A stretch of 43,115 bases of DNA from contig CP070632.1 in assembly GCA_020356065.1 (NCBI GenBank), forward strand, positions 1,487,944 through 1,531,058. Direction: 5' to 3'. The translations under genes and the position numbers were made by a program. The notes beneath the pieces are model-generated. The model ran no database searches. It had not been told where the DNA came from and saw only the letters and a program-made list of their open reading frames with translations. Below, piece by piece: positions 1 to 43,115 of the stretch (its first letter is position 1; each line of letters begins with the position of its first letter). This DNA is from Nitrospiraceae bacterium (lineage in GTDB: Bacteria > Nitrospirota > Thermodesulfovibrionia > UBA6902).

Positions 1-434
1 TTTTTCCTGATACGTTTGAGACGTATCAGATGTTTTTCGACGATAGAAATAAATCCTCTCCTGTTATAGAGACCTGTCAACCGGTCAGTAAGTGAAAGAT
101 CATCGATTTTATCTTTACTGGTATTGTGTTCAGCTATTTCTGTCCTCAGTCGATTCGACAATGTTCTGTTCATTATTGCCATGACAGCAATAAGGCAGGA
201 GCAGACGAGTGCAAGTGCACCGGACAGTGCATCGGCAGACAGTATTTTTTTTATCGAAAGTAAGATGAGGAGAACATATACTCCTGAAAAAATCAATGAA
301 ACCGTGAATATCCACATCGCCTGCTGCTTTTTTATAAACTGGATCCCTGACCTTGAGATCATTGTTACTGATACCCCGATTATGACTGCTCCTGCAAGCA
401 TATAAATTATTGTAAGTATATTTATGTCATTCAT
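1..434 (-). CDS. Membrane-anchored GGDEF protein, N-terminal part (runs off the window)
   Basis: The minus-strand frame opens at ATG 432-434 and stays open to base 1, giving 144 residues. AGAGG lies about nine bases upstream of the ATG. The first ~95 residues contain three hydrophobic stretches (about 5-25, 42-62 and 70-88), then a charged linker, then LSLTDRLTGLYNRRGF, the characteristic entry into a GGDEF domain (SxTDxLTGLxNRRxF). The likely product is therefore a membrane-bound diguanylate cyclase making c-di-GMP. The GGDEF signature itself lies outside the window, so catalytic competence cannot be judged. The gene is transcribed away from the lipoprotein at 612-2309, which lies on the same strand upstream with 177 bases between them. 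Confidence 0.8.
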   Translation of the reverse strand, partial: MNDINILTIIYMLAGAVIIGVSVTMISRSGIQFIKKQQAMWIFTVSLIFSGVYVLLILLSIKKILSADALSGALALVCSCLIAVMAIMNRTLSNRLRTEIAEHNTSKDKIDDLSLTDRLTGLYNRRGFISIVEKHLIRLKRIRK

Positions 435-611
435 GATGTAATCCTCTGCTGGTGATTCGTCCTTACAGGAACCATTAATGCTGCATGATAATATGATTCA
501 TGCGTTTGTAGAGACATCCCATATTCTCCTGAGCCAGACTTGACACCCGTGAGCGATAAACGTACCTTGCCCAGGTCTTGTTATGTACCGACGCTGTTTA
601 TTTCTGACATT

Positions 612-2309
612 CTAAATACCCTTAACACGCACTATCTTCAGCCCTCCGAGGCCGGACGCGATGTAGAGATAGTTCTCCCTGAAAGCGACATGATTGGCTG
701 ACTGAAGACTGCCGAACTGGAGTTTCCCCAGCAGTGACAGGTTGACTGGCCCTTCAGATCCTGATGCATCAAAGTTTTCATCAGCCTGCGCTACATAAAC
801 TCCGGCCTCACCAAACGAAATAAACATGATGTCATCATCAACCGTGACTGCATTGGCAACCCTCAGGTTCGGATCATTAATTCCTGACTCAAGAGCCGAT
901 GGTATGGGAATTGTTGCAAGTACATCACCGCTGACTGTACTCATTACCTGCACGCCACCGCTGCCTGCTGCCAGGATTGCCTTACCGCCCACGACCTCAA
1001 CAGTTGACTTGGACTCCGCTATATCGGCACCGGTGAAGTTGAAATTTCTCTGCCACTCCGGAGTTCCCGTGGTGATGTCATATACTGTAATCTCTCCGTT
1101 TGTGTTTGATCCGCCGCCTCCCTGTGCTACCACAAGAGTATCTGTAACATCATCAAAATGCACCCACCGCGCATCGTCAAGTGGGATCTCACTGTCTATG
1201 GTAAATGATGATGCATCAACAATCGTGAGTCCTCCTGCGTTACCTGATGTTGCGTAGACTTTTCCATTGCCTTCATTATGGATCACACTCGTTCCGGCAA
1301 AGCTTGTGAGGTCAAGCCGGTTGTTATCTGTCAGAACAAATTTCGTACCCTCCATACTGATGACCTCCATGATAGCAGGATGATATGGAGGCACAACGGG
1401 CTCTGATGCACCGACAGCGTAAACATTCTGGCCTGATACACTCACTGCGTTTATATCGGTGTCGTGGAACAGCGCCTGTGACCGCAGGAAAGGAAATTCA
1501 TAGAACAACCGGAATATCTGGACCCCCCCGAGAAAAGGCGCTCCTATCATGGAGTAACTTACGATTGCATGGTTTGCCTTCATCGAAACTGAAGTTGCCT
1601 GAAGAATGCCGGCAGTGAAGTTCCAATAGTTACCTGCAGTATGACCAGTATCAGCACCAAATGTAACGGTTACACCATTATTTAATGTCTGTGCTGTTCC
1701 TGCTGTAATTGCCACTTCAGTTGCCTGCCAGGTTGAACCGTTGTCATCAGACCACCTGAACGTATCCGGGGCTGTTCCGTCAATTTCTACACGGTAATTT
1801 ACATATGGAGGTTCAGTGCCGGTGCCGCTATATGTCCCGCCTGATGCCAGGTCATTCAAAGGCATATTCCATGGAAAGGCAGTTGCCTTGCCGACAATGG
1901 TGGGAGGATATATCTCTCCCACCAGAGTCAGGGAGAATCCGTTTTTCCAGTGTCCGTTGCGTGATGAGCTCTGTGCCTGGATTACAGAAAGATTCTGTGA
2001 ATCGCTGTATGGGACGTCAACTTCCAGACAGTTAAACAACTGCTTCAGATCTGCATCATTATTCAGAATAGTCATGTGATCATTTGCATCATCGGCAACC
2101 ACTTCAGCAGGAGGAGCAAACTCGGCAAGGTCCAGGTCTGCACAGCTCTGGATCCCTGCTACGGTAGTTTCATTTCCTGTGTCCGAATTGCCTGAACCAT
2201 TGTCTCCGCACGATGAAAGTACGAGGAAAAACAGTGCGGCAAAGATGACCAGCAGACCAGTCGGCCGTTCATTGCTGTACATTTTTAATTGAATATGACT
2301 TATATGCAT
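612..2309 (-). CDS. Lipoprotein with beta-propeller (LVIVD-like) repeats
   Basis: A 565-residue protein. The signal peptide ends in a lipobox (LVLSSC, Cys34), so the mature protein should be lipid-anchored. The start at 2309 is supported by GGGAG upstream; an internal Met at residue 10 is an alternative. The C-terminal half has repeated blades of about 45 residues ending in short hydrophobic strands such as GLTIVD, GVQVMS, GVYVAQ and GLKIVRV, which is the LVIVD / YVTN-type propeller pattern. Residues ~157-235 form a separate beta-rich segment (FRWSDDNGSTW, TAQTLNNGVTVTFG) of a type found in surface proteins, apparently inserted before the propeller. The ligand and role are unknown. No operon partner is evident. 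Confidence 0.75.
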   Translation of the reverse strand: MHISHIQLKMYSNERPTGLLVIFAALFFLVLSSCGDNGSGNSDTGNETTVAGIQSCADLDLAEFAPPAEVVADDANDHMTILNNDADLKQLFNCLEVDVPYSDSQNLSVIQAQSSSRNGHWKNGFSLTLVGEIYPPTIVGKATAFPWNMPLNDLASGGTYSGTGTEPPYVNYRVEIDGTAPDTFRWSDDNGSTWQATEVAITAGTAQTLNNGVTVTFGADTGHTAGNYWNFTAGILQATSVSMKANHAIVSYSMIGAPFLGGVQIFRLFYEFPFLRSQALFHDTDINAVSVSGQNVYAVGASEPVVPPYHPAIMEVISMEGTKFVLTDNNRLDLTSFAGTSVIHNEGNGKVYATSGNAGGLTIVDASSFTIDSEIPLDDARWVHFDDVTDTLVVAQGGGGSNTNGEITVYDITTGTPEWQRNFNFTGADIAESKSTVEVVGGKAILAAGSGGVQVMSTVSGDVLATIPIPSALESGINDPNLRVANAVTVDDDIMFISFGEAGVYVAQADENFDASGSEGPVNLSLLGKLQFGSLQSANHVAFRENYLYIASGLGGLKIVRVKGI

Positions 2310-2447
2310 AAAATATCTCCCATCTGATTACCGGCAGTTTTACGGTATTTAATAAATTGTTCTCTTACTAAAGTCATCGGAACTCACAGGGAAAAACTTT
2401 AGCAAAAAACAATAAATATCAAATAGATAAGGGGACTTGCAGACCTA

Positions 2448-2476
2448 TTGACACAGTGATCATAAAGGAGTAAAAA
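2448..2476 (+). promoter_or_regulatory. Sigma-70-type promoter for the 58-residue protein
   Basis: TTGACA (2448-2453), 17-base spacer, TAAAAA (2471-2476). Transcription would start near 2483, leaving a ~37-base leader that carries AGGAGGG before ATG 2520. Confidence 0.6.
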
Positions 2477-2519
2477 TTTAATTAGGAGCATGATGTATCC
2501 TCAGAAAGGAGGGATGATC

Positions 2520-2696
2520 ATGAATATTGAACTGACAGAGAAAGAAAGAGACAACCTAGTAAAAGTGCTGGATTACTTTATTCCTGAACTGAGAGGTCAG
2601 ATCGCTTCAGGAGTAAAGCATGACTGGAAAATGGCCATGAAGGATGAGGAAGCCACATTAAAAGATGTCCAGCAAAGACTGAAACAGCTTAACTGA
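2520..2696 (+). CDS. Small acidic/basic helical protein, 58 residues, unknown function
   Basis: I place the start at ATG 2520 because a near-perfect AGGAGGG lies just upstream; an earlier in-frame ATG (2490) has no such site. The product is 58 residues, highly charged and almost certainly all-helical (ELTEKERDNLVKVLDYF at the start, ATLKDVQQRLKQLN at the end), with no signal peptide, cysteines or membrane segment. It is its own transcription unit: a promoter at 2448-2476 and an intrinsic terminator at 2746-2775 bracket it. I do not recognise the family. A short amphipathic helical hairpin that binds another protein would fit, but that is a guess. Confidence 0.75.
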   Translation: MNIELTEKERDNLVKVLDYFIPELRGQIASGVKHDWKMAMKDEEATLKDVQQRLKQLN

Positions 2697-2745
2697 GAAA
2701 AGGTATCATTTGCGCATACTGTGCGGGATACTGCGGACAAGCAAT

Positions 2746-2775
2746 AAAGACCTGATATTATCAGGTCTTTTTTTT
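2746..2775 (+). terminator. Intrinsic terminator after the 58-residue gene
   Basis: Perfect 12-base inverted repeat (AAAGACCTGATA / TATCAGGTCTTT) with a one-base centre, running into eight T residues. It lies about 50 bases after the stop codon at 2696. Confidence 0.9.
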
Positions 2776-2850
2776 ATTAAAGCTTATGGATTCTCCAAGT
2801 TAACCCCTGTAAAAATGAACCTTAAAAAAATTAAGGCATCTTTTTATCGG

Positions 2851-3258
2851 TCACAACGGGATTCCGCTGATGCTGTCAACACTCCAGCCATAGAGGCTAG
2901 CAGTATTCTTTCTTACGGTAATCGTAACGTTCTGATAGTCTGCCGATGTATGCTGTGGTGTCACTTCCTGCAGAGTAATGAGGGATGCGTGGACTAAATA
3001 TCTTTCTGGTCCCATATACTTCCGGGCGCCTAGGGGTTCCCGTTCAATATTCCGTATCTCAAGCCTGACCACCTGAAGGTCTCTTGTTTTAAAGTACGCA
3101 TGTATTGCGTCTTGGATTTGATGCTCCGCAGGCTCAGGCGAACATCCTGAAACATGCATGAGTACACATACGACTGCAACTGTTGCTGCACTGTACCGTC
3201 TGAGGAGAACAATACAGCGGTTCAGTTCCGGTACGTGCATATTCATGCTTTTCCACAT
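2851..3258 (-). CDS. Small lipoprotein, unknown function
   Basis: A 135-residue ORF whose N-terminus has a hydrophobic segment (residues ~23-37) and a lipobox-like HVSGC with Cys39. The ~95-residue mature part (DAIHAYFKTRDLQVVRLEIRN onward) alternates short strands and helices and has no motif I recognise. The start is uncertain: ATG 3258 gives a long n-region, while ATG 3246 (preceded by GGAAAAG) and ATG 3240 give more usual signal peptides. It is convergent with the small gene ending at 2696, and the intrinsic terminator at 2746-2775 lies between them. Confidence 0.6.
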   Translation of the reverse strand: MWKSMNMHVPELNRCIVLLRRYSAATVAVVCVLMHVSGCSPEPAEHQIQDAIHAYFKTRDLQVVRLEIRNIEREPLGARKYMGPERYLVHASLITLQEVTPQHTSADYQNVTITVRKNTASLYGWSVDSISGIPL

Positions 3259-3367
3259 CGCTTTTAAAATCCAGATAAAGACATCATTGCCAGATACTTA
3301 CACATAAAGGCAAGGTCTGCACAGGTCTTTCAGCTCCCTTTACTCTATCACGCACTGCAATTAAAAA

Positions 3368-3438
3368 ATAGCCCTATTTCGTATGATATTTGAGCTTTAT
3401 GAGTAGCCTGATGAGATACGCCTTCGAAATAGGGTTAT
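3368..3438. repeat. Long-loop inverted repeat
   Basis: ATAGCCCTATTTCG (3368-3381) pairs with CGAAATAGGGTTAT (3425-3438), 13 of 14 bases, around a 43-base loop. It lies in the intergenic stretch between the divergent lipoprotein (start 3258) and DUF6502 (start 3582) genes. It could be a structured RNA or a small mobile remnant. I see no coding potential in 3259-3545. Confidence 0.45.
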
Positions 3439-3545
3439 GGAGTAGTGGAGTAATGCGAAAACTATTAATTGAAATCAATTCTCCATAACTTCATTCATCT
3501 ATTTAACGATTTCATGAATAAACCGAGATTAAGAGGATGTGATGC

Positions 3546-3574
3546 TTGACAAATTATAAATATGGGATTACAAT
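3546..3574 (+). promoter_or_regulatory. Strong sigma-70-type promoter giving a leaderless DUF6502 mRNA
   Basis: TTGACA (3546-3551), exactly 17 bases, TACAAT (3569-3574). Transcription start would fall at 3581-3582, which is the A of ATG 3582. No ribosome-binding site precedes that ATG, so the mRNA is predicted to be leaderless. The alternative is translation from TTG 3546, which has GAGG upstream but would make the TTGACA box coding sequence. Confidence 0.7.
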
Positions 3575-3581
3575 CCCAATT

Positions 3582-4382
3582 ATGAGCAGCAATGTCAATA
3601 AGGTCATATCTTCAGCAATAACCAGGCTTCTGAGACCCCTCGTGAGTATATTGTTAAATAATGGCATTCCTTATGGAACATTCTGTGAACTGGCAAAATG
3701 GGTATATGTAGATACAGCATCAAAGGAACTTGCCATTCCGGGGAGGAAACAGACGACTTCAAGAATTGCTGTTGTTACCGGCCTGTCCCGAAAAGAGGTC
3801 AAGAGATTACGGGAACTTTCAGAAATAGATGATCTCGGGGCTGCCGACCGTTACAATCGTGCTATTCGGGTTATTAATGGATGGCGCAGGGATTCCAATT
3901 TTATTGATGGCAGAGGATTACCCAAAGCGCTTTATTTCGAGGGGGACTTGAGCTTTTCATCGCTCGTAAAAAAATACAGCGGAGATATTCCGCCCAGGGC
4001 AGTGCTGGATGAGATGCTCAGATCAGGTGTTGTTAAGCAGGACAATGACAGAATCCGCCTTTTAACAGAAGGTTATATTCTGCAAAAAGGGGAAGCAGAG
4101 AAGCTTCATATTTTCGGTCTGGATTCCAGTGAATTCATAGCAACAGTGCGTCATAATCTGACCAGCAGTCCCTCCAACTCATTTTTACAGAGAAAAGTTT
4201 CATATGACAATATCCCGGACGGAGCGATCCCTGAATTAAGGAACATGCTTTCTGAAAAAGGAGCAGTATTTCTTGAATCCCTGGACAGAATAATTTCTAA
4301 ATATGACAGAGACGTCAATCCATCCATCAGAGGAGAGGGACGGAAAAAGGCAGGACTGGGAATCTTTTATTTCGAAGAATAA
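3582..4382 (+). CDS. DUF6502 family protein
   Basis: From ATG 3582 the product is 266 residues. The opening SSAITRLLRPLVSILLNNG, the GIPYGTFCELAKWVYVD segment and a helix-turn-helix-like stretch (TSRIAVVTGLSRKEVKRL, about residues 60-77) match my memory of the DUF6502 family, small cytosolic proteins with a winged-helix flavour. I infer a DNA-binding or regulatory role; the family function is not established as far as I know. It is followed after 28 bases by a DUF5666 lipoprotein on the same strand. A TTG start at 3546 with GAGG upstream is possible but would overlap the promoter at 3546-3574. Confidence 0.75.
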   Translation: MSSNVNKVISSAITRLLRPLVSILLNNGIPYGTFCELAKWVYVDTASKELAIPGRKQTTSRIAVVTGLSRKEVKRLRELSEIDDLGAADRYNRAIRVINGWRRDSNFIDGRGLPKALYFEGDLSFSSLVKKYSGDIPPRAVLDEMLRSGVVKQDNDRIRLLTEGYILQKGEAEKLHIFGLDSSEFIATVRHNLTSSPSNSFLQRKVSYDNIPDGAIPELRNMLSEKGAVFLESLDRIISKYDRDVNPSIRGEGRKKAGLGIFYFEE

Positions 4383-4410
4383 CATATCAATATACACGGA
4401 GGGACATACC

Positions 4411-5829
4411 ATGGCATCACAAACAGAAGGACGGTTTAAGAGTAAATGTATGAGAACTGCTATTGTCCTTGTTATCGTATTGTCACTTGCATCATCTTGC
4501 GGCGAAAGTCTGGTAACCCTTCTTTCCGGAGGAGGGATAAGCGGGACTGGAAGATTTCTGGGCATCATCGCCGGTTTTGGCAGTATCTTTGTAAACGGAG
4601 TTGAGATAGAGACCACCAGTGAAACAAATATCTTTATTGATGATGTCAGTGCAAATGAAAATGCTTTGAGAGTTGGGATGAAAGTTGAGGTCATTGCCAC
4701 TGATAATGTCGCTTCCACAGTCACCTATAATTCAGAGATCAGAGGACCGATCGAAAGTGGAAGTCTAAATATCATTAACAATACCTTTTCTGTTTTGGGT
4801 CAGACAGTAATGGCAGACGGAACAACTGTATATGACGGATTAAGTGGGTTTGCACAACTGCAGGAAAATTATATTGTTGAGGTCAGTGGTTTTGCAGACG
4901 CTACCGGCACTATTCTGGCTACCTTTGTTGAGCTTGAAGACTCAGGACTTCAGGAGTTTAAGCTCAGGGGTAATGTATCAAATCATAACGCAACTGTAAA
5001 AAGATTCTTCATCAATAACATTACAGTTGACTACAATACACTCCAAAACCCCCCGTCTATTGCCAATGGTTCTTCGGTAGAAGTAAAGGGTACACTGGAT
5101 AATAATATTTTTATTGCATCAGAGATTGAAATTGAGGATTTTTCTCTTGCATCAGGAGAAAAAGTGGAACTTGAAGGAATAATTACGGCAAAAACGTCCC
5201 AAACTGATTTTTCGGTCGGCCCACAGCAGGTGCAGATTAATGCTGATACTGTTTTTGAACATGGAACTGCAGCGGGCATCGAGACCGGCATGCGAATTGA
5301 AGTTAAAGGTTCAGTAAACAGCAACAGCATTCTCGTAGCAGAAAGAGTTGAGTTCCGGTTCGTGGAATCAAAGAGTATAGAAATTGAAGGCATAGTTGAG
5401 ACAATTGATACGGACAAATCAACAGTAACGGTAATGGGAATCACTATCCACGTTGATACCAATACGGGACTCATAGATGAGGTGTTTGAATTAAGGCCCT
5501 TTACCCTGTCAAATATCCAGCCGGGAGACTTTCTCGAAATTAGAGGATTTGTTGATAATGAAGGTAACATTGTTGCCATTATACTTGAAAGAGATGAGAT
5601 GCCGGAGCAGGACGAGTTTGAGTTCAGGGGGCCTGTGGACGCTATAACGCCCAATACTGCTATCGAGATACTGGGAGTTTGGGTGGATCCTGGCGCAGCC
5701 CTTGACAACAGCAACGACGCTGCTGCCTTTTTTAATGAAATAAACGTGGGAGATATCGTAAAGGTAAAGGGAGGTTTTTCTGGCAGAATTTTTACTGCAA
5801 ACGAGCTTGAAATAGTGAGTCTGAATTAA
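4411..5829 (+). CDS. Lipoprotein with six DUF5666 repeats
   Basis: ATG 4411 has GGAGGG nine bases upstream, so I take it over an earlier in-frame start inside the previous gene. The 472-residue product has a signal peptide ending in the lipobox LASSC (Cys30). The rest is about six ~65-residue beta-rich repeats. The first opens with the diagnostic GTGRFLGIIAGFGSIFVNGVE; later ones show the recurring GxVEVKGxxxxNxxxxAxxIE pattern (e.g. GSSVEVKGTLDNNIFIASE, GDIVKVKGGFSGRIFTANE). DUF5666 domains are OB-fold-like beta units of unknown role in cell-envelope proteins. The 28-base spacing suggests co-transcription with the DUF6502 gene, so the pair may be one envelope system with its regulator. Confidence 0.8.
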   Translation: MASQTEGRFKSKCMRTAIVLVIVLSLASSCGESLVTLLSGGGISGTGRFLGIIAGFGSIFVNGVEIETTSETNIFIDDVSANENALRVGMKVEVIATDNVASTVTYNSEIRGPIESGSLNIINNTFSVLGQTVMADGTTVYDGLSGFAQLQENYIVEVSGFADATGTILATFVELEDSGLQEFKLRGNVSNHNATVKRFFINNITVDYNTLQNPPSIANGSSVEVKGTLDNNIFIASEIEIEDFSLASGEKVELEGIITAKTSQTDFSVGPQQVQINADTVFEHGTAAGIETGMRIEVKGSVNSNSILVAERVEFRFVESKSIEIEGIVETIDTDKSTVTVMGITIHVDTNTGLIDEVFELRPFTLSNIQPGDFLEIRGFVDNEGNIVAIILERDEMPEQDEFEFRGPVDAITPNTAIEILGVWVDPGAALDNSNDAAAFFNEINVGDIVKVKGGFSGRIFTANELEIVSLN

Positions 5830-5917
5830 TCTCTCTTTGAATGCAATTTATCTTCAAATTTCTTTTATTTTTTTATCACGTGAGATATCAGACAATTATC
5901 ATTTTTAAACAATATTA

Positions 5918-5966
5918 TTTAAAAGGTACTGCAGGATATACCATACATTATGTATTACCTTTTAAA
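5918..5966. promoter_or_regulatory. Nested palindrome upstream of the cytochrome operon
   Basis: TTTAAAAGGTA (5918-5928) and TACCTTTTAAA (5956-5966) form a perfect 11-base inverted repeat. Inside it lies a second palindrome, ATACAT-T-ATGTAT (5943-5955). There is no T-tract, so it is not a usual terminator. It sits ~93-140 bases upstream of the start expected from the -24/-12 element at 6033-6048, where enhancer-binding activators normally bind. The binding role is inference. Confidence 0.45.
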
Positions 5967-6021
5967 AACTAACCAAGAAAATAATATAAAATAACATTAA
6001 ATATTAAGAGCTTTTCATTAT

Positions 6022-6053
6022 AGCAAATCAGGTGGCATTAGATTTGCTTTTTT
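6022..6053 (+). promoter_or_regulatory. Ambiguous element: sigma-54 -24/-12 promoter or intrinsic terminator
   Basis: Two readings overlap. TGGCAT (6033-6038), five bases, TTGCT (6044-6048) puts GG and GC exactly twelve bases apart, the sigma-54 -24/-12 spacing; the start would be near 6059. The same bases also form AGCAAATC (6022-6029) / GATTTGCT (6041-6048), an 8-base stem with an 11-base loop followed by six T residues, a plausible terminator for the DUF5666 gene. Both cannot be decided by eye. The remainder of 5830-6184 is AT-rich and non-coding. Confidence 0.5.
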
Positions 6054-6090
6054 ATTTTATCACAAATTGTTTGGGATATATTTCCCATCG

Positions 6091-6106
6091 TGTGATTGTG
6101 ATCACT
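6091..6106 (+). promoter_or_regulatory. CRP/FNR-superfamily-like binding site before the cytochrome gene
   Basis: TGTGATTGTGATCACT matches the CRP consensus TGTGA-N6-TCACA in nine of ten defined bases. It is centred near 6098.5, about 87 bases before the GTG start. A weak -10 (TAATCT, 6128-6133) lies where a class II (-41.5) arrangement would put it. No regulator of this family is encoded in the window. Confidence 0.5.
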
Positions 6107-6114
6107 TTCTAATG

Positions 6115-6138
6115 TAATAAGAAACTTTAATCTTATTA
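6115..6138. promoter_or_regulatory. Inverted repeat between the CRP-like site and the cytochrome start
   Basis: TAATAAGA (6115-6122) / TCTTATTA (6131-6138) with an 8-base centre. It overlaps the possible -10 at 6128-6133, so a repressor site is one option; a small leader hairpin is another. Confidence 0.35.
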
Positions 6139-6184
6139 TATGTTTTTTGGATCGGGCCGAATTTCCATGAGAGGTAAAGCATAA

Positions 6185-9100
6185 GTGAAGTTATTAATAA
6201 TAAAGAAGTTGATGGTGTTGATGTCGCTTTGTCTGGTATCCCTTTTCACAGTCAATATGGGCAGTTCTTATGCTCAATGGCTGTCTCCGGGCAAACTGAC
6301 CAAATCTCATAAAGAGATTGAAGGATTGGCGAATTGCACAAAGTGCCACCAGCTTGGAAAAGGCATTTTGAACTCATTATGTATGTCATGCCATGAAAAG
6401 CTTATCGCCCAGATAAAAAATAATAAGGGCTTTCACTCGAGGCTTAAAGATCCATGCATTTCGTGTCACACAGACCATAAAGGTGAAGACTATAACATTA
6501 CCAGCCTTGACAAGGATAAATTTGATCATGACAAAACAGGGTACGTACTGAAGGCCAAACACAAAGTGTTATGTGAAAAATGTCATCGGGAGGAAAAGAC
6601 GTATCTTGGACTGACGCAGGAATGCACAGGTTGCCATACTGACCTGCATAAAAAGCAACTTGCCAGAGACTGTCTGCAATGTCATACCTTTCAGGATTGG
6701 AATAAGACGAACTTTGATCACGCTAAGTCAATATACAGGCTTACCGGGAAACATACTGATGTTCAATGTCAAAAATGTCATTCAGGTTCTTCGATCAACA
6801 GCGATGGAAAGCCCGGTGATGTTAAAGCGGCATATACGTCCCTTCAGTACAAACCTCTTTCTCATGACAAATGCAATGATTGTCACTTTGATATTCATAA
6901 AGGTGAGCTTAAAAAGCAGACCTGCACAGAATGTCACTCAACTGAAGGATGGGATAAGAAAACATTTGAGCACAACAATCCTCACTTAACCGATTTCAGT
7001 CTGGAGGGCAGGCACGAAAAGGTTGCCTGCGAACTCTGTCATATAGAGGAAACCTTCAAATACGAACAGAATGGCAAAACAGTTGAACGGGTCGCGAGGA
7101 GACTTACATCAATTAAGCATGCAGGATGCAATGACTGTCATTATGATGTGCACACCGAGCAGTTCAGGGACCAGCGTTGTGACAGCTGCCATACCGTTGA
7201 GAACGAGTGGAAAAAAACTGTATTCACCCATGATTCAAAGGATTATAAAGGGTTTAAACTTGTAGGGAAACATATTGATGTTGAATGCAAAAAGTGTCAT
7301 CAGCAGAATGAAATAAAGTATACGGAATTTCACAAGAAGAAAAAGACAACTCTGGGTACATTCAAACCTGTTAAGTCAGAGAAGTGCAATGACTGTCATT
7401 ATGATGTGCATAAGGAGCAGTTCAGGGGCCAGCGTTGTGACAGCTGCCATACCGTTGAGAATGAGTGGGAAAAAACTGTATTCAGACATGAATCGAAGGA
7501 ATATAAAGGATATAAACTGGAAGGCAAACACAGTGATGTTGAGTGCAAGAAGTGTCACAAACAGGATACGGTCAGGTATGTAGAATTTGGACAGACCAAA
7601 GAGTCCCTGATCGGGCAGTTCAAACCAACGGAACATGACACCTGCCTGGTGTGCCATGAGGACAAGCATAAAGGGCAGTATCAGGAAAAGTGCAGCCACT
7701 GCCATTCACCTGTAAGCTGGGATCCGAAGAATTACCTTCATGATCCCCTTTCCCTCGAGTTAAAAGGTGCCCACAAAACACTTGCGTGTATTGAGTGTCA
7801 CATGGGAATGAAGGACTTTAAGGGGCTTGACTCTGAATGCATAACGTGTCATCAGAAGCAGGACCCGCACCTGAACCAGTTCGGCCAGTTCTGCGATGAC
7901 TGCCACAGGCAACAGGCATGGATCCCGACTGACTTTAAACATACCAGTGTAGGGTTCAGGCTTGCCGGCGGTCACAGGGAGGCTGACTGTAAGGACTGCC
8001 ATATCAACAGGGACTACAGAAATACATCTACAGATTGTTTCGAATGTCATATTGAGGATTACCAGACAGCTCCTAATCATCTGACGAGACAGTATCCGCA
8101 GGAATGTGATAAATGTCATAACCCTTCGTCAGTATGGGAGAATGTGAGTTATGACCATACAGCATTTACATTCAGAGGAGCCCATAATGCCATACGAAAT
8201 GGCTGTGCAACGTGTCATGATGCCCCGGTGCAGATGCCCATGGGAACTACTGATGATGACTGTTACAACTGTCATTCTTCAACAGGCGTGGCTGTCACCA
8301 CATATGAAGGGACTCTTAATCCTTCACATACATTGTTCAACTTCAGCTACACATGCACGGATTGTCACACTGTTGATTCCTGGATGGGTGCGAATTATAC
8401 GCATCAGAATTTCCAGCAGAACGGGCTACATGCATCACTGGACTGCACGGCATGTCATGCAAGCGGGTATCCCGGCAACTATGCAGGGGCTGCCCAGAAT
8501 GACTGTTATACCTGTCACCAAAATGATTATAACGGTGCACTAAATCATATAAACTTTAACTTTCCGCAGGACTGTACCGTATGCCATTCAGGTAACAGCT
8601 GGTCAGGAGCGAGTTACAGCCATCAGAGTTTTCAATTAAGCGGAGTGCATACCATACTGGATTGCACGGCATGTCATGCAAGCGGGTATCCCGGAGAGTA
8701 TGCAGGCACAGCAGACGATGATTGCTATGCCTGTCATTCAAGTGATTATCAAAACGAATCTGAACATGCTGAATCAGGTTATCCCCAGGACTGTACCACA
8801 TGTCATTCAGTAAACAGCTGGGAAGGAGCAGCCTTCCAGCATGTGAATTTTAAGACAAAAGGAGTACATACCACTCTTAACTGTACAGCCTGTCATACCA
8901 CTGGTTATCCCGGGGAACTGGCTGGTACAACAGACGATGAATGCCATACATGCCACGTGAGTGATTATGAAGGAGCTCCTAACCATGCATTATTTAATTA
9001 TCCTCATGACTGTTCTGCCTGTCATCTAGATAATAGCTGGACAGGGGCCAGTTTTACTCATCAAAGCTTAAACTTAAACAGCCTGCACTCGGCACTGGAT

Positions 9101-9469
9101 TGTACAGCATGCCATGCCAGCGGCTATCCGGGCAATTACGCAGGGGCATCACAGAATGACTGCTTTACCTGTCATCAGAGTGATTACAACGGAGCTCCTA
9201 ATCATACTGCATTCAGTTATCCCCAGGACTGTACGACCTGCCACTCGGGCAACAGCTGGCAGGGAGCAACGTTCCAGCACCAGAGCTTTCAGCTTAGGGG
9301 TATACACGCAACATTAAGCTGCAATGCATGTCACAGTAGCGGCTATCCCGGCAATTATGCCGGAACTTCAGATGATGAATGTTTTACATGTCATGAAAGT
9401 GATTACAACAGGGAGCACAATAACCAACCGCATGACTGCACACAATGTCACGACCTGTGGGGCTGGTAA
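6185..9469 (+). CDS. Giant secreted multiheme c-type cytochrome with 42 CXXCH motifs
   Basis: GTG start at 6185 with GAGAGG upstream. The 1,094-residue precursor has a clear signal peptide (residues 1-30, cleavage after SSYA). I count 42 CXXCH heme-attachment motifs, one per ~25 residues, plus many extra histidines that could be distal ligands. The N-terminal half is built of ~86-residue modules (CNDCHYDVH, CDSCHTVENEW, VECKKCH); the C-terminal half of 73-residue three-heme modules (CTACHASGYPG, CYTCH, PQDCTVCH, NSWSGASYSH). The composition is cytochrome c3/c7-like, with no catalytic signature such as those of nitrite, hydroxylamine or octaheme reductases. I infer an electron-transfer wire in the periplasm or outside the cell. 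It heads a same-strand unit with a barrel protein (7-base gap) and a quinol-type cytochrome b. Confidence 0.92.
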   Translation: MKLLIIKKLMVLMSLCLVSLFTVNMGSSYAQWLSPGKLTKSHKEIEGLANCTKCHQLGKGILNSLCMSCHEKLIAQIKNNKGFHSRLKDPCISCHTDHKGEDYNITSLDKDKFDHDKTGYVLKAKHKVLCEKCHREEKTYLGLTQECTGCHTDLHKKQLARDCLQCHTFQDWNKTNFDHAKSIYRLTGKHTDVQCQKCHSGSSINSDGKPGDVKAAYTSLQYKPLSHDKCNDCHFDIHKGELKKQTCTECHSTEGWDKKTFEHNNPHLTDFSLEGRHEKVACELCHIEETFKYEQNGKTVERVARRLTSIKHAGCNDCHYDVHTEQFRDQRCDSCHTVENEWKKTVFTHDSKDYKGFKLVGKHIDVECKKCHQQNEIKYTEFHKKKKTTLGTFKPVKSEKCNDCHYDVHKEQFRGQRCDSCHTVENEWEKTVFRHESKEYKGYKLEGKHSDVECKKCHKQDTVRYVEFGQTKESLIGQFKPTEHDTCLVCHEDKHKGQYQEKCSHCHSPVSWDPKNYLHDPLSLELKGAHKTLACIECHMGMKDFKGLDSECITCHQKQDPHLNQFGQFCDDCHRQQAWIPTDFKHTSVGFRLAGGHREADCKDCHINRDYRNTSTDCFECHIEDYQTAPNHLTRQYPQECDKCHNPSSVWENVSYDHTAFTFRGAHNAIRNGCATCHDAPVQMPMGTTDDDCYNCHSSTGVAVTTYEGTLNPSHTLFNFSYTCTDCHTVDSWMGANYTHQNFQQNGLHASLDCTACHASGYPGNYAGAAQNDCYTCHQNDYNGALNHINFNFPQDCTVCHSGNSWSGASYSHQSFQLSGVHTILDCTACHASGYPGEYAGTADDDCYACHSSDYQNESEHAESGYPQDCTTCHSVNSWEGAAFQHVNFKTKGVHTTLNCTACHTTGYPGELAGTTDDECHTCHVSDYEGAPNHALFNYPHDCSACHLDNSWTGASFTHQSLNLNSLHSALDCTACHASGYPGNYAGASQNDCFTCHQSDYNGAPNHTAFSYPQDCTTCHSGNSWQGATFQHQSFQLRGIHATLSCNACHSSGYPGNYAGTSDDECFTCHESDYNREHNNQPHDCTQCHDLWGW
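6872..7642 (+). repeat. Tandem ~258-bp heme modules inside the cytochrome gene
   Basis: Module starts (first TGC of CNDCH) fall at 6872, 7127, 7385, with a degenerate one at 7643. The spacings are 255, 258 and 258 bases. The copies at 7127 and 7385 are nearly identical for their first ~85 bases (CNDCHYDVH through VENEW), which points to recent duplication; the one at 6872 is clearly older. Confidence 0.85.
8444..9469 (+). repeat. Tandem 219-bp heme modules inside the cytochrome gene
   Basis: Module starts fall at 8444, 8663, 8882, 9101 and 9320, exactly 219 bases (73 codons, three CXXCH) apart; the fifth is cut short by the stop codon. The amino-acid pattern is CTACHASGYPGNYAG, then DCYTCH, then PQDCTTCHSGNSW, then HQSFQLxGxH. 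Uninterrupted periodicity implies growth by whole-module duplication. Confidence 0.9.
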
Positions 9470-9476
9470 TCAAGGA

Positions 9477-11312
9477 ATGATAGAGCAATCAATAAGAATA
9501 ATGAATATGCTGAACTTAACGGTCAAACATAAAGCAATGTCTTGCCTGTTACATTCAGGAAGAATTCCAGGTTATGTGCTTATGATTGTCTTCCTTATAT
9601 TTATATTGTTACCTGTAGACCTTCACGCAAAAGACACAGAGATCTATACCGTTCAGACAGGGAGCTTTACAGTAGACACTATAGCAGAGGAACATTTCAA
9701 TTCATTATTAAAAGCGTTTGATAAAAGTGAAAATAATCACCTGAGAATTGAGAAAGTCGGAGATTTTTATGCTGTACGGGTAGGTAAATTCAGGGACCAT
9801 GCCGCTGCAAGTAAATTTCTCCAGTCAATGTCTGCTCAAGTTAAGGAAGCTATTATTTTAAAGGCCTATTTTAATGAGGAAAATTTCATCAAGTCTTCTT
9901 CAAAGGCAGTGAAAGCAACACTGGAAGAAAACAAAGTGAAGCCAACGTTCTCAACGGATATGTTAAATGCAACCATAACTGAAATCAGTCAGGACAAAAA
10001 ACCTGCCGCGAAAACTGAACTCATTGCAGGCACAGATGAAAACCTGAAAGCAGATGATACCAACAATACATCTGAATCTACGGTTCAGCCCCTCAGGAAC
10101 AGGACAGAGAAAAAACAGAAAAAATATGAAGACATTCACGGAAGGGTATATATCAGCGATTACTATTCAAATGACAGCAACAACTTTGATTTTCATGTGC
10201 TGTCTTCAAGGTTAAAGGTATACCAGAGGGAAAATGATAACAGCCGGTATTACTTTAAATTTGATGGCAGGGCAAGAATGAAAGTTTCTGACAATGATGT
10301 GCATAACGATATACCTGAGTTTAAATTATATGAAATATGGATTGGTTATAAATTCCCGGTACAGAGGCTTGACGTCATTACAGGGAGACAGCATATCCTT
10401 GAGATGTATAACACAAGTGTTGATGGAATTAATACAAAGTTCAGGTTCAGAGACGACATCGGGATAGGCATATTTGCAGGTCTCGCACCCGATAAATATG
10501 ATTATTCCTTTAATTCCAAGTTTAAAACTGCAGGCGTTTACAGCTTTCTTGACAGGGACAGGTATAAATTAAAGTTAGGATATGAAAAGCTGTTTTACGA
10601 TGGGAAAACGGACAGGGAATATTTATCATTCAAGCTGTATTCAGATTTTAATAAAAAAATGTGGTTCAACCTGTTATCTTCCGCCAGTATCAACCAGATT
10701 ATAAACAGTATAGATGTGGATAATATGAGTACAAATCTGCTCTACAAATTCTCCAGGGATCTTCGTGTCAATTTCTTTTTTAATTATTACAGGGCCATAC
10801 GATACTTTGAATCTTCAAAGAAGTTTATTTCCCACAACGGCATCCCGGACGATTATTACCTTGATACAAACCCGCAATCAAGACTAGGGGTCAGAATTAA
10901 TTACAGGCTACTGAAAAAACTGACCGTATACACATCGGCGGCATATCAGCACAGAGATATAGATGATGAAAGTGCTACCCGGTTTACCGGAGGATTCAGA
11001 GCATATGATCTCCGTCGGTTTAATCTTTCAGGCCGCTATACACGTATAAACAACTTTACATCCAAGAGTAATGAATTTAATCTGGAAGTCTCCAGGTTCT
11101 TCCTCGACAAGTTTGATGTATCTGTATACGCTAGCCATGAACAGGAAGAGCTTGACATAGAAAACGGGTTTACAGCCGGACTGCTGACCTATGGTGCCTC
11201 TTTGTACTGGACAATTAACAAACACTATTTTATTTCAATGTTTCTTGAGCGATATGATGAAGATGACTATGACAACACGTCGATGTTCACCCAGGGCGGT
11301 TACAGGTTCTGA
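9477..11312 (+). CDS. SPOR-domain plus outer-membrane beta-barrel protein
   Basis: I use ATG 9477, the first start after the cytochrome stop; ATG 9501, 9507 and 9537 are also possible and none has a convincing ribosome site, so translational coupling is likely. From 9477 the protein is 611 residues. A hydrophobic signal segment (about 31-51) ends VDLHA. Residues ~56-135 resemble a SPOR domain (EIYTVQTGSFTVD, DFYAVRVGKFRDHAAASKF), which binds denuded peptidoglycan. After a low-complexity linker, residues ~225-611 are alternating amphipathic strands with many Tyr/Phe and Arg/Lys, ending in GGYRF; the terminal aromatic is typical of BAM-inserted outer-membrane proteins. Its place between a 42-heme cytochrome and a cytochrome b suggests the porin of an electron conduit. 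No CXXCH is present. Confidence 0.75.
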   Translation: MIEQSIRIMNMLNLTVKHKAMSCLLHSGRIPGYVLMIVFLIFILLPVDLHAKDTEIYTVQTGSFTVDTIAEEHFNSLLKAFDKSENNHLRIEKVGDFYAVRVGKFRDHAAASKFLQSMSAQVKEAIILKAYFNEENFIKSSSKAVKATLEENKVKPTFSTDMLNATITEISQDKKPAAKTELIAGTDENLKADDTNNTSESTVQPLRNRTEKKQKKYEDIHGRVYISDYYSNDSNNFDFHVLSSRLKVYQRENDNSRYYFKFDGRARMKVSDNDVHNDIPEFKLYEIWIGYKFPVQRLDVITGRQHILEMYNTSVDGINTKFRFRDDIGIGIFAGLAPDKYDYSFNSKFKTAGVYSFLDRDRYKLKLGYEKLFYDGKTDREYLSFKLYSDFNKKMWFNLLSSASINQIINSIDVDNMSTNLLYKFSRDLRVNFFFNYYRAIRYFESSKKFISHNGIPDDYYLDTNPQSRLGVRINYRLLKKLTVYTSAAYQHRDIDDESATRFTGGFRAYDLRRFNLSGRYTRINNFTSKSNEFNLEVSRFFLDKFDVSVYASHEQEELDIENGFTAGLLTYGASLYWTINKHYFISMFLERYDEDDYDNTSMFTQGGYRF

Positions 11313-11316
11313 TGTG

Positions 11317-11340
11317 ATATGAAACACATTTATTTCATAT
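11317..11340 (+). promoter_or_regulatory. Hairpin just after the barrel gene
   Basis: ATATGAAA (11317-11324) / TTTCATAT (11333-11340) with an 8-base loop, starting five bases after the stop codon and followed by a short T-rich stretch. It is a weak terminator or mRNA-processing hairpin that could lower expression of the cytochrome b gene relative to the two genes before it. Confidence 0.4.
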
Positions 11341-11413
11341 ATTTTCTGTTACTTTTATGAACATGACCGGAATTTAAAATAATAAGAATGACCATTAATC
11401 AGAGGAGGATAAA

Positions 11414-12280
11414 ATGGGATATCAAAAACACAAAAATTTTATGCTGAGGTGGCTCACAAAAGAATTAACGCCACAAAGTCACCGGATAAGAAAAAGTATA
11501 AAAAAACCGGATGATAACAAAACCGTACATAAAAAACATTCTCAGTCAAACAAAATCCTCAGATTCAGAAAATCAGAACGACATCTGCACTGGGCCATAG
11601 CAATTCCCTTTATGATTTGCTACATGACAGCCCTTATCCTTGTATTTATTTACAATCCCAATCCGCTGAAAGCTCATCGTGAGATCTTCTCGCTTATTCA
11701 CAGAGTTTCGGGCGTATGCCTAATCATACTGCCTTTACTTGCCATTATCAAAAGCAGAAAAGACATCAGGATGTATTATTACAATATTAAGCAGGCGTGG
11801 GTATGGACATTTGAAGATGTCAAATGGCTTGTCATGATGGGTCTGGCATCTATCAGTAAGAGATTTAAGCTGCCGGAACAGGGGAAGTTCAATGCGGCAG
11901 AAAAAATCAACTTCATGATGTTAATGGCCACGTATCCCCTCTATGTTGTTACCGGAATGTTTATATGGCTGACTAACGGAGCCTTACTGTCCTGGATCAT
12001 CCATTTTGGCATGGCTCTGCTTGCAACCCCTTTATTAATTGGGCACAAGTTTATGGCCACCATTAATCCTGATACCAGGATAGGACTCTCAGGCATGATC
12101 AATGGTTATGTGGACCGTCACTGGGCAAAACATCATTATACGAAATGGTACAGGGAGCATTTTGAAGAGAGCCCGACACCTCACCATCCTCAGCCTCAGC
12201 ATGCAATGACTGATGATAACCTCGTTCCGGTTCCCGTAGAAACTCATGCAAAGACTCCACAGCCTGTTGAAGCAGCTTAG
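11414..12280 (+). CDS. FdnI-like di-heme cytochrome b membrane subunit
   Basis: ATG 11414 has AGAGGAGG seven bases upstream. The 288-residue protein has a ~50-residue basic cytosolic N-terminus, four membrane segments (about 60-80, 93-113, 166-187, 190-213) and a Pro/His-rich tail. Four histidines sit where the cytochrome b561 / formate dehydrogenase gamma family carries its heme ligands: H59 (RHLHW), H96 (SLIHRVSG), H197 and H211. The 14-residue spacing of the last two equals that of FdnI (H155/H169). Such subunits exchange electrons between quinones and periplasmic partners. With no dehydrogenase subunit nearby, I infer it links menaquinol to the multiheme cytochrome encoded upstream. Gap to the barrel gene is 101 bases, with the hairpin at 11317-11340. 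Confidence 0.85.
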   Translation: MGYQKHKNFMLRWLTKELTPQSHRIRKSIKKPDDNKTVHKKHSQSNKILRFRKSERHLHWAIAIPFMICYMTALILVFIYNPNPLKAHREIFSLIHRVSGVCLIILPLLAIIKSRKDIRMYYYNIKQAWVWTFEDVKWLVMMGLASISKRFKLPEQGKFNAAEKINFMMLMATYPLYVVTGMFIWLTNGALLSWIIHFGMALLATPLLIGHKFMATINPDTRIGLSGMINGYVDRHWAKHHYTKWYREHFEESPTPHHPQPQHAMTDDNLVPVPVETHAKTPQPVEAA

Positions 12281-12291
12281 GGTGAGATATA

Positions 12292-13107
12292 TTAAAATTG
12301 AATGTTCTGGTCCTGTGAACGAACATACATGTCAGGTCTTCTGTCATTGATAATATTATTGTATTGATTCAGCATCTTGTCTCGTGCCTCAGCCGGATCA
12401 AGATCTGTGATCATGACTGCCTCTTCATCGTCAGGGGCCCGCAAAAGAATCTGCCCTTTGGGAGAAACGATCTCACTTTTTCCGATAAAGGTTAGAGGTT
12501 TCTTCCCATGTCTCAGCTCGGTCCCGATTCTGTTGGCTGTTATCGCATAGGTCATATTTTCAAGGCACCTGACCGGCATGGCATCGGGACAGAATGGAAG
12601 AACAAGGTTAGACGGGTGTGCTATAATATCAGCACCTTTAAGTGCGAGGGCCCTCATGGATTCCGGATAAAACCAGTCAAAACAGATCATTATTCCAAGA
12701 CGGCATATACCGATGTCCCATACTTTAAATCCTGTATCTCCACGCGTAAAAAATAATGTCTCTTCAAAAAAGAGATGTGTTTTTCTGTAAACACCAAGAA
12801 ATCCATCCGGGCCGGTCAGTACAGCAGAATTATAATATCTGTCACCATCCTTCTCCGGAAGGCCCGCGACAACAAACATGTGTTTATCGTGAGACAGCTT
12901 CAGGAGTTCCCGGGTTGTTCTCCCGTCAGGGATCTCTTCTGACAGATCAGCTACCTCATCGATTGAAGCAAACTGATATCCTGTGGCAAAAAACTCGGGC
13001 AGGACCAGAAGATCCATCTCTCGGTTTTTAACCGTATCCCTGACCTTTTCAACATTAGCGTTAATATCACCAAATAAGGGATTCAGCTGATAAAATCCAA
13101 CTATCAT
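12292..13107 (-). CDS. Carbon-nitrogen hydrolase (nitrilase superfamily)
   Basis: A 271-residue protein with the complete nitrilase Glu-Lys-Cys triad: E38 in LLVLPEFFATG, K109 in VYRKTHLF, C142 in GIMICFDWFYPES. Length fits the amidase branches of the superfamily (omega-amidase, N-carbamoyl hydrolases, carbamoylputrescine-type). There is no transporter or synthetase domain that would fix the substrate. No Shine-Dalgarno is seen at ATG 13107, but a promoter is positioned for a leaderless mRNA. It converges with the cytochrome b gene (11 bases between stops) and diverges from the DUF362 gene. Confidence 0.88.
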   Translation of the reverse strand: MIVGFYQLNPLFGDINANVEKVRDTVKNREMDLLVLPEFFATGYQFASIDEVADLSEEIPDGRTTRELLKLSHDKHMFVVAGLPEKDGDRYYNSAVLTGPDGFLGVYRKTHLFFEETLFFTRGDTGFKVWDIGICRLGIMICFDWFYPESMRALALKGADIIAHPSNLVLPFCPDAMPVRCLENMTYAITANRIGTELRHGKKPLTFIGKSEIVSPKGQILLRAPDDEEAVMITDLDPAEARDKMLNQYNNIINDRRPDMYVRSQDQNIQF

Positions 13108-13113
13108 CTACAT

Positions 13114-13143
13114 AAAATACCACTATCAATGAAGGATTGTCTA
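13114..13143 (-). promoter_or_regulatory. Promoter of the nitrilase-family gene, leaderless geometry
   Basis: On the minus strand TAGACA (13138-13143), 18 bases, TATTTT (13114-13119). Only six bases separate the -10 box from ATG 13107, so transcription should start at or next to the start codon. Confidence 0.5.
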
Positions 13144-13211
13144 ACACGGATTATTCATTGGAAGCCTGTTCCCATGGAGCAAATTATCAATTTACCTTAA
13201 GTCAGGTCTGC

Positions 13212-13217
13212 TAAAAT
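13212..13217 (+). promoter_or_regulatory. -10 box of the DUF362 gene
   Basis: TAAAAT ends eight bases before ATG 13226, which would leave a leader of one or two bases. I see no good -35 match (TTTACC at 13191-13196 is 15 bases away). The gene has no Shine-Dalgarno. Confidence 0.35.
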
Positions 13218-13225
13218 ACCTTACT

Positions 13226-14335
13226 ATGACAGAAGTAATAATCAAAAGCGCTGAATATGAATATGATATTCTGAAACCGGTTGTTTTCGAGTTTATGAAC
13301 GCACTGGGAGGAAAGCGAATAAGTCAGGACAGCCGTGTCATAATCAAGCCAAACCTGCTGGCCGCAGCTGTTCCGGAAAAAGCGATCGTGACCCATCCCA
13401 TGGTTATCAGGGCCGTGGTCGAGTTTGTGAATGAAAGGGGAGCAAGGCCGCAGATCTCTGACAGTCCTGCTATCGGGACGTTCCAAAAGATCCTCGATGA
13501 AAGCGGAATAACACAGGCCATTAAGGGGCTGAATGTTGAGTGCAGGGAGTTCAAAGGTGCCGTGAACGTAGACATCGGCAGGCCGTTTAACAGCATTGAG
13601 ATAGCCAGGGATGCTATGGAAGCTGACTTTCTCATTAATCTGCCAAAGCTCAAGACACATGCACAGATGAAGCTTACGCTTGGGGTGAAAAACACGTTCG
13701 GGTGCATTATCGGCATGAAAAAACCAGAGTGGCATCTCAGGTCCGGAGTTGACAGAGAGCTGTTTGCAGATCTCCTTGCAAGGATATCCAAAGCTGTCAA
13801 ACCTGACATTACCATTATGGACGGCATTCTTTCCATGGAAGGTCAGGGGCCTGGCAAGGGCGGCACGCCAAGGAAACTTGGAGTAGTTATGGGAAGCAGG
13901 AGTCCGGCTGCTATTGATATTGCCGTTTGCAAAATGATTGGCCTGGATCCTCTTTCATTGCTTACCAATAAAATGTCAGCCCTGACCGGCCCGGCAATAG
14001 AAGATGTAACCATTACCGGGGAGTTGCCTGCAATATCCGAATTTGAACTGCCAGTGATGTCACCCGCCGTTTTCGGGCCGGTTGCTCTGCACAGTTTTAT
14101 CAGAAAGCACCTTGTTCAAAGACCGGTCGCTGATCCTTCACTATGTCGAATGTGTGGAGAATGCCGGAAATACTGTCCTGCGCATGCTATCACGCAGGAT
14201 AAGAAGAAGATATACTTTGATTATGATACGTGCATACGGTGTTACTGCTGTCTTGAGGTCTGTCCGCACGGTGCTTTAACAGCAAAAGAGTCAATGCCGG
14301 GCAGTGTCGTGAGGAGACTATTAAGAATTCGATAA
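13226..14335 (+). CDS. DUF362 protein with C-terminal 2[4Fe-4S] ferredoxin domain
   Basis: A 369-residue protein. Residues 1-~290 match the DUF362 fold: RVIIKPNLL, THPMVIRAVVEFV, FLINLPKLKTHAQMKLT and GVKNTFGCI are its usual landmarks. The C-terminus carries two clusters of cysteines, CRMCGECRKYCP and CIRCYCCLEVCP, ligands for two [4Fe-4S] clusters. Such proteins are common in anaerobes; the substrate is generally unknown, so I assign only a redox or iron-sulfur function. It overlaps the convergent HD-GYP gene by 15 bases. No Shine-Dalgarno precedes the ATG. Confidence 0.88.
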   Translation: MTEVIIKSAEYEYDILKPVVFEFMNALGGKRISQDSRVIIKPNLLAAAVPEKAIVTHPMVIRAVVEFVNERGARPQISDSPAIGTFQKILDESGITQAIKGLNVECREFKGAVNVDIGRPFNSIEIARDAMEADFLINLPKLKTHAQMKLTLGVKNTFGCIIGMKKPEWHLRSGVDRELFADLLARISKAVKPDITIMDGILSMEGQGPGKGGTPRKLGVVMGSRSPAAIDIAVCKMIGLDPLSLLTNKMSALTGPAIEDVTITGELPAISEFELPVMSPAVFGPVALHSFIRKHLVQRPVADPSLCRMCGECRKYCPAHAITQDKKKIYFDYDTCIRCYCCLEVCPHGALTAKESMPGSVVRRLLRIR

Positions 14336-15415
14336 TGTTCGCTCGATTGAACTGATAAAATTATCCAGCAGCAATGGGTTAAAATCCGTGCCGGCCCCCT
14401 GCCGCATTATTACAAGAATGTCTTTTATCTCCATACTCTCCCTGTACGGTCTGCGGCTTCGTAAGGCATCAAAAAAATCTGCAATCGCTACAATCTGGCT
14501 GCATATGTGCTGCTTTCTGTTTTTGTCACTCAATACAGGATACCCTGAGAGATCATATTTCAAATGATGCTCAAAAGCTACCACAGGTGCAAGCCTGGTA
14601 ATATCTTCAATTTTTGCCAGATACAATGCCCCAAAGGAGGGATGTTTTTTAATTTCATTAAATTCCTCTTCATCCAGTCTTTCTTTTTTTTCCAGTATCT
14701 TTTTGCTGATATACAGCTTGCCGGCATCATGCAGAATCGCAGCAATGCCGATATCATAGAGCATATCACTGTTGATTCCGAGGGATTCAGCCTGGAATAC
14801 TGACAACACCGCAACATTTGCTGCATGTGTATATGTGTATTCACTAAAAGACCTTACAGGGCTGAGATATTTAAGAATATTTGTTTCCTTCTTCATGGCT
14901 GCTATCATATTGACAACTACATGTTCCACCCCGGCTACGTCCAAGCTGCCCGAAGCGGATGTTGAACGAAAGACACTCTGTACATTTTCACTAAAATCAG
15001 CAGGCCTGTACTGGATACTGCCCCCGTCTGTATCTTCCTGAGTCATTACATCAACTCCGCCGGCCTTTATATGTGGATAGGACCGCATATCTCTGCCGGG
15101 AGCTGCCATGTCAATAATAAACTGCTTTATTTCTGGAAGGGCGATCCCCTCAAGAAAGTCAATACGTGAAATACCTTTTCTTTTAAAGCGTTTCAGAATA
15201 TTAATTCTATGAAGTCCCGCATCTCTGAGAGGGGCGTTGTTTACGATAAGCTCGTTGTCCAGCACCATAATTTCCAGTTTTTCCTTCAGAAGCGCTTTAA
15301 TAGATGCCAGGGTTTTTTTTGCAAGATCATCAAATGCCTCGTGCTCTTTTGAATAGAGAGAGCAGTTTGATATCGCAATCATGAATGTTGAGACAAAATC
15401 TTTGGCGCTCGTCAT
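14321..15415 (-). CDS. HD-GYP domain protein (probable c-di-GMP phosphodiesterase)
   Basis: A 364-residue protein. Residues ~190-345 are an HD-GYP domain: H197, H229-D230 (ILHDAGK), H258, H283-H284, D313, and a GYP loop HHLKYDLSGYP, one change from the canonical HHxxxDGxGYP. It should therefore hydrolyse c-di-GMP, though the loop change leaves this open. Residues ~15-105 (SLYSKEHEAFDDL, IMVLDNELIVNNAPL, KRFKRKGISRIDFLEGI) form a domain that also starts the HEAT protein immediately upstream; I do not know a name for it. The ATG overlaps the TGA of that gene (ATGA), so the two are translated as a coupled pair. Confidence 0.85.
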   Translation of the reverse strand: MTSAKDFVSTFMIAISNCSLYSKEHEAFDDLAKKTLASIKALLKEKLEIMVLDNELIVNNAPLRDAGLHRINILKRFKRKGISRIDFLEGIALPEIKQFIIDMAAPGRDMRSYPHIKAGGVDVMTQEDTDGGSIQYRPADFSENVQSVFRSTSASGSLDVAGVEHVVVNMIAAMKKETNILKYLSPVRSFSEYTYTHAANVAVLSVFQAESLGINSDMLYDIGIAAILHDAGKLYISKKILEKKERLDEEEFNEIKKHPSFGALYLAKIEDITRLAPVVAFEHHLKYDLSGYPVLSDKNRKQHICSQIVAIADFFDALRSRRPYRESMEIKDILVIMRQGAGTDFNPLLLDNFISSIERTLSNS

Positions 15416-17499
15416 ATATGTGCCTTTTCTGTTTCCTGATTATTGATAATTTTATTAAGAGCATTTTGTGCCTCATCCTTCAGCCTTTTAAGGGAACTGT
15501 TAAATATAAAGCTCTTTGATGAAAGAATAGCTTTAAGGATATCAACAGACCCGAAATCTTTTATCTGTCCCAGTGCCCTGACTACAGGGATTTTATCTTC
15601 AATATCCGACCCTGTAACGTTTTTCTTTTTTAACAGCTTGAGAAGGTCCGGTACCACATCAGTAACCTGCATGGCTCCTGACAGACTGACAGCCCTGCTT
15701 ACCGACTCAGCTGTTTTTGCATTTAAAAGATTTCTTAACGGTTCTATCGCATGCTTATCCCCTGCTTTCAGCAGACACTTAATGGCTTCCAGGCTTACCC
15801 TTGGATGTCCATCATTACACAAATGTCTTACCCTTCGCAGAGATTCAATGCTGCCGCACTCAAGAAGCATAAACAGCATGTTTCTTTTAACAAACCATCT
15901 ACTGTCGTCCAAACGTTTCAGAATATAATCTGAGGCAGTATCACCAAAATGAGTTATGAGACTGATCAGAAACCTCCTGATTGTCGGAGAATCTTCATTT
16001 ATTAGGGTATCTATTAAATAAGGAATTATATTACCTTGATAATAATCACAGAGAAGAAAGACCTCCTCTTTCTTTTCCCTGCCCACCATTCGTATGGAGT
16101 CCACAACATGTGTGAGAAATTCAGATGAGTAAAATAACAACACCATATTCGATGACATAGATTTTAATCTGTTGTTCTGGTCATTAGACTTATAGACAGT
16201 TATTGATTTCAATACTTGCATATATTGGCCGGTATCCAAGAAGTTGATGAGATGCTCCTTCATCATATTTGTGTAGAAATCAGATTCTTGTTGAGCAAGT
16301 GTATCAGATTCCACTGAAGAGAGAATTTCCAGAATGGACTGATGAAATACAGTTTCAATATATTCTTCATCCCATTCCTTATCATGTGTATCGTTCAGTA
16401 CATCACGTTGGCCTTCAATGTCAGCATCTATGAGTCGCCCGAGTTCTTTCTGATATTCTTCTGACACAAATGAATTGAAGTTGGACTCGGACAGCAGGCT
16501 GGTCATCTTTTCCGATAGAAAAAAATCGTCTTCTATTAACTTGCCATCTGATTGATCCTGTAAAATATGTTCATGATTTATCATCGAGAATTTACGGAGA
16601 ATAATTTTTAGTGCATCCGGTATGGCAACTCTCTGCTCATTGATAAAGCTGAGAAAAAGAATGATCTCCTGAGTCGACATGGTGCTGAGTGCATCCTGAA
16701 CCGGCAGGACGTCTTTAGCAATGACATTCATTGCTAAAGACAGGAATTTATCTTTAATATCAGGATCCAGATGGTTAACTACATCAATAATTTTATTCAG
16801 ATCCCTTTTAGAAAACTTTTCCAGTTCGGGCACCATGATGTACGAACTGACGACCTTTTCAAAACTGTTCGGATCATGATGATCTGAAGATACATCATTT
16901 ATCATATCCGCCATTGCTTGAGGCGGGATCTCCTGAATGACTTTGAGAGCATCTTCTTTCATCAGAGTTCCGTTCATCAATGCTGTTATGTATTCCTCCA
17001 ATATGGATACCGTTTTATCATTCGTCTCTTTTTTCTCATCTGACAGGCCGAACACCGAATAATCGATAAATTCAATATCAATATTTGGCACCCTGAATGT
17101 TTTATATAGTGACCTGACTTCCTCGGGGGAGACGTTCCCATCTTCTGAAAGCAAAAAACTATGAAACGAATATAAATCATCTTTGGAAAGCTTGCTGTAA
17201 AATGTAATGAGAGAAATACTTTTCCTTTTGAGAGCAGAAGAGAATTCACTGTACACCCGATTCTGTTTGTCAAGAGGCTCTTCATCAACCATGATTGAAT
17301 CCCCGACCACGGCAACAGCAACCTCAGTCCTCATCTCAAAGAGCCGGCGTAAATTCTCATAAGCCAAGTCCATGGATTTTTTAACTATTGGATGGTCTTT
17401 GGGATATATGGACACATTGTGGCGCGAGATATTCAGTTCCTTGATTGCATTTCCCAGCAATTTCCTGTACATGTCCATATTGTCTTTTGTGTAACTCAT
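15412..17499 (-). CDS. HEAT-repeat protein sharing its N-terminal domain with the HD-GYP partner
   Basis: A 695-residue soluble protein with GCAGGAAACAG before ATG 17499. Residues ~20-130 (VSIYPKDHPIVKKSMDLAY, AVVGDSIMVDEEPLDKQ, SALKRKSISLITFYSKL) align with the start of the HD-GYP protein. The middle ~380 residues are helical with no recognised domain. Residues ~515-690 are HEAT-type repeats (DDSRWFVKRNMLFMLLE, CNDGHPRVSLEAIKCLL, KIPVVRALGQIKDF), a protein-binding solenoid. Its stop overlaps the start of the HD-GYP gene by four bases. I infer a scaffold or receptor that works with the phosphodiesterase. In 17500-17898 I see promoter-like AT-rich sequence but no convincing gene. Confidence 0.8.
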   Translation of the reverse strand: MSYTKDNMDMYRKLLGNAIKELNISRHNVSIYPKDHPIVKKSMDLAYENLRRLFEMRTEVAVAVVGDSIMVDEEPLDKQNRVYSEFSSALKRKSISLITFYSKLSKDDLYSFHSFLLSEDGNVSPEEVRSLYKTFRVPNIDIEFIDYSVFGLSDEKKETNDKTVSILEEYITALMNGTLMKEDALKVIQEIPPQAMADMINDVSSDHHDPNSFEKVVSSYIMVPELEKFSKRDLNKIIDVVNHLDPDIKDKFLSLAMNVIAKDVLPVQDALSTMSTQEIILFLSFINEQRVAIPDALKIILRKFSMINHEHILQDQSDGKLIEDDFFLSEKMTSLLSESNFNSFVSEEYQKELGRLIDADIEGQRDVLNDTHDKEWDEEYIETVFHQSILEILSSVESDTLAQQESDFYTNMMKEHLINFLDTGQYMQVLKSITVYKSNDQNNRLKSMSSNMVLLFYSSEFLTHVVDSIRMVGREKKEEVFLLCDYYQGNIIPYLIDTLINEDSPTIRRFLISLITHFGDTASDYILKRLDDSRWFVKRNMLFMLLECGSIESLRRVRHLCNDGHPRVSLEAIKCLLKAGDKHAIEPLRNLLNAKTAESVSRAVSLSGAMQVTDVVPDLLKLLKKKNVTGSDIEDKIPVVRALGQIKDFGSVDILKAILSSKSFIFNSSLKRLKDEAQNALNKIINNQETEKAHI

Positions 17500-17898
17500 A
17501 AACTGTTTCCTGCTCCCAGGCTATTAAATGTATGACATTTTTGACAACAGTTACATACAGCGTTCTCTTCGGTATTCTTAAATTTTTTATTAAGTGACCG
17601 TTAAAGAGCATTTTTGCAATACGTTCTCCACTGATGATGAAAGGATGGAGCCTCCAGTTGCAAACTCTGATAGGGTTAAGGTGAAAAAATTATGGTAGAC
17701 AGTTCACATTCTGAAAATAATAAGGCTGAGCATTTATAACTCCCTGATTTTTTACTAAAAAAACCTGAAAACCTGTGACAATGTAAAGATTGTTGACTAT
17801 TTCGGCCCGAAAAGTTAGGTTATAACCCACCAGATTTATCATCATTTGAAAGACATATTCATGGTTTTGACGTTCCCATAAGACAACTGGAGGCAATT
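17500..17898. other. Divergent intergenic region without a gene
   Basis: The 399 bases separate the divergent HEAT and PurC-like genes. ORFs of up to 76 codons cross it on the minus strand but have no ribosome site and unconvincing composition. On the plus strand, TTGACT, 17 bases and TAGGTT near 17790-17820 may be the promoter of the PurC-like gene; the spacer holds the small palindrome TTCGG-C-CCGAA. Confidence 0.4.
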
Positions 17899-19188
17899 AT
17901 GAGTGAATTTCCGGAAAGAATAAATCTTAAACTGGATACGCCGAGTTACAGAGGCTCAGTACAGAATCTGTATGATGTCCCGGATCATCCGGGCCTGATA
18001 ATAAGTGAGACAACGGCAGGAGGGTCTGTCTTTGATGTGGGCACTATTTTTAATATCCAGGGCAGTGATACTGGCAGGGCCGGTTTCCGCCACCTTGTGT
18101 TTCAGGAGCTGAAAAATCCTGATTGCTGGCGCAGGTTGTCCAGTAACATTTCAGAAGCGGGATTATTTGCAAAGGATAAAAGCGGCATCATCGAACATAC
18201 CCTGTCAATATTTCAAAAAAACGGTGCTGCAACACATCATGCGGGTATGGTGGACAGGAGCACGGGTGATGTCTTTGAAAAAGGATATCCTCCTGAACTC
18301 AGCAATCTCACCTTAATTAAGAAATATCATGTCCAGAAACCTGATCTCAATAAGGTCCTCGGCTGGCATTTTTACGATTACACGAAGTACCATGCAAAAG
18401 ACGGGTTTGTCATCCCCCTTGAGTACATTGTCAGGCTGGGAATAACAAGCGGTTCCTCCATCCTCAGAAAATACAATGCCCTGAGCGAAGCAGATAAAAA
18501 AGCGTATCTTAATGAGCTTGGTCTTGACAGGCCATTAAGTCCGTGGGCAACATTTGACACCCCGCTTGTTGACCTTACGACAAAATACGAACCGGAAGAC
18601 CGGAACATCAGCCGCCAGGAGGCGGCCTTAATTTCGAGCCTTGATGGTGAAACCTTTTCCATGTCACTGGTAATGGCCATTCTTGGGGCATTCATGCTGC
18701 AGCAGATTTTTTCCAGAATGGGGTTGAACCTCTGGGACCTTAAGTGGGAAATAGCAAAAGATCGGGACCAGCTTGTGTTTGTGGACACGATAGATACTGA
18801 CTCTGTCAGGGTAACCATGAATATTAATGAACATGACAGATCCTATTTTGTACATTTCAATAAACAGGCCATGAGGGATTATTACCGGATCATGCATGGT
18901 GACTGGATTAATGCCGTAAACGATGCCAAGAAGTCTGCAGCACAGTCCGGACGACCCTTTACAGAGATTCTGACAGAAGGTCAGGTCAGGGGTGACTATC
19001 CTTCCCATCCTGATATAGACAGGACGTTTCTTGATCTTCAGAAAGACAAGTTTGCCCTGATCCGGCACTTTATCCAGAATCAGGAAAAAGATATGAGCAG
19101 GGAAGCGGAAAAGATCGCGAGGGCAGAGCTTGATTATTATTTCAGTTCAGGAAACCGGGAAAAGTATGAAGCCTTAAATGCGGTGTAA
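17899..19188 (+). CDS. Long PurC-like (SAICAR synthetase family) protein
   Basis: ATG 17899 has GGAGG eight bases upstream. The 429-residue protein shows the PurC order of motifs in diverged form: RGSVQNLYDV (PurC RGKVRDIY), SVFDVGTI (SAFDV), FVIPLEYIVRLGITSGSS (VPVECVVRGYxTGS), TPLVDLTTKYEPEDR (PLFTPSTKAE), NLWDLKWEIAKD (LADTKFEFG) and LVFVDTIDTDSVRVT (LIDEVLTPDSSRFW). Canonical PurC is ~240 residues; this is nearly twice that, with a ~120-residue C-terminal extension. The likely reaction is ATP-dependent joining of CAIR and aspartate in purine synthesis, but divergence in the ATP-site motifs means another ligase role is possible. No other pur gene is adjacent. Confidence 0.7.
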   Translation: MSEFPERINLKLDTPSYRGSVQNLYDVPDHPGLIISETTAGGSVFDVGTIFNIQGSDTGRAGFRHLVFQELKNPDCWRRLSSNISEAGLFAKDKSGIIEHTLSIFQKNGAATHHAGMVDRSTGDVFEKGYPPELSNLTLIKKYHVQKPDLNKVLGWHFYDYTKYHAKDGFVIPLEYIVRLGITSGSSILRKYNALSEADKKAYLNELGLDRPLSPWATFDTPLVDLTTKYEPEDRNISRQEAALISSLDGETFSMSLVMAILGAFMLQQIFSRMGLNLWDLKWEIAKDRDQLVFVDTIDTDSVRVTMNINEHDRSYFVHFNKQAMRDYYRIMHGDWINAVNDAKKSAAQSGRPFTEILTEGQVRGDYPSHPDIDRTFLDLQKDKFALIRHFIQNQEKDMSREAEKIARAELDYYFSSGNREKYEALNAV

Positions 19189-19198
19189 CCGGCGTATG

Positions 19199-19369
19199 TC
19201 AGACTGTTCGCCCAATATCAAAGACGCTTTGGCATGACGGACAGATAAACAGCCACTTTGTAACATCACCTTCTATCCTGAACATGGAGTGGAAGCCGTC
19301 ATTATACCCGCACTCGGGACAGATCTTAAACTCATCTTTTATTCTTATTTTATTTACGGTATACTCCAT
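19199..19369 (-). CDS. 56-residue zinc-ribbon protein
   Basis: A short gene on the minus strand: ATG 19367-19369, TGA 19199-19201, with GGTGAGGAG about eight bases before the ATG. The product has two CPxC knuckles (CPECG at residues 17-21 and CPSC at 43-46), the four-cysteine arrangement of a small zinc ribbon, with a hydrophobic strand (KWLFICPSC) between. It converges on the PurC-like gene with ten bases between stops. The function is unknown; such proteins often bind nucleic acid or act as rubredoxin-like accessory factors. Confidence 0.75.
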   Translation of the reverse strand: MEYTVNKIRIKDEFKICPECGYNDGFHSMFRIEGDVTKWLFICPSCQSVFDIGRTV

Positions 19370-19406
19370 TCAGTACTCCTCACCGCTCAGCTCATTTTAT
19401 TCACAC

Positions 19407-19558
19407 AGCAGCAGAGGAAGACTTACAAAAAGTTTTGGGAGCGGCTTTTACGGCAGAACGTCAGCATATATTCTGAACGTCGATGAGGTGTTATGATTGA
19501 TCATATTCCCCCTGCATTGCGCCGTATTCAAAACTTATTTTAGTCTTCCTCTGTTGCT
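19407..19558 (+). repeat. Intergenic element with terminal inverted repeats, copy A
   Basis: About 152 bases bounded by AGCAGCAGAGGAAGACT (19407-19423) and its near-perfect inverse AGTCTTCCTCTGTTGCT (19542-19558). The interior contains AGTTTTGGGAGCGG, CGTCAGCAT and CATTGCGCCG, all found in the same order in copy B (21444-21588) read on the other strand. It lies 21 bases beyond the ndk stop. It has no complete ORF, so it is MITE-like or a conserved RNA/DNA structure. Confidence 0.7.
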
Positions 19559-19579
19559 AAAATTAATAAGTAATGAGGA

Positions 19580-20320
19580 CTAGGCTTGTTCCTGTTCTCT
19601 GTTGATCAAATATTTGGCAACAACTGCCTCAAGATTGTATGCTGCCTGTTGCCCCTTTGCCAGAAGACGAAGCACTTCAATGTCTGAAGTCCATACGACC
19701 TTACCGGGAGATATAAAACATACACTTCCGGGCTCATGATCAGCAATCAGTCTGCCATTTTTTACATAGTAGTAATCATCAGACAGTTCAACCGGGTAGG
19801 TATGCAATGAAGGAGGGATGTCATTTGGCTTAAACCAGAGCTTGATCTCCCGTTCAGCTTCTTCATCGGTTGCTGACGCGTGAATGAGATTGTCCATGCG
19901 CTCCCCGATAACATTTCCTTCAGCATCTTTTAACGGGACCACTGTCCCCAGGGCACGTACACATCCCGGCTTTTCATCCCGGGCTATATGAGGATTGGTA
20001 GGTCCGGCAATTGCACGTATCTTCTTAACTGCGTCAGGTCCCTGATACACAATCGCAATTGTTCTCCGGCTTTCAGGTTTATCACGGTAATGTATTCGTC
20101 CCATTATATAATCAAGCAGGGAAGGGAAAAAAACTTTACCCCTGTGTTCATCATAATGTTCTTCGGCAAGCATTTTACTTACATGTACTATCTTGGTCGC
20201 TGCAAAACGCAGTCCTGTATGAAATTCTGAAAGTTGAGAAAGCACATACCCGGTCAATGAATTTTTCAGAGCATCCGGTTTAATGAGCACAAGTGTCTGT
20301 TCACGGTCTTTACTGTTCAT
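19580..20320 (-). CDS. ndk: Nucleoside diphosphate kinase, long form
   Basis: AGGAGAC sits before ATG 20320. The start TLVLIKPDALKN and the phosphohistidine motif NLIHASATDEEAEREI (catalytic His147) identify the NDK family, which passes the gamma-phosphate from ATP to NDPs through that histidine. At 246 residues it is far longer than the usual ~140: there is extra sequence between the RAIAGPTNP segment and the active site (PHIARDEKPG, GTVVPLKDAEGNVIGERMD) and a ~75-residue C-terminal extension after the catalytic region. Long forms exist, but I cannot say how common this is. It lies 105 bases downstream of mdh on the same strand, so the two may be co-transcribed. Confidence 0.9.
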   Translation of the reverse strand: MNSKDREQTLVLIKPDALKNSLTGYVLSQLSEFHTGLRFAATKIVHVSKMLAEEHYDEHRGKVFFPSLLDYIMGRIHYRDKPESRRTIAIVYQGPDAVKKIRAIAGPTNPHIARDEKPGCVRALGTVVPLKDAEGNVIGERMDNLIHASATDEEAEREIKLWFKPNDIPPSLHTYPVELSDDYYYVKNGRLIADHEPGSVCFISPGKVVWTSDIEVLRLLAKGQQAAYNLEAVVAKYLINREQEQA

Positions 20321-20425
20321 GTTATGTCTCCTGTTGTTTGTTCATGAATACTTAATATTAACTTGAGAATTTATTTGATACGTTCAAAGGCAGAACCGGA
20401 TGTGTTATTTTGGAAAATTAAGAGG

Positions 20426-21367
20426 CTATATATCCAGCTTGTTTATGAGTTCTCTTACTGCGTCAGCAGATTTTCTCAGCGCAGCCATATCATCATCCGA
20501 CAGATCCAGTTCTATAATCTCTTCCAGTCCATGCAGGCCAAGCTTAACAGGCACACCGACATAAACGCCATTAATTCCATATTCTCCATTAAGAAAAACA
20601 GAGCATGGGAGCGTGTCGCTTTTAACTCCAAACATGGTCTCGATCATTTCCACCGTGGATGCAGCCGGTGCATAATAAGCACTCCCTGTTTTCAAATGCG
20701 TTACAATCTCTGCTCCGCCGTTCTTGGTCCTCTCAACAATTGCCTGTATTTTTTCTTCAGAAAGAACATCCGAAATATTTTTACCGTCTACGGTTGTCAG
20801 GCGATAGACCGGAACCATGAGATCCCCATGTCCGCCCAATACCATTGCCTGAATATCTTTAGGGGAGACTCCCGTTTCAAGTGATATAAAGCTCCGCATA
20901 CGGGCTGTGTCCAGCACACCACCCATGCCAATTACCCTGTTATGGGGAAACCCGGTAACTTTCCGGGCAACGTAAGCCATTGCATCCATCGGGTTAGAAA
21001 CTACAATAATAATCGCATCAGGAGACGTGATCAGTACATTTTGAGAGACCTTCTTCACTATATCAGCATTTGCCTTAAGAAGGTCGTCCCGGCTCATACC
21101 CGGTTTTCTTGCCAGTCCTGCAGTTATGACTACCACATCAGAATTTGCAGTGTCAGCATAATCATTGGTCCCTACCACACGTGATGATGAATGCCAGAGC
21201 GGACAGGCTTCGAACATGTCCAGGGCCTTGCCCTGCGGAATACCTTCAATAATATCTATGAGAAATACATCAGCTAGGTTTTTTTCTGCAATTAACTGGG
21301 CAGTAGTCGCCCCCACATTGCCCGCGCCAACAACAGTAACTTTCTTATGTTTTAATATCTGGTTCAT
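20426..21367 (-). CDS. mdh: Malate dehydrogenase (LDH-like type)
   Basis: A 313-residue protein of the lactate/malate dehydrogenase superfamily. It has the NAD-binding GAGNVG (residues 14-19), the acidic D38 that selects NAD, the substrate arginines R87 and R93 in [12 protein letters not shown] (arginine here indicates malate rather than lactate), R156 and the catalytic H180 in GGHGDLMVP. It interconverts malate and oxaloacetate. No Shine-Dalgarno lies before ATG 21367; a promoter at 21380-21408 would give a leader of about six bases. The gene is flanked, with ndk, by inverted copies of the element at 19407-19558 and 21444-21588. Confidence 0.95.
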
Positions 21368-21379
21368 TTATTGAATTAA

Positions 21380-21408
21380 ATTATATCCGAGACATATTAT
21401 TTTCACAA
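21380..21408 (-). promoter_or_regulatory. mdh promoter
   Basis: On the minus strand TTGTGA (21403-21408), 17 bases, TATAAT (21380-21385). The start would be near 21373, giving a leader of only about six bases before ATG 21367. Confidence 0.6.
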
Positions 21409-21443
21409 GACAGCTAATCTGCATTACTCATAAATATCTGAGT

Positions 21444-21588
21444 CAGGGAGGAAAGCCTTAAAAATTATTCAATGCGGCGCAATGTAATAAGGATATGGTC
21501 AATTCTAACAATTCATCAACGCATAAAGGGCATGCTAACGTACTGCTATGAAAACCGCTCCCAAAACTTATTAAGGCTTTCCTCCCTG
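21444..21588 (-). repeat. Intergenic element with terminal inverted repeats, copy B
   Basis: Bounded by a perfect 18-base inverted repeat, CAGGGAGGAAAGCCTTAA (21444-21461) and TTAAGGCTTTCCTCCCTG (21571-21588). Read on the minus strand the interior gives AGTTTTGGGAGCGG, CAGTACGTTAGCAT, TTGACCATAT and CATTGCGCCG, matching copy A at 19407-19558 in order and spacing. It lies 40 bases past the trmB-like stop codon. Confidence 0.75.
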
Positions 21589-21628
21589 GCCGTCTGAATA
21601 ATCTGGTTTAACCCTGATTACTCTGCAC

Positions 21629-22432
21629 TTACAGGGGAATATCGTCACTGAAAATGTCCCTGAGCTTTTCAAAATTTTCTCCGAATCTTGCCTTGAGCAG
21701 CGGGGCAAAACGTCGTGCAGTCTTTATGAAATATATATCATGCCTGATATAATCTTCCGCCATCAACACGAACCCCTTATTCATACTCCATATTATGTCC
21801 AGGTTACGATCTGATATCTTGCCGATCAGTGCTTCTTTTGAATCTGCGACCAGTGCACATCCTCTTGAATTATTGTCAGTGAATATCGACCCCTCAACAG
21901 GGTGCTTATATACCTGACCGACCTTCAAATTGGTGGCTCCGTAATGTAAGATCGCTATTTTCACTCCCCTTTCTTCTGCATTTTCAAGGGCCTCATACAG
22001 AATATTCATTTCTTCCTGCCATAGCTGAATGATAAGACTTGTCTCTGCAGTATGAATCATTCTGCTGGCTTTCAGCAGAAGACCCTCATAATCTTTTATA
22101 TGCCATGTATAACTCGTGTCCATACCAGCCTCAATACCCGAAAGTTCTCTGCCGACCATATCGAGGCTTTCTTCCATATGTGATCTGTAATTGCTGATAA
22201 ACTCTTCAGGAGGCACAGGAATAAAACTCCTTGAGCGCTCGCCATGAATGGCTTGCACCATAGACCTGTTATCAAGCTTTCTCATCACCTCATATATTTT
22301 GGAACTTGGAATACCGGATTTCTTTGCCACCTCGTAGGCAGTCAGGGGATGTTCACTTAACAGGGCAGTGTATGCCCTGGCCTCATATTCGGACAGTCCA
22401 AGGTGGGTCAGATATACGTCAGCCTTATTCAT
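21629..22432 (-). CDS. TrmB-family transcriptional regulator
   Basis: A 267-residue protein. Residues 1-~80 are a TrmB winged helix (LGLSEYEARAYTALL, TAYEVAKKSGIPSSKIYEVMRKL). The rest resembles the TrmB C-terminal phospholipase-D-like effector domain (TSLIIQLWQEEMNIL, ALVADSKEALIG) seen in sugar- or metabolite-sensing regulators. The gene has no Shine-Dalgarno; a promoter at 22439-22467 predicts a leaderless transcript, and a 26-base palindrome covers the -10 region, so self-repression is likely. The nearest downstream genes on its strand are mdh and ndk, which are reasonable but unproven targets. Confidence 0.85.
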   Translation of the reverse strand: MNKADVYLTHLGLSEYEARAYTALLSEHPLTAYEVAKKSGIPSSKIYEVMRKLDNRSMVQAIHGERSRSFIPVPPEEFISNYRSHMEESLDMVGRELSGIEAGMDTSYTWHIKDYEGLLLKASRMIHTAETSLIIQLWQEEMNILYEALENAEERGVKIAILHYGATNLKVGQVYKHPVEGSIFTDNNSRGCALVADSKEALIGKISDRNLDIIWSMNKGFVLMAEDYIRHDIYFIKTARRFAPLLKARFGENFEKLRDIFSDDIPL

Positions 22433-22434
22433 AC

Positions 22435-22467
22435 ATATTAACTACCATAGTAGTCAATATATGTCAA
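22435..22467 (-). promoter_or_regulatory. Promoter with overlapping palindromic operator for the TrmB-type gene
   Basis: On the minus strand TTGACA (22462-22467), 17 bases, TAGTTA (22439-22444); the start falls at 22432-22433, i.e. on the ATG. ATATTAACTAC (22435-22445) and GTAGTCAATAT (22450-22460) form an inverted repeat with one mismatch around CATA. The operator covers the -10 box and most of the spacer, a classic repression layout. Confidence 0.65.
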
Positions 22468-22557
22468 GAAAATAAAATACTGAAGATTTTCACATATTGT
22501 AAATTATTGGTGTTGAAATAACTGAATAATAGATGACTTGGAAAATCAGCACTCCCC

Positions 22558-22887
22558 TCAGCACTCCATAGTATGCTGATGAAGTTCCATGTAGTCAATT
22601 ATGCGTTCCGGATTGCATGCTATGCACATATCGATCCCCTGAATAATCTGCATATCTTCACACAACATGTAGGCCCTCTTTAATTCATGGTCCTTAATTT
22701 TATTTATGACAAGGTCTTTCGGCCTTATGTACGTCTTGCCGCAGCTAAGACAGAGCCAGATAAAATTTCCTCTTGCTTTATCGATACAGTCAGAGCAGAC
22801 ATAAATTATAATATCATCTGCTACCTCTACATTGGCCGTTGTATATACCTCATTGCATATATTGCATTTTCCATACGTATGCTCCAT
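22558..22887 (-). CDS. Zinc-ribbon protein, 109 residues
   Basis: ATG 22887 is chosen because AGAGGAG lies about nine bases upstream; an in-frame ATG at 22914 is less well placed. The protein has four CXXC pairs (CNIC, CSDC, CLSC, CIAC), enough for two zinc sites. An acidic helical stretch (DHELKRAYMLCEDMQ) separates the last two. There are no enzyme motifs, signal peptide or membrane segment. The function is unknown; a protein- or nucleic-acid-binding adaptor fits. It lies upstream of the TrmB-type gene on the same strand, but the regulator has its own promoter. Confidence 0.75.
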   Translation of the reverse strand: MEHTYGKCNICNEVYTTANVEVADDIIIYVCSDCIDKARGNFIWLCLSCGKTYIRPKDLVINKIKDHELKRAYMLCEDMQIIQGIDMCIACNPERIIDYMELHQHTMEC

Positions 22888-23123
22888 CTCGTTATCTCCT
22901 CTCATCCTGGCCATGCCATATGCCTCCTGCGTATGTTATCGGCATTTCATGTATACGCCTTAACATGGTCTACCCGGATAATCATGAATAATGCGGGTTA
23001 GGAATGTAACCTGCTAAAAATATGAGCAAACCGGAATAATTCACACTTTTTTCACAATATTGCATATAAAATAAATCGTTAGTAATATACTATGAGCAAT
23101 AGTAATCACGGAGGTAATTAATT

Positions 23124-23957
23124 ATGAATACATTGAAAACAGCGGTCCTGATGATAGGACTCACACTTGTACTGGTGTGGGCCGGTGCAGCATTTGGCGG
23201 GCAGTCAGGCATGACCATTGCCCTGATACTGGCACTTGCAATGAATGGTTTCAGCTACTGGTTCAGTGACAAAATAGTGTTGAAGATGTACCGCGCACAG
23301 GAGGTGAGTGAGTCTGAAGCCCCCGAACTGCATGCAATGGTGAGAAGACTTTCGCAAAGAGCAGAGTTACCCATGCCAAAGGTTTACATTATGAACCAGG
23401 ACCAGCCGAACGCATTTGCTACGGGAAGGAACCCAGCTCATGCAGCTGTGGCAGTGACTACCGGTATTATGAAGATACTTGACAGGGAGGAGCTGGAAGG
23501 TGTTCTTGGTCATGAACTTGCACATATAAAACATCGCGACATCCTGATAGGCACGGTCGCAGCAACAGTGGCAGCAGCGATCAGTTATCTGGCTCACATG
23601 GCACAGTGGGCAATGATTTTTGGTGGCCGTGATGATGACGACGGTAATCCCCTTGTTGCAATCGTGATGATGATTGTAGCACCCATCGCGGCAATGCTTA
23701 TACAGATGGCGATTTCCAGATCCAGGGAATATACTGCTGATTCAGGCGGTGCTGGAATTACAGGCGATCCGCGCCACCTCGCAAGCGCCCTGAAAAAACT
23801 CCATATGGCCTCACAGAGAGTACCCCTCAAGGCTGAGCCCGCAACAGCCCACATGTTTATTGTGAGTCCGCTTTCAGGTAAAAGCATGGCCAGACTCTTC
23901 AGTACTCACCCTCCGATGGAGGAGAGAGTGGCCAGGCTTGAGAGTATGGCCAGATAG
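23124..23957 (+). CDS. htpX: HtpX family membrane zinc protease
   Basis: GGAGG lies ten bases before ATG 23124. The 277-residue protein has the M48 motif HELAH (H130, E131, H134) and the downstream zinc-ligand glutamate E202 in [11 protein letters not shown]. Membrane segments flank the active site (about 7-25, 29-48, 140-160, 175-197). HtpX degrades misfolded inner-membrane proteins, with the active site in the cytosol. The length is normal for the family. It is a single gene closed by a strong terminator at 23986-24011. Confidence 0.95.
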
Positions 23958-23985
23958 AATATTATAAATTGATCATTATATGTAG

Positions 23986-24011
23986 GGGCGAACGGTTGTT
24001 CGCCCTTTTTT
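23986..24011 (+). terminator. Intrinsic terminator after htpX
   Basis: GGGCGAAC (23986-23993), loop GGTT, GTTCGCCC (23998-24005), then six T. The stem belongs to the same palindrome type found inside mqnC at 25933-25952. Confidence 0.9.
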
Positions 24012-24043
24012 ATTGTGTTCTAAAATTTCCGTTTTTAATTTTG

Positions 24044-24049
24044 TATACT
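24044..24049 (+). promoter_or_regulatory. -10 box of mqnE, leaderless geometry
   Basis: TATACT ends five bases before ATG 24055, so transcription would begin at the start codon. The -35 region (around 24021, TAAAAT) is poor. There is no Shine-Dalgarno. Confidence 0.4.
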
Positions 24050-24054
24050 AAACC

Positions 24055-25128
24055 ATGTCCCTAAAGAAAATTGAAAAGAAAGTCTTGTCCGGGAAGCGGT
24101 TAACCGAGGAGGAATGTCTTTTGTTATTTAAAAGCGACGACCTCTTTACTATAGGCCGACTTGCCAACCACGTTGCTGAACAGAAGAACGGCAATAATGT
24201 TTATTTTGTTAATAATCATCATATCAATCCAACTAATGTCTGCGTTAACAGATGCACATTCTGCGCCTTCAGCAAATCCAAAGGCGAAAAAGGAGCGTAT
24301 GAACTTGACATTAGAAAAATTTTAAATAAACTTAAAACTCAAAATTCAAAACGCAAAACTCAGTTCTCAGAAGTCCACATTGTCGGCGGTCTTCACCCTG
24401 AATGGACTTTTGATTTTTATCTTGAGCTGACAAGAGCAATAAAGAAGGCGTTGCCATCGTTACATATCAAGGCCTTTACTGCTGTTGAGATAGATCATTT
24501 TGCAATGATAAGCGGTCTCTCATTAGCGAACACCTTGAGATCACTTAAAGATGCAGGACTCGAATCAATGCCGGGCGGCGGTGCCGAAATATTCAACACC
24601 CGGGTGCGAAATAAAATCTGTCCTGAAAAAATCAGCGGCAGACGCTGGCTTAAAGTGATGGAGACAGCACACAAAGCTGGAATAAGGACTAATGCCACCA
24701 TGCTTTACGGTCATCTTGAAACTTACAGGCATAGAGTTGAGCACATGATGAAACTCCGTGAACTTCAGGACAAAACAAACGGCTTTCAGGCATTCATCCC
24801 TTTGGCCTTTCATCCCATGAACACAACTATTGAAGGAGCAGAATATACATCAGGCATTGATGACCTTAAAACAATTGCAATATCAAGACTCATGCTGGAC
24901 AACTTCGATCATATCAAGGCCTACTGGGTCATGCTCGGTGAAAAAATAGCACAGCTTGCCCTTAAATTCGGAGCTGATGATCTTGATGGGACTATTATTG
25001 AAGAAAAAATAACCCGCTCAGCAGGAAAGCTTGCTTCAGATGCAATGACCAGAGATGAACTGATTACCCTCATTCAGAAAGCCGGCAAAGTGCCGGTAGA
25101 GAGAGACTCGTTTTATAACCCGGTGTAA
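24055..25128 (+). CDS. mqnE: Aminofutalosine synthase (radical SAM)
   Basis: A 357-residue radical SAM protein with CX3CX2C at C63, C67 and C70 (CVNRCTFC), then AFSKSKGEKGAY, EVHIVGGLHPEW and SMPGGGAEIF, as in MqnE. MqnE joins 3-((1-carboxyvinyl)oxy)benzoate to SAM to make aminofutalosine in the futalosine route to menaquinone. Bases ~24328-24361 (KLKTQNSKRKTQ) are a low-complexity A-rich run of AAAACTC-type units placed just before the conserved EVHIVGG, as if an intergenic repeat had entered the gene in frame. mqnC follows after four bases. Confidence 0.93.
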   Translation: MSLKKIEKKVLSGKRLTEEECLLLFKSDDLFTIGRLANHVAEQKNGNNVYFVNNHHINPTNVCVNRCTFCAFSKSKGEKGAYELDIRKILNKLKTQNSKRKTQFSEVHIVGGLHPEWTFDFYLELTRAIKKALPSLHIKAFTAVEIDHFAMISGLSLANTLRSLKDAGLESMPGGGAEIFNTRVRNKICPEKISGRRWLKVMETAHKAGIRTNATMLYGHLETYRHRVEHMMKLRELQDKTNGFQAFIPLAFHPMNTTIEGAEYTSGIDDLKTIAISRLMLDNFDHIKAYWVMLGEKIAQLALKFGADDLDGTIIEEKITRSAGKLASDAMTRDELITLIQKAGKVPVERDSFYNPV

Positions 25129-25132
25129 GAAG

Positions 25133-26248
25133 TTGAATACGCTACAAAAAACTAAAAAGACAAAACCTTTCTCCCCCCGCATCTCCAACCGGGAAGGCCT
25201 TTCGCTTCTGAAGAACGCTGACCTGCTTGGTCTTGGCATGATGGCGGATGAGCTGAGAAAAAGGCTGCACAGTGATAACCATGTTTCATTCATCATCGAC
25301 CGTAATATTAACTACACGAACGTCTGTATTAATGAATGTAAATTCTGTGCGTTTTACAGGGAGAAAGATGCCCCTGATGCGTACGTCTTAAGCAAGCGCA
25401 AACTGTTCAATAAAATCCGGAAGACCATCAGGTGCGGGGGCACGCAGATTCTCATTCAGGGCGGTCTGCACCCTGATCTTGGTGTTGATTATTATATCGA
25501 TCTGCTTACATCAATAAAATCTGCATTCGATATCCATGTTCATGGGTTTTCACCTCCTGAAATTTATTACATGGCAGACAAGGCAGGTTATACCCTGAAA
25601 AAAACGATACAGCTCCTGCAGAAGGCAGGACTTGACTCCATACCCGGCGGTGGAGCTGAAATACTCTCCGACAGGATAAGGGAGATAGTAAGCCCGAAAA
25701 AAATAGTTTCCGGACAATGGCTTAAGGTAATGGAAGAGGCCCACAAGCTAGGGATGAAAACAACAGCGACCATGATGTTCGGCAGCGTTGAGGGGCCGCA
25801 GGATATCATTGACCATCTTGATGCAGTCAGGAAACTGCAGGACAGAACTGGCGGGTTTACGGCATTTATTCCCTGGAGCTTTCAGCCCGGGAATACGGAA
25901 CTGCAACGGTCAGTAAACATAAAACACCGTAAGGGCGTATTGCCATACGCCCCTGCAACAGCTTCGGGTATTGAATATCTTCGCGTGCTTGCCCTTTCAA
26001 GAGTGTATCTTGATAACATCCCGAACATCCAGGCTTCATGGGTTACACAGGGGCTGAAAATGGCACAGGTCGCATTGAGGTTTGGTGCGAATGACTTTGG
26101 CTCAACAATGCTGGAAGAAAACGTTGTTGCCGCTGCCGGGGTAAAGTACCGAGTTACTGTTGATGATATTATAAGCGCAATAAAAAGTTCGGGCTTTCAA
26201 CCTGTCCAGCGGGACATGTATTACAATATAATAAAAAAAGGGTTCTAG
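25133..26248 (+). CDS. mqnC: Cyclic dehypoxanthine futalosine synthase (radical SAM)
   Basis: TTG start at 25133, four bases after the mqnE stop, with only AAGAAG upstream, so translation is probably coupled. The 371-residue protein has CX3CX2C at C65, C69 and C72 (CINECKFC), then ILIQGGLHPDLG, GFSPPEIYYMA, SIPGGGAEIL and FIPWSFQPGNTEL, the MqnC landmarks. It cyclises dehypoxanthine futalosine on the way to menaquinone. Between GNTEL and the conserved GIEYLR lie ~15-18 additional residues (NIKHRKGVLPYAPATA) encoded by a palindrome-bearing segment at 25933-25952. The open frame is intact and downstream motifs (NIPNIQASWV) are conserved, so the enzyme is probably functional. Confidence 0.93.
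   Translation: MNTLQKTKKTKPFSPRISNREGLSLLKNADLLGLGMMADELRKRLHSDNHVSFIIDRNINYTNVCINECKFCAFYREKDAPDAYVLSKRKLFNKIRKTIRCGGTQILIQGGLHPDLGVDYYIDLLTSIKSAFDIHVHGFSPPEIYYMADKAGYTLKKTIQLLQKAGLDSIPGGGAEILSDRIREIVSPKKIVSGQWLKVMEEAHKLGMKTTATMMFGSVEGPQDIIDHLDAVRKLQDRTGGFTAFIPWSFQPGNTELQRSVNIKHRKGVLPYAPATASGIEYLRVLALSRVYLDNIPNIQASWVTQGLKMAQVALRFGANDFGSTMLEENVVAAAGVKYRVTVDDIISAIKSSGFQPVQRDMYYNIIKKGF
25933..25952. repeat. Palindromic unit inside mqnC
   Basis: GGGCGTAT, TGCC, ATACGCCC: an 8-base perfect stem with a 4-base loop, the same geometry as the htpX terminator stem (GGGCGAAC-GGTT-GTTCGCCC). It is read through in frame as part of mqnC. Confidence 0.7.
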
Positions 26249-26319
26249 GGTTTTAGGTCGGAGCGATTCTCGGGATCGAGTCGTACCGAATTCGCGTAGA
26301 CTCGCTTCGAGCTGCCGGT

Positions 26320-27087
26320 ATGCAAGGGGTCAAGGCATTGTCAATCTTACATTCTGTATGGCATGTGTTACATATTCACAGGTCAACAGTGTTAATGCTC
26401 TTCGTGTTATTTATTCAATATCTCCCTGTATCCACTGATGCAATTGCAGGTGTCACAGCATTTGATGATGTGGCATCCGTTAACAAGCCGATCAGGCTTA
26501 AGGCACTAACCAAAGGAAGATTCTTTTCCCATGGCGGCAAACTCGTTGAATTCCATATTGATGAGAAACATATAGGCACTACATTGAGCGGAGGTGACGG
26601 CTATGCCTTTTTGAAATATACTCCTCAATCAAAAGGGCTGAAAAAAATTACACTCAAGCTTGCTGACGAGGCTGATGAAGCGATACTGCTTGTTACTGAT
26701 AAGAAAGACAGTCTTTTATTAATTTCTGTTGAGACAGGACTGTTTGAATCTGCCTTATCATTTAAACCGGCCAGCGGAGCAAAGGACGCCATCGACAGAA
26801 TATCAAAAAAATACAAAATCATTTACTTGACTTCAATTATCGGCATTAAACAGTCTAAAAAATGGTTAGACGACAATAAGCTGCATGAATCAATCATTTT
26901 CAGCTGGACAGGAAATGATGTTATCGAGGAACTCAGGGACAAGGACATCAATATTTTTGCAGTTATAGGAAGCTCTGATATGCTTGATGAGATTGAGAAC
27001 ATAAAGAAAATCAGTTTTAAGGAGACAGAAGGGGCTGAAGTTTTTGAAAGCTGGGAGGACCTTGCAGAAGCGTTAATAAAGAAATAA
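26320..27087 (+). CDS. Exported protein with degenerate HAD-like domain
   Basis: A 255-residue ORF from ATG 26320; TTG 26338 has AAGGGG at better spacing and is a real alternative. A signal segment (TVLMLFVLFIQYLPVSTDA) is followed by an Ig-like beta domain (about 50-115: GRFFSHGGKLVEFHID, DGYAFLKYTPQSKGLKKI). Residues ~125-250 resemble the LNS2/HAD phosphatase layout (GAKDAIDRISKKYKIIYLTS, SKKWLDDNKL), but the catalytic DxDGT loop is replaced by SVETGLFES, so it should be non-catalytic. I do not recognise a named family. It converges with the phosphodiesterase gene, six bases between stops. Confidence 0.65.
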   Translation: MQGVKALSILHSVWHVLHIHRSTVLMLFVLFIQYLPVSTDAIAGVTAFDDVASVNKPIRLKALTKGRFFSHGGKLVEFHIDEKHIGTTLSGGDGYAFLKYTPQSKGLKKITLKLADEADEAILLVTDKKDSLLLISVETGLFESALSFKPASGAKDAIDRISKKYKIIYLTSIIGIKQSKKWLDDNKLHESIIFSWTGNDVIEELRDKDINIFAVIGSSDMLDEIENIKKISFKETEGAEVFESWEDLAEALIKK

Positions 27088-27093
27088 CTGTGC

Positions 27094-27573
27094 CTACAGC
27101 CTTATCAGTTCTGCCTTAATGCCTTTAATATTAATATGCAGCAGTCCTGCAGAAATGGGAAGAGTAAACCTTCTGGGGCCGGCACTCCCGGGATTCATAT
27201 ACAGCACCCCGTTTCGCCTGCTGACCGAAGGTTTGTGAGAATGTCCGCTGATGACAACGCTCACACCGGATGAATCAGGATCAAGGTCAAGCCTGTCAAT
27301 GTCGTGAATGACATAAATAAGATTACCGCTGATATCAAGGGCCTCTGTTCTTTTTAAATGAAATGCCCAATCACCATCCATATTCCCTCTGACAGCAGTA
27401 ACAGGTGCAATATGTTCCAGCTCCAGAAGAATTTTTTCATTGCCGATATCTCCGGCATGAATGATTCTTTCAACATGATGAAAGGCCTGCACAACTTCAG
27501 GTCTGAGAAGACCATGAGTGTCAGATATGACCCCAATGGTACAGAATGATTTTTTTTTATCTGCGGTTTTCAT
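27094..27573 (-). CDS. YfcE/MJ0936-type metallophosphoesterase
   Basis: A 159-residue protein of normal family length. It has the calcineurin-like metal motifs in order: SDTHG (D18, H20), HAGDIG, VRGNMDGD, IHD, GHSHKP and NPGSAGPRR. Members are broad phosphodiesterases on small substrates in the cytosol, and the physiological substrate is unknown. No Shine-Dalgarno is visible; TATTAT (27582-27587, minus) ends eight bases before the ATG, so the mRNA may have almost no leader. Confidence 0.9.
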   Translation of the reverse strand: MKTADKKKSFCTIGVISDTHGLLRPEVVQAFHHVERIIHAGDIGNEKILLELEHIAPVTAVRGNMDGDWAFHLKRTEALDISGNLIYVIHDIDRLDLDPDSSGVSVVISGHSHKPSVSRRNGVLYMNPGSAGPRRFTLPISAGLLHINIKGIKAELIRL

Positions 27574-27678
27574 AGCTTACGATAATATCATATTGTAAAA
27601 AAGAGATCACTAAACATACAGAATAATTTTTTAAAGCGGTTAATTCCTGGGATGCACTTCTGCTTCGTGTCATGCCCT

Positions 27679-27720
27679 AAGCCTGTATGCCGGAAGGCAG
27701 GTCTGTTAGCCTGGCATCCA
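27679..27720 (+). repeat. 42-bp intergenic repeat, copy 1
   Basis: Starts AAGCCTG and contains GAAGGCAGGTCTGTTA. It matches copy 2 (28555-28596, opposite strand) at about 35 of 42 bases. It lies in the spacer 27574-27816 beside the Yip1-like gene, where I see no other feature. Confidence 0.6.
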
Positions 27721-27816
27721 GATGTGTCACCTCAATAGCGGGAAGAGTAAATGAACTGGATTACGTCTGACAGAATGACATTCGGTCTTATTGATTTCAT
27801 ACAAACATCGATCAAA

Positions 27817-28356
27817 TTATTTTGCAGCTGTTTCCACAAGGAGAGAGAACATGACAGCCATGACAGCAAGCTGAAAGACCCATCCGATTAAGCATACGCC
27901 CACCGCCCGTTTAGTGCTTCTGTAATCAAGGGCCTGGCGAACCGCAATTACCATAGCCACAAGCATCCATATTGAAGTGATAAAAAAGACAGGACCTGAA
28001 ATAAAGGGGACAACTCCCACAACTCTGATCAAACCAGGAGAGCTGGAAAAACCTATCGTGCGGAGAAGCTCAGTAAAACTGGACTCTGTCTCGGATTCAG
28101 GCAGCAGTTTGGTACCGATGACATATGTCAGATATGCCCAGACAATCCAGCCCGTAAGGGTAATGACGATTCCTATAAAAATTCCACCAAACCCCATCCG
28201 TCCGATATTAAGAGACCCGGCAAGACTTGAAAGGATAACAACAACAAGGGCCTGATTCAATGCACTTTTGTCAGCCTCAACCTCCTCATAAAGCTGGGCA
28301 TCAAGTTTGGCTGCACGAACTATCCGGTCCTTAAAGCTGCTCACATTTTCTCCCAT
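27817..28356 (-). CDS. Yip1-type integral membrane protein
   Basis: ATG 28356 is preferred over TTG 28362; neither has a good ribosome site. The 179-residue product has a short charged N-terminus (FKDRIVRAAKLDAQLYEEVEA) and five hydrophobic segments, in the arrangement of bacterial YIP1-domain proteins, with a conserved-looking loop FTELLRTIGFSSSPGLIRVV between segments 2 and 3. These are small inner-membrane proteins of unknown role. The gene stands alone and is flanked by inverted copies of a 42-bp repeat. Confidence 0.7.
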   Translation of the reverse strand: MGENVSSFKDRIVRAAKLDAQLYEEVEADKSALNQALVVVILSSLAGSLNIGRMGFGGIFIGIVITLTGWIVWAYLTYVIGTKLLPESETESSFTELLRTIGFSSSPGLIRVVGVVPFISGPVFFITSIWMLVAMVIAVRQALDYRSTKRAVGVCLIGWVFQLAVMAVMFSLLVETAAK

Positions 28357-28362
28357 GAACAA

Positions 28363-28793
28363 TGATTTTGATCTTGCTACATTGTAGCATCAAATCAGTT
28401 CTAATACCATGATATTTTTACTATTAATAACCATTCATTACGGGTAGATTAACTGATTAAGCGTGTCTTTCCAGCGGTCCTCTGACCGTGTCGGAACGAC
28501 CCTTAGCGGAGACCAGCCCCGGGACTTTCATCGAGAATCCAGTTGACGGGATTATGGATTCCCGATTAACAGACCTGCCTTCCTGCAGGCAGGCTTCAGG
28601 TATGGCAATTAATATTTCGTTGTCACCCGTAACTGAAGGGTTAGCACATATACATGACTAACATGAATGTGCAATCGCTCCCTGAAAGTTGTAAATATTC
28701 AGACTGTTATGTTACCCTTGAAAACCAAATGGTGTCCCGGAAATCCATGTTTTATAAACAGCTTAACAATATGAATCAGAAAAAAAACGAGAA
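28363..28793. other. Intergenic region, repeat-bearing, no gene seen
   Basis: This 431-base gap separates the divergent Yip1-like and Nudix genes. I find no ORF with a ribosome site. It contains the repeat at 28555-28596 and the palindrome CCTGCCT-TCCTGC-AGGCAGG (28574-28593) within it. The surrounding bases 28460-28560 look like decayed repeat sequence. Confidence 0.5.
28555..28596 (-). repeat. 42-bp intergenic repeat, copy 2
   Basis: Inverse of copy 1 (27679-27720), sharing AAGCCTG, the 16-base core GAAGGCAGGTCTGTTA and terminal ATCCA. The two copies face each other across the Yip1-like gene. Confidence 0.6.
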
Positions 28794-29423
28794 ATGTCAG
28801 AAGACGTTCTGGTAGTACATAACAGTCATCTCCCATCTTACATAAACAATCCGGGGCTTCACCTGATTGCTGACAGCAAAGTGGTATTTAACCTGATACT
28901 TGAAAAACATGTATTCATGCCGAGAGATCTGGCAGAGTATAATTTCGATCATAAGCAGATCATCCCGTATCTTATCATTCGTCATGGAGACAGCTTTCTT
29001 CTCATGCAAAGAACATCAAAACAGACCGAAAAAAGATTACATAATAAATTCTCTCTTGGAATAGGCGGCCATATTAATCCTGATTCATCTGAGCATGGAA
29101 ACAATCTGATCATCGGCGGATTATATAAAGAGCTAAGTGAAGAAGTACGCGTTAATAAACCTGCCGGTCTTCAGCTTATAGGGATAATAAATGATGAAAG
29201 CAACAGTGTCAGCAGGGTGCATCTTGGTCTTTTATATGAACTGGAGGTACTGTCAGATAAATACGATGTCCTTGAAAAGGACAAAATGTCTGCTCAATGG
29301 GAGAGAAAAAATAAATTAATTCAATATTACAGCAACCTGGAAACGTGGTCACAGATCGTTTATGATTATTACATCACACCTGTACATTCTCAGCATGAAG
29401 AAGCCTTTAATAATAAGAACTGA
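28794..29423 (+). CDS. Nudix-type hydrolase (MutT-like phosphoesterase)
   Basis: A 209-residue protein. Residues ~60-160 resemble a Nudix fold: IIPYLIIRHGDSFLLMQRTSK, LGIGGHIN, then GGLYKELSEEVRV as the Nudix box, with Lys replacing Arg in REUXEE and a longer insertion before the helix. This arrangement fits the predicted MutT-family phosphoesterase group rather than canonical MutT. The substrate is likely a nucleotide-type diphosphate but is unknown. It heads a tight operon with pyrF (six bases) and trpE, so a nucleotide-metabolism link is plausible. Confidence 0.75.
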   Translation: MSEDVLVVHNSHLPSYINNPGLHLIADSKVVFNLILEKHVFMPRDLAEYNFDHKQIIPYLIIRHGDSFLLMQRTSKQTEKRLHNKFSLGIGGHINPDSSEHGNNLIIGGLYKELSEEVRVNKPAGLQLIGIINDESNSVSRVHLGLLYELEVLSDKYDVLEKDKMSAQWERKNKLIQYYSNLETWSQIVYDYYITPVHSQHEEAFNNKN

Positions 29424-29429
29424 CATTTG

Positions 29430-30155
29430 ATGAATATGCAACCAAGAGAACGTATTATCCTCGCTCTTGATGTATCCGACTATAAAGATGCTGTTGAGAT
29501 AGTTTCAAATTTTAAAGATCACATTGATATGTTTAAGGTGGGGTCTGAGCTGTTTACGTCGGCCGGTCCGAAAATCATTGAAACTATTCATTCCATGAAC
29601 AAAAAAGTCTTTCTGGATCTTAAGTTTCATGATATACCCAATACGGTGACAAAGTCATCGCTTGCAGCAGCAAAGTTAGGGGTATACATGTTTAATATCC
29701 ATACCATGGGAGGCTTTGATATGATGCATGCCGCAGCCCAGGCAATCAGTACCTTTGCACTTGAGCATAATGCCGTGAGACCGAAACTGATCGGCGTGAC
29801 TATTTTGACTAGTATTGACCAGAAAGCGTTAAAAGACGACCTGGGTGTCAACCTGCGTATGAGTGCTCAGGTAAAACATCTTTCAAAGCTTGCTCAGACT
29901 GCCGGACTGGATGGAGTTGTTGCCTCTGCTGAAGATGCGGAAATGATACGATCATACGCCGGAAAGGATTTTCTGATAATAACTCCGGGCATCAGACCCT
30001 CGTGGGTTGAAAGCAATGACCAGAAAAGGATTGTCACACCCAAAAAGGCCGTGCAAAAGGGTGCAGATTACATTGTGATAGGCAGGGCCATCACGTCCCA
30101 GGCCTCTCCCGTGAAAGCCCTGAAGCGTATCGAATCTGAACTATCAGATGCCTAA
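29430..30155 (+). CDS. pyrF: Orotidine 5'-phosphate decarboxylase
   Basis: A 241-residue protein from ATG 29430 (a TTG three bases earlier is also in frame). RIILALDVSD at the start, the catalytic DLKFHDIPNTV (DxKxxD) near residue 60, and ITPGIRPSW and GADYIVIGRAIT at the C-terminus identify OMP decarboxylase of the bacterial type. It makes UMP from OMP in de novo pyrimidine synthesis. It lies six bases after the Nudix gene, and its stop abuts the trpE ATG with no gap. Confidence 0.97.
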   Translation: MNMQPRERIILALDVSDYKDAVEIVSNFKDHIDMFKVGSELFTSAGPKIIETIHSMNKKVFLDLKFHDIPNTVTKSSLAAAKLGVYMFNIHTMGGFDMMHAAAQAISTFALEHNAVRPKLIGVTILTSIDQKALKDDLGVNLRMSAQVKHLSKLAQTAGLDGVVASAEDAEMIRSYAGKDFLIITPGIRPSWVESNDQKRIVTPKKAVQKGADYIVIGRAITSQASPVKALKRIESELSDA

Positions 30156-31643
30156 ATGCCCACGATTACTCCCTCAAAAAGCACTTTTGTAAAAAACGCC
30201 AGGGCCGGAAAGCCTTTTCCTGTTTATACTGAACTACCCTATATTGCTCCTCAGGCCATTTACGCGACTATTCATAAGCCTTTCAGTTTCCTTCTCGAAA
30301 GCATCAAAGGACCCGAACACATATCGAGATATTCATTTATAGGATCGGATCCATTTCTTACATTTGAGGTCAAGGACGGCAATATAAAAATCCATAAAAA
30401 TCATAATGAACCTGTACCCACACATTCGCCGCTTAGAGCTTTGAAGAATATCCTCAGGAGATACAAAACCTGTACTGACAAAAACCTTCCGCCGTTTTCA
30501 GGAGGTGCTGTCGGGCTCATCAGTTATGATTTCGTGCACTATTTTGAGCGTCTGCCCTCAACTGCAACTGATGACCTTAAGGTCCCTGATGCTCACTTTC
30601 TGATGGTTGATACGGTCATAGCGGTAGACCATACATTAAAAAAGACCGTGATCATGTCATGTCCCGGTGCTGCTGAAATAATTGCCGGGGATAATGATGC
30701 ATGGGAACATTATTATGAAAATGCTGCAGGGAAGATCAGGAAAATCTATAGCCTGATTTCATCTCTTTCATCAGATTATGACAAAGGAGACGGGGAGGAG
30801 GCATCACCTCTTGCTTCTGTGAAGATACATCATGAAATGGACAAAGCTGACTATATGCATATGGTAACAAAGGCCAAAGATTATATTCACGCAGGTGATA
30901 TCTTTCAGGCCAACCTTTCGCAGAGAGTGTCAGCATATATCAATGACATCAGTGCATGGAAGATTTACAGGATGCTGAGCAGAATTAATCCTTCTCCTTT
31001 TGCGGCATATCTTGATATGGAAGATTACCAGATTGTCAGTTCATCTCCTGAAAGACTGGTCAGGGTCAATGGTGACATCGTGGAAACCCGGCCGATTGCC
31101 GGGACAAGACCGCGGGGCACTGACGCGGACAGCGACAACAGAATGCGGTCAGAACTTTTGCTAAATGAAAAAGAAAGGGCAGAACACCTGATGCTTATCG
31201 ACCTTGAAAGAAACGATCTTGGAAAAATATCCGACTACAGCACGGTAGAGGTTGACGAGTTCATGATCACTGAAGACTATTCCCATGTAATTCATATTGT
31301 TTCAAACATACGGGGATCCATTGCAAAAGGAAGGGACTGTTTTGACGCGATCAGGGCCACCTTTCCCGGCGGAACCATCACCGGTGTACCAAAAGTGCGG
31401 TGTATGGAAATCATTGACGAGCTTGAGCCGGTCACACGGGGTCCATATACCGGATCAGTCGGGTACATCGGTTTTGACGGTTCAATGGACCTTAACATTA
31501 TCATAAGGACGTTTCTGATCAAGAACAAGACTGCATATGTGCAGGCCGGTGCTGGGATTGTGGCTGATTCAGACCCGGAAAAAGAGTATTACGAAACGTT
31601 AAAAAAGGCCGAGGCGCTCATCAAGACGCTGGAAGAACTCTAG
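30156..31643 (+). CDS. trpE: Anthranilate synthase component I
   Basis: A 495-residue protein of normal length. The N-terminus has the tryptophan-site-like LLESIKGPEHISRYSFIG. The C-terminal chorismate-binding domain (about 235-490) has SSSPERLV, TRPIAGTRPRG, LIDLERNDLG, TFPGGTITGVPK, GPYTGSVGYI and AGAGIVADSDPEKEYYE. It converts chorismate and ammonia to anthranilate for tryptophan; aminodeoxychorismate synthase (PabB) is a close alternative, but the N-terminal motif favours TrpE. Its ATG directly follows the pyrF stop. The expected partner trpG is not within the window, and 31644-31899 has no gene. Confidence 0.92.
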   Translation: MPTITPSKSTFVKNARAGKPFPVYTELPYIAPQAIYATIHKPFSFLLESIKGPEHISRYSFIGSDPFLTFEVKDGNIKIHKNHNEPVPTHSPLRALKNILRRYKTCTDKNLPPFSGGAVGLISYDFVHYFERLPSTATDDLKVPDAHFLMVDTVIAVDHTLKKTVIMSCPGAAEIIAGDNDAWEHYYENAAGKIRKIYSLISSLSSDYDKGDGEEASPLASVKIHHEMDKADYMHMVTKAKDYIHAGDIFQANLSQRVSAYINDISAWKIYRMLSRINPSPFAAYLDMEDYQIVSSSPERLVRVNGDIVETRPIAGTRPRGTDADSDNRMRSELLLNEKERAEHLMLIDLERNDLGKISDYSTVEVDEFMITEDYSHVIHIVSNIRGSIAKGRDCFDAIRATFPGGTITGVPKVRCMEIIDELEPVTRGPYTGSVGYIGFDGSMDLNIIIRTFLIKNKTAYVQAGAGIVADSDPEKEYYETLKKAEALIKTLEEL

Positions 31644-31899
31644 CGTAGCAGCAACTAACTATCATCTTTCCATATATAATATTCGTTTCTCTGTCATCAT
31701 CATAAAGCGCGCACGCTAGTCAAACTTTTTTTATTCCCTCTCCCCTGGCGGGGGCGGGATTAAAAAAAAACAGATTATACTAGATAGCGGCGCAGTAATC
31801 TGGCTTATTTATAAATGGAATTTCTGTCATAATAATTTTATAATAAACATTATGCTGTTCATTAAGTGAACGTGCTAACCATTAAGGGAGAGGGGAAAC

Positions 31900-32121
31900 A
31901 TGGATTTAGAAGAAATTCGCGGTCCAAATAAATCTGATCAGTCTTATGAGCCTGTTATCATTGATGAAGCAGGAGCCGTTATAGAATCCAGAGCCCTGAT
32001 TTTAAAAGACGAGACCGATCCTTTCGAAACCATGTACAAGTGGGATGTGCAGGACAGGGTTACCATTTCTTCTGAGGCACGGCATAAGTATAGCATGTTT
32101 ATAGCCAGGGCTTTATCCTGA
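31900..32121 (+). CDS. 73-residue protein of unknown function
   Basis: A strong ribosome site (GGGAGAGGGG) lies seven bases before ATG 31900. The product is acidic (MDLEEIRGPNKSDQSYEPV, LKDETDPFETMYKWDVQDR) with no cysteines, signal peptide or membrane segment, and looks like one beta-rich unit. I do not recognise it. It is alone on the plus strand between trpE (256 bases away) and the convergent PAS-GAF gene. Confidence 0.65.
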   Translation: MDLEEIRGPNKSDQSYEPVIIDEAGAVIESRALILKDETDPFETMYKWDVQDRVTISSEARHKYSMFIARALS

Positions 32122-32186
32122 CTGTTCCGTTTAATTGTAATCTGTAAATAACAATTCATGTCCGGTTCAGTGCAAACTGCCATACA

Positions 32187-32360
32187 ATGTCAAGGAAATC
32201 CGAGGAAATCAGGATCAGGTATCTTTACAGAAAGATGCTCCTTCGCGGTCAATTGAGTCTGCCGTTAAAATTTGCGGTAAAAATGGTCGGGCCTGACTGC
32301 GCTTATCATCTTTATTCACATGCAGGGTTTGTAAAAAAGAAAAATAAAGGCAGGGAATAG
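32187..32360 (+). CDS. Possible small basic protein, 57 residues
   Basis: ATG 32187 to TAG 32358-32360. The product is strongly basic (MSRKSEEIRIRYLYRKML at the start, KKKNKGRE at the end) with a plausible core (LPLKFAVKMVGPD). It fills the only gap between the 73-residue gene and the convergent PAS-GAF gene, ending two bases from that gene's stop. There is no clear ribosome site, so this is a guess based on composition and placement. Confidence 0.35.
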   Translation: MSRKSEEIRIRYLYRKMLLRGQLSLPLKFAVKMVGPDCAYHLYSHAGFVKKKNKGRE

Positions 32361-32362
32361 TA

Positions 32363-35300
32363 TCACTCCAGCTTGCAGACTGCACCATCCATGTATTTCA
32401 TGATCTCATCATAATCCTTTTTTATTTTTTCGTACATCAGGGCGTTTGCAATTGCTGTTGCACACTGCTCAGCCAATGATTCAACAAATTGTATTTCCTG
32501 GTCTGAAAATCTTCTCGGCTCCCCGGTATGGAGTCTCAATATACCCAGCACCTTATTCCGCGCGATAACAGGGACCGTAAGCATGCTTTTTATCCCCTCT
32601 GCAGAAGCTTCCTGCCGGTATGTAACGCGTCTATCAGTTGTCACATCAAATATAGCAACAGGCCTTTCCTTCAAGGCCTCGATAACATTTTTCTCAGCAT
32701 CAATAGGTCCCCTGTTTAAATATGTATCGCTCAGACCATAGGCCGCAGCAAGCTTAAGTTTCTTTCCGGACGGATCAAGCAGTCTGATAGTAGCAGCTTT
32801 CAGATCCATGACTTCAGGGATTTTTTTCACAATTATCTGCATCACATCTGCAGGCCTGAGAGACGCACTGACAGCTTTCGTCACCTCCTCAAATACTTCC
32901 AGGTACTGTTTCTCCTTGGAGATCTGTGCTTCAAAATGCCTTGCGTTCACAATGGCAATAGCTGTCTGCTCTGCAATGGCAGACATGAACCTTGTATCTT
33001 CATCTGTGTATTTGATTGGCTTTGTAGAATAAAGCCTTAACCGGCCAATGGTCTCGGACTGAAAAGTCAACGGAACAGACATTATACTCCATATACCTTC
33101 TTCAACTGCTTCCCTATAATATTTGGATTGCCTGTCCTCGGCAATGTCATATACCGAAACAGCTGCACTTGATAAAGAGTTGGCCAGACTTGCATCGTAT
33201 GATACGGGCCCCTTGTTCGCGTACTTCTCACTCAAACCATAATATGCCACCAGCTCCAGCAGCTTTTTCTCCCTATTAATGAGACGGAGCATACTGCCTT
33301 TCAGTCCCATTACTTCAGGGATTTTTCTTACTATCAGGTTCAGGACCTCATGCATATCAAGAGAAGAGCTCACCGTCTTTGTAATATCTTCAAAGACCCT
33401 GAGATATTCCTTCTCCCTTGATATCTCCTGCTCGAAGCTCTGTGCATTCAAAATGGCAATGCCGCTCTGTTCAGCAAGGGAAGCAGTAAAATCAATCTCC
33501 TGCCGGGAAAATTCCCTGTGTTCTGCAGAAAGAAGCCGCAGGATTCCGATAAGGGTTCCCCTCGCCCTGATAGGCAGGGTGAGCATGCTCTTTATGCCCT
33601 CTTGCCGCGCCTCTTCCTTATACTGAATTCTCTCATCGGTTGTTACGTCATAAATAGCCACAGCCTTTTCCTGTAATGCCTGGATAACATTTTTTTCAGC
33701 ATCAACAGGTCCCTTTTTCAGGTATTCATCACTCAATCCATATGACGCAACAAGTTCAAGGTCCTTCCCTTCTTTATCAAGCAGTCGAACAGTAGCGGCC
33801 TTGAGATTCATCACTTCCGGCAGCTTCCTCACAATCATATCAAGAACTTCCCGGGGCTTTAGCGAAACACTGAGGGCCCGGGTGACCTCCTGAAATACTT
33901 CCAGATACTCCTTTTCCTTGGATATTTCCTTTTCAAAGTGTCGTGCATTTACTATCGCAATGGCAGCCTGTTCAGCAATGCCTTCCATGAACATAAGATC
34001 TGCCTCGCTGTATTTTTTCTGATGGGCTGTATAAAACCTCAGCATGCCGATAATATCGTTCTGGTATATCATCGGCACTGAAAGGATATTTTTTATTCCC
34101 TCCTCCATCGCCTCGGTATAGTACTTCGAGTCCTTGTGTTCGGATATATCGTACTCGGAAACAGATTTTCCGGCCCTTGCATCATCAATGCTGGCATCAA
34201 ATGCCACTGGCCCTTTATGCACATATTTCTCGCTCAGTCCATGATACGCAGCAAGCTCAAGCTGTTTCTTTTCCTTATTAAGCAGCCTGAGTGTACAACC
34301 CTTCAGTCCCATAACCTGAGCGATTTTTCTGACTATCATATTCAGCACTTCGTCAAGGTCGAGCGAGGAACTCAACGTCTTTGTTATTTCTTCAAAGACC
34401 CTCAGGTATTCCTTTTCATTTGAAACAGCCGTTTCAAAACGTCTTGCATTTACGATCGCGATCGCTCCCTGTTCAGCAATGGCCGACATGAACTTCAGAT
34501 CATCTTCAGTATAATTGACCGGCTCTGATGTATACATTCTCAGAACGCCTATGACCTCATTATCTGCACGCAGAGGAATAGAAAGAATACTTCTGATCCC
34601 TTCCTCTCTGGCTTCCTCATAATATTTCGAGTCCTCATGTTCGGTTATGTCATAGACCGAAACAGGCTCTCCTGCAAGTGCGTCATCAATACTCTTGTCA
34701 TACCCGACAGGACCTTTATTGGCATATTTTTCACTCAGGCCGTAATAGGCGGCAATCTCAAGTTGCTGGGTCTCTTTGTTGAGAAGTCTGAGCAGGCTTG
34801 CTTTCACATTCATCACTTTTACAACGTTCGTAACTATAAGATGAAGGACTTCATCAATGGAAATGCTGGCGCTTATCGCTTTGCATATGTTCTGAAAGCT
34901 CTCGAGATACACTTTTTTTTCGAATATCGTTTCAGCACAGGAAGGACACATGCCATGAGTAAAAATACCAAAGCCCTCATTTGTCAGATATGTTTCAAGC
35001 TGCTCCCAGTAGTTCTCATCGCTTCTGATTTTCTTGCACCATCCGCATATTGGTATCAGCCTTTCCTTTCTCTCTGACTTGATACGGGTTTCTATCGTCG
35101 CTGTAATATGTGATATGTCTCTGACTGCAGCAATCACGCCCGTCAATTTACCCTTCTCCATCAACGGCGAAGCGGTTTCCTCAAGCATGCGTCTGCCACT
35201 GTCATGCGCGGTCTTATAAAGCTGCTTTCTCACTACTTTTTTTTCCTGAAAACACAGAGCAACAGGATATTCAAATGTCTGAAGCACAACGCCCTTGTCA

Positions 35301-35476
35301 TCCTCATACATTATGTCATCGTGAGAACAGCCAATCATTTTATCAGCAGATAAACCGGTAATGGATTCAGCAGCCCTGTTCCAATACTGAATTTTTTTTT
35401 CCATATCAACGAGATATAAACCATCTGTCATGGATTCAAATATGTTTCGATAAGTTTTGTTAAACAGGTCAAGCAT
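32363..35476 (-). CDS. PAS plus five tandem GAF domains, no output domain
   Basis: A 1,037-residue soluble protein. Residues ~1-130 are a PAS domain (FESMTDGLYLVDMEKKIQYW, GVIAAVRDIS). Residues ~142-185 are the cysteine motif often placed after PAS domains in signalling proteins (CGWCKKIRSDENYW, HGMCPSC). Five GAF domains follow at about 195-350, 365-520, 535-690, 705-858 and 872-1025. GAFs 1, 2 and 4 share KGPVxYDxSxxDA and YDIxEhxdSKYY; GAFs 3 and 5 share KGPVDAEKNVI and YDVTTDxR, an A-A-B-A-B order. No histidine kinase, GGDEF, EAL or HTH is present, so it must signal through a partner. TATGAT (35488-35493, minus) gives a leader of about four bases. The GAF-GGDEF gene lies just upstream. 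Confidence 0.88.
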   Translation of the reverse strand: MLDLFNKTYRNIFESMTDGLYLVDMEKKIQYWNRAAESITGLSADKMIGCSHDDIMYEDDKGVVLQTFEYPVALCFQEKKVVRKQLYKTAHDSGRRMLEETASPLMEKGKLTGVIAAVRDISHITATIETRIKSERKERLIPICGWCKKIRSDENYWEQLETYLTNEGFGIFTHGMCPSCAETIFEKKVYLESFQNICKAISASISIDEVLHLIVTNVVKVMNVKASLLRLLNKETQQLEIAAYYGLSEKYANKGPVGYDKSIDDALAGEPVSVYDITEHEDSKYYEEAREEGIRSILSIPLRADNEVIGVLRMYTSEPVNYTEDDLKFMSAIAEQGAIAIVNARRFETAVSNEKEYLRVFEEITKTLSSSLDLDEVLNMIVRKIAQVMGLKGCTLRLLNKEKKQLELAAYHGLSEKYVHKGPVAFDASIDDARAGKSVSEYDISEHKDSKYYTEAMEEGIKNILSVPMIYQNDIIGMLRFYTAHQKKYSEADLMFMEGIAEQAAIAIVNARHFEKEISKEKEYLEVFQEVTRALSVSLKPREVLDMIVRKLPEVMNLKAATVRLLDKEGKDLELVASYGLSDEYLKKGPVDAEKNVIQALQEKAVAIYDVTTDERIQYKEEARQEGIKSMLTLPIRARGTLIGILRLLSAEHREFSRQEIDFTASLAEQSGIAILNAQSFEQEISREKEYLRVFEDITKTVSSSLDMHEVLNLIVRKIPEVMGLKGSMLRLINREKKLLELVAYYGLSEKYANKGPVSYDASLANSLSSAAVSVYDIAEDRQSKYYREAVEEGIWSIMSVPLTFQSETIGRLRLYSTKPIKYTDEDTRFMSAIAEQTAIAIVNARHFEAQISKEKQYLEVFEEVTKAVSASLRPADVMQIIVKKIPEVMDLKAATIRLLDPSGKKLKLAAAYGLSDTYLNRGPIDAEKNVIEALKERPVAIFDVTTDRRVTYRQEASAEGIKSMLTVPVIARNKVLGILRLHTGEPRRFSDQEIQFVESLAEQCATAIANALMYEKIKKDYDEIMKYMDGAVCKLE

Positions 35477-35659
35477 ATGTTTACCGTATCATATGGTAAC
35501 GACCCGTGCAGGTACAAAAACACTCCGTTACACAGGGACAGAGTAAAAAAAGATTATTATATGTACTATGAGTTGTTTTTAAAACGCTGTGCCTTCATGC
35601 CTGAATACCCGGGTAACTGCCACGGATGTATTACACAGAAAAAAGCTTTTCATACATTA

Positions 35660-37045
35660 TTATTTTGCTTCATAAACAATATTTTTAGTCAGAAATTTTC
35701 CGCTGTACATTGCATTATCAGCAAGTCTGAGCAAATCTTCCTTCCTTTTTGCATTATCCGGATACGTTGCAACACCGAAACTTGCGGTAAGCCTGATTGA
35801 ATATGATTCATTTTTCAGGAACTGATTCTTTTCCACAATTCTTCTCAATCTCTCTGCTACCTGAAAACCTACCATACGTGAGGTCTGAGGAAGTATAATG
35901 ACAAATTCATCTCCTCCATACCGGGACACAATATCCAGTTTTCTCACATTCTGCTGAAGAAGCCATGCAATTTCAACAATTACCCTGCTTCCCACAAGAT
36001 GACCGTATCTGTCATTCACTTTTTTAAAATTATCCATATCCATAAATATGAGTGAGAATACTGAATTGAAACGACGCGACCGTTCTATTTCCATGTCAAT
36101 CGCCTGACGTATATATCTCATATTATAAAGATTGGTCAACTCGTCATTTTTCAGTTTCTCATACAGAAAAGCCCTTTCAACCGCCAAAGCTACGTAATGC
36201 GAGGCATGCTTAAGAAGGATCATATCATCATCTGAAAAAACTTTTATCCTGTTTAAATGAATAAGTCTTATGATCCCGACGATACGCTCATGAATTACCA
36301 GTGGAACACACATCATGGCTCTCACTTTTTTCTGCCTGTAGCTGTCTGCCTTTATATCAAACCTCTTATCATGTTGTGCATCTTTTATATTGAGAGCCAT
36401 ATTTTTTTCCATGACTAACCCGGCAATGCCCTGACCTTTCTTGAACACCTGTTTTCTGATCATACTGGAATTGCTCAGTTTGAGCATTTCAAAAAAAGGT
36501 TCGTCACTTATGAGAAGAGAACTGGCACCCGCTGATGTCATGGTCTTCAGCGCATGTAAAATATCCCGTATCATTGTACCCACATTTGCATCTGAAGAAA
36601 GTATGTTTCTGGCATAATCATGCAATGCAGATTCTCTCGATTTTTGAGCCAGTTCCACCTTTAGAGCTTCATTCTCTTTCTTTGCTGATGAATACAACGC
36701 GAGTTTCTTTATCCAATGCACAAGCTCTGTAAACGTCAGTTGTTCTTTCAATGGAAAGGCAAGGTCGGATTTAAGCCATGCGTTCACCTCTTTTTTAGAG
36801 ACATCCCGATTTAACAGTATAATTTTTGGGAAAGAAAGAGAGAGTGCCTGAAAAGCCTTTGAACCTGAACAGGCAGCAGACATCGAGCTATCTATAATAA
36901 TGAGCTGAATGTCGGCATCTTTTAAACGGGAAAGAGCACCCTTTATCCCTTTGACACTCGTAATGCGCCCCCCTTTGCTGCCAAGGGATGTTTTATAACT
37001 GCGGACATAAGAACTGCCGTTATCTATGAGAAGAATATTACCCAT
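35660..37045 (-). CDS. Receiver-like plus GAF plus GGDEF diguanylate cyclase
   Basis: A 461-residue protein. Residues ~1-115 have a receiver-like fold ([15 protein letters not shown]) without the usual acidic pair, so phosphorylation is doubtful. A GAF domain follows (about 150-300: [37 protein letters not shown]). The GGDEF domain has [27 protein letters not shown] and RYGGDEF, all intact, and RKLD five residues upstream as the c-di-GMP inhibitory site. It should make c-di-GMP and be product-inhibited. The ATG overlaps the end of secA by eight bases, with GGAATG as ribosome site, so it is probably translated from the secA message. Confidence 0.93.
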
Positions 37046-39716
37046 TCATTCCACAGCATTTTTTGTATTTTTTGCCGCTACCACAAATGCAGGGATCATT
37101 TCTCCCTATCTTTTTATCTTTAATCACCGTCTGCGGTTTGGCGCTCTCTGCTCCGCTGCCTCTGCCGAACGTCATCCTTGATGCCCTGGGAACAAACTTC
37201 TCCTGAACCTCCTGTTCCCTTGCAATCTGAATCTTCATTAACCTTGAGACAGCCTCGGATGCCACCCTGCTGCCCAGGTCTGCAAATATATCAAATGCTT
37301 CTTTTTTATACTCTACCAGCGGGTCTCTCTGCCCGTATCCGCGCAGTCCAACCCCCTCTTTCAGGTGGTCCATACTCAAGAGATGGTCCTTCCACTGGGA
37401 ATCGACAACCTGGAGCAGTACCATTTTTTCCAGATATCTGAATGTTTCCGATCCGATCTCCTGCTCCTTTTTTTCATAGGCCTTGACAAATTCATCTACA
37501 ATACTCTTGCGAAGATCATCAAAGTTCTCAACATCCAGCGACGGAGATATCTGGAACTGCCCGTAAAGTGCGTCACCAAGGACCTTCAGGTCCCACTCTT
37601 CAGCATGTTTATCTTCAGGACAGTAGATATTAAGCAAGTCATCAATGGACTCCTCAGCCATATCCAGTATTCTTTCTTTCAGGCTCTCTGCAGTCAGGAT
37701 CTCTTTACGGAATGAATAAATCTCTGTGCGCTGTTTATTATTTACATCATCATATTCAAGCAGATGTTTTCTTATATCAAAGTTATGCGCCTCAACTCTT
37801 TTTTGTGAAGTCTCGATGGCCTTGGACACCCATTTGTGCTCAATTGGCTGGGATTCTTCCATTCCCAGTTTTCCCATCATGCCTGCTATACGATCGGAAC
37901 CAAATATTCTCATAAGATCATCCTCAAGAGAAAGATAAAACCGTGAAGAGCCCGCATCTCCCTGACGGCCTGAACGGCCCCTGAGCTGGTTATCAATCCG
38001 TCTGGACTCATGTCTTTCAGTCCCCAGAATATGAAGCCCGCCGGCATTAATCACTTTTTCCCTGTCCTCTTCACAAAGTTTTTTTGCCTTTTCAAGGGTC
38101 TTATGATATTCATCCTCGGTGTAATCCTTCCTGTCTCCGAGCATATCCTTGGCCAGACCCTCAGGGTTCCCTCCAAGGACAATATCCGTTCCTCTTCCTG
38201 CCATGTTCGTCGCAATGGTAACAGCTTCGCTCCTGCCTGCCTGGGACACAATCTCTGCTTCATTTTCATGGTATTTGGCATTCAAAACCGAATGGGGTAT
38301 TTTTTTCTTTTTAAGCATGGACGCTAGCAGTTCTGATGTTTCTATCGCAATTGTTCCGACCAGAACAGGCTGTCCTCTTTTTTGACAGTCTGCAATTTCA
38401 TCAACGACCGCATGAAACTTGGCCTTGACCGTTTTGTAAATGATATCGGCATTGTCCTTCCTGATCATTGGTTTATTTGTCGGTATGACAGCAACTTCCA
38501 GGTCATATATCTTTGCGAACTCCTCTGCCTCAGTGTCAGCTGTCCCGGTCATCCCGGCAAGCTTGTTATACATCCTGAAATAGTTCTGAAACGTGATAGT
38601 TGCAAGGGTCTGGTTTTCACTGGCAATTTTTACGCCTTCCTTTGCTTCGATGGCCTGGTGCAGTCCGTCGGACCAGCGTCTGCCCGGCATGAGACGGCCG
38701 GTAAACTCATCAACAATAATGACCTCATTGTCTTTGACAATGTAATCCACGTCGCGTTTAAACAGGGCATGCGCTCTCAGTCCCTGATTGACATGATGAA
38801 CAAGTTCCATATTGGCAGGGTCATACAGGTTGCCAACATTCAGGAGGTTCTCGACCTTGATATTTCCATCATCAGTGAGTATCGCATTTTTGGCTTTTTC
38901 ATCAATTGTGTAATCAGTATCTTTCCTGAGCCGAGGTATGATTTTATTTATGACGTAATACTTATCAGTTGATTCTTCAGACGGGCCGGAGATAATCAAA
39001 GGGGTCCTGGCTTCATCAATCAATATACTGTCCACCTCATCAACGATCGCATAGTTCAATTCCCTCTGAACATAATCATTAATGTGATACTTCATATTGT
39101 CTCTCAGGTAGTCAAATCCGAACTCATTATTCGTACCATACGTGATATCAGCGTTATAGGCTTCCTTTCTCTCAACAGGCCTTAAATTCTGCAGCCTGCG
39201 CTCTTCAGCATGATATGACGGATCAAAGAGAAATGAGCTGTCATGCTGGATAATGCCTATGGAAAGTCCAAGGAAGTGATACAGTGGCCCCATCCACTGT
39301 GCGTCTCTTTTTGCAAGGTAATCATTAACCGTAATTACATGTACCCCCCTGCCGTCAATAGCATTCAGATACACTGACAATGTAGCGACAAGGGTTTTGC
39401 CTTCCCCGGTCTTCATTTCAGCAATTTTTCCGCTGTTCAGCACAATACCTCCTATGAGCTGCACATCAAAGTGCCTCATGTGAAGAACACGCCATGATGT
39501 TTCTCTTACAACGGCAAATGCCTCAGGGAGAATATCATCAAGTGTTTCTCCCTGTTCAAGCCTCTTGCGAAACTCCCCGGTCTTTGCCTGAAGCTGTTTG
39601 TCATCAAGGCCCTTTACTGATTCCTCAAAAGAGTTGATTTGCTCGACAACCGTCCATAATTTCTTGATCTCTCTCTCATTTTTTGTGCCGAGAATTTTTG
39701 TGAGCATCCCAAACAT
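37038..39716 (-). CDS. secA: Preprotein translocase ATPase SecA
   Basis: A complete 892-residue SecA. It has Walker A in [13 protein letters not shown] (K107), the [15 protein letters not shown] segment, [34 protein letters not shown] and the C-terminal zinc motif [14 protein letters not shown] that contacts SecB and lipids. It drives protein export through SecYEG. No Shine-Dalgarno precedes ATG 39716; an extended -10 (TGTTATAAT) ends six bases before it, so the mRNA is predicted leaderless. That would be unusual for a highly expressed essential gene. Confidence 0.98.
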
Positions 39717-39722
39717 GGAGTT

Positions 39723-39731
39723 ATTATAACA
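39723..39731 (-). promoter_or_regulatory. Extended -10 of secA, leaderless geometry
   Basis: On the minus strand TGTTATAAT (TGnTATAAT consensus). Its -10 hexamer occupies 39723-39728, six bases before ATG 39716. There is no good -35 at 16-18 bases, as expected for extended -10 promoters. Confidence 0.55.
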
Positions 39732-40033
39732 AAATCACTGGCAATAGCATACATGTGACATTGAAGCCCATTATATGAACTTTCCACTAAATCAATAGCA
39801 ATTATTCAATCATCTGATACACATGTGCTGTCAAACGACACAGTCAATATGTCAATTGAATTCAAAATGACAAAATGAATTAACAGGCTGTTAAATTGCC
39901 TTTTTTTAACATTAAGTCATTATAATGATTTATTTGGCATTTGAGCTTTGATACGGATAATTGTCTGTTGCGAAATGAGAGCTGTTCTTGAATTAATACA
40001 TACCGTCAATATAAAATAATGCATTCTTTCGAT
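39729..40033. other. Intergenic region between secA and tRNA-Gly
   Basis: These 305 AT-rich bases hold no credible ORF. A palindrome TTAACA-GGC-TGTTAA lies near 39879-39893, next to a short AGGC/GCCT stem with a T-run that may stop transcription. The tRNA promoter lies at 39988-40015. Confidence 0.4.
39988..40015 (+). promoter_or_regulatory. Promoter of tRNA-Gly
   Basis: TTGAAT (39988-39993), 16 bases, TATAAA (40010-40015). The start would be near 40022, about 12 bases before the mature tRNA. Confidence 0.5.
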
Positions 40034-40108
40034 GCGGGCGTAACTCAGTGGTAGAGTTTCAGCTTCCCAAGCTGAGGGTCGCGGGTTCAAATCCCGTCGC
40101 CCGCTCCA
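40034..40108 (+). tRNA. tRNA-Gly (anticodon CCC)
   Basis: A complete cloverleaf. Acceptor GCGGGCG pairs with CGCCCGC; D-arm ACTC/GAGT; anticodon stem TCAGC/GCTGA around loop TTCCCAA, giving anticodon CCC for GGG codons; T-arm GCGGG-TTCAAAT-CCCGT; discriminator T and encoded CCA at 40106-40108. I see no duplicated 3' end elsewhere in the window that would mark an integrated element. Confidence 0.95.
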
Positions 40109-40121
40109 TTAAGGACAATTG

Positions 40122-40197
40122 AGAAGTAAAAGTTTGAAGTAGGAATAAAAAACGATAACAATAATTATATGACTGTTACTGCCTACTTCCCACTTCT
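40122..40197. repeat. Imperfect inverted repeat with ACTTC units
   Basis: AGAAGT (40122-40127) and GAAGTAGG (40136-40143) pair with CCTACTTC (40182-40189) and ACTTCT (40192-40197). The right side continues as spaced ACTTC units up to the cobalamin adenosyltransferase start. It is a low-complexity intergenic repeat between the tRNA and that gene. Confidence 0.45.
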
Positions 40198-40226
40198 TGG
40201 TTCTAACTTCTGACTTAGCTATTATT

Positions 40227-40754
40227 ATGCCAAAGGGGCTTATCCATATATACACCGGCGAGGGAAAAGGCAAGACAACAGCCTCATTCGGTCTTGCCAA
40301 GAGAGCGGCCGGTCACGGTAAAAAAGTACTCATCCTTCAGTTTCTGAAGAGCGGAATAAAAGATTCAGGAGAGATCTCATCCGCAAAAGAGCTAGGTATC
40401 AAAGTTGTCAGGTTCAGAAATCAGAACACCCCTTTGTTTAATCCGAATGTCAAGGTCTCAGACCTAAAGTCATCCATAAAAAAAGCTGTTTCCAGAGCAA
40501 TAAGGGAACTGAAAAGCAATGTGTATGACCTGGTCATTCTTGACGAGTTTAACACCGTACTGGACTGCGGGTATGCCACAATGAAAGAGGTAAAAGAAAT
40601 TCTGAATGCAAAACCTGAAAGGGTAGAACTCATATTAAGTGGTAGGGGAGCTCCGGATGAGTTAATTGAAATAGCAGATTATGTCACAGAGATGAAAATG
40701 ATAAAGCACCCTTTTGAAAAAGGGGTAAAGGCAAGAAAGGGGATAGAATTTTAA
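40227..40754 (+). CDS. Cob(I)alamin adenosyltransferase, CobA/CobO/BtuR type
   Basis: ATG 40227 (MPKGLIHIYTGEGKGKTTAS) gives 175 residues; a longer TTG start at 40197 would read through repeat sequence. The P-loop GEGKGKTT (residues 11-18), VLILQFLKSG, DLVILDEFNTVLDCG and ELILSGRGAPDELIEIADYVTEM define the CobA/BtuR family, which adenosylates corrinoids with ATP. It is slightly short for the family, but the core motifs are complete. No other cobalamin gene or riboswitch is near, suggesting salvage rather than de novo synthesis at this locus. Confidence 0.92.
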   Translation: MPKGLIHIYTGEGKGKTTASFGLAKRAAGHGKKVLILQFLKSGIKDSGEISSAKELGIKVVRFRNQNTPLFNPNVKVSDLKSSIKKAVSRAIRELKSNVYDLVILDEFNTVLDCGYATMKEVKEILNAKPERVELILSGRGAPDELIEIADYVTEMKMIKHPFEKGVKARKGIEF

Positions 40755-40844
40755 TTACATTAAATATGATAAAATATAATAAAAAATTAATGAGTTATGC
40801 ATAAAATGAAGTTTTTCCGAAATTTTGATCTTATATTTTTTATA

Positions 40845-41420
40845 TTACTTTTCCCCCATTTGTTTCTTTACATAGTACACCCGCTGGATCACCGTGTAAT
40901 GAGTAAGCACAAACATGACGAGCATGAACGGAAATACCAGTCCTGTCAGTGCTGCAAGAGACATGAATACTATCCGTTCCGGTCTTTCCATCAACCCGGT
41001 CTTGCATTCCCTGCCTAGGCCTTCAGCCCTTGCCCTTGCATAACTTATTATCAATGCACCTACCATGGTACCGACACTGAGCAATGCTCCAGCTGTTGAT
41101 CCGTTTTTTATGAAATACCAGGCAAATCCCGTAAGAAGAAATGAATCCGAATATCTGTCAATCACTGAGTCGAGAAATGCCCCGTATTGAGTAACCTTGT
41201 TATACATTCTGGCTGATATGCCGTCAAACATGTCAAATAGCGATCCCAATATAATCAATAAGCCTCCCAGAAAGAGATTCCGGGTCAAAACCACGGATGC
41301 CATAATGGTGATAATAAATCCGGCAATTGTTATTGTGTTGGGTGATATTTCAACAGCTCTGGCCAGGGAAGTCAGATATTTTTCTATATGTTTGCCTACA
41401 TGTGCAAAGAATGTTTTCAT
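40845..41420 (-). CDS. CDP-alcohol phosphatidyltransferase family protein
   Basis: AGGAG lies about 12 bases before ATG 41420. The 191-residue membrane protein has the complete family signature D63-x2-D66-G67-x2-A70-R71-x8-G80-x3-D84-x3-D88, binding the metal and CDP-diacylglycerol. About six hydrophobic segments fit. The variant ISPNTITIAGFIITI at the N-terminus is closer to phosphatidylinositol-phosphate/archaetidylinositol-type or PgsA-like enzymes, and the acceptor alcohol cannot be told from sequence alone. Confidence 0.9.
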   Translation of the reverse strand: MKTFFAHVGKHIEKYLTSLARAVEISPNTITIAGFIITIMASVVLTRNLFLGGLLIILGSLFDMFDGISARMYNKVTQYGAFLDSVIDRYSDSFLLTGFAWYFIKNGSTAGALLSVGTMVGALIISYARARAEGLGRECKTGLMERPERIVFMSLAALTGLVFPFMLVMFVLTHYTVIQRVYYVKKQMGEK

Positions 41421-41663
41421 CTTGTAACGATCTCCTGAATATGATTTTCTTCATCCAGCTTGCTATTTTTATGATAAACGCATATATAAGTCAAGACCTG
41501 TTGAAATGGATTTCATGCAATTATTATAAGAATCCCCATAACAGGACAGAGCATTAATAATCAGAGCAATTCTCAATTGTCCCCCTCAAATAAAGGGTGC
41601 CCCCCCAAATACGCAAATTATATATTTTTCAACTTGCTTTTCTCTGCACCGGTCTTTAATATT

Positions 41664-41669
41664 TATAAT
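41664..41669 (+). promoter_or_regulatory. -10 box of rfaE2, near-leaderless geometry
   Basis: A perfect TATAAT ending four bases before ATG 41674. Transcription would begin at or just inside the start codon. No strong -35 is seen at 16-18 bases. Confidence 0.4.
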
Positions 41670-41673
41670 CACC

Positions 41674-42138
41674 ATGACGGATAAAATAATTAGAGACAGA
41701 CGAATACTTAAAAAAATAATTACTGATCTCCAATCGAAAAAAAAGAAGATCGTATTCACCAACGGATGTTTTGACCTTATTCATGTGGGTCATGTCCGGT
41801 ACCTCAGAGATGCTAAACGTCTTGGTGATACGCTTGTGATAGGACTTAATTCAGACTCCTCTGTCTCCTCCATAAAACCGGGCCGACCTGTGACACCTGA
41901 ACATGAGAGGGCTGAAGTGCTTGCCTCACTCGAGATGGTTGATTACGTCATTCTCTTCAGAGAAGAAACCCCGTATGAGCTGATCAAAGAAATAAGGCCT
42001 GATGTGCTGGTAAAGGGAGCAGACTGGAACATCAACGATATAGTCGGAAAAGACATTGTGAAAGAGGTCCGCACGATACCCTTTATCGAAGGTATATCCA
42101 CGACTCGCATTATCCAGAAGATCCAGGCTCTGTCTTAG
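41674..42138 (+). CDS. rfaE2: D-glycero-beta-D-manno-heptose 1-phosphate adenylyltransferase
   Basis: A 154-residue stand-alone nucleotidyltransferase (the C-terminal half of HldE). FTNGCFDLIHVGHVRYL contains the HxGH motif (H37, H40), followed by LVIGLNSDSSVSSIKP and GRPVTPEHERAEVLASL; the C-terminus has the ISTTRII motif (ISTSxII in most members). It makes ADP-heptose for the lipopolysaccharide inner core, supporting a Gram-negative envelope. The kinase partner (rfaE1) is not in the window. Confidence 0.93.
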   Translation: MTDKIIRDRRILKKIITDLQSKKKKIVFTNGCFDLIHVGHVRYLRDAKRLGDTLVIGLNSDSSVSSIKPGRPVTPEHERAEVLASLEMVDYVILFREETPYELIKEIRPDVLVKGADWNINDIVGKDIVKEVRTIPFIEGISTTRIIQKIQALS

Positions 42139-42179
42139 TCTGCTTAATTCATTAAAATGATACTGTCAGTTTCACAATC

Positions 42180-42605
42180 TTAAGGTGCGGGGCGCGTGGT
42201 AATATAATAGCTCAGTCTTAATCTGGCCTGGTTTTCATTTAAATTTGACCATATCATACAAAAATTCTCCTGCTCCGTGGAATAAAAATCCATTTCATCA
42301 CAGACCAGTTCACCGCTGAATGAAGATATCTGGTTTTTCTTGATGGCATACTTACGTCCTTCCATCCCGTGATAGTGAATATTAAAATCCAGATTCTGGG
42401 TTGCATTAAAGGAATAGTGAAGCACCTGATTTGGATAGAGCTCAATACATTCTTCATAAAAGTCTCCCTCCCCTATAGACTCTGTGATAATTTTTTCTTC
42501 GCTCCCGGCAGGCACCAGCGTATCTTTCTTATGTTTTTTTGAATTACACGCAACAGCGATGATCAGAGAGAGAATAATCAGAAAAGTAAATCTGACAAGT
42601 TTCAC
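42180..42605 (-). CDS. Small lipoprotein, unknown function
   Basis: GTG start at 42605 with AAAGGAG upstream. The signal peptide ends in the lipobox IAVAC (Cys20), followed by a lysine-rich stretch (NSKKHKKD). The ~120-residue mature domain is beta-rich (YPNQVLHYSFNATQNLDFNIHYH, QARLRLSYYITT) and resembles extracellular sandwich domains with an emp24/GOLD-like pattern; that likeness is by eye only. It converges with rfaE2. Confidence 0.7.
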   Translation of the reverse strand: MKLVRFTFLIILSLIIAVACNSKKHKKDTLVPAGSEEKIITESIGEGDFYEECIELYPNQVLHYSFNATQNLDFNIHYHGMEGRKYAIKKNQISSFSGELVCDEMDFYSTEQENFCMIWSNLNENQARLRLSYYITTRPAP

Positions 42606-42823
42606 ATTAATCTCCTTTTTACATAGATTATACCGGCTCGTCTCCAGTTCTATTGCCTTTAGTACTTAGAAGTTATTATATGATTATTCAGATATTTTGT
42701 ACATTCATTTGCAAATATAATATTTGAAGCTTCCATGTTTTAAAAAATCTTAGGGGTGGGGCCTAATAGTTTAACTCAAAGTGGTCTATAACAATAAACG
42801 ATCTGTAACTCACAATTTCGAAG

Positions 42824-43090
42824 ATGAATACTGATACGTTCTTCCCCCTTATAAAAAATCACAAGGCTGTCATTTCAAGGATAAGGATGCTTCGATGGTA
42901 CAAGGGGAATCCCCGTCATCCCAACATAATGCACCTTGCCGTCAATGACAGGTGCAGTATGGATTGCATCATGATATCGAGAAGACATTATGGAGCTAAT
43001 ATTGATGATTGCCAGATGACCTTCCCACAAAAAAGTGGACATGGCAAAAAATTTACTGAATCAATTTCTCATATTGTTCTGGGCTTATAA
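42824..43090 (+). pseudogene. Decayed N-terminus of a radical SAM protein
   Basis: An 88-codon frame. NIMHLAVNDRCSMDCIM matches the entry to a radical SAM cluster-binding motif (CX3CX2C), but the third cysteine is Ile (CSMDCIMIS). The frame then stops at 43088-43090 in LGL*. Shifting by one base near there reads GFIKPKAECLL, closer to the usual GKPEPLL-type segment, which suggests a frameshift. The gene could continue past the window edge in another frame. Reading it as a remnant is my inference; a genuine short protein is the alternative. Confidence 0.4.
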
Positions 43091-43115
43091 AGCCCAAAGC
43101 AGAATGTCTTCTCCT

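Follow-up and report, generated by a model that had tools for sequence, protein, structure and literature searches.

The question raised by this locus is whether three neighboring genes, encoding a 42-heme c-type cytochrome, a protein with a barrel-like C terminus, and a cytochrome b, could together form an electron conduit across the outer membrane and, if so, how such a conduit relates to those already described. The closest precedent is the PCC3 porin-cytochrome cluster, described from genomes in 2017 by He et al. (PMC5566968). It pairs a periplasmic cytochrome of 21–27 hemes with a repetitive extracellular cytochrome that is rich in Ser, Thr, Ala, and Gly and variable in length (PMC5566968; Gallionellaceae pangenome, PMC10734462). 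The localization of these cytochromes is a prediction, and the PCC3 conduit is putative and known from genomes alone (PMC5566968; PMC10734462).

Gene Content of the Locus

The stretch of DNA that we analyzed, hereafter the window, spans 43,115 nucleotides (positions 1,487,944–1,531,058 of the 3.17-Mb single-contig genome G000). A preliminary description of this DNA had noted three same-strand genes for a protein with 42 CXXCH motifs, a SPOR protein with a barrel-like C terminus, and an FdnI-like cytochrome b, and this gene content was confirmed by open reading frames, Pfam matches, and homologues (Table I). We refer to the 42-heme protein as MHC and to the other two as gene 2 and gene 3. Pfam searches identified CN_hydrolase and DUF362 genes as neighbors of gene 3, and no Rfam element was found in window positions 3000–14000. 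Elsewhere in the window, two CofH/MqnC-type radical-SAM genes (24055–26248) are compatible with the mqnE and mqnC genes that had been named as the source of menaquinone, although they provide no specific evidence for a conduit.

Table I. Features of the locus, in window coordinates
Feature	Position	Strand	Basis or remark
42-heme c-type cytochrome (MHC, gene 1)	6185..9469	+	GTG start, signal peptide, 1094 aa; CXXCH count, Pfam
MHC N-terminal part, signal peptide and hemes 1–24, Lys-rich	6185..8119	+	Putative equivalent of PCC3 periplasmic cytochrome
MHC C-terminal part, hemes 25–42, almost Lys-free, S/T/G/A-rich	8120..9469	+	Putative equivalent of PCC3 extracellular cytochrome
Gene 2, SPOR and predicted outer-membrane barrel protein	9477..11312	+	ORF from 9324; likely start 9477 or 9501
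SPOR domain of gene 2	9642..9857	+	PF05036; this genome's copy only
Conserved predicted beta-barrel domain of gene 2	10128..11309	+	ORF residues 269–662; family homology, beta alternation
Gene 3, FdnI-like di-heme cytochrome b, putative quinone-reactive subunit	11414..12280	+	PF01292, 1kqf_C, invariant His
DUF6502 protein, DNA-binding-like, likely accessory or regulator	3546..4382	+	PF20112; cluster membership tentative
Secreted or lipoprotein DUF5666 repeat protein	4303..5829	+	PF18914; cluster membership tentative

The Giant Cytochrome Has a Two-part Build

The MHC open reading frame contains exactly 42 CXXCH motifs and 93 histidines behind a signal peptide, and it matched the Pfam families Cytochrome_C7 (5e-44) and Cytochrom_c3_2 (3e-30). 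Its composition switches near residue 650: 24 hemes, 76 Lys, and 20 Arg are found in residues 31–645 (615 residues), against 18 hemes, 2 Lys, and 4 Arg in residues 646–1094 (449 residues), where Ser, Thr, Gly, and Ala are abundant. A similar switch was seen in fused homologues from two classes.

We compared the two parts with cytochromes that are encoded separately in other Nitrospirota. The 24 hemes of the free-standing cytochromes from all nine Nitrospirota PCC3-type clusters compared aligned onto window hemes 1–24 without exception. The heme-spacing correlation was 0.64–0.70, with other registers reaching 0.5–0.7; multiheme repeats align readily with one another, and a heme-by-heme match can by itself mislead. 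The nonrepeat N terminus of MHC (LSPG..., with first heme spacings of 15-25-39) is common to all compared cytochromes. Split clusters, found by searching the phylum with the PCC3-type inner-membrane protein, encode this protein together with two separate cytochromes. The first of these has 24 hemes and 18–19% Lys plus Arg and matches window residues 1 to ∼664 (1e-68 to 1e-83), and the second has 12–24 hemes and 5–9% Lys plus Arg and matches window residues 583–1005. As judged from these sequences, MHC is best read as a fusion of both PCC3 cytochromes, periplasmic (24 hemes) and extracellular (18 hemes), and not, as had been proposed, as one giant cytochrome that replaces several small ones.

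In other lineages the first part carries 23 hemes (Emticicia) or 28 hemes (family f23), and the joint is thus near, not exactly at, heme 24. The alignments place it between heme 24 (residue 641) and hemes 25–28, its exact place being uncertain. A joint at residue 497, derived from the 10-heme protein of genome G023, was rejected because the G023 locus looks decayed and the split cytochromes put the joint after heme 24.

No tandem DNA repeats were found in the MHC gene, although the protein has repeats. A sequence search of MHC against solved structures gave no match to any chain, and DmsE-family models matched it far below the cut-off. In six of ten relatives the contig begins or ends inside the cytochrome gene, and in a seventh this gene contains a run of N, indicating that the gene is hard to assemble and that the heme counts at those loci are minima.

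Gene 2 Encodes a Probable Outer-membrane Barrel

Both probable starts of gene 2 lie just past the MHC stop codon, and the protein is secreted and ends in an aromatic residue (Phe). Residues 269–662 show a strand-like alternation of hydrophobicity (z of 4.0–5.5 versus shuffles); among the controls, annotated outer-membrane barrels gave z of 2.5–3.8, soluble alpha/beta proteins ≤0, and the all-beta DUF5666 protein 2.9. The C-terminal domain had no Pfam match, and a sequence search against solved structures matched no chain. Because an AlphaFold prediction of the barrel from five sequences reached a pLDDT of 32, too low to speak for or against a barrel, its assignment draws on sequence features, from which we conclude that the domain is probably an outer-membrane beta-barrel. 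At 395 residues, it is smaller than MtrB. In profile comparisons (hhalign) with the porins of the split clusters, the barrel scored ∼8e-6 group to group and 0.16 for one sequence, a weak relationship when unrelated barrels give 0.4–1.

The SPOR domain (PF05036) was detected at ORF residues 107–178 with 24.5 bits (cut-off 21). Its presence, and a possible role in anchoring the barrel to peptidoglycan, had been pointed out in the preliminary description; the domain is indeed here, but as a part of the system it did not hold up. Ten close barrel homologues (48–59% identity) match residues 269–662 only, and all are without SPOR. The N-terminal extensions of other such porins are TPR-like (split clusters), FlgT-like below the cut-off (f23), or without an assigned domain (Emticicia), so that peptidoglycan anchoring through SPOR would be private to this genome. 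The whole 3.17-Mb genome contains 26 SPOR matches above the Pfam cut-off, which suggests that the domain of gene 2 was probably picked up locally. Several of the 26 are in long proteins (frames of 969, 700, and 601 aa), and similar expansions occur in genus mates. SPOR may thus be a private addition, perhaps holding the complex to peptidoglycan, and is not to be counted as a defining part of the module.

Gene 3 Encodes an FdnI-like Cytochrome b

Gene 3 encodes a protein of the cytochrome b561 type that matched Ni_hydr_CYTB (PF01292), and its sole solved relative by sequence was FdnI (1kqf_C, E = 1.4e-11), the gamma subunit of formate dehydrogenase-N, with which it has in common the four-helix di-heme b fold and the HX13H motif. 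This motif is formed by His197 and His211, which, like His59 and His96, are invariant in nine homologues. The protein nevertheless differs from FdnI in scoring 80.6 bits against the equivalog model TIGR01583, below the cut-off of 115.85, and in having no adjoining FdnG or FdnH genes. An AlphaFold prediction of the cytochrome b gave a pLDDT of 45.

A second, broken copy of the cytochrome b gene is present in the same genome (G000:C1:1775062-1775499; L002, L066), with 66% identity and two stop codons. No cytochrome or barrel gene adjoins it, and a molybdopterin oxidoreductase frame (1776892–1778157) lies ∼1.4 kb away.

The Gene Set Is Conserved

The three genes, which the preliminary description had treated as one unit, held together across genomes. 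In the window and ten relatives, a gene for a multiheme cytochrome matching MHC is directly upstream of the barrel gene at 11 of 11 loci, and an intact cytochrome b gene directly follows the barrel at nine of them; a remnant is found in G023, and the gene is absent in G051. Recurrence in ten other genomes indicates that the set is not due to chance. Among 396 genomes of the phylum, a strong barrel match was found in nine and a strong cytochrome b match in eight, with both in seven (hypergeometric 1e-12, shared descent being ignored). Genome G026 (L046) retains the same order over nearly ten kb, namely DUF6502, DUF5666, cytochrome, barrel, cytochrome b, CN-hydrolase, and DUF362.

The locus of G023 (L037 8505–10898) is shrunken, with a 10-heme cytochrome and a cytochrome b without the membrane core between two HWA motifs, and looks like a case of decay or misassembly.

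Split, Fused, and Half Systems in Relatives

The relatives contain several arrangements of the same components. In f23 genomes, the two cytochrome genes are adjacent and separate and are followed by a gene for a barrel protein homologous to gene 2. In family f28, genes for fused cytochromes of 37–68 hemes are flanked by those for a PCC3-type inner-membrane protein on one side and a homologous barrel on the other, the inner-membrane protein being beside the fused cytochrome at all five loci that have upstream sequence. In the window family, the FdnI-like cytochrome b is found downstream in place of the PCC3-type inner-membrane protein, for which the G000 genome had no match at 1e-10. These cluster forms would line up as a chain of INTERMEDIATES: separate in f23, fused in f28, and fused with an FdnI-like cytochrome b in the window family.

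In G075 (L062 2910–7835), a 1641-residue cytochrome with 68 CXXCH motifs lies between the PCC3-type inner-membrane protein and the barrel. Split PCC3-type clusters, in which a TPR-porin accompanies a 24-heme cytochrome, are present in many other Nitrospirota (L090–L095, L099–L101), and we found no published account of them for Nitrospirota. A DUF6502-DUF5666 gene pair lies upstream of fused and split clusters alike (window 3546–5829; L046 of G026; L100 1855–3743) and perhaps encodes a regulator and a secreted accessory protein.

Two genomes link cytochrome b with the N-terminal part of the cytochrome. In G243 (L068 8070–9941), whose assembly has short runs of N within the heme repeats, an in-frame fusion joins the FdnI-like cytochrome b to the N-terminal heme module of the MHC type, with b first. 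In G011 (L065 8006–11027), a half system, the cytochrome b gene is divergent from that of a free 21-heme cytochrome corresponding to the N-terminal half, and no barrel is nearby.

Outside the phylum, plasmid pEMTOL02 of Emticicia oligotrophica (Bacteroidota; L069) encodes an inner-membrane protein that carries SGXXG in addition to both WX3HX13H motifs, two separate cytochromes with 23 and 40 hemes, and a barrel that matches gene 2 at 3e-9. A gene for a ferredoxin/NAD(P)-binding protein is inserted in this cluster. Carriage of a PCC3-like cluster on a plasmid is a possible route of spread. Plasmid matches from Sphingobium, Bradyrhizobium, Qipengyuania, Pontibacter, and Legionella were rejected as PCC3 references; they are different systems, in which the cytochrome adjoins an iron-reductase-like or FHA-domain protein.

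Discussion

The locus resembles PCC3 in three respects: a porin gene, here a barrel judged by sequence only, adjoins that of a large multiheme cytochrome; a periplasmic cytochrome of ∼21–27 hemes has its counterpart in residues 31–645 (24 hemes) of the larger protein; and there is a quinone-reactive inner-membrane protein, here putative. It differs in lacking a separate gene for an extracellular cytochrome, whose equivalent is fused to the periplasmic part, in having an FdnI-like cytochrome b instead of the inner-membrane protein that carries two WX3HX13H motifs, and in the SPOR domain on its porin. Because the separate extracellular cytochrome and the PCC3 inner-membrane protein are both missing, we regard the locus as a variant of PCC3 and not as a member. 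The statement of the preliminary description that no characterized example is known is right in the biochemical sense, but it passed over the PCC3 clusters known from genomes since 2017 (PMC5566968).

Other systems share single aspects. Like MtrCAB/MtoAB and OmbB-OmaB-OmcB, the locus combines a porin with multiheme cytochromes for crossing the outer membrane, but neither a decaheme MtrA nor a barrel homologous to MtrB was found here, and there was no match to solved chains; MtrA has 10 hemes, and MtrB is a larger barrel. In CbcL/MtrH/MtoC, an FdnI/HydC-like cytochrome b is likewise paired with a multiheme c-type cytochrome, there for extracellular electron transfer (PMC6295460). The b and c parts of CbcL are, however, one protein with the c-hemes first (PMC6295460), whereas separate genes encode them in the window (6185–9469 and 11414–12280), and the G243 fusion has the opposite order. 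Cyc2 also solves the crossing of the outer membrane by gene fusion, but there a single heme is fused to the porin (PMC8406198), and here two multiheme cytochromes are joined and the porin is separate. In the open-access literature, with most subscription papers outside it, we found no description of such a fusion in Nitrospirota, and the passages found in papers on Nitrospirota porin-cytochrome complexes (Manganitrophaceae, PMC9040806; Sterkfontein karst, PMC13264449) describe none.

We propose, with a probability of roughly two in three, that the three genes code for a PCC3-type porin-cytochrome conduit in fused form, leading from menaquinone to the cell exterior, with the cytochrome chain passing through the barrel. 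In the inner membrane, electrons would be exchanged between menaquinone and the FdnI-like di-heme cytochrome b. The Lys-rich part with hemes 1–24 would dock to this cytochrome b by its N terminus and span the periplasm, the chain would pass on through the gene 2 barrel, and the last 18, Lys-free hemes would lie outside and wire the cell to a mineral, a second cell, or an electrode. Here the barrel itself, its threading, the outside position of the C-terminal part, end-to-end conduction along the hemes, and the substrate are what we infer. The orientation is suggested by two relatives: because the cytochrome b of G243 is fused to the N-terminal heme module and that of G011 lies beside an N-terminal-half cytochrome, the N terminus is likely to be at the inner membrane and the C terminus outside. 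If the C-terminal part corresponds to a cytochrome whose predicted place is outside the cell, the chain must cross the outer membrane, for which the adjacent barrel would be the obvious passage. Given the pLDDT of the barrel model, threading is put forward as a proposal. That the 42 hemes (in relatives as many as 68) form an uninterrupted chain within a single polypeptide, running from the inner membrane through the periplasm and a separate barrel to the outside, is a more tentative idea, for which we see slightly less than an even chance.

The direction of electron flow can be argued by analogy either way. FdnI-type proteins reduce menaquinone, an analogy favoring electron uptake. CbcL shares the FdnI-like domain but functions in electron export and would be an analogy for the opposite direction. 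It has been proposed to oxidize quinol, and the CbcL/MtrH/MtoC family is considered bidirectional (Zhong and Shi 2018, PMC6295460). The genome carries dsrA, CdhC, two COX1-family oxidases, and nine molybdopterin oxidoreductases, and it thus offers both internal acceptors and possible donors.

Part of the evidence could be read differently. The G011 locus pairs cytochrome b with a 21-heme cytochrome of the N-terminal half and has no barrel close by, which implies that this half works without a barrel, and the barrel model (pLDDT 32) gives threading no structural support. Both points would suit an MHC that stays entirely in the periplasm and takes electrons from the cytochrome b as a store or bus, next to a barrel that is an ordinary pore or scaffold and is not crossed. 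We consider this unlikely, since MHC and the barrel are adjacent at every locus of two distant families and the abrupt loss of Lys after heme 24 parallels the separate cytochromes predicted to be extracellular (PMC5566968). It is very unlikely that the whole MHC is exported to the surface, leaving the barrel or another small cytochrome alone as the link to the periplasm: a signal peptide is compatible with further export, and long repetitive cytochromes can be extracellular, but the N-terminal half has homologues among the cytochromes assigned to the periplasm and in the module fused to an inner-membrane cytochrome b, and the cluster has no other cytochrome gene.

We also give little credence to the idea that MHC is made as one chain and cut after assembly into periplasmic and extracellular cytochromes, which would yield an ordinary PCC3 complex. 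In its favor, most clusters of the phylum are of the split form, and the junction differs by lineage (24, 23, or 28 hemes on the N-terminal side); against it, fused open frames have been kept in several independent assemblies of two classes. Least credible of all is that the three genes are neighbors without a joint function. The G051 locus without cytochrome b and the other membrane protein that takes its place in f28 could be cited for this, but synteny extends over 11 loci, and the replacement in f28 is a PCC3-type quinone-reactive protein.

If such an uninterrupted chain is real, the conduit would be the first to have its periplasmic and extracellular cytochromes joined covalently in a single protein, and it would fix the topology of PCC3: the natural fusion predicts for PCC3 an N terminus at the inner membrane, a C terminus outside, and the chain inside the barrel. 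The quinone module of the inner membrane appears exchangeable, since one and the same wire would be supplied by a PCC3-type protein in some genomes and by an FdnI-like cytochrome b in others. Such conduits would be placed in Nitrospirota that are anaerobic and carry dsrA, and they could there connect sulfur metabolism with minerals or partner cells.

Follow-up and report, generated by a model that had tools for sequence, protein, structure and literature searches.

A 42-heme cytochrome gene beside an outer-membrane barrel in a Nitrospiraceae bacterium: a candidate for periplasmic and outer cytochromes in one polypeptide

How does a single gene come to encode 42 hemes in repeats of two different lengths, and between which compartments of the cell could such a chain carry electrons? 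The locus that raises these questions lies in a stretch of 43,115 nucleotides from a Nitrospiraceae bacterium (GenBank assembly GCA_020356065.1, contig CP070632.1, positions 1,487,944 to 1,531,058), which we refer to as the window and whose positions are used throughout. A preliminary description of this stretch placed at 6872 to 9469 a heme chain grown by two separate module duplications. The chain of repeated modules is borne out, with 42 CXXCH motifs in an arrangement of three-heme units; the actual gene, however, spans 6185 to 9469, and 6872 falls inside it. The features on which the argument relies are as follows.

6185 to 9469, + strand: 42-heme c-type cytochrome gene (open reading frame, GTG start, 1094 aa)
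6185 to 6277, + strand: signal peptide of about 31 aa ending SYA-QW (from the translation, cleavage site judged by eye)
6335 to 6670, + strand: head with the first five hemes, signature SPG.L...H just 5' of it; conserved to gene A of Bacteroidota
6671 to 7690, + strand: N-array, four three-heme units of 84 to 86 aa starting at aa 163, 247, 332 and 418
7127 to 7219, + strand: homogenised patch, copy 1, identical to copy 2 at 87 of 93 nt
7385 to 7477, + strand: homogenised patch, copy 2
7691 to 8353, + strand: middle, three units of 67, 71 and 83 aa with nine hemes
8354 to 9436, + strand: C-array, five three-heme units (73, 73, 73, 73 and 69 aa) with a 219-bp period
9437 to 9469, + strand: C-terminal single-heme tail CTQCHDLWGW
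9501 to 11312, + strand: outer-membrane beta-barrel gene, 603 aa (open reading frame), adjoining the cytochrome in relatives too
9642 to 9857, + strand: SPOR domain in an N-terminal extension of the barrel protein (3e-5, 24.7 bits, cut-off 21)
10137 to 11309, + strand: barrel domain, about aa 213 to 603, with 22 strands predicted from a structure model
11414 to 12280, + strand: cytochrome b561/formate dehydrogenase gamma-like integral membrane protein, 288 aa (PF01292)

The cytochrome gene and its repeated module

The 42 motifs of the 1094-aa protein amount to 25.3 residues per heme and are divided among the head (5), the three-heme units (36) and the tail (1), units having been cut at each C..CH followed by W, which gives 13 starts. 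A ribosome-binding-like GAGAGG lies about 10 nt 5' of the GTG start; a terminator scan found none, and promoter-like sites were no commoner than in shuffles. Neither a lipobox in the signal peptide nor a membrane anchor was seen in the translation. The protein scored 148.4 bits against Pfam Cytochrome_C7 (PF14522), above the curated cut-off of 24.8, and 35.3 bits against the c(7)-type triheme nanowire domain TIGR04257, under the curated cut-off of 40, and a PDB sequence search gave one weak match, to cytochrome c3 (E 0.0055). Composition changes along the chain. The N half (head and N-array, 17 hemes) is rich in K and E, whereas the middle and C-array (25 hemes) are rich in T, S, A and G, with K or R nearly absent from the array: K plus R falls from 17.2% in the N half to 7.7% in the middle and 1.1% in the C-array, and TSAG rises from 20.6% to 25.8% and 35.8%. 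The drop in K plus R follows the same order in three relatives (G015, G025 and G035), and TSAG in G015 is highest in the middle.

Two period lengths do coexist in this gene, as had been described, with 258 bp in the N part and 219 bp in the C part; lag autocorrelation confirms both, peaking at 258 in the former (0.487, next best 0.313) and at 219 in the latter (0.623, next 0.324). In the N half, CXXCH codons at 6872, 7127, 7385 and 7643 are separated by steps of 255, 258 and 258, and the reported array of four exact 219-bp units plus a partial one is recovered as CXXCH codons at 8354, 8573, 8792, 9011 and 9230, followed after 207 bp by that at 9437. A repeat search returned a single 258-bp pair (7127/7385, 82% over 219 nt); at a spacing of 219 it listed five copies, with 60 to 74% identity to the reference. 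The near-identity of the 7127 and 7385 copies over about 85 bases also holds, with 6 differences in the first 85 nt; identity over the best 90 nt reaches 0.933, whereas none of 200 codon shuffles exceeded 0.533. Along the 258-bp unit it declines from 94% in the first 93 nt to 81% in the next 81 and 50% in the last 84. Tandem Repeats Finder reported nothing, presumably owing to the divergence of the copies.

The two periods do not reflect two kinds of module. Profiles of the N units and C units align in register (probability 96.5, E 8.8e-10) over a common order of heme, W, F.H, L.G.H, heme and third heme; with the CXXCH columns masked, only the W/H/L.G.H core still matches, and weakly (probability 35, E 4e-4). 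Judged from sequence, one three-heme module underlies both unit types, of about 86 and 73 aa, and the two periods come from linker length around it. The two separate module duplications of the preliminary description therefore give way to one module in both arrays, within halves that match separate genes elsewhere.

Counterparts of the two halves and the genes downstream

With the conserved middle as query we found 34 loci, of which L051 to L055 are the window's own family; a genome-contig scan with the barrel as query found no relatives. Gene types A and B were assigned by a heme-spacing rule, and in all 15 loci that hold both types, every one from Bacteroidota (L058, L059, L061 to L070, L072, L073 and L075), A is directly followed by B. 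Type A genes cover all 167 positions of the window family's head model, and type B genes start like the middle, as in the A/B pairs of Flagellimonas aequoris (NZ_QXFJ01000019.1) and of metagenome-assembled genomes (MAGs); the pairs are two adjacent genes, whereas the parts are fused here. In the four of the 15 pairs tested by BLAST, the N half preferred A (A/B bits 283/152, 271/109, 254/140 and 238/124) and the C half preferred B (B/A bits 409/170, 222/188, 298/214 and 296/209), the strong cross-matches between halves arising because all modules are related. The best reading of these sequence matches is that the N half corresponds to gene A and the middle plus C-array to gene B. By "fused" we mean the layout, one open reading frame as opposed to two genes, the origin of which may be either a fusion or a split.

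A rule emerges across relatives: in every one of the 15 two-gene loci the inner part has either 20 hemes (10 loci) or 23 (5 loci), with 15 to 23 where fused, while the outer part has 12 to 88, as counted in 14 complete B genes, one further B being cut. A Deltaproteobacterial MAG (L056) has one fused gene, with 51 hemes, and a homologous barrel after it (E 2.5e-42), and L057 holds a cut gene of the same fused kind. Elsewhere, type A occurs without an adjacent type B under the rule in L060 and L077, the latter with a short middle-like piece downstream; L074 has type B only, L071 type B and a cut piece, and L076 and L078 to L084 are partial or more distant. Two of the 15 A-then-B loci, L063 and L064, share one pattern and are possibly near-duplicates.

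A family scan of 37 genomes gave 14 matches at E 1e-20, and among the 37 the head is present in 12, the barrel in 10 and the b561-type gene in 11. The barrel follows the middle or C-array in all 10 genomes with that end recovered. G009 and G010 contain the head, N-array and b561 with barrel and middle absent, and G031 contains a middle (10 hemes) and the barrel without head or b561; together these patterns indicate that the locus splits into an inner pair of N half and b561 and an outer pair of middle/C-array and barrel.

Starting at aa 211, the barrel model has pLDDT values mostly of 70 to 92, with some loops scoring less, and the N-terminal extension before it is missing from nine aligned homologues. 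VIA-align matched the model to solved large barrels at Z 17 to 21.5, many TonB-dependent receptors among them, and Foldseek placed ushers and general porins first; MtrB is absent from the matches listed by either program, although the barrel may still be related to it. Pfam scans of three barrels up to E 1 yielded weak Porin_4 matches, one YdjM match at 0.34 and no match to the MtrB family, for which we take MtrB_PioB to be the profile name. The b561-type protein scored 56.7 bits against PF01292 (Ni_hydr_CYTB, cut-off 30.1) and 80.6 bits against TIGR01583, below the cut-off of 115.85. It has one HX13H at aa 197 and another in its tail at aa 249, and no WX3HX13H was found in it.

A candidate conduit across the outer membrane

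Cytochromes in or at an outer-membrane barrel recall MtrCAB and MtoAB, from which this locus differs in that the cytochrome scores only 72 bits against the MtrA/DmsE decaheme model TIGR03508 (curated cut-off 192.2); for the barrel, the profile scan up to E 1 gave no match to the MtrB family. A closer parallel is PCC3, described by He et al. 2017 (PMC5566968) as comprising a porin, a periplasmic cytochrome, an extracellular cytochrome of up to 85 hemes with repeats, and an inner-membrane protein. Five helices, an SGXXG motif and a pair of WX3HX13H motifs characterise the inner-membrane protein of PCC3. The Gallionellaceae pangenome of 2023 (PMC10734462) gives 21, 24 or 27 periplasmic and 10 to 35 extracellular hemes for such systems, and the work on Sideroxydans CL21 (PMC12442390) gives 24 hemes with 14 or 12. 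As in those descriptions, very-many-heme cytochromes here stand beside a porin-like protein, the 22-strand barrel taking the place of the outer-membrane porin; the repeats are internal, the residue-to-heme ratio falls within the 22 to 39 given for PCC3, the outer part is rich in T, S, A and G and variable in heme number, and the periplasmic hemes of those systems change in steps of three (21, 24 and 27), as the hemes of gene A do here (20 and 23). Heme-number variation and repeats are thus already known in kind from PCC3-type systems as those sources describe them.

There are also differences. The described PCC3 has two separate cytochrome genes where we find one open reading frame with A-like and B-like parts, its inner-membrane partner is the five-helix SGXXG protein rather than a b561/FdhI-like one, and as many as 42 transmembrane regions are given for its porins, as opposed to 22 predicted strands here. 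Since two of its defining features (two genes and the inner-membrane protein) are missing, we regard the locus as a variant of PCC3 and not a member. In three Bacteroidota loci (L058, L062 and L070) a membrane-like protein of about 285 to 305 aa and an Fe-S protein lie upstream instead of b561, and the Bacteroidota barrel is only distantly alike (two loci, E 9e-13 and 5.5e-11).

On this basis we propose, with a probability of roughly 0.6, that the locus encodes a PCC3-like porin-cytochrome conduit in which the periplasmic and outer cytochromes form one polypeptide. We infer heme loading, topology, barrel threading and electron flow as follows: electrons would pass from the quinol pool to the b561-type membrane cytochrome, through the N half across the periplasm, through the nine-heme middle inside the 22-strand barrel and into the C-array outside the cell, although the direction may be reversed for electron uptake. 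The middle, which resembles the start of Bacteroidota gene B, is nearly fixed in length and highly conserved and survives with the barrel in G031, which singles it out as the likeliest segment to sit inside the barrel. For MtrA, with its ten hemes, He et al. (PMC5566968) cite about 100 Å; on that measure 17 to 23 hemes would span 170 to 230 Å, roughly the width of a periplasm, with 42 extending far past it. The full-length cytochrome fold has a pLDDT of 40, so we make no claim as to heme geometry or barrel insertion and give no weight to its hints of beta hairpins in the N-unit linkers. Further points count against this fusion conduit, among them the weak similarity of N and C units with CXXCH masked, the strong cross-matches between halves and the roughness of the unit tree. 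The b561-type protein differs from the inner-membrane protein described for PCC3, and the co-occurrence of head and b561 is imperfect: G025 has a head without b561 at E 1e-40 (its contig ends), G034 has barrel and b561 without a head (its contig begins there), and G014 has a divergent head with a b561 below E 1e-40 strength, of weaker score and 33% identity.

The whole 42-heme protein could instead be soluble in the periplasm and store or conduct electrons there, in the manner of Geobacter GSU1996 or GSU2210, the barrel being an ordinary neighbor. Those periplasmic multiheme cytochromes (PMC10138318) likewise carry a linear heme chain in one polypeptide, with three-heme domains in GSU1996, and periplasmic monomers of 12 and 27 hemes are on record in the literature consulted; the signal peptide, the lack of a visible membrane anchor, the c7-like three-heme modules and the nanowire-domain score just under its cut-off would all suit such a role. 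They also differ from the present protein: the available portion of PMC10138318 describes no porin partner for them, and GSU1996 has one His-Met heme per domain, whereas Met and His residues outside CXXCH number just 9 and 51 here. We consider this explanation rather unlikely, given that the barrel adjoins the middle/C-array end in 10 of 10 genomes, even in the middle-only G031, and that the composition of the C-array is that of the extracellular PCC3 cytochromes as described by He et al. Alternatively, the whole protein might be extracellular or surface bound, with other small cytochromes crossing the periplasm; the B counterpart alone is thought extracellular in PCC3, and 42 hemes would be more than a periplasm needs. 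That the N half matches gene A, is rich in K and E, and in the barrel-less G009 and G010 accompanies b561 makes this arrangement quite unlikely.

Returning to the fused conduit, its fullest form is that one polypeptide wires the membrane cytochrome to the outside via the 22-strand barrel, with an inner segment near the width of the periplasm and an outer one adjustable by module recombination, a combination that we advance tentatively and hold at somewhat short of even odds. If it is true, a lineage could tune its reach outside the cell and leave the transmembrane part untouched. As a natural fusion, the gene offers a clue to the inward-facing and outward-facing ends of a giant multiheme cytochrome. 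Should the chain cross the outer membrane, a heme-loaded polypeptide would have to be threaded through, or enclosed by, the barrel, which makes conduit assembly testable. We found no fused PCC3-type cytochrome, and thus no precedent for an inner/outer cytochrome fusion, in the open-access literature searched.

Age and number of the units

The preliminary description took the similarity of the 7127 and 7385 copies as a sign of recent duplication, a conclusion not supported by comparison with their counterparts in the genus-mate G005, which has both units. Orthologous middle units of the window and G005 are only 57 to 60% alike at the DNA level. The 93-nt patch is 94% alike within the window genome and 98% within G005, and yet 76 to 77% in all four comparisons between the two; the linkers of these units agree at 50% and 49% of positions within the genomes and at 36 to 55% between them. 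The contrast between patch and linker implies that both units predate the species split and that the patch was homogenised later in each genome, which points to gene conversion in old units as the simplest account. Recent tandem duplication alone would explain the 94% patch but neither its pattern between genomes nor linkers only about half alike in both, and seems very unlikely. The C-array is also old: its units within the window gene are 59 to 69% alike at the DNA level, and fourfold sites are largely randomised (6 of 18 and 3 of 14 agreeing in the two unit pairs examined). Unit cores 269 and 439 of G026 are identical (120 of 120), compared with 108 of 117 and 110 of 120 against their orthologues in G025, pointing to a second case of gene conversion. 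Thus, gene conversion acting on heme modules is indicated, for which, in multiheme cytochrome genes or between modules, we found no precedent in the open-access literature searched. Neighboring units may be kept alike in this way, and the number of units in an array may shift by unequal recombination.

Counts of repeated units depend on assembly, and the trouble anticipated for such repeats is real among relatives. Of 10 genomes with the long-type gene, it is whole in G000 and G015 and shows a frame change in G035, and in the other seven (G005, G017, G025, G026, G032, G034 and G036) a contig end or N gap interrupts it, a warning that short-read assemblies break in such genes. A wrong unit number in the window itself is nevertheless extremely improbable. 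The breaks in the relatives, and a 56-nt exact repeat at a 76-nt lag together with the frame change in G035, would favor such an artefact; the longest exact direct repeat, however, is only 33 nt in the window gene (122 nt in G015, 132 nt in G026), so its unit number is unlikely to have collapsed, and the gene has no internal stop in a genome that forms one contig.

Copy number is not constant across relatives, the outcome that had been named as speaking against variation; unit number differs between species, the level covered by our comparison, and may also differ between strains, as had been suggested. Across the eight genomes with that part whole, the hemes before the fixed middle number 17 in G000 and G005, 15 in G015 and 23 in G017, G025, G026, G035 and G036, so that one genus includes both 15 (G015) and 23 (G017). 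A tree of 112 units, which is rough (few columns, bootstrap unsettled), groups the middle units by position across relatives, and the repeats by lineage in G005 (support 100/95), in G015 with G017 (99/97) and in G025 with G026 and G035 (100/99); the window's own C-array units form no single clade. The length of the C-array unit varies as well, from 73 aa in the window to 70 in G005 and 68 in G015 and G017, with a composite of 84 plus 73 aa in G025, G026 and G035.

Neighboring genes and a possible relocation of the cluster

Two features flank or adjoin the 42-heme cytochrome gene:

3546-5829, DUF6502 and DUF5666 genes, immediately upstream of the cytochrome gene
9642-9857, SPOR domain preceding the barrel in the 603-aa barrel protein

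Among 18 stretches compared, homologues of the DUF6502 and DUF5666 genes were identified only in G015 and G017, two genomes of one genus, and there too they are located upstream of the cytochrome. The SPOR domain was present in none of nine aligned homologues of the barrel protein.

A broken copy of the gene encoding the cytochrome b561-like membrane protein, with internal stops and 86% DNA identity to that gene over 362 nt, is located elsewhere in the same genome (G000:C1:1775062-1775499; L097 7048-7500). As this broken copy neighbors Fe-S/NADH dehydrogenase-like genes, and as similar genes occur near the cytochrome gene itself in a genus-mate (G005, L033), the cytochrome cluster may have been relocated.

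Irregular cytochrome genes in relatives

In the G015 cytochrome gene (L039 9369-12296), the CX4CH motif CSKCKCH at aa 253 was left by an in-frame contraction of the N-array of three-heme units, which could be real or a join in a short-read assembly. In G035, another genome of the family, the frame change of the cytochrome gene coincides with an exact 56-nt repeat (L036 12380-12519) whose lag, 76 nt, is no multiple of three; either an assembly error or a real frameshift would account for it.

Other multiheme genes and internal repeats

The window's own genome has a second cytochrome cluster (L098 6211-8202 and 8237-9496; G000:C1 ~1128210-1131495), in which genes with 26 and 16 hemes, their spacing alternating between 23 and 25 residues, are followed by two more multiheme genes. 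Single genes of Bacteroidetes/Saprospiraceae MAGs, with 88 (L065 5541-12167) and 82 (L067 8153-14392) CXXCH motifs, exhibit a higher-order repeat pattern.

One further gene in the window has several long, mutually similar internal repeats:

32363-35476 (-), 1037-aa protein

Judged by eye, these repeats look like tandem GAF domains, and the gene is possibly another tandem expansion.
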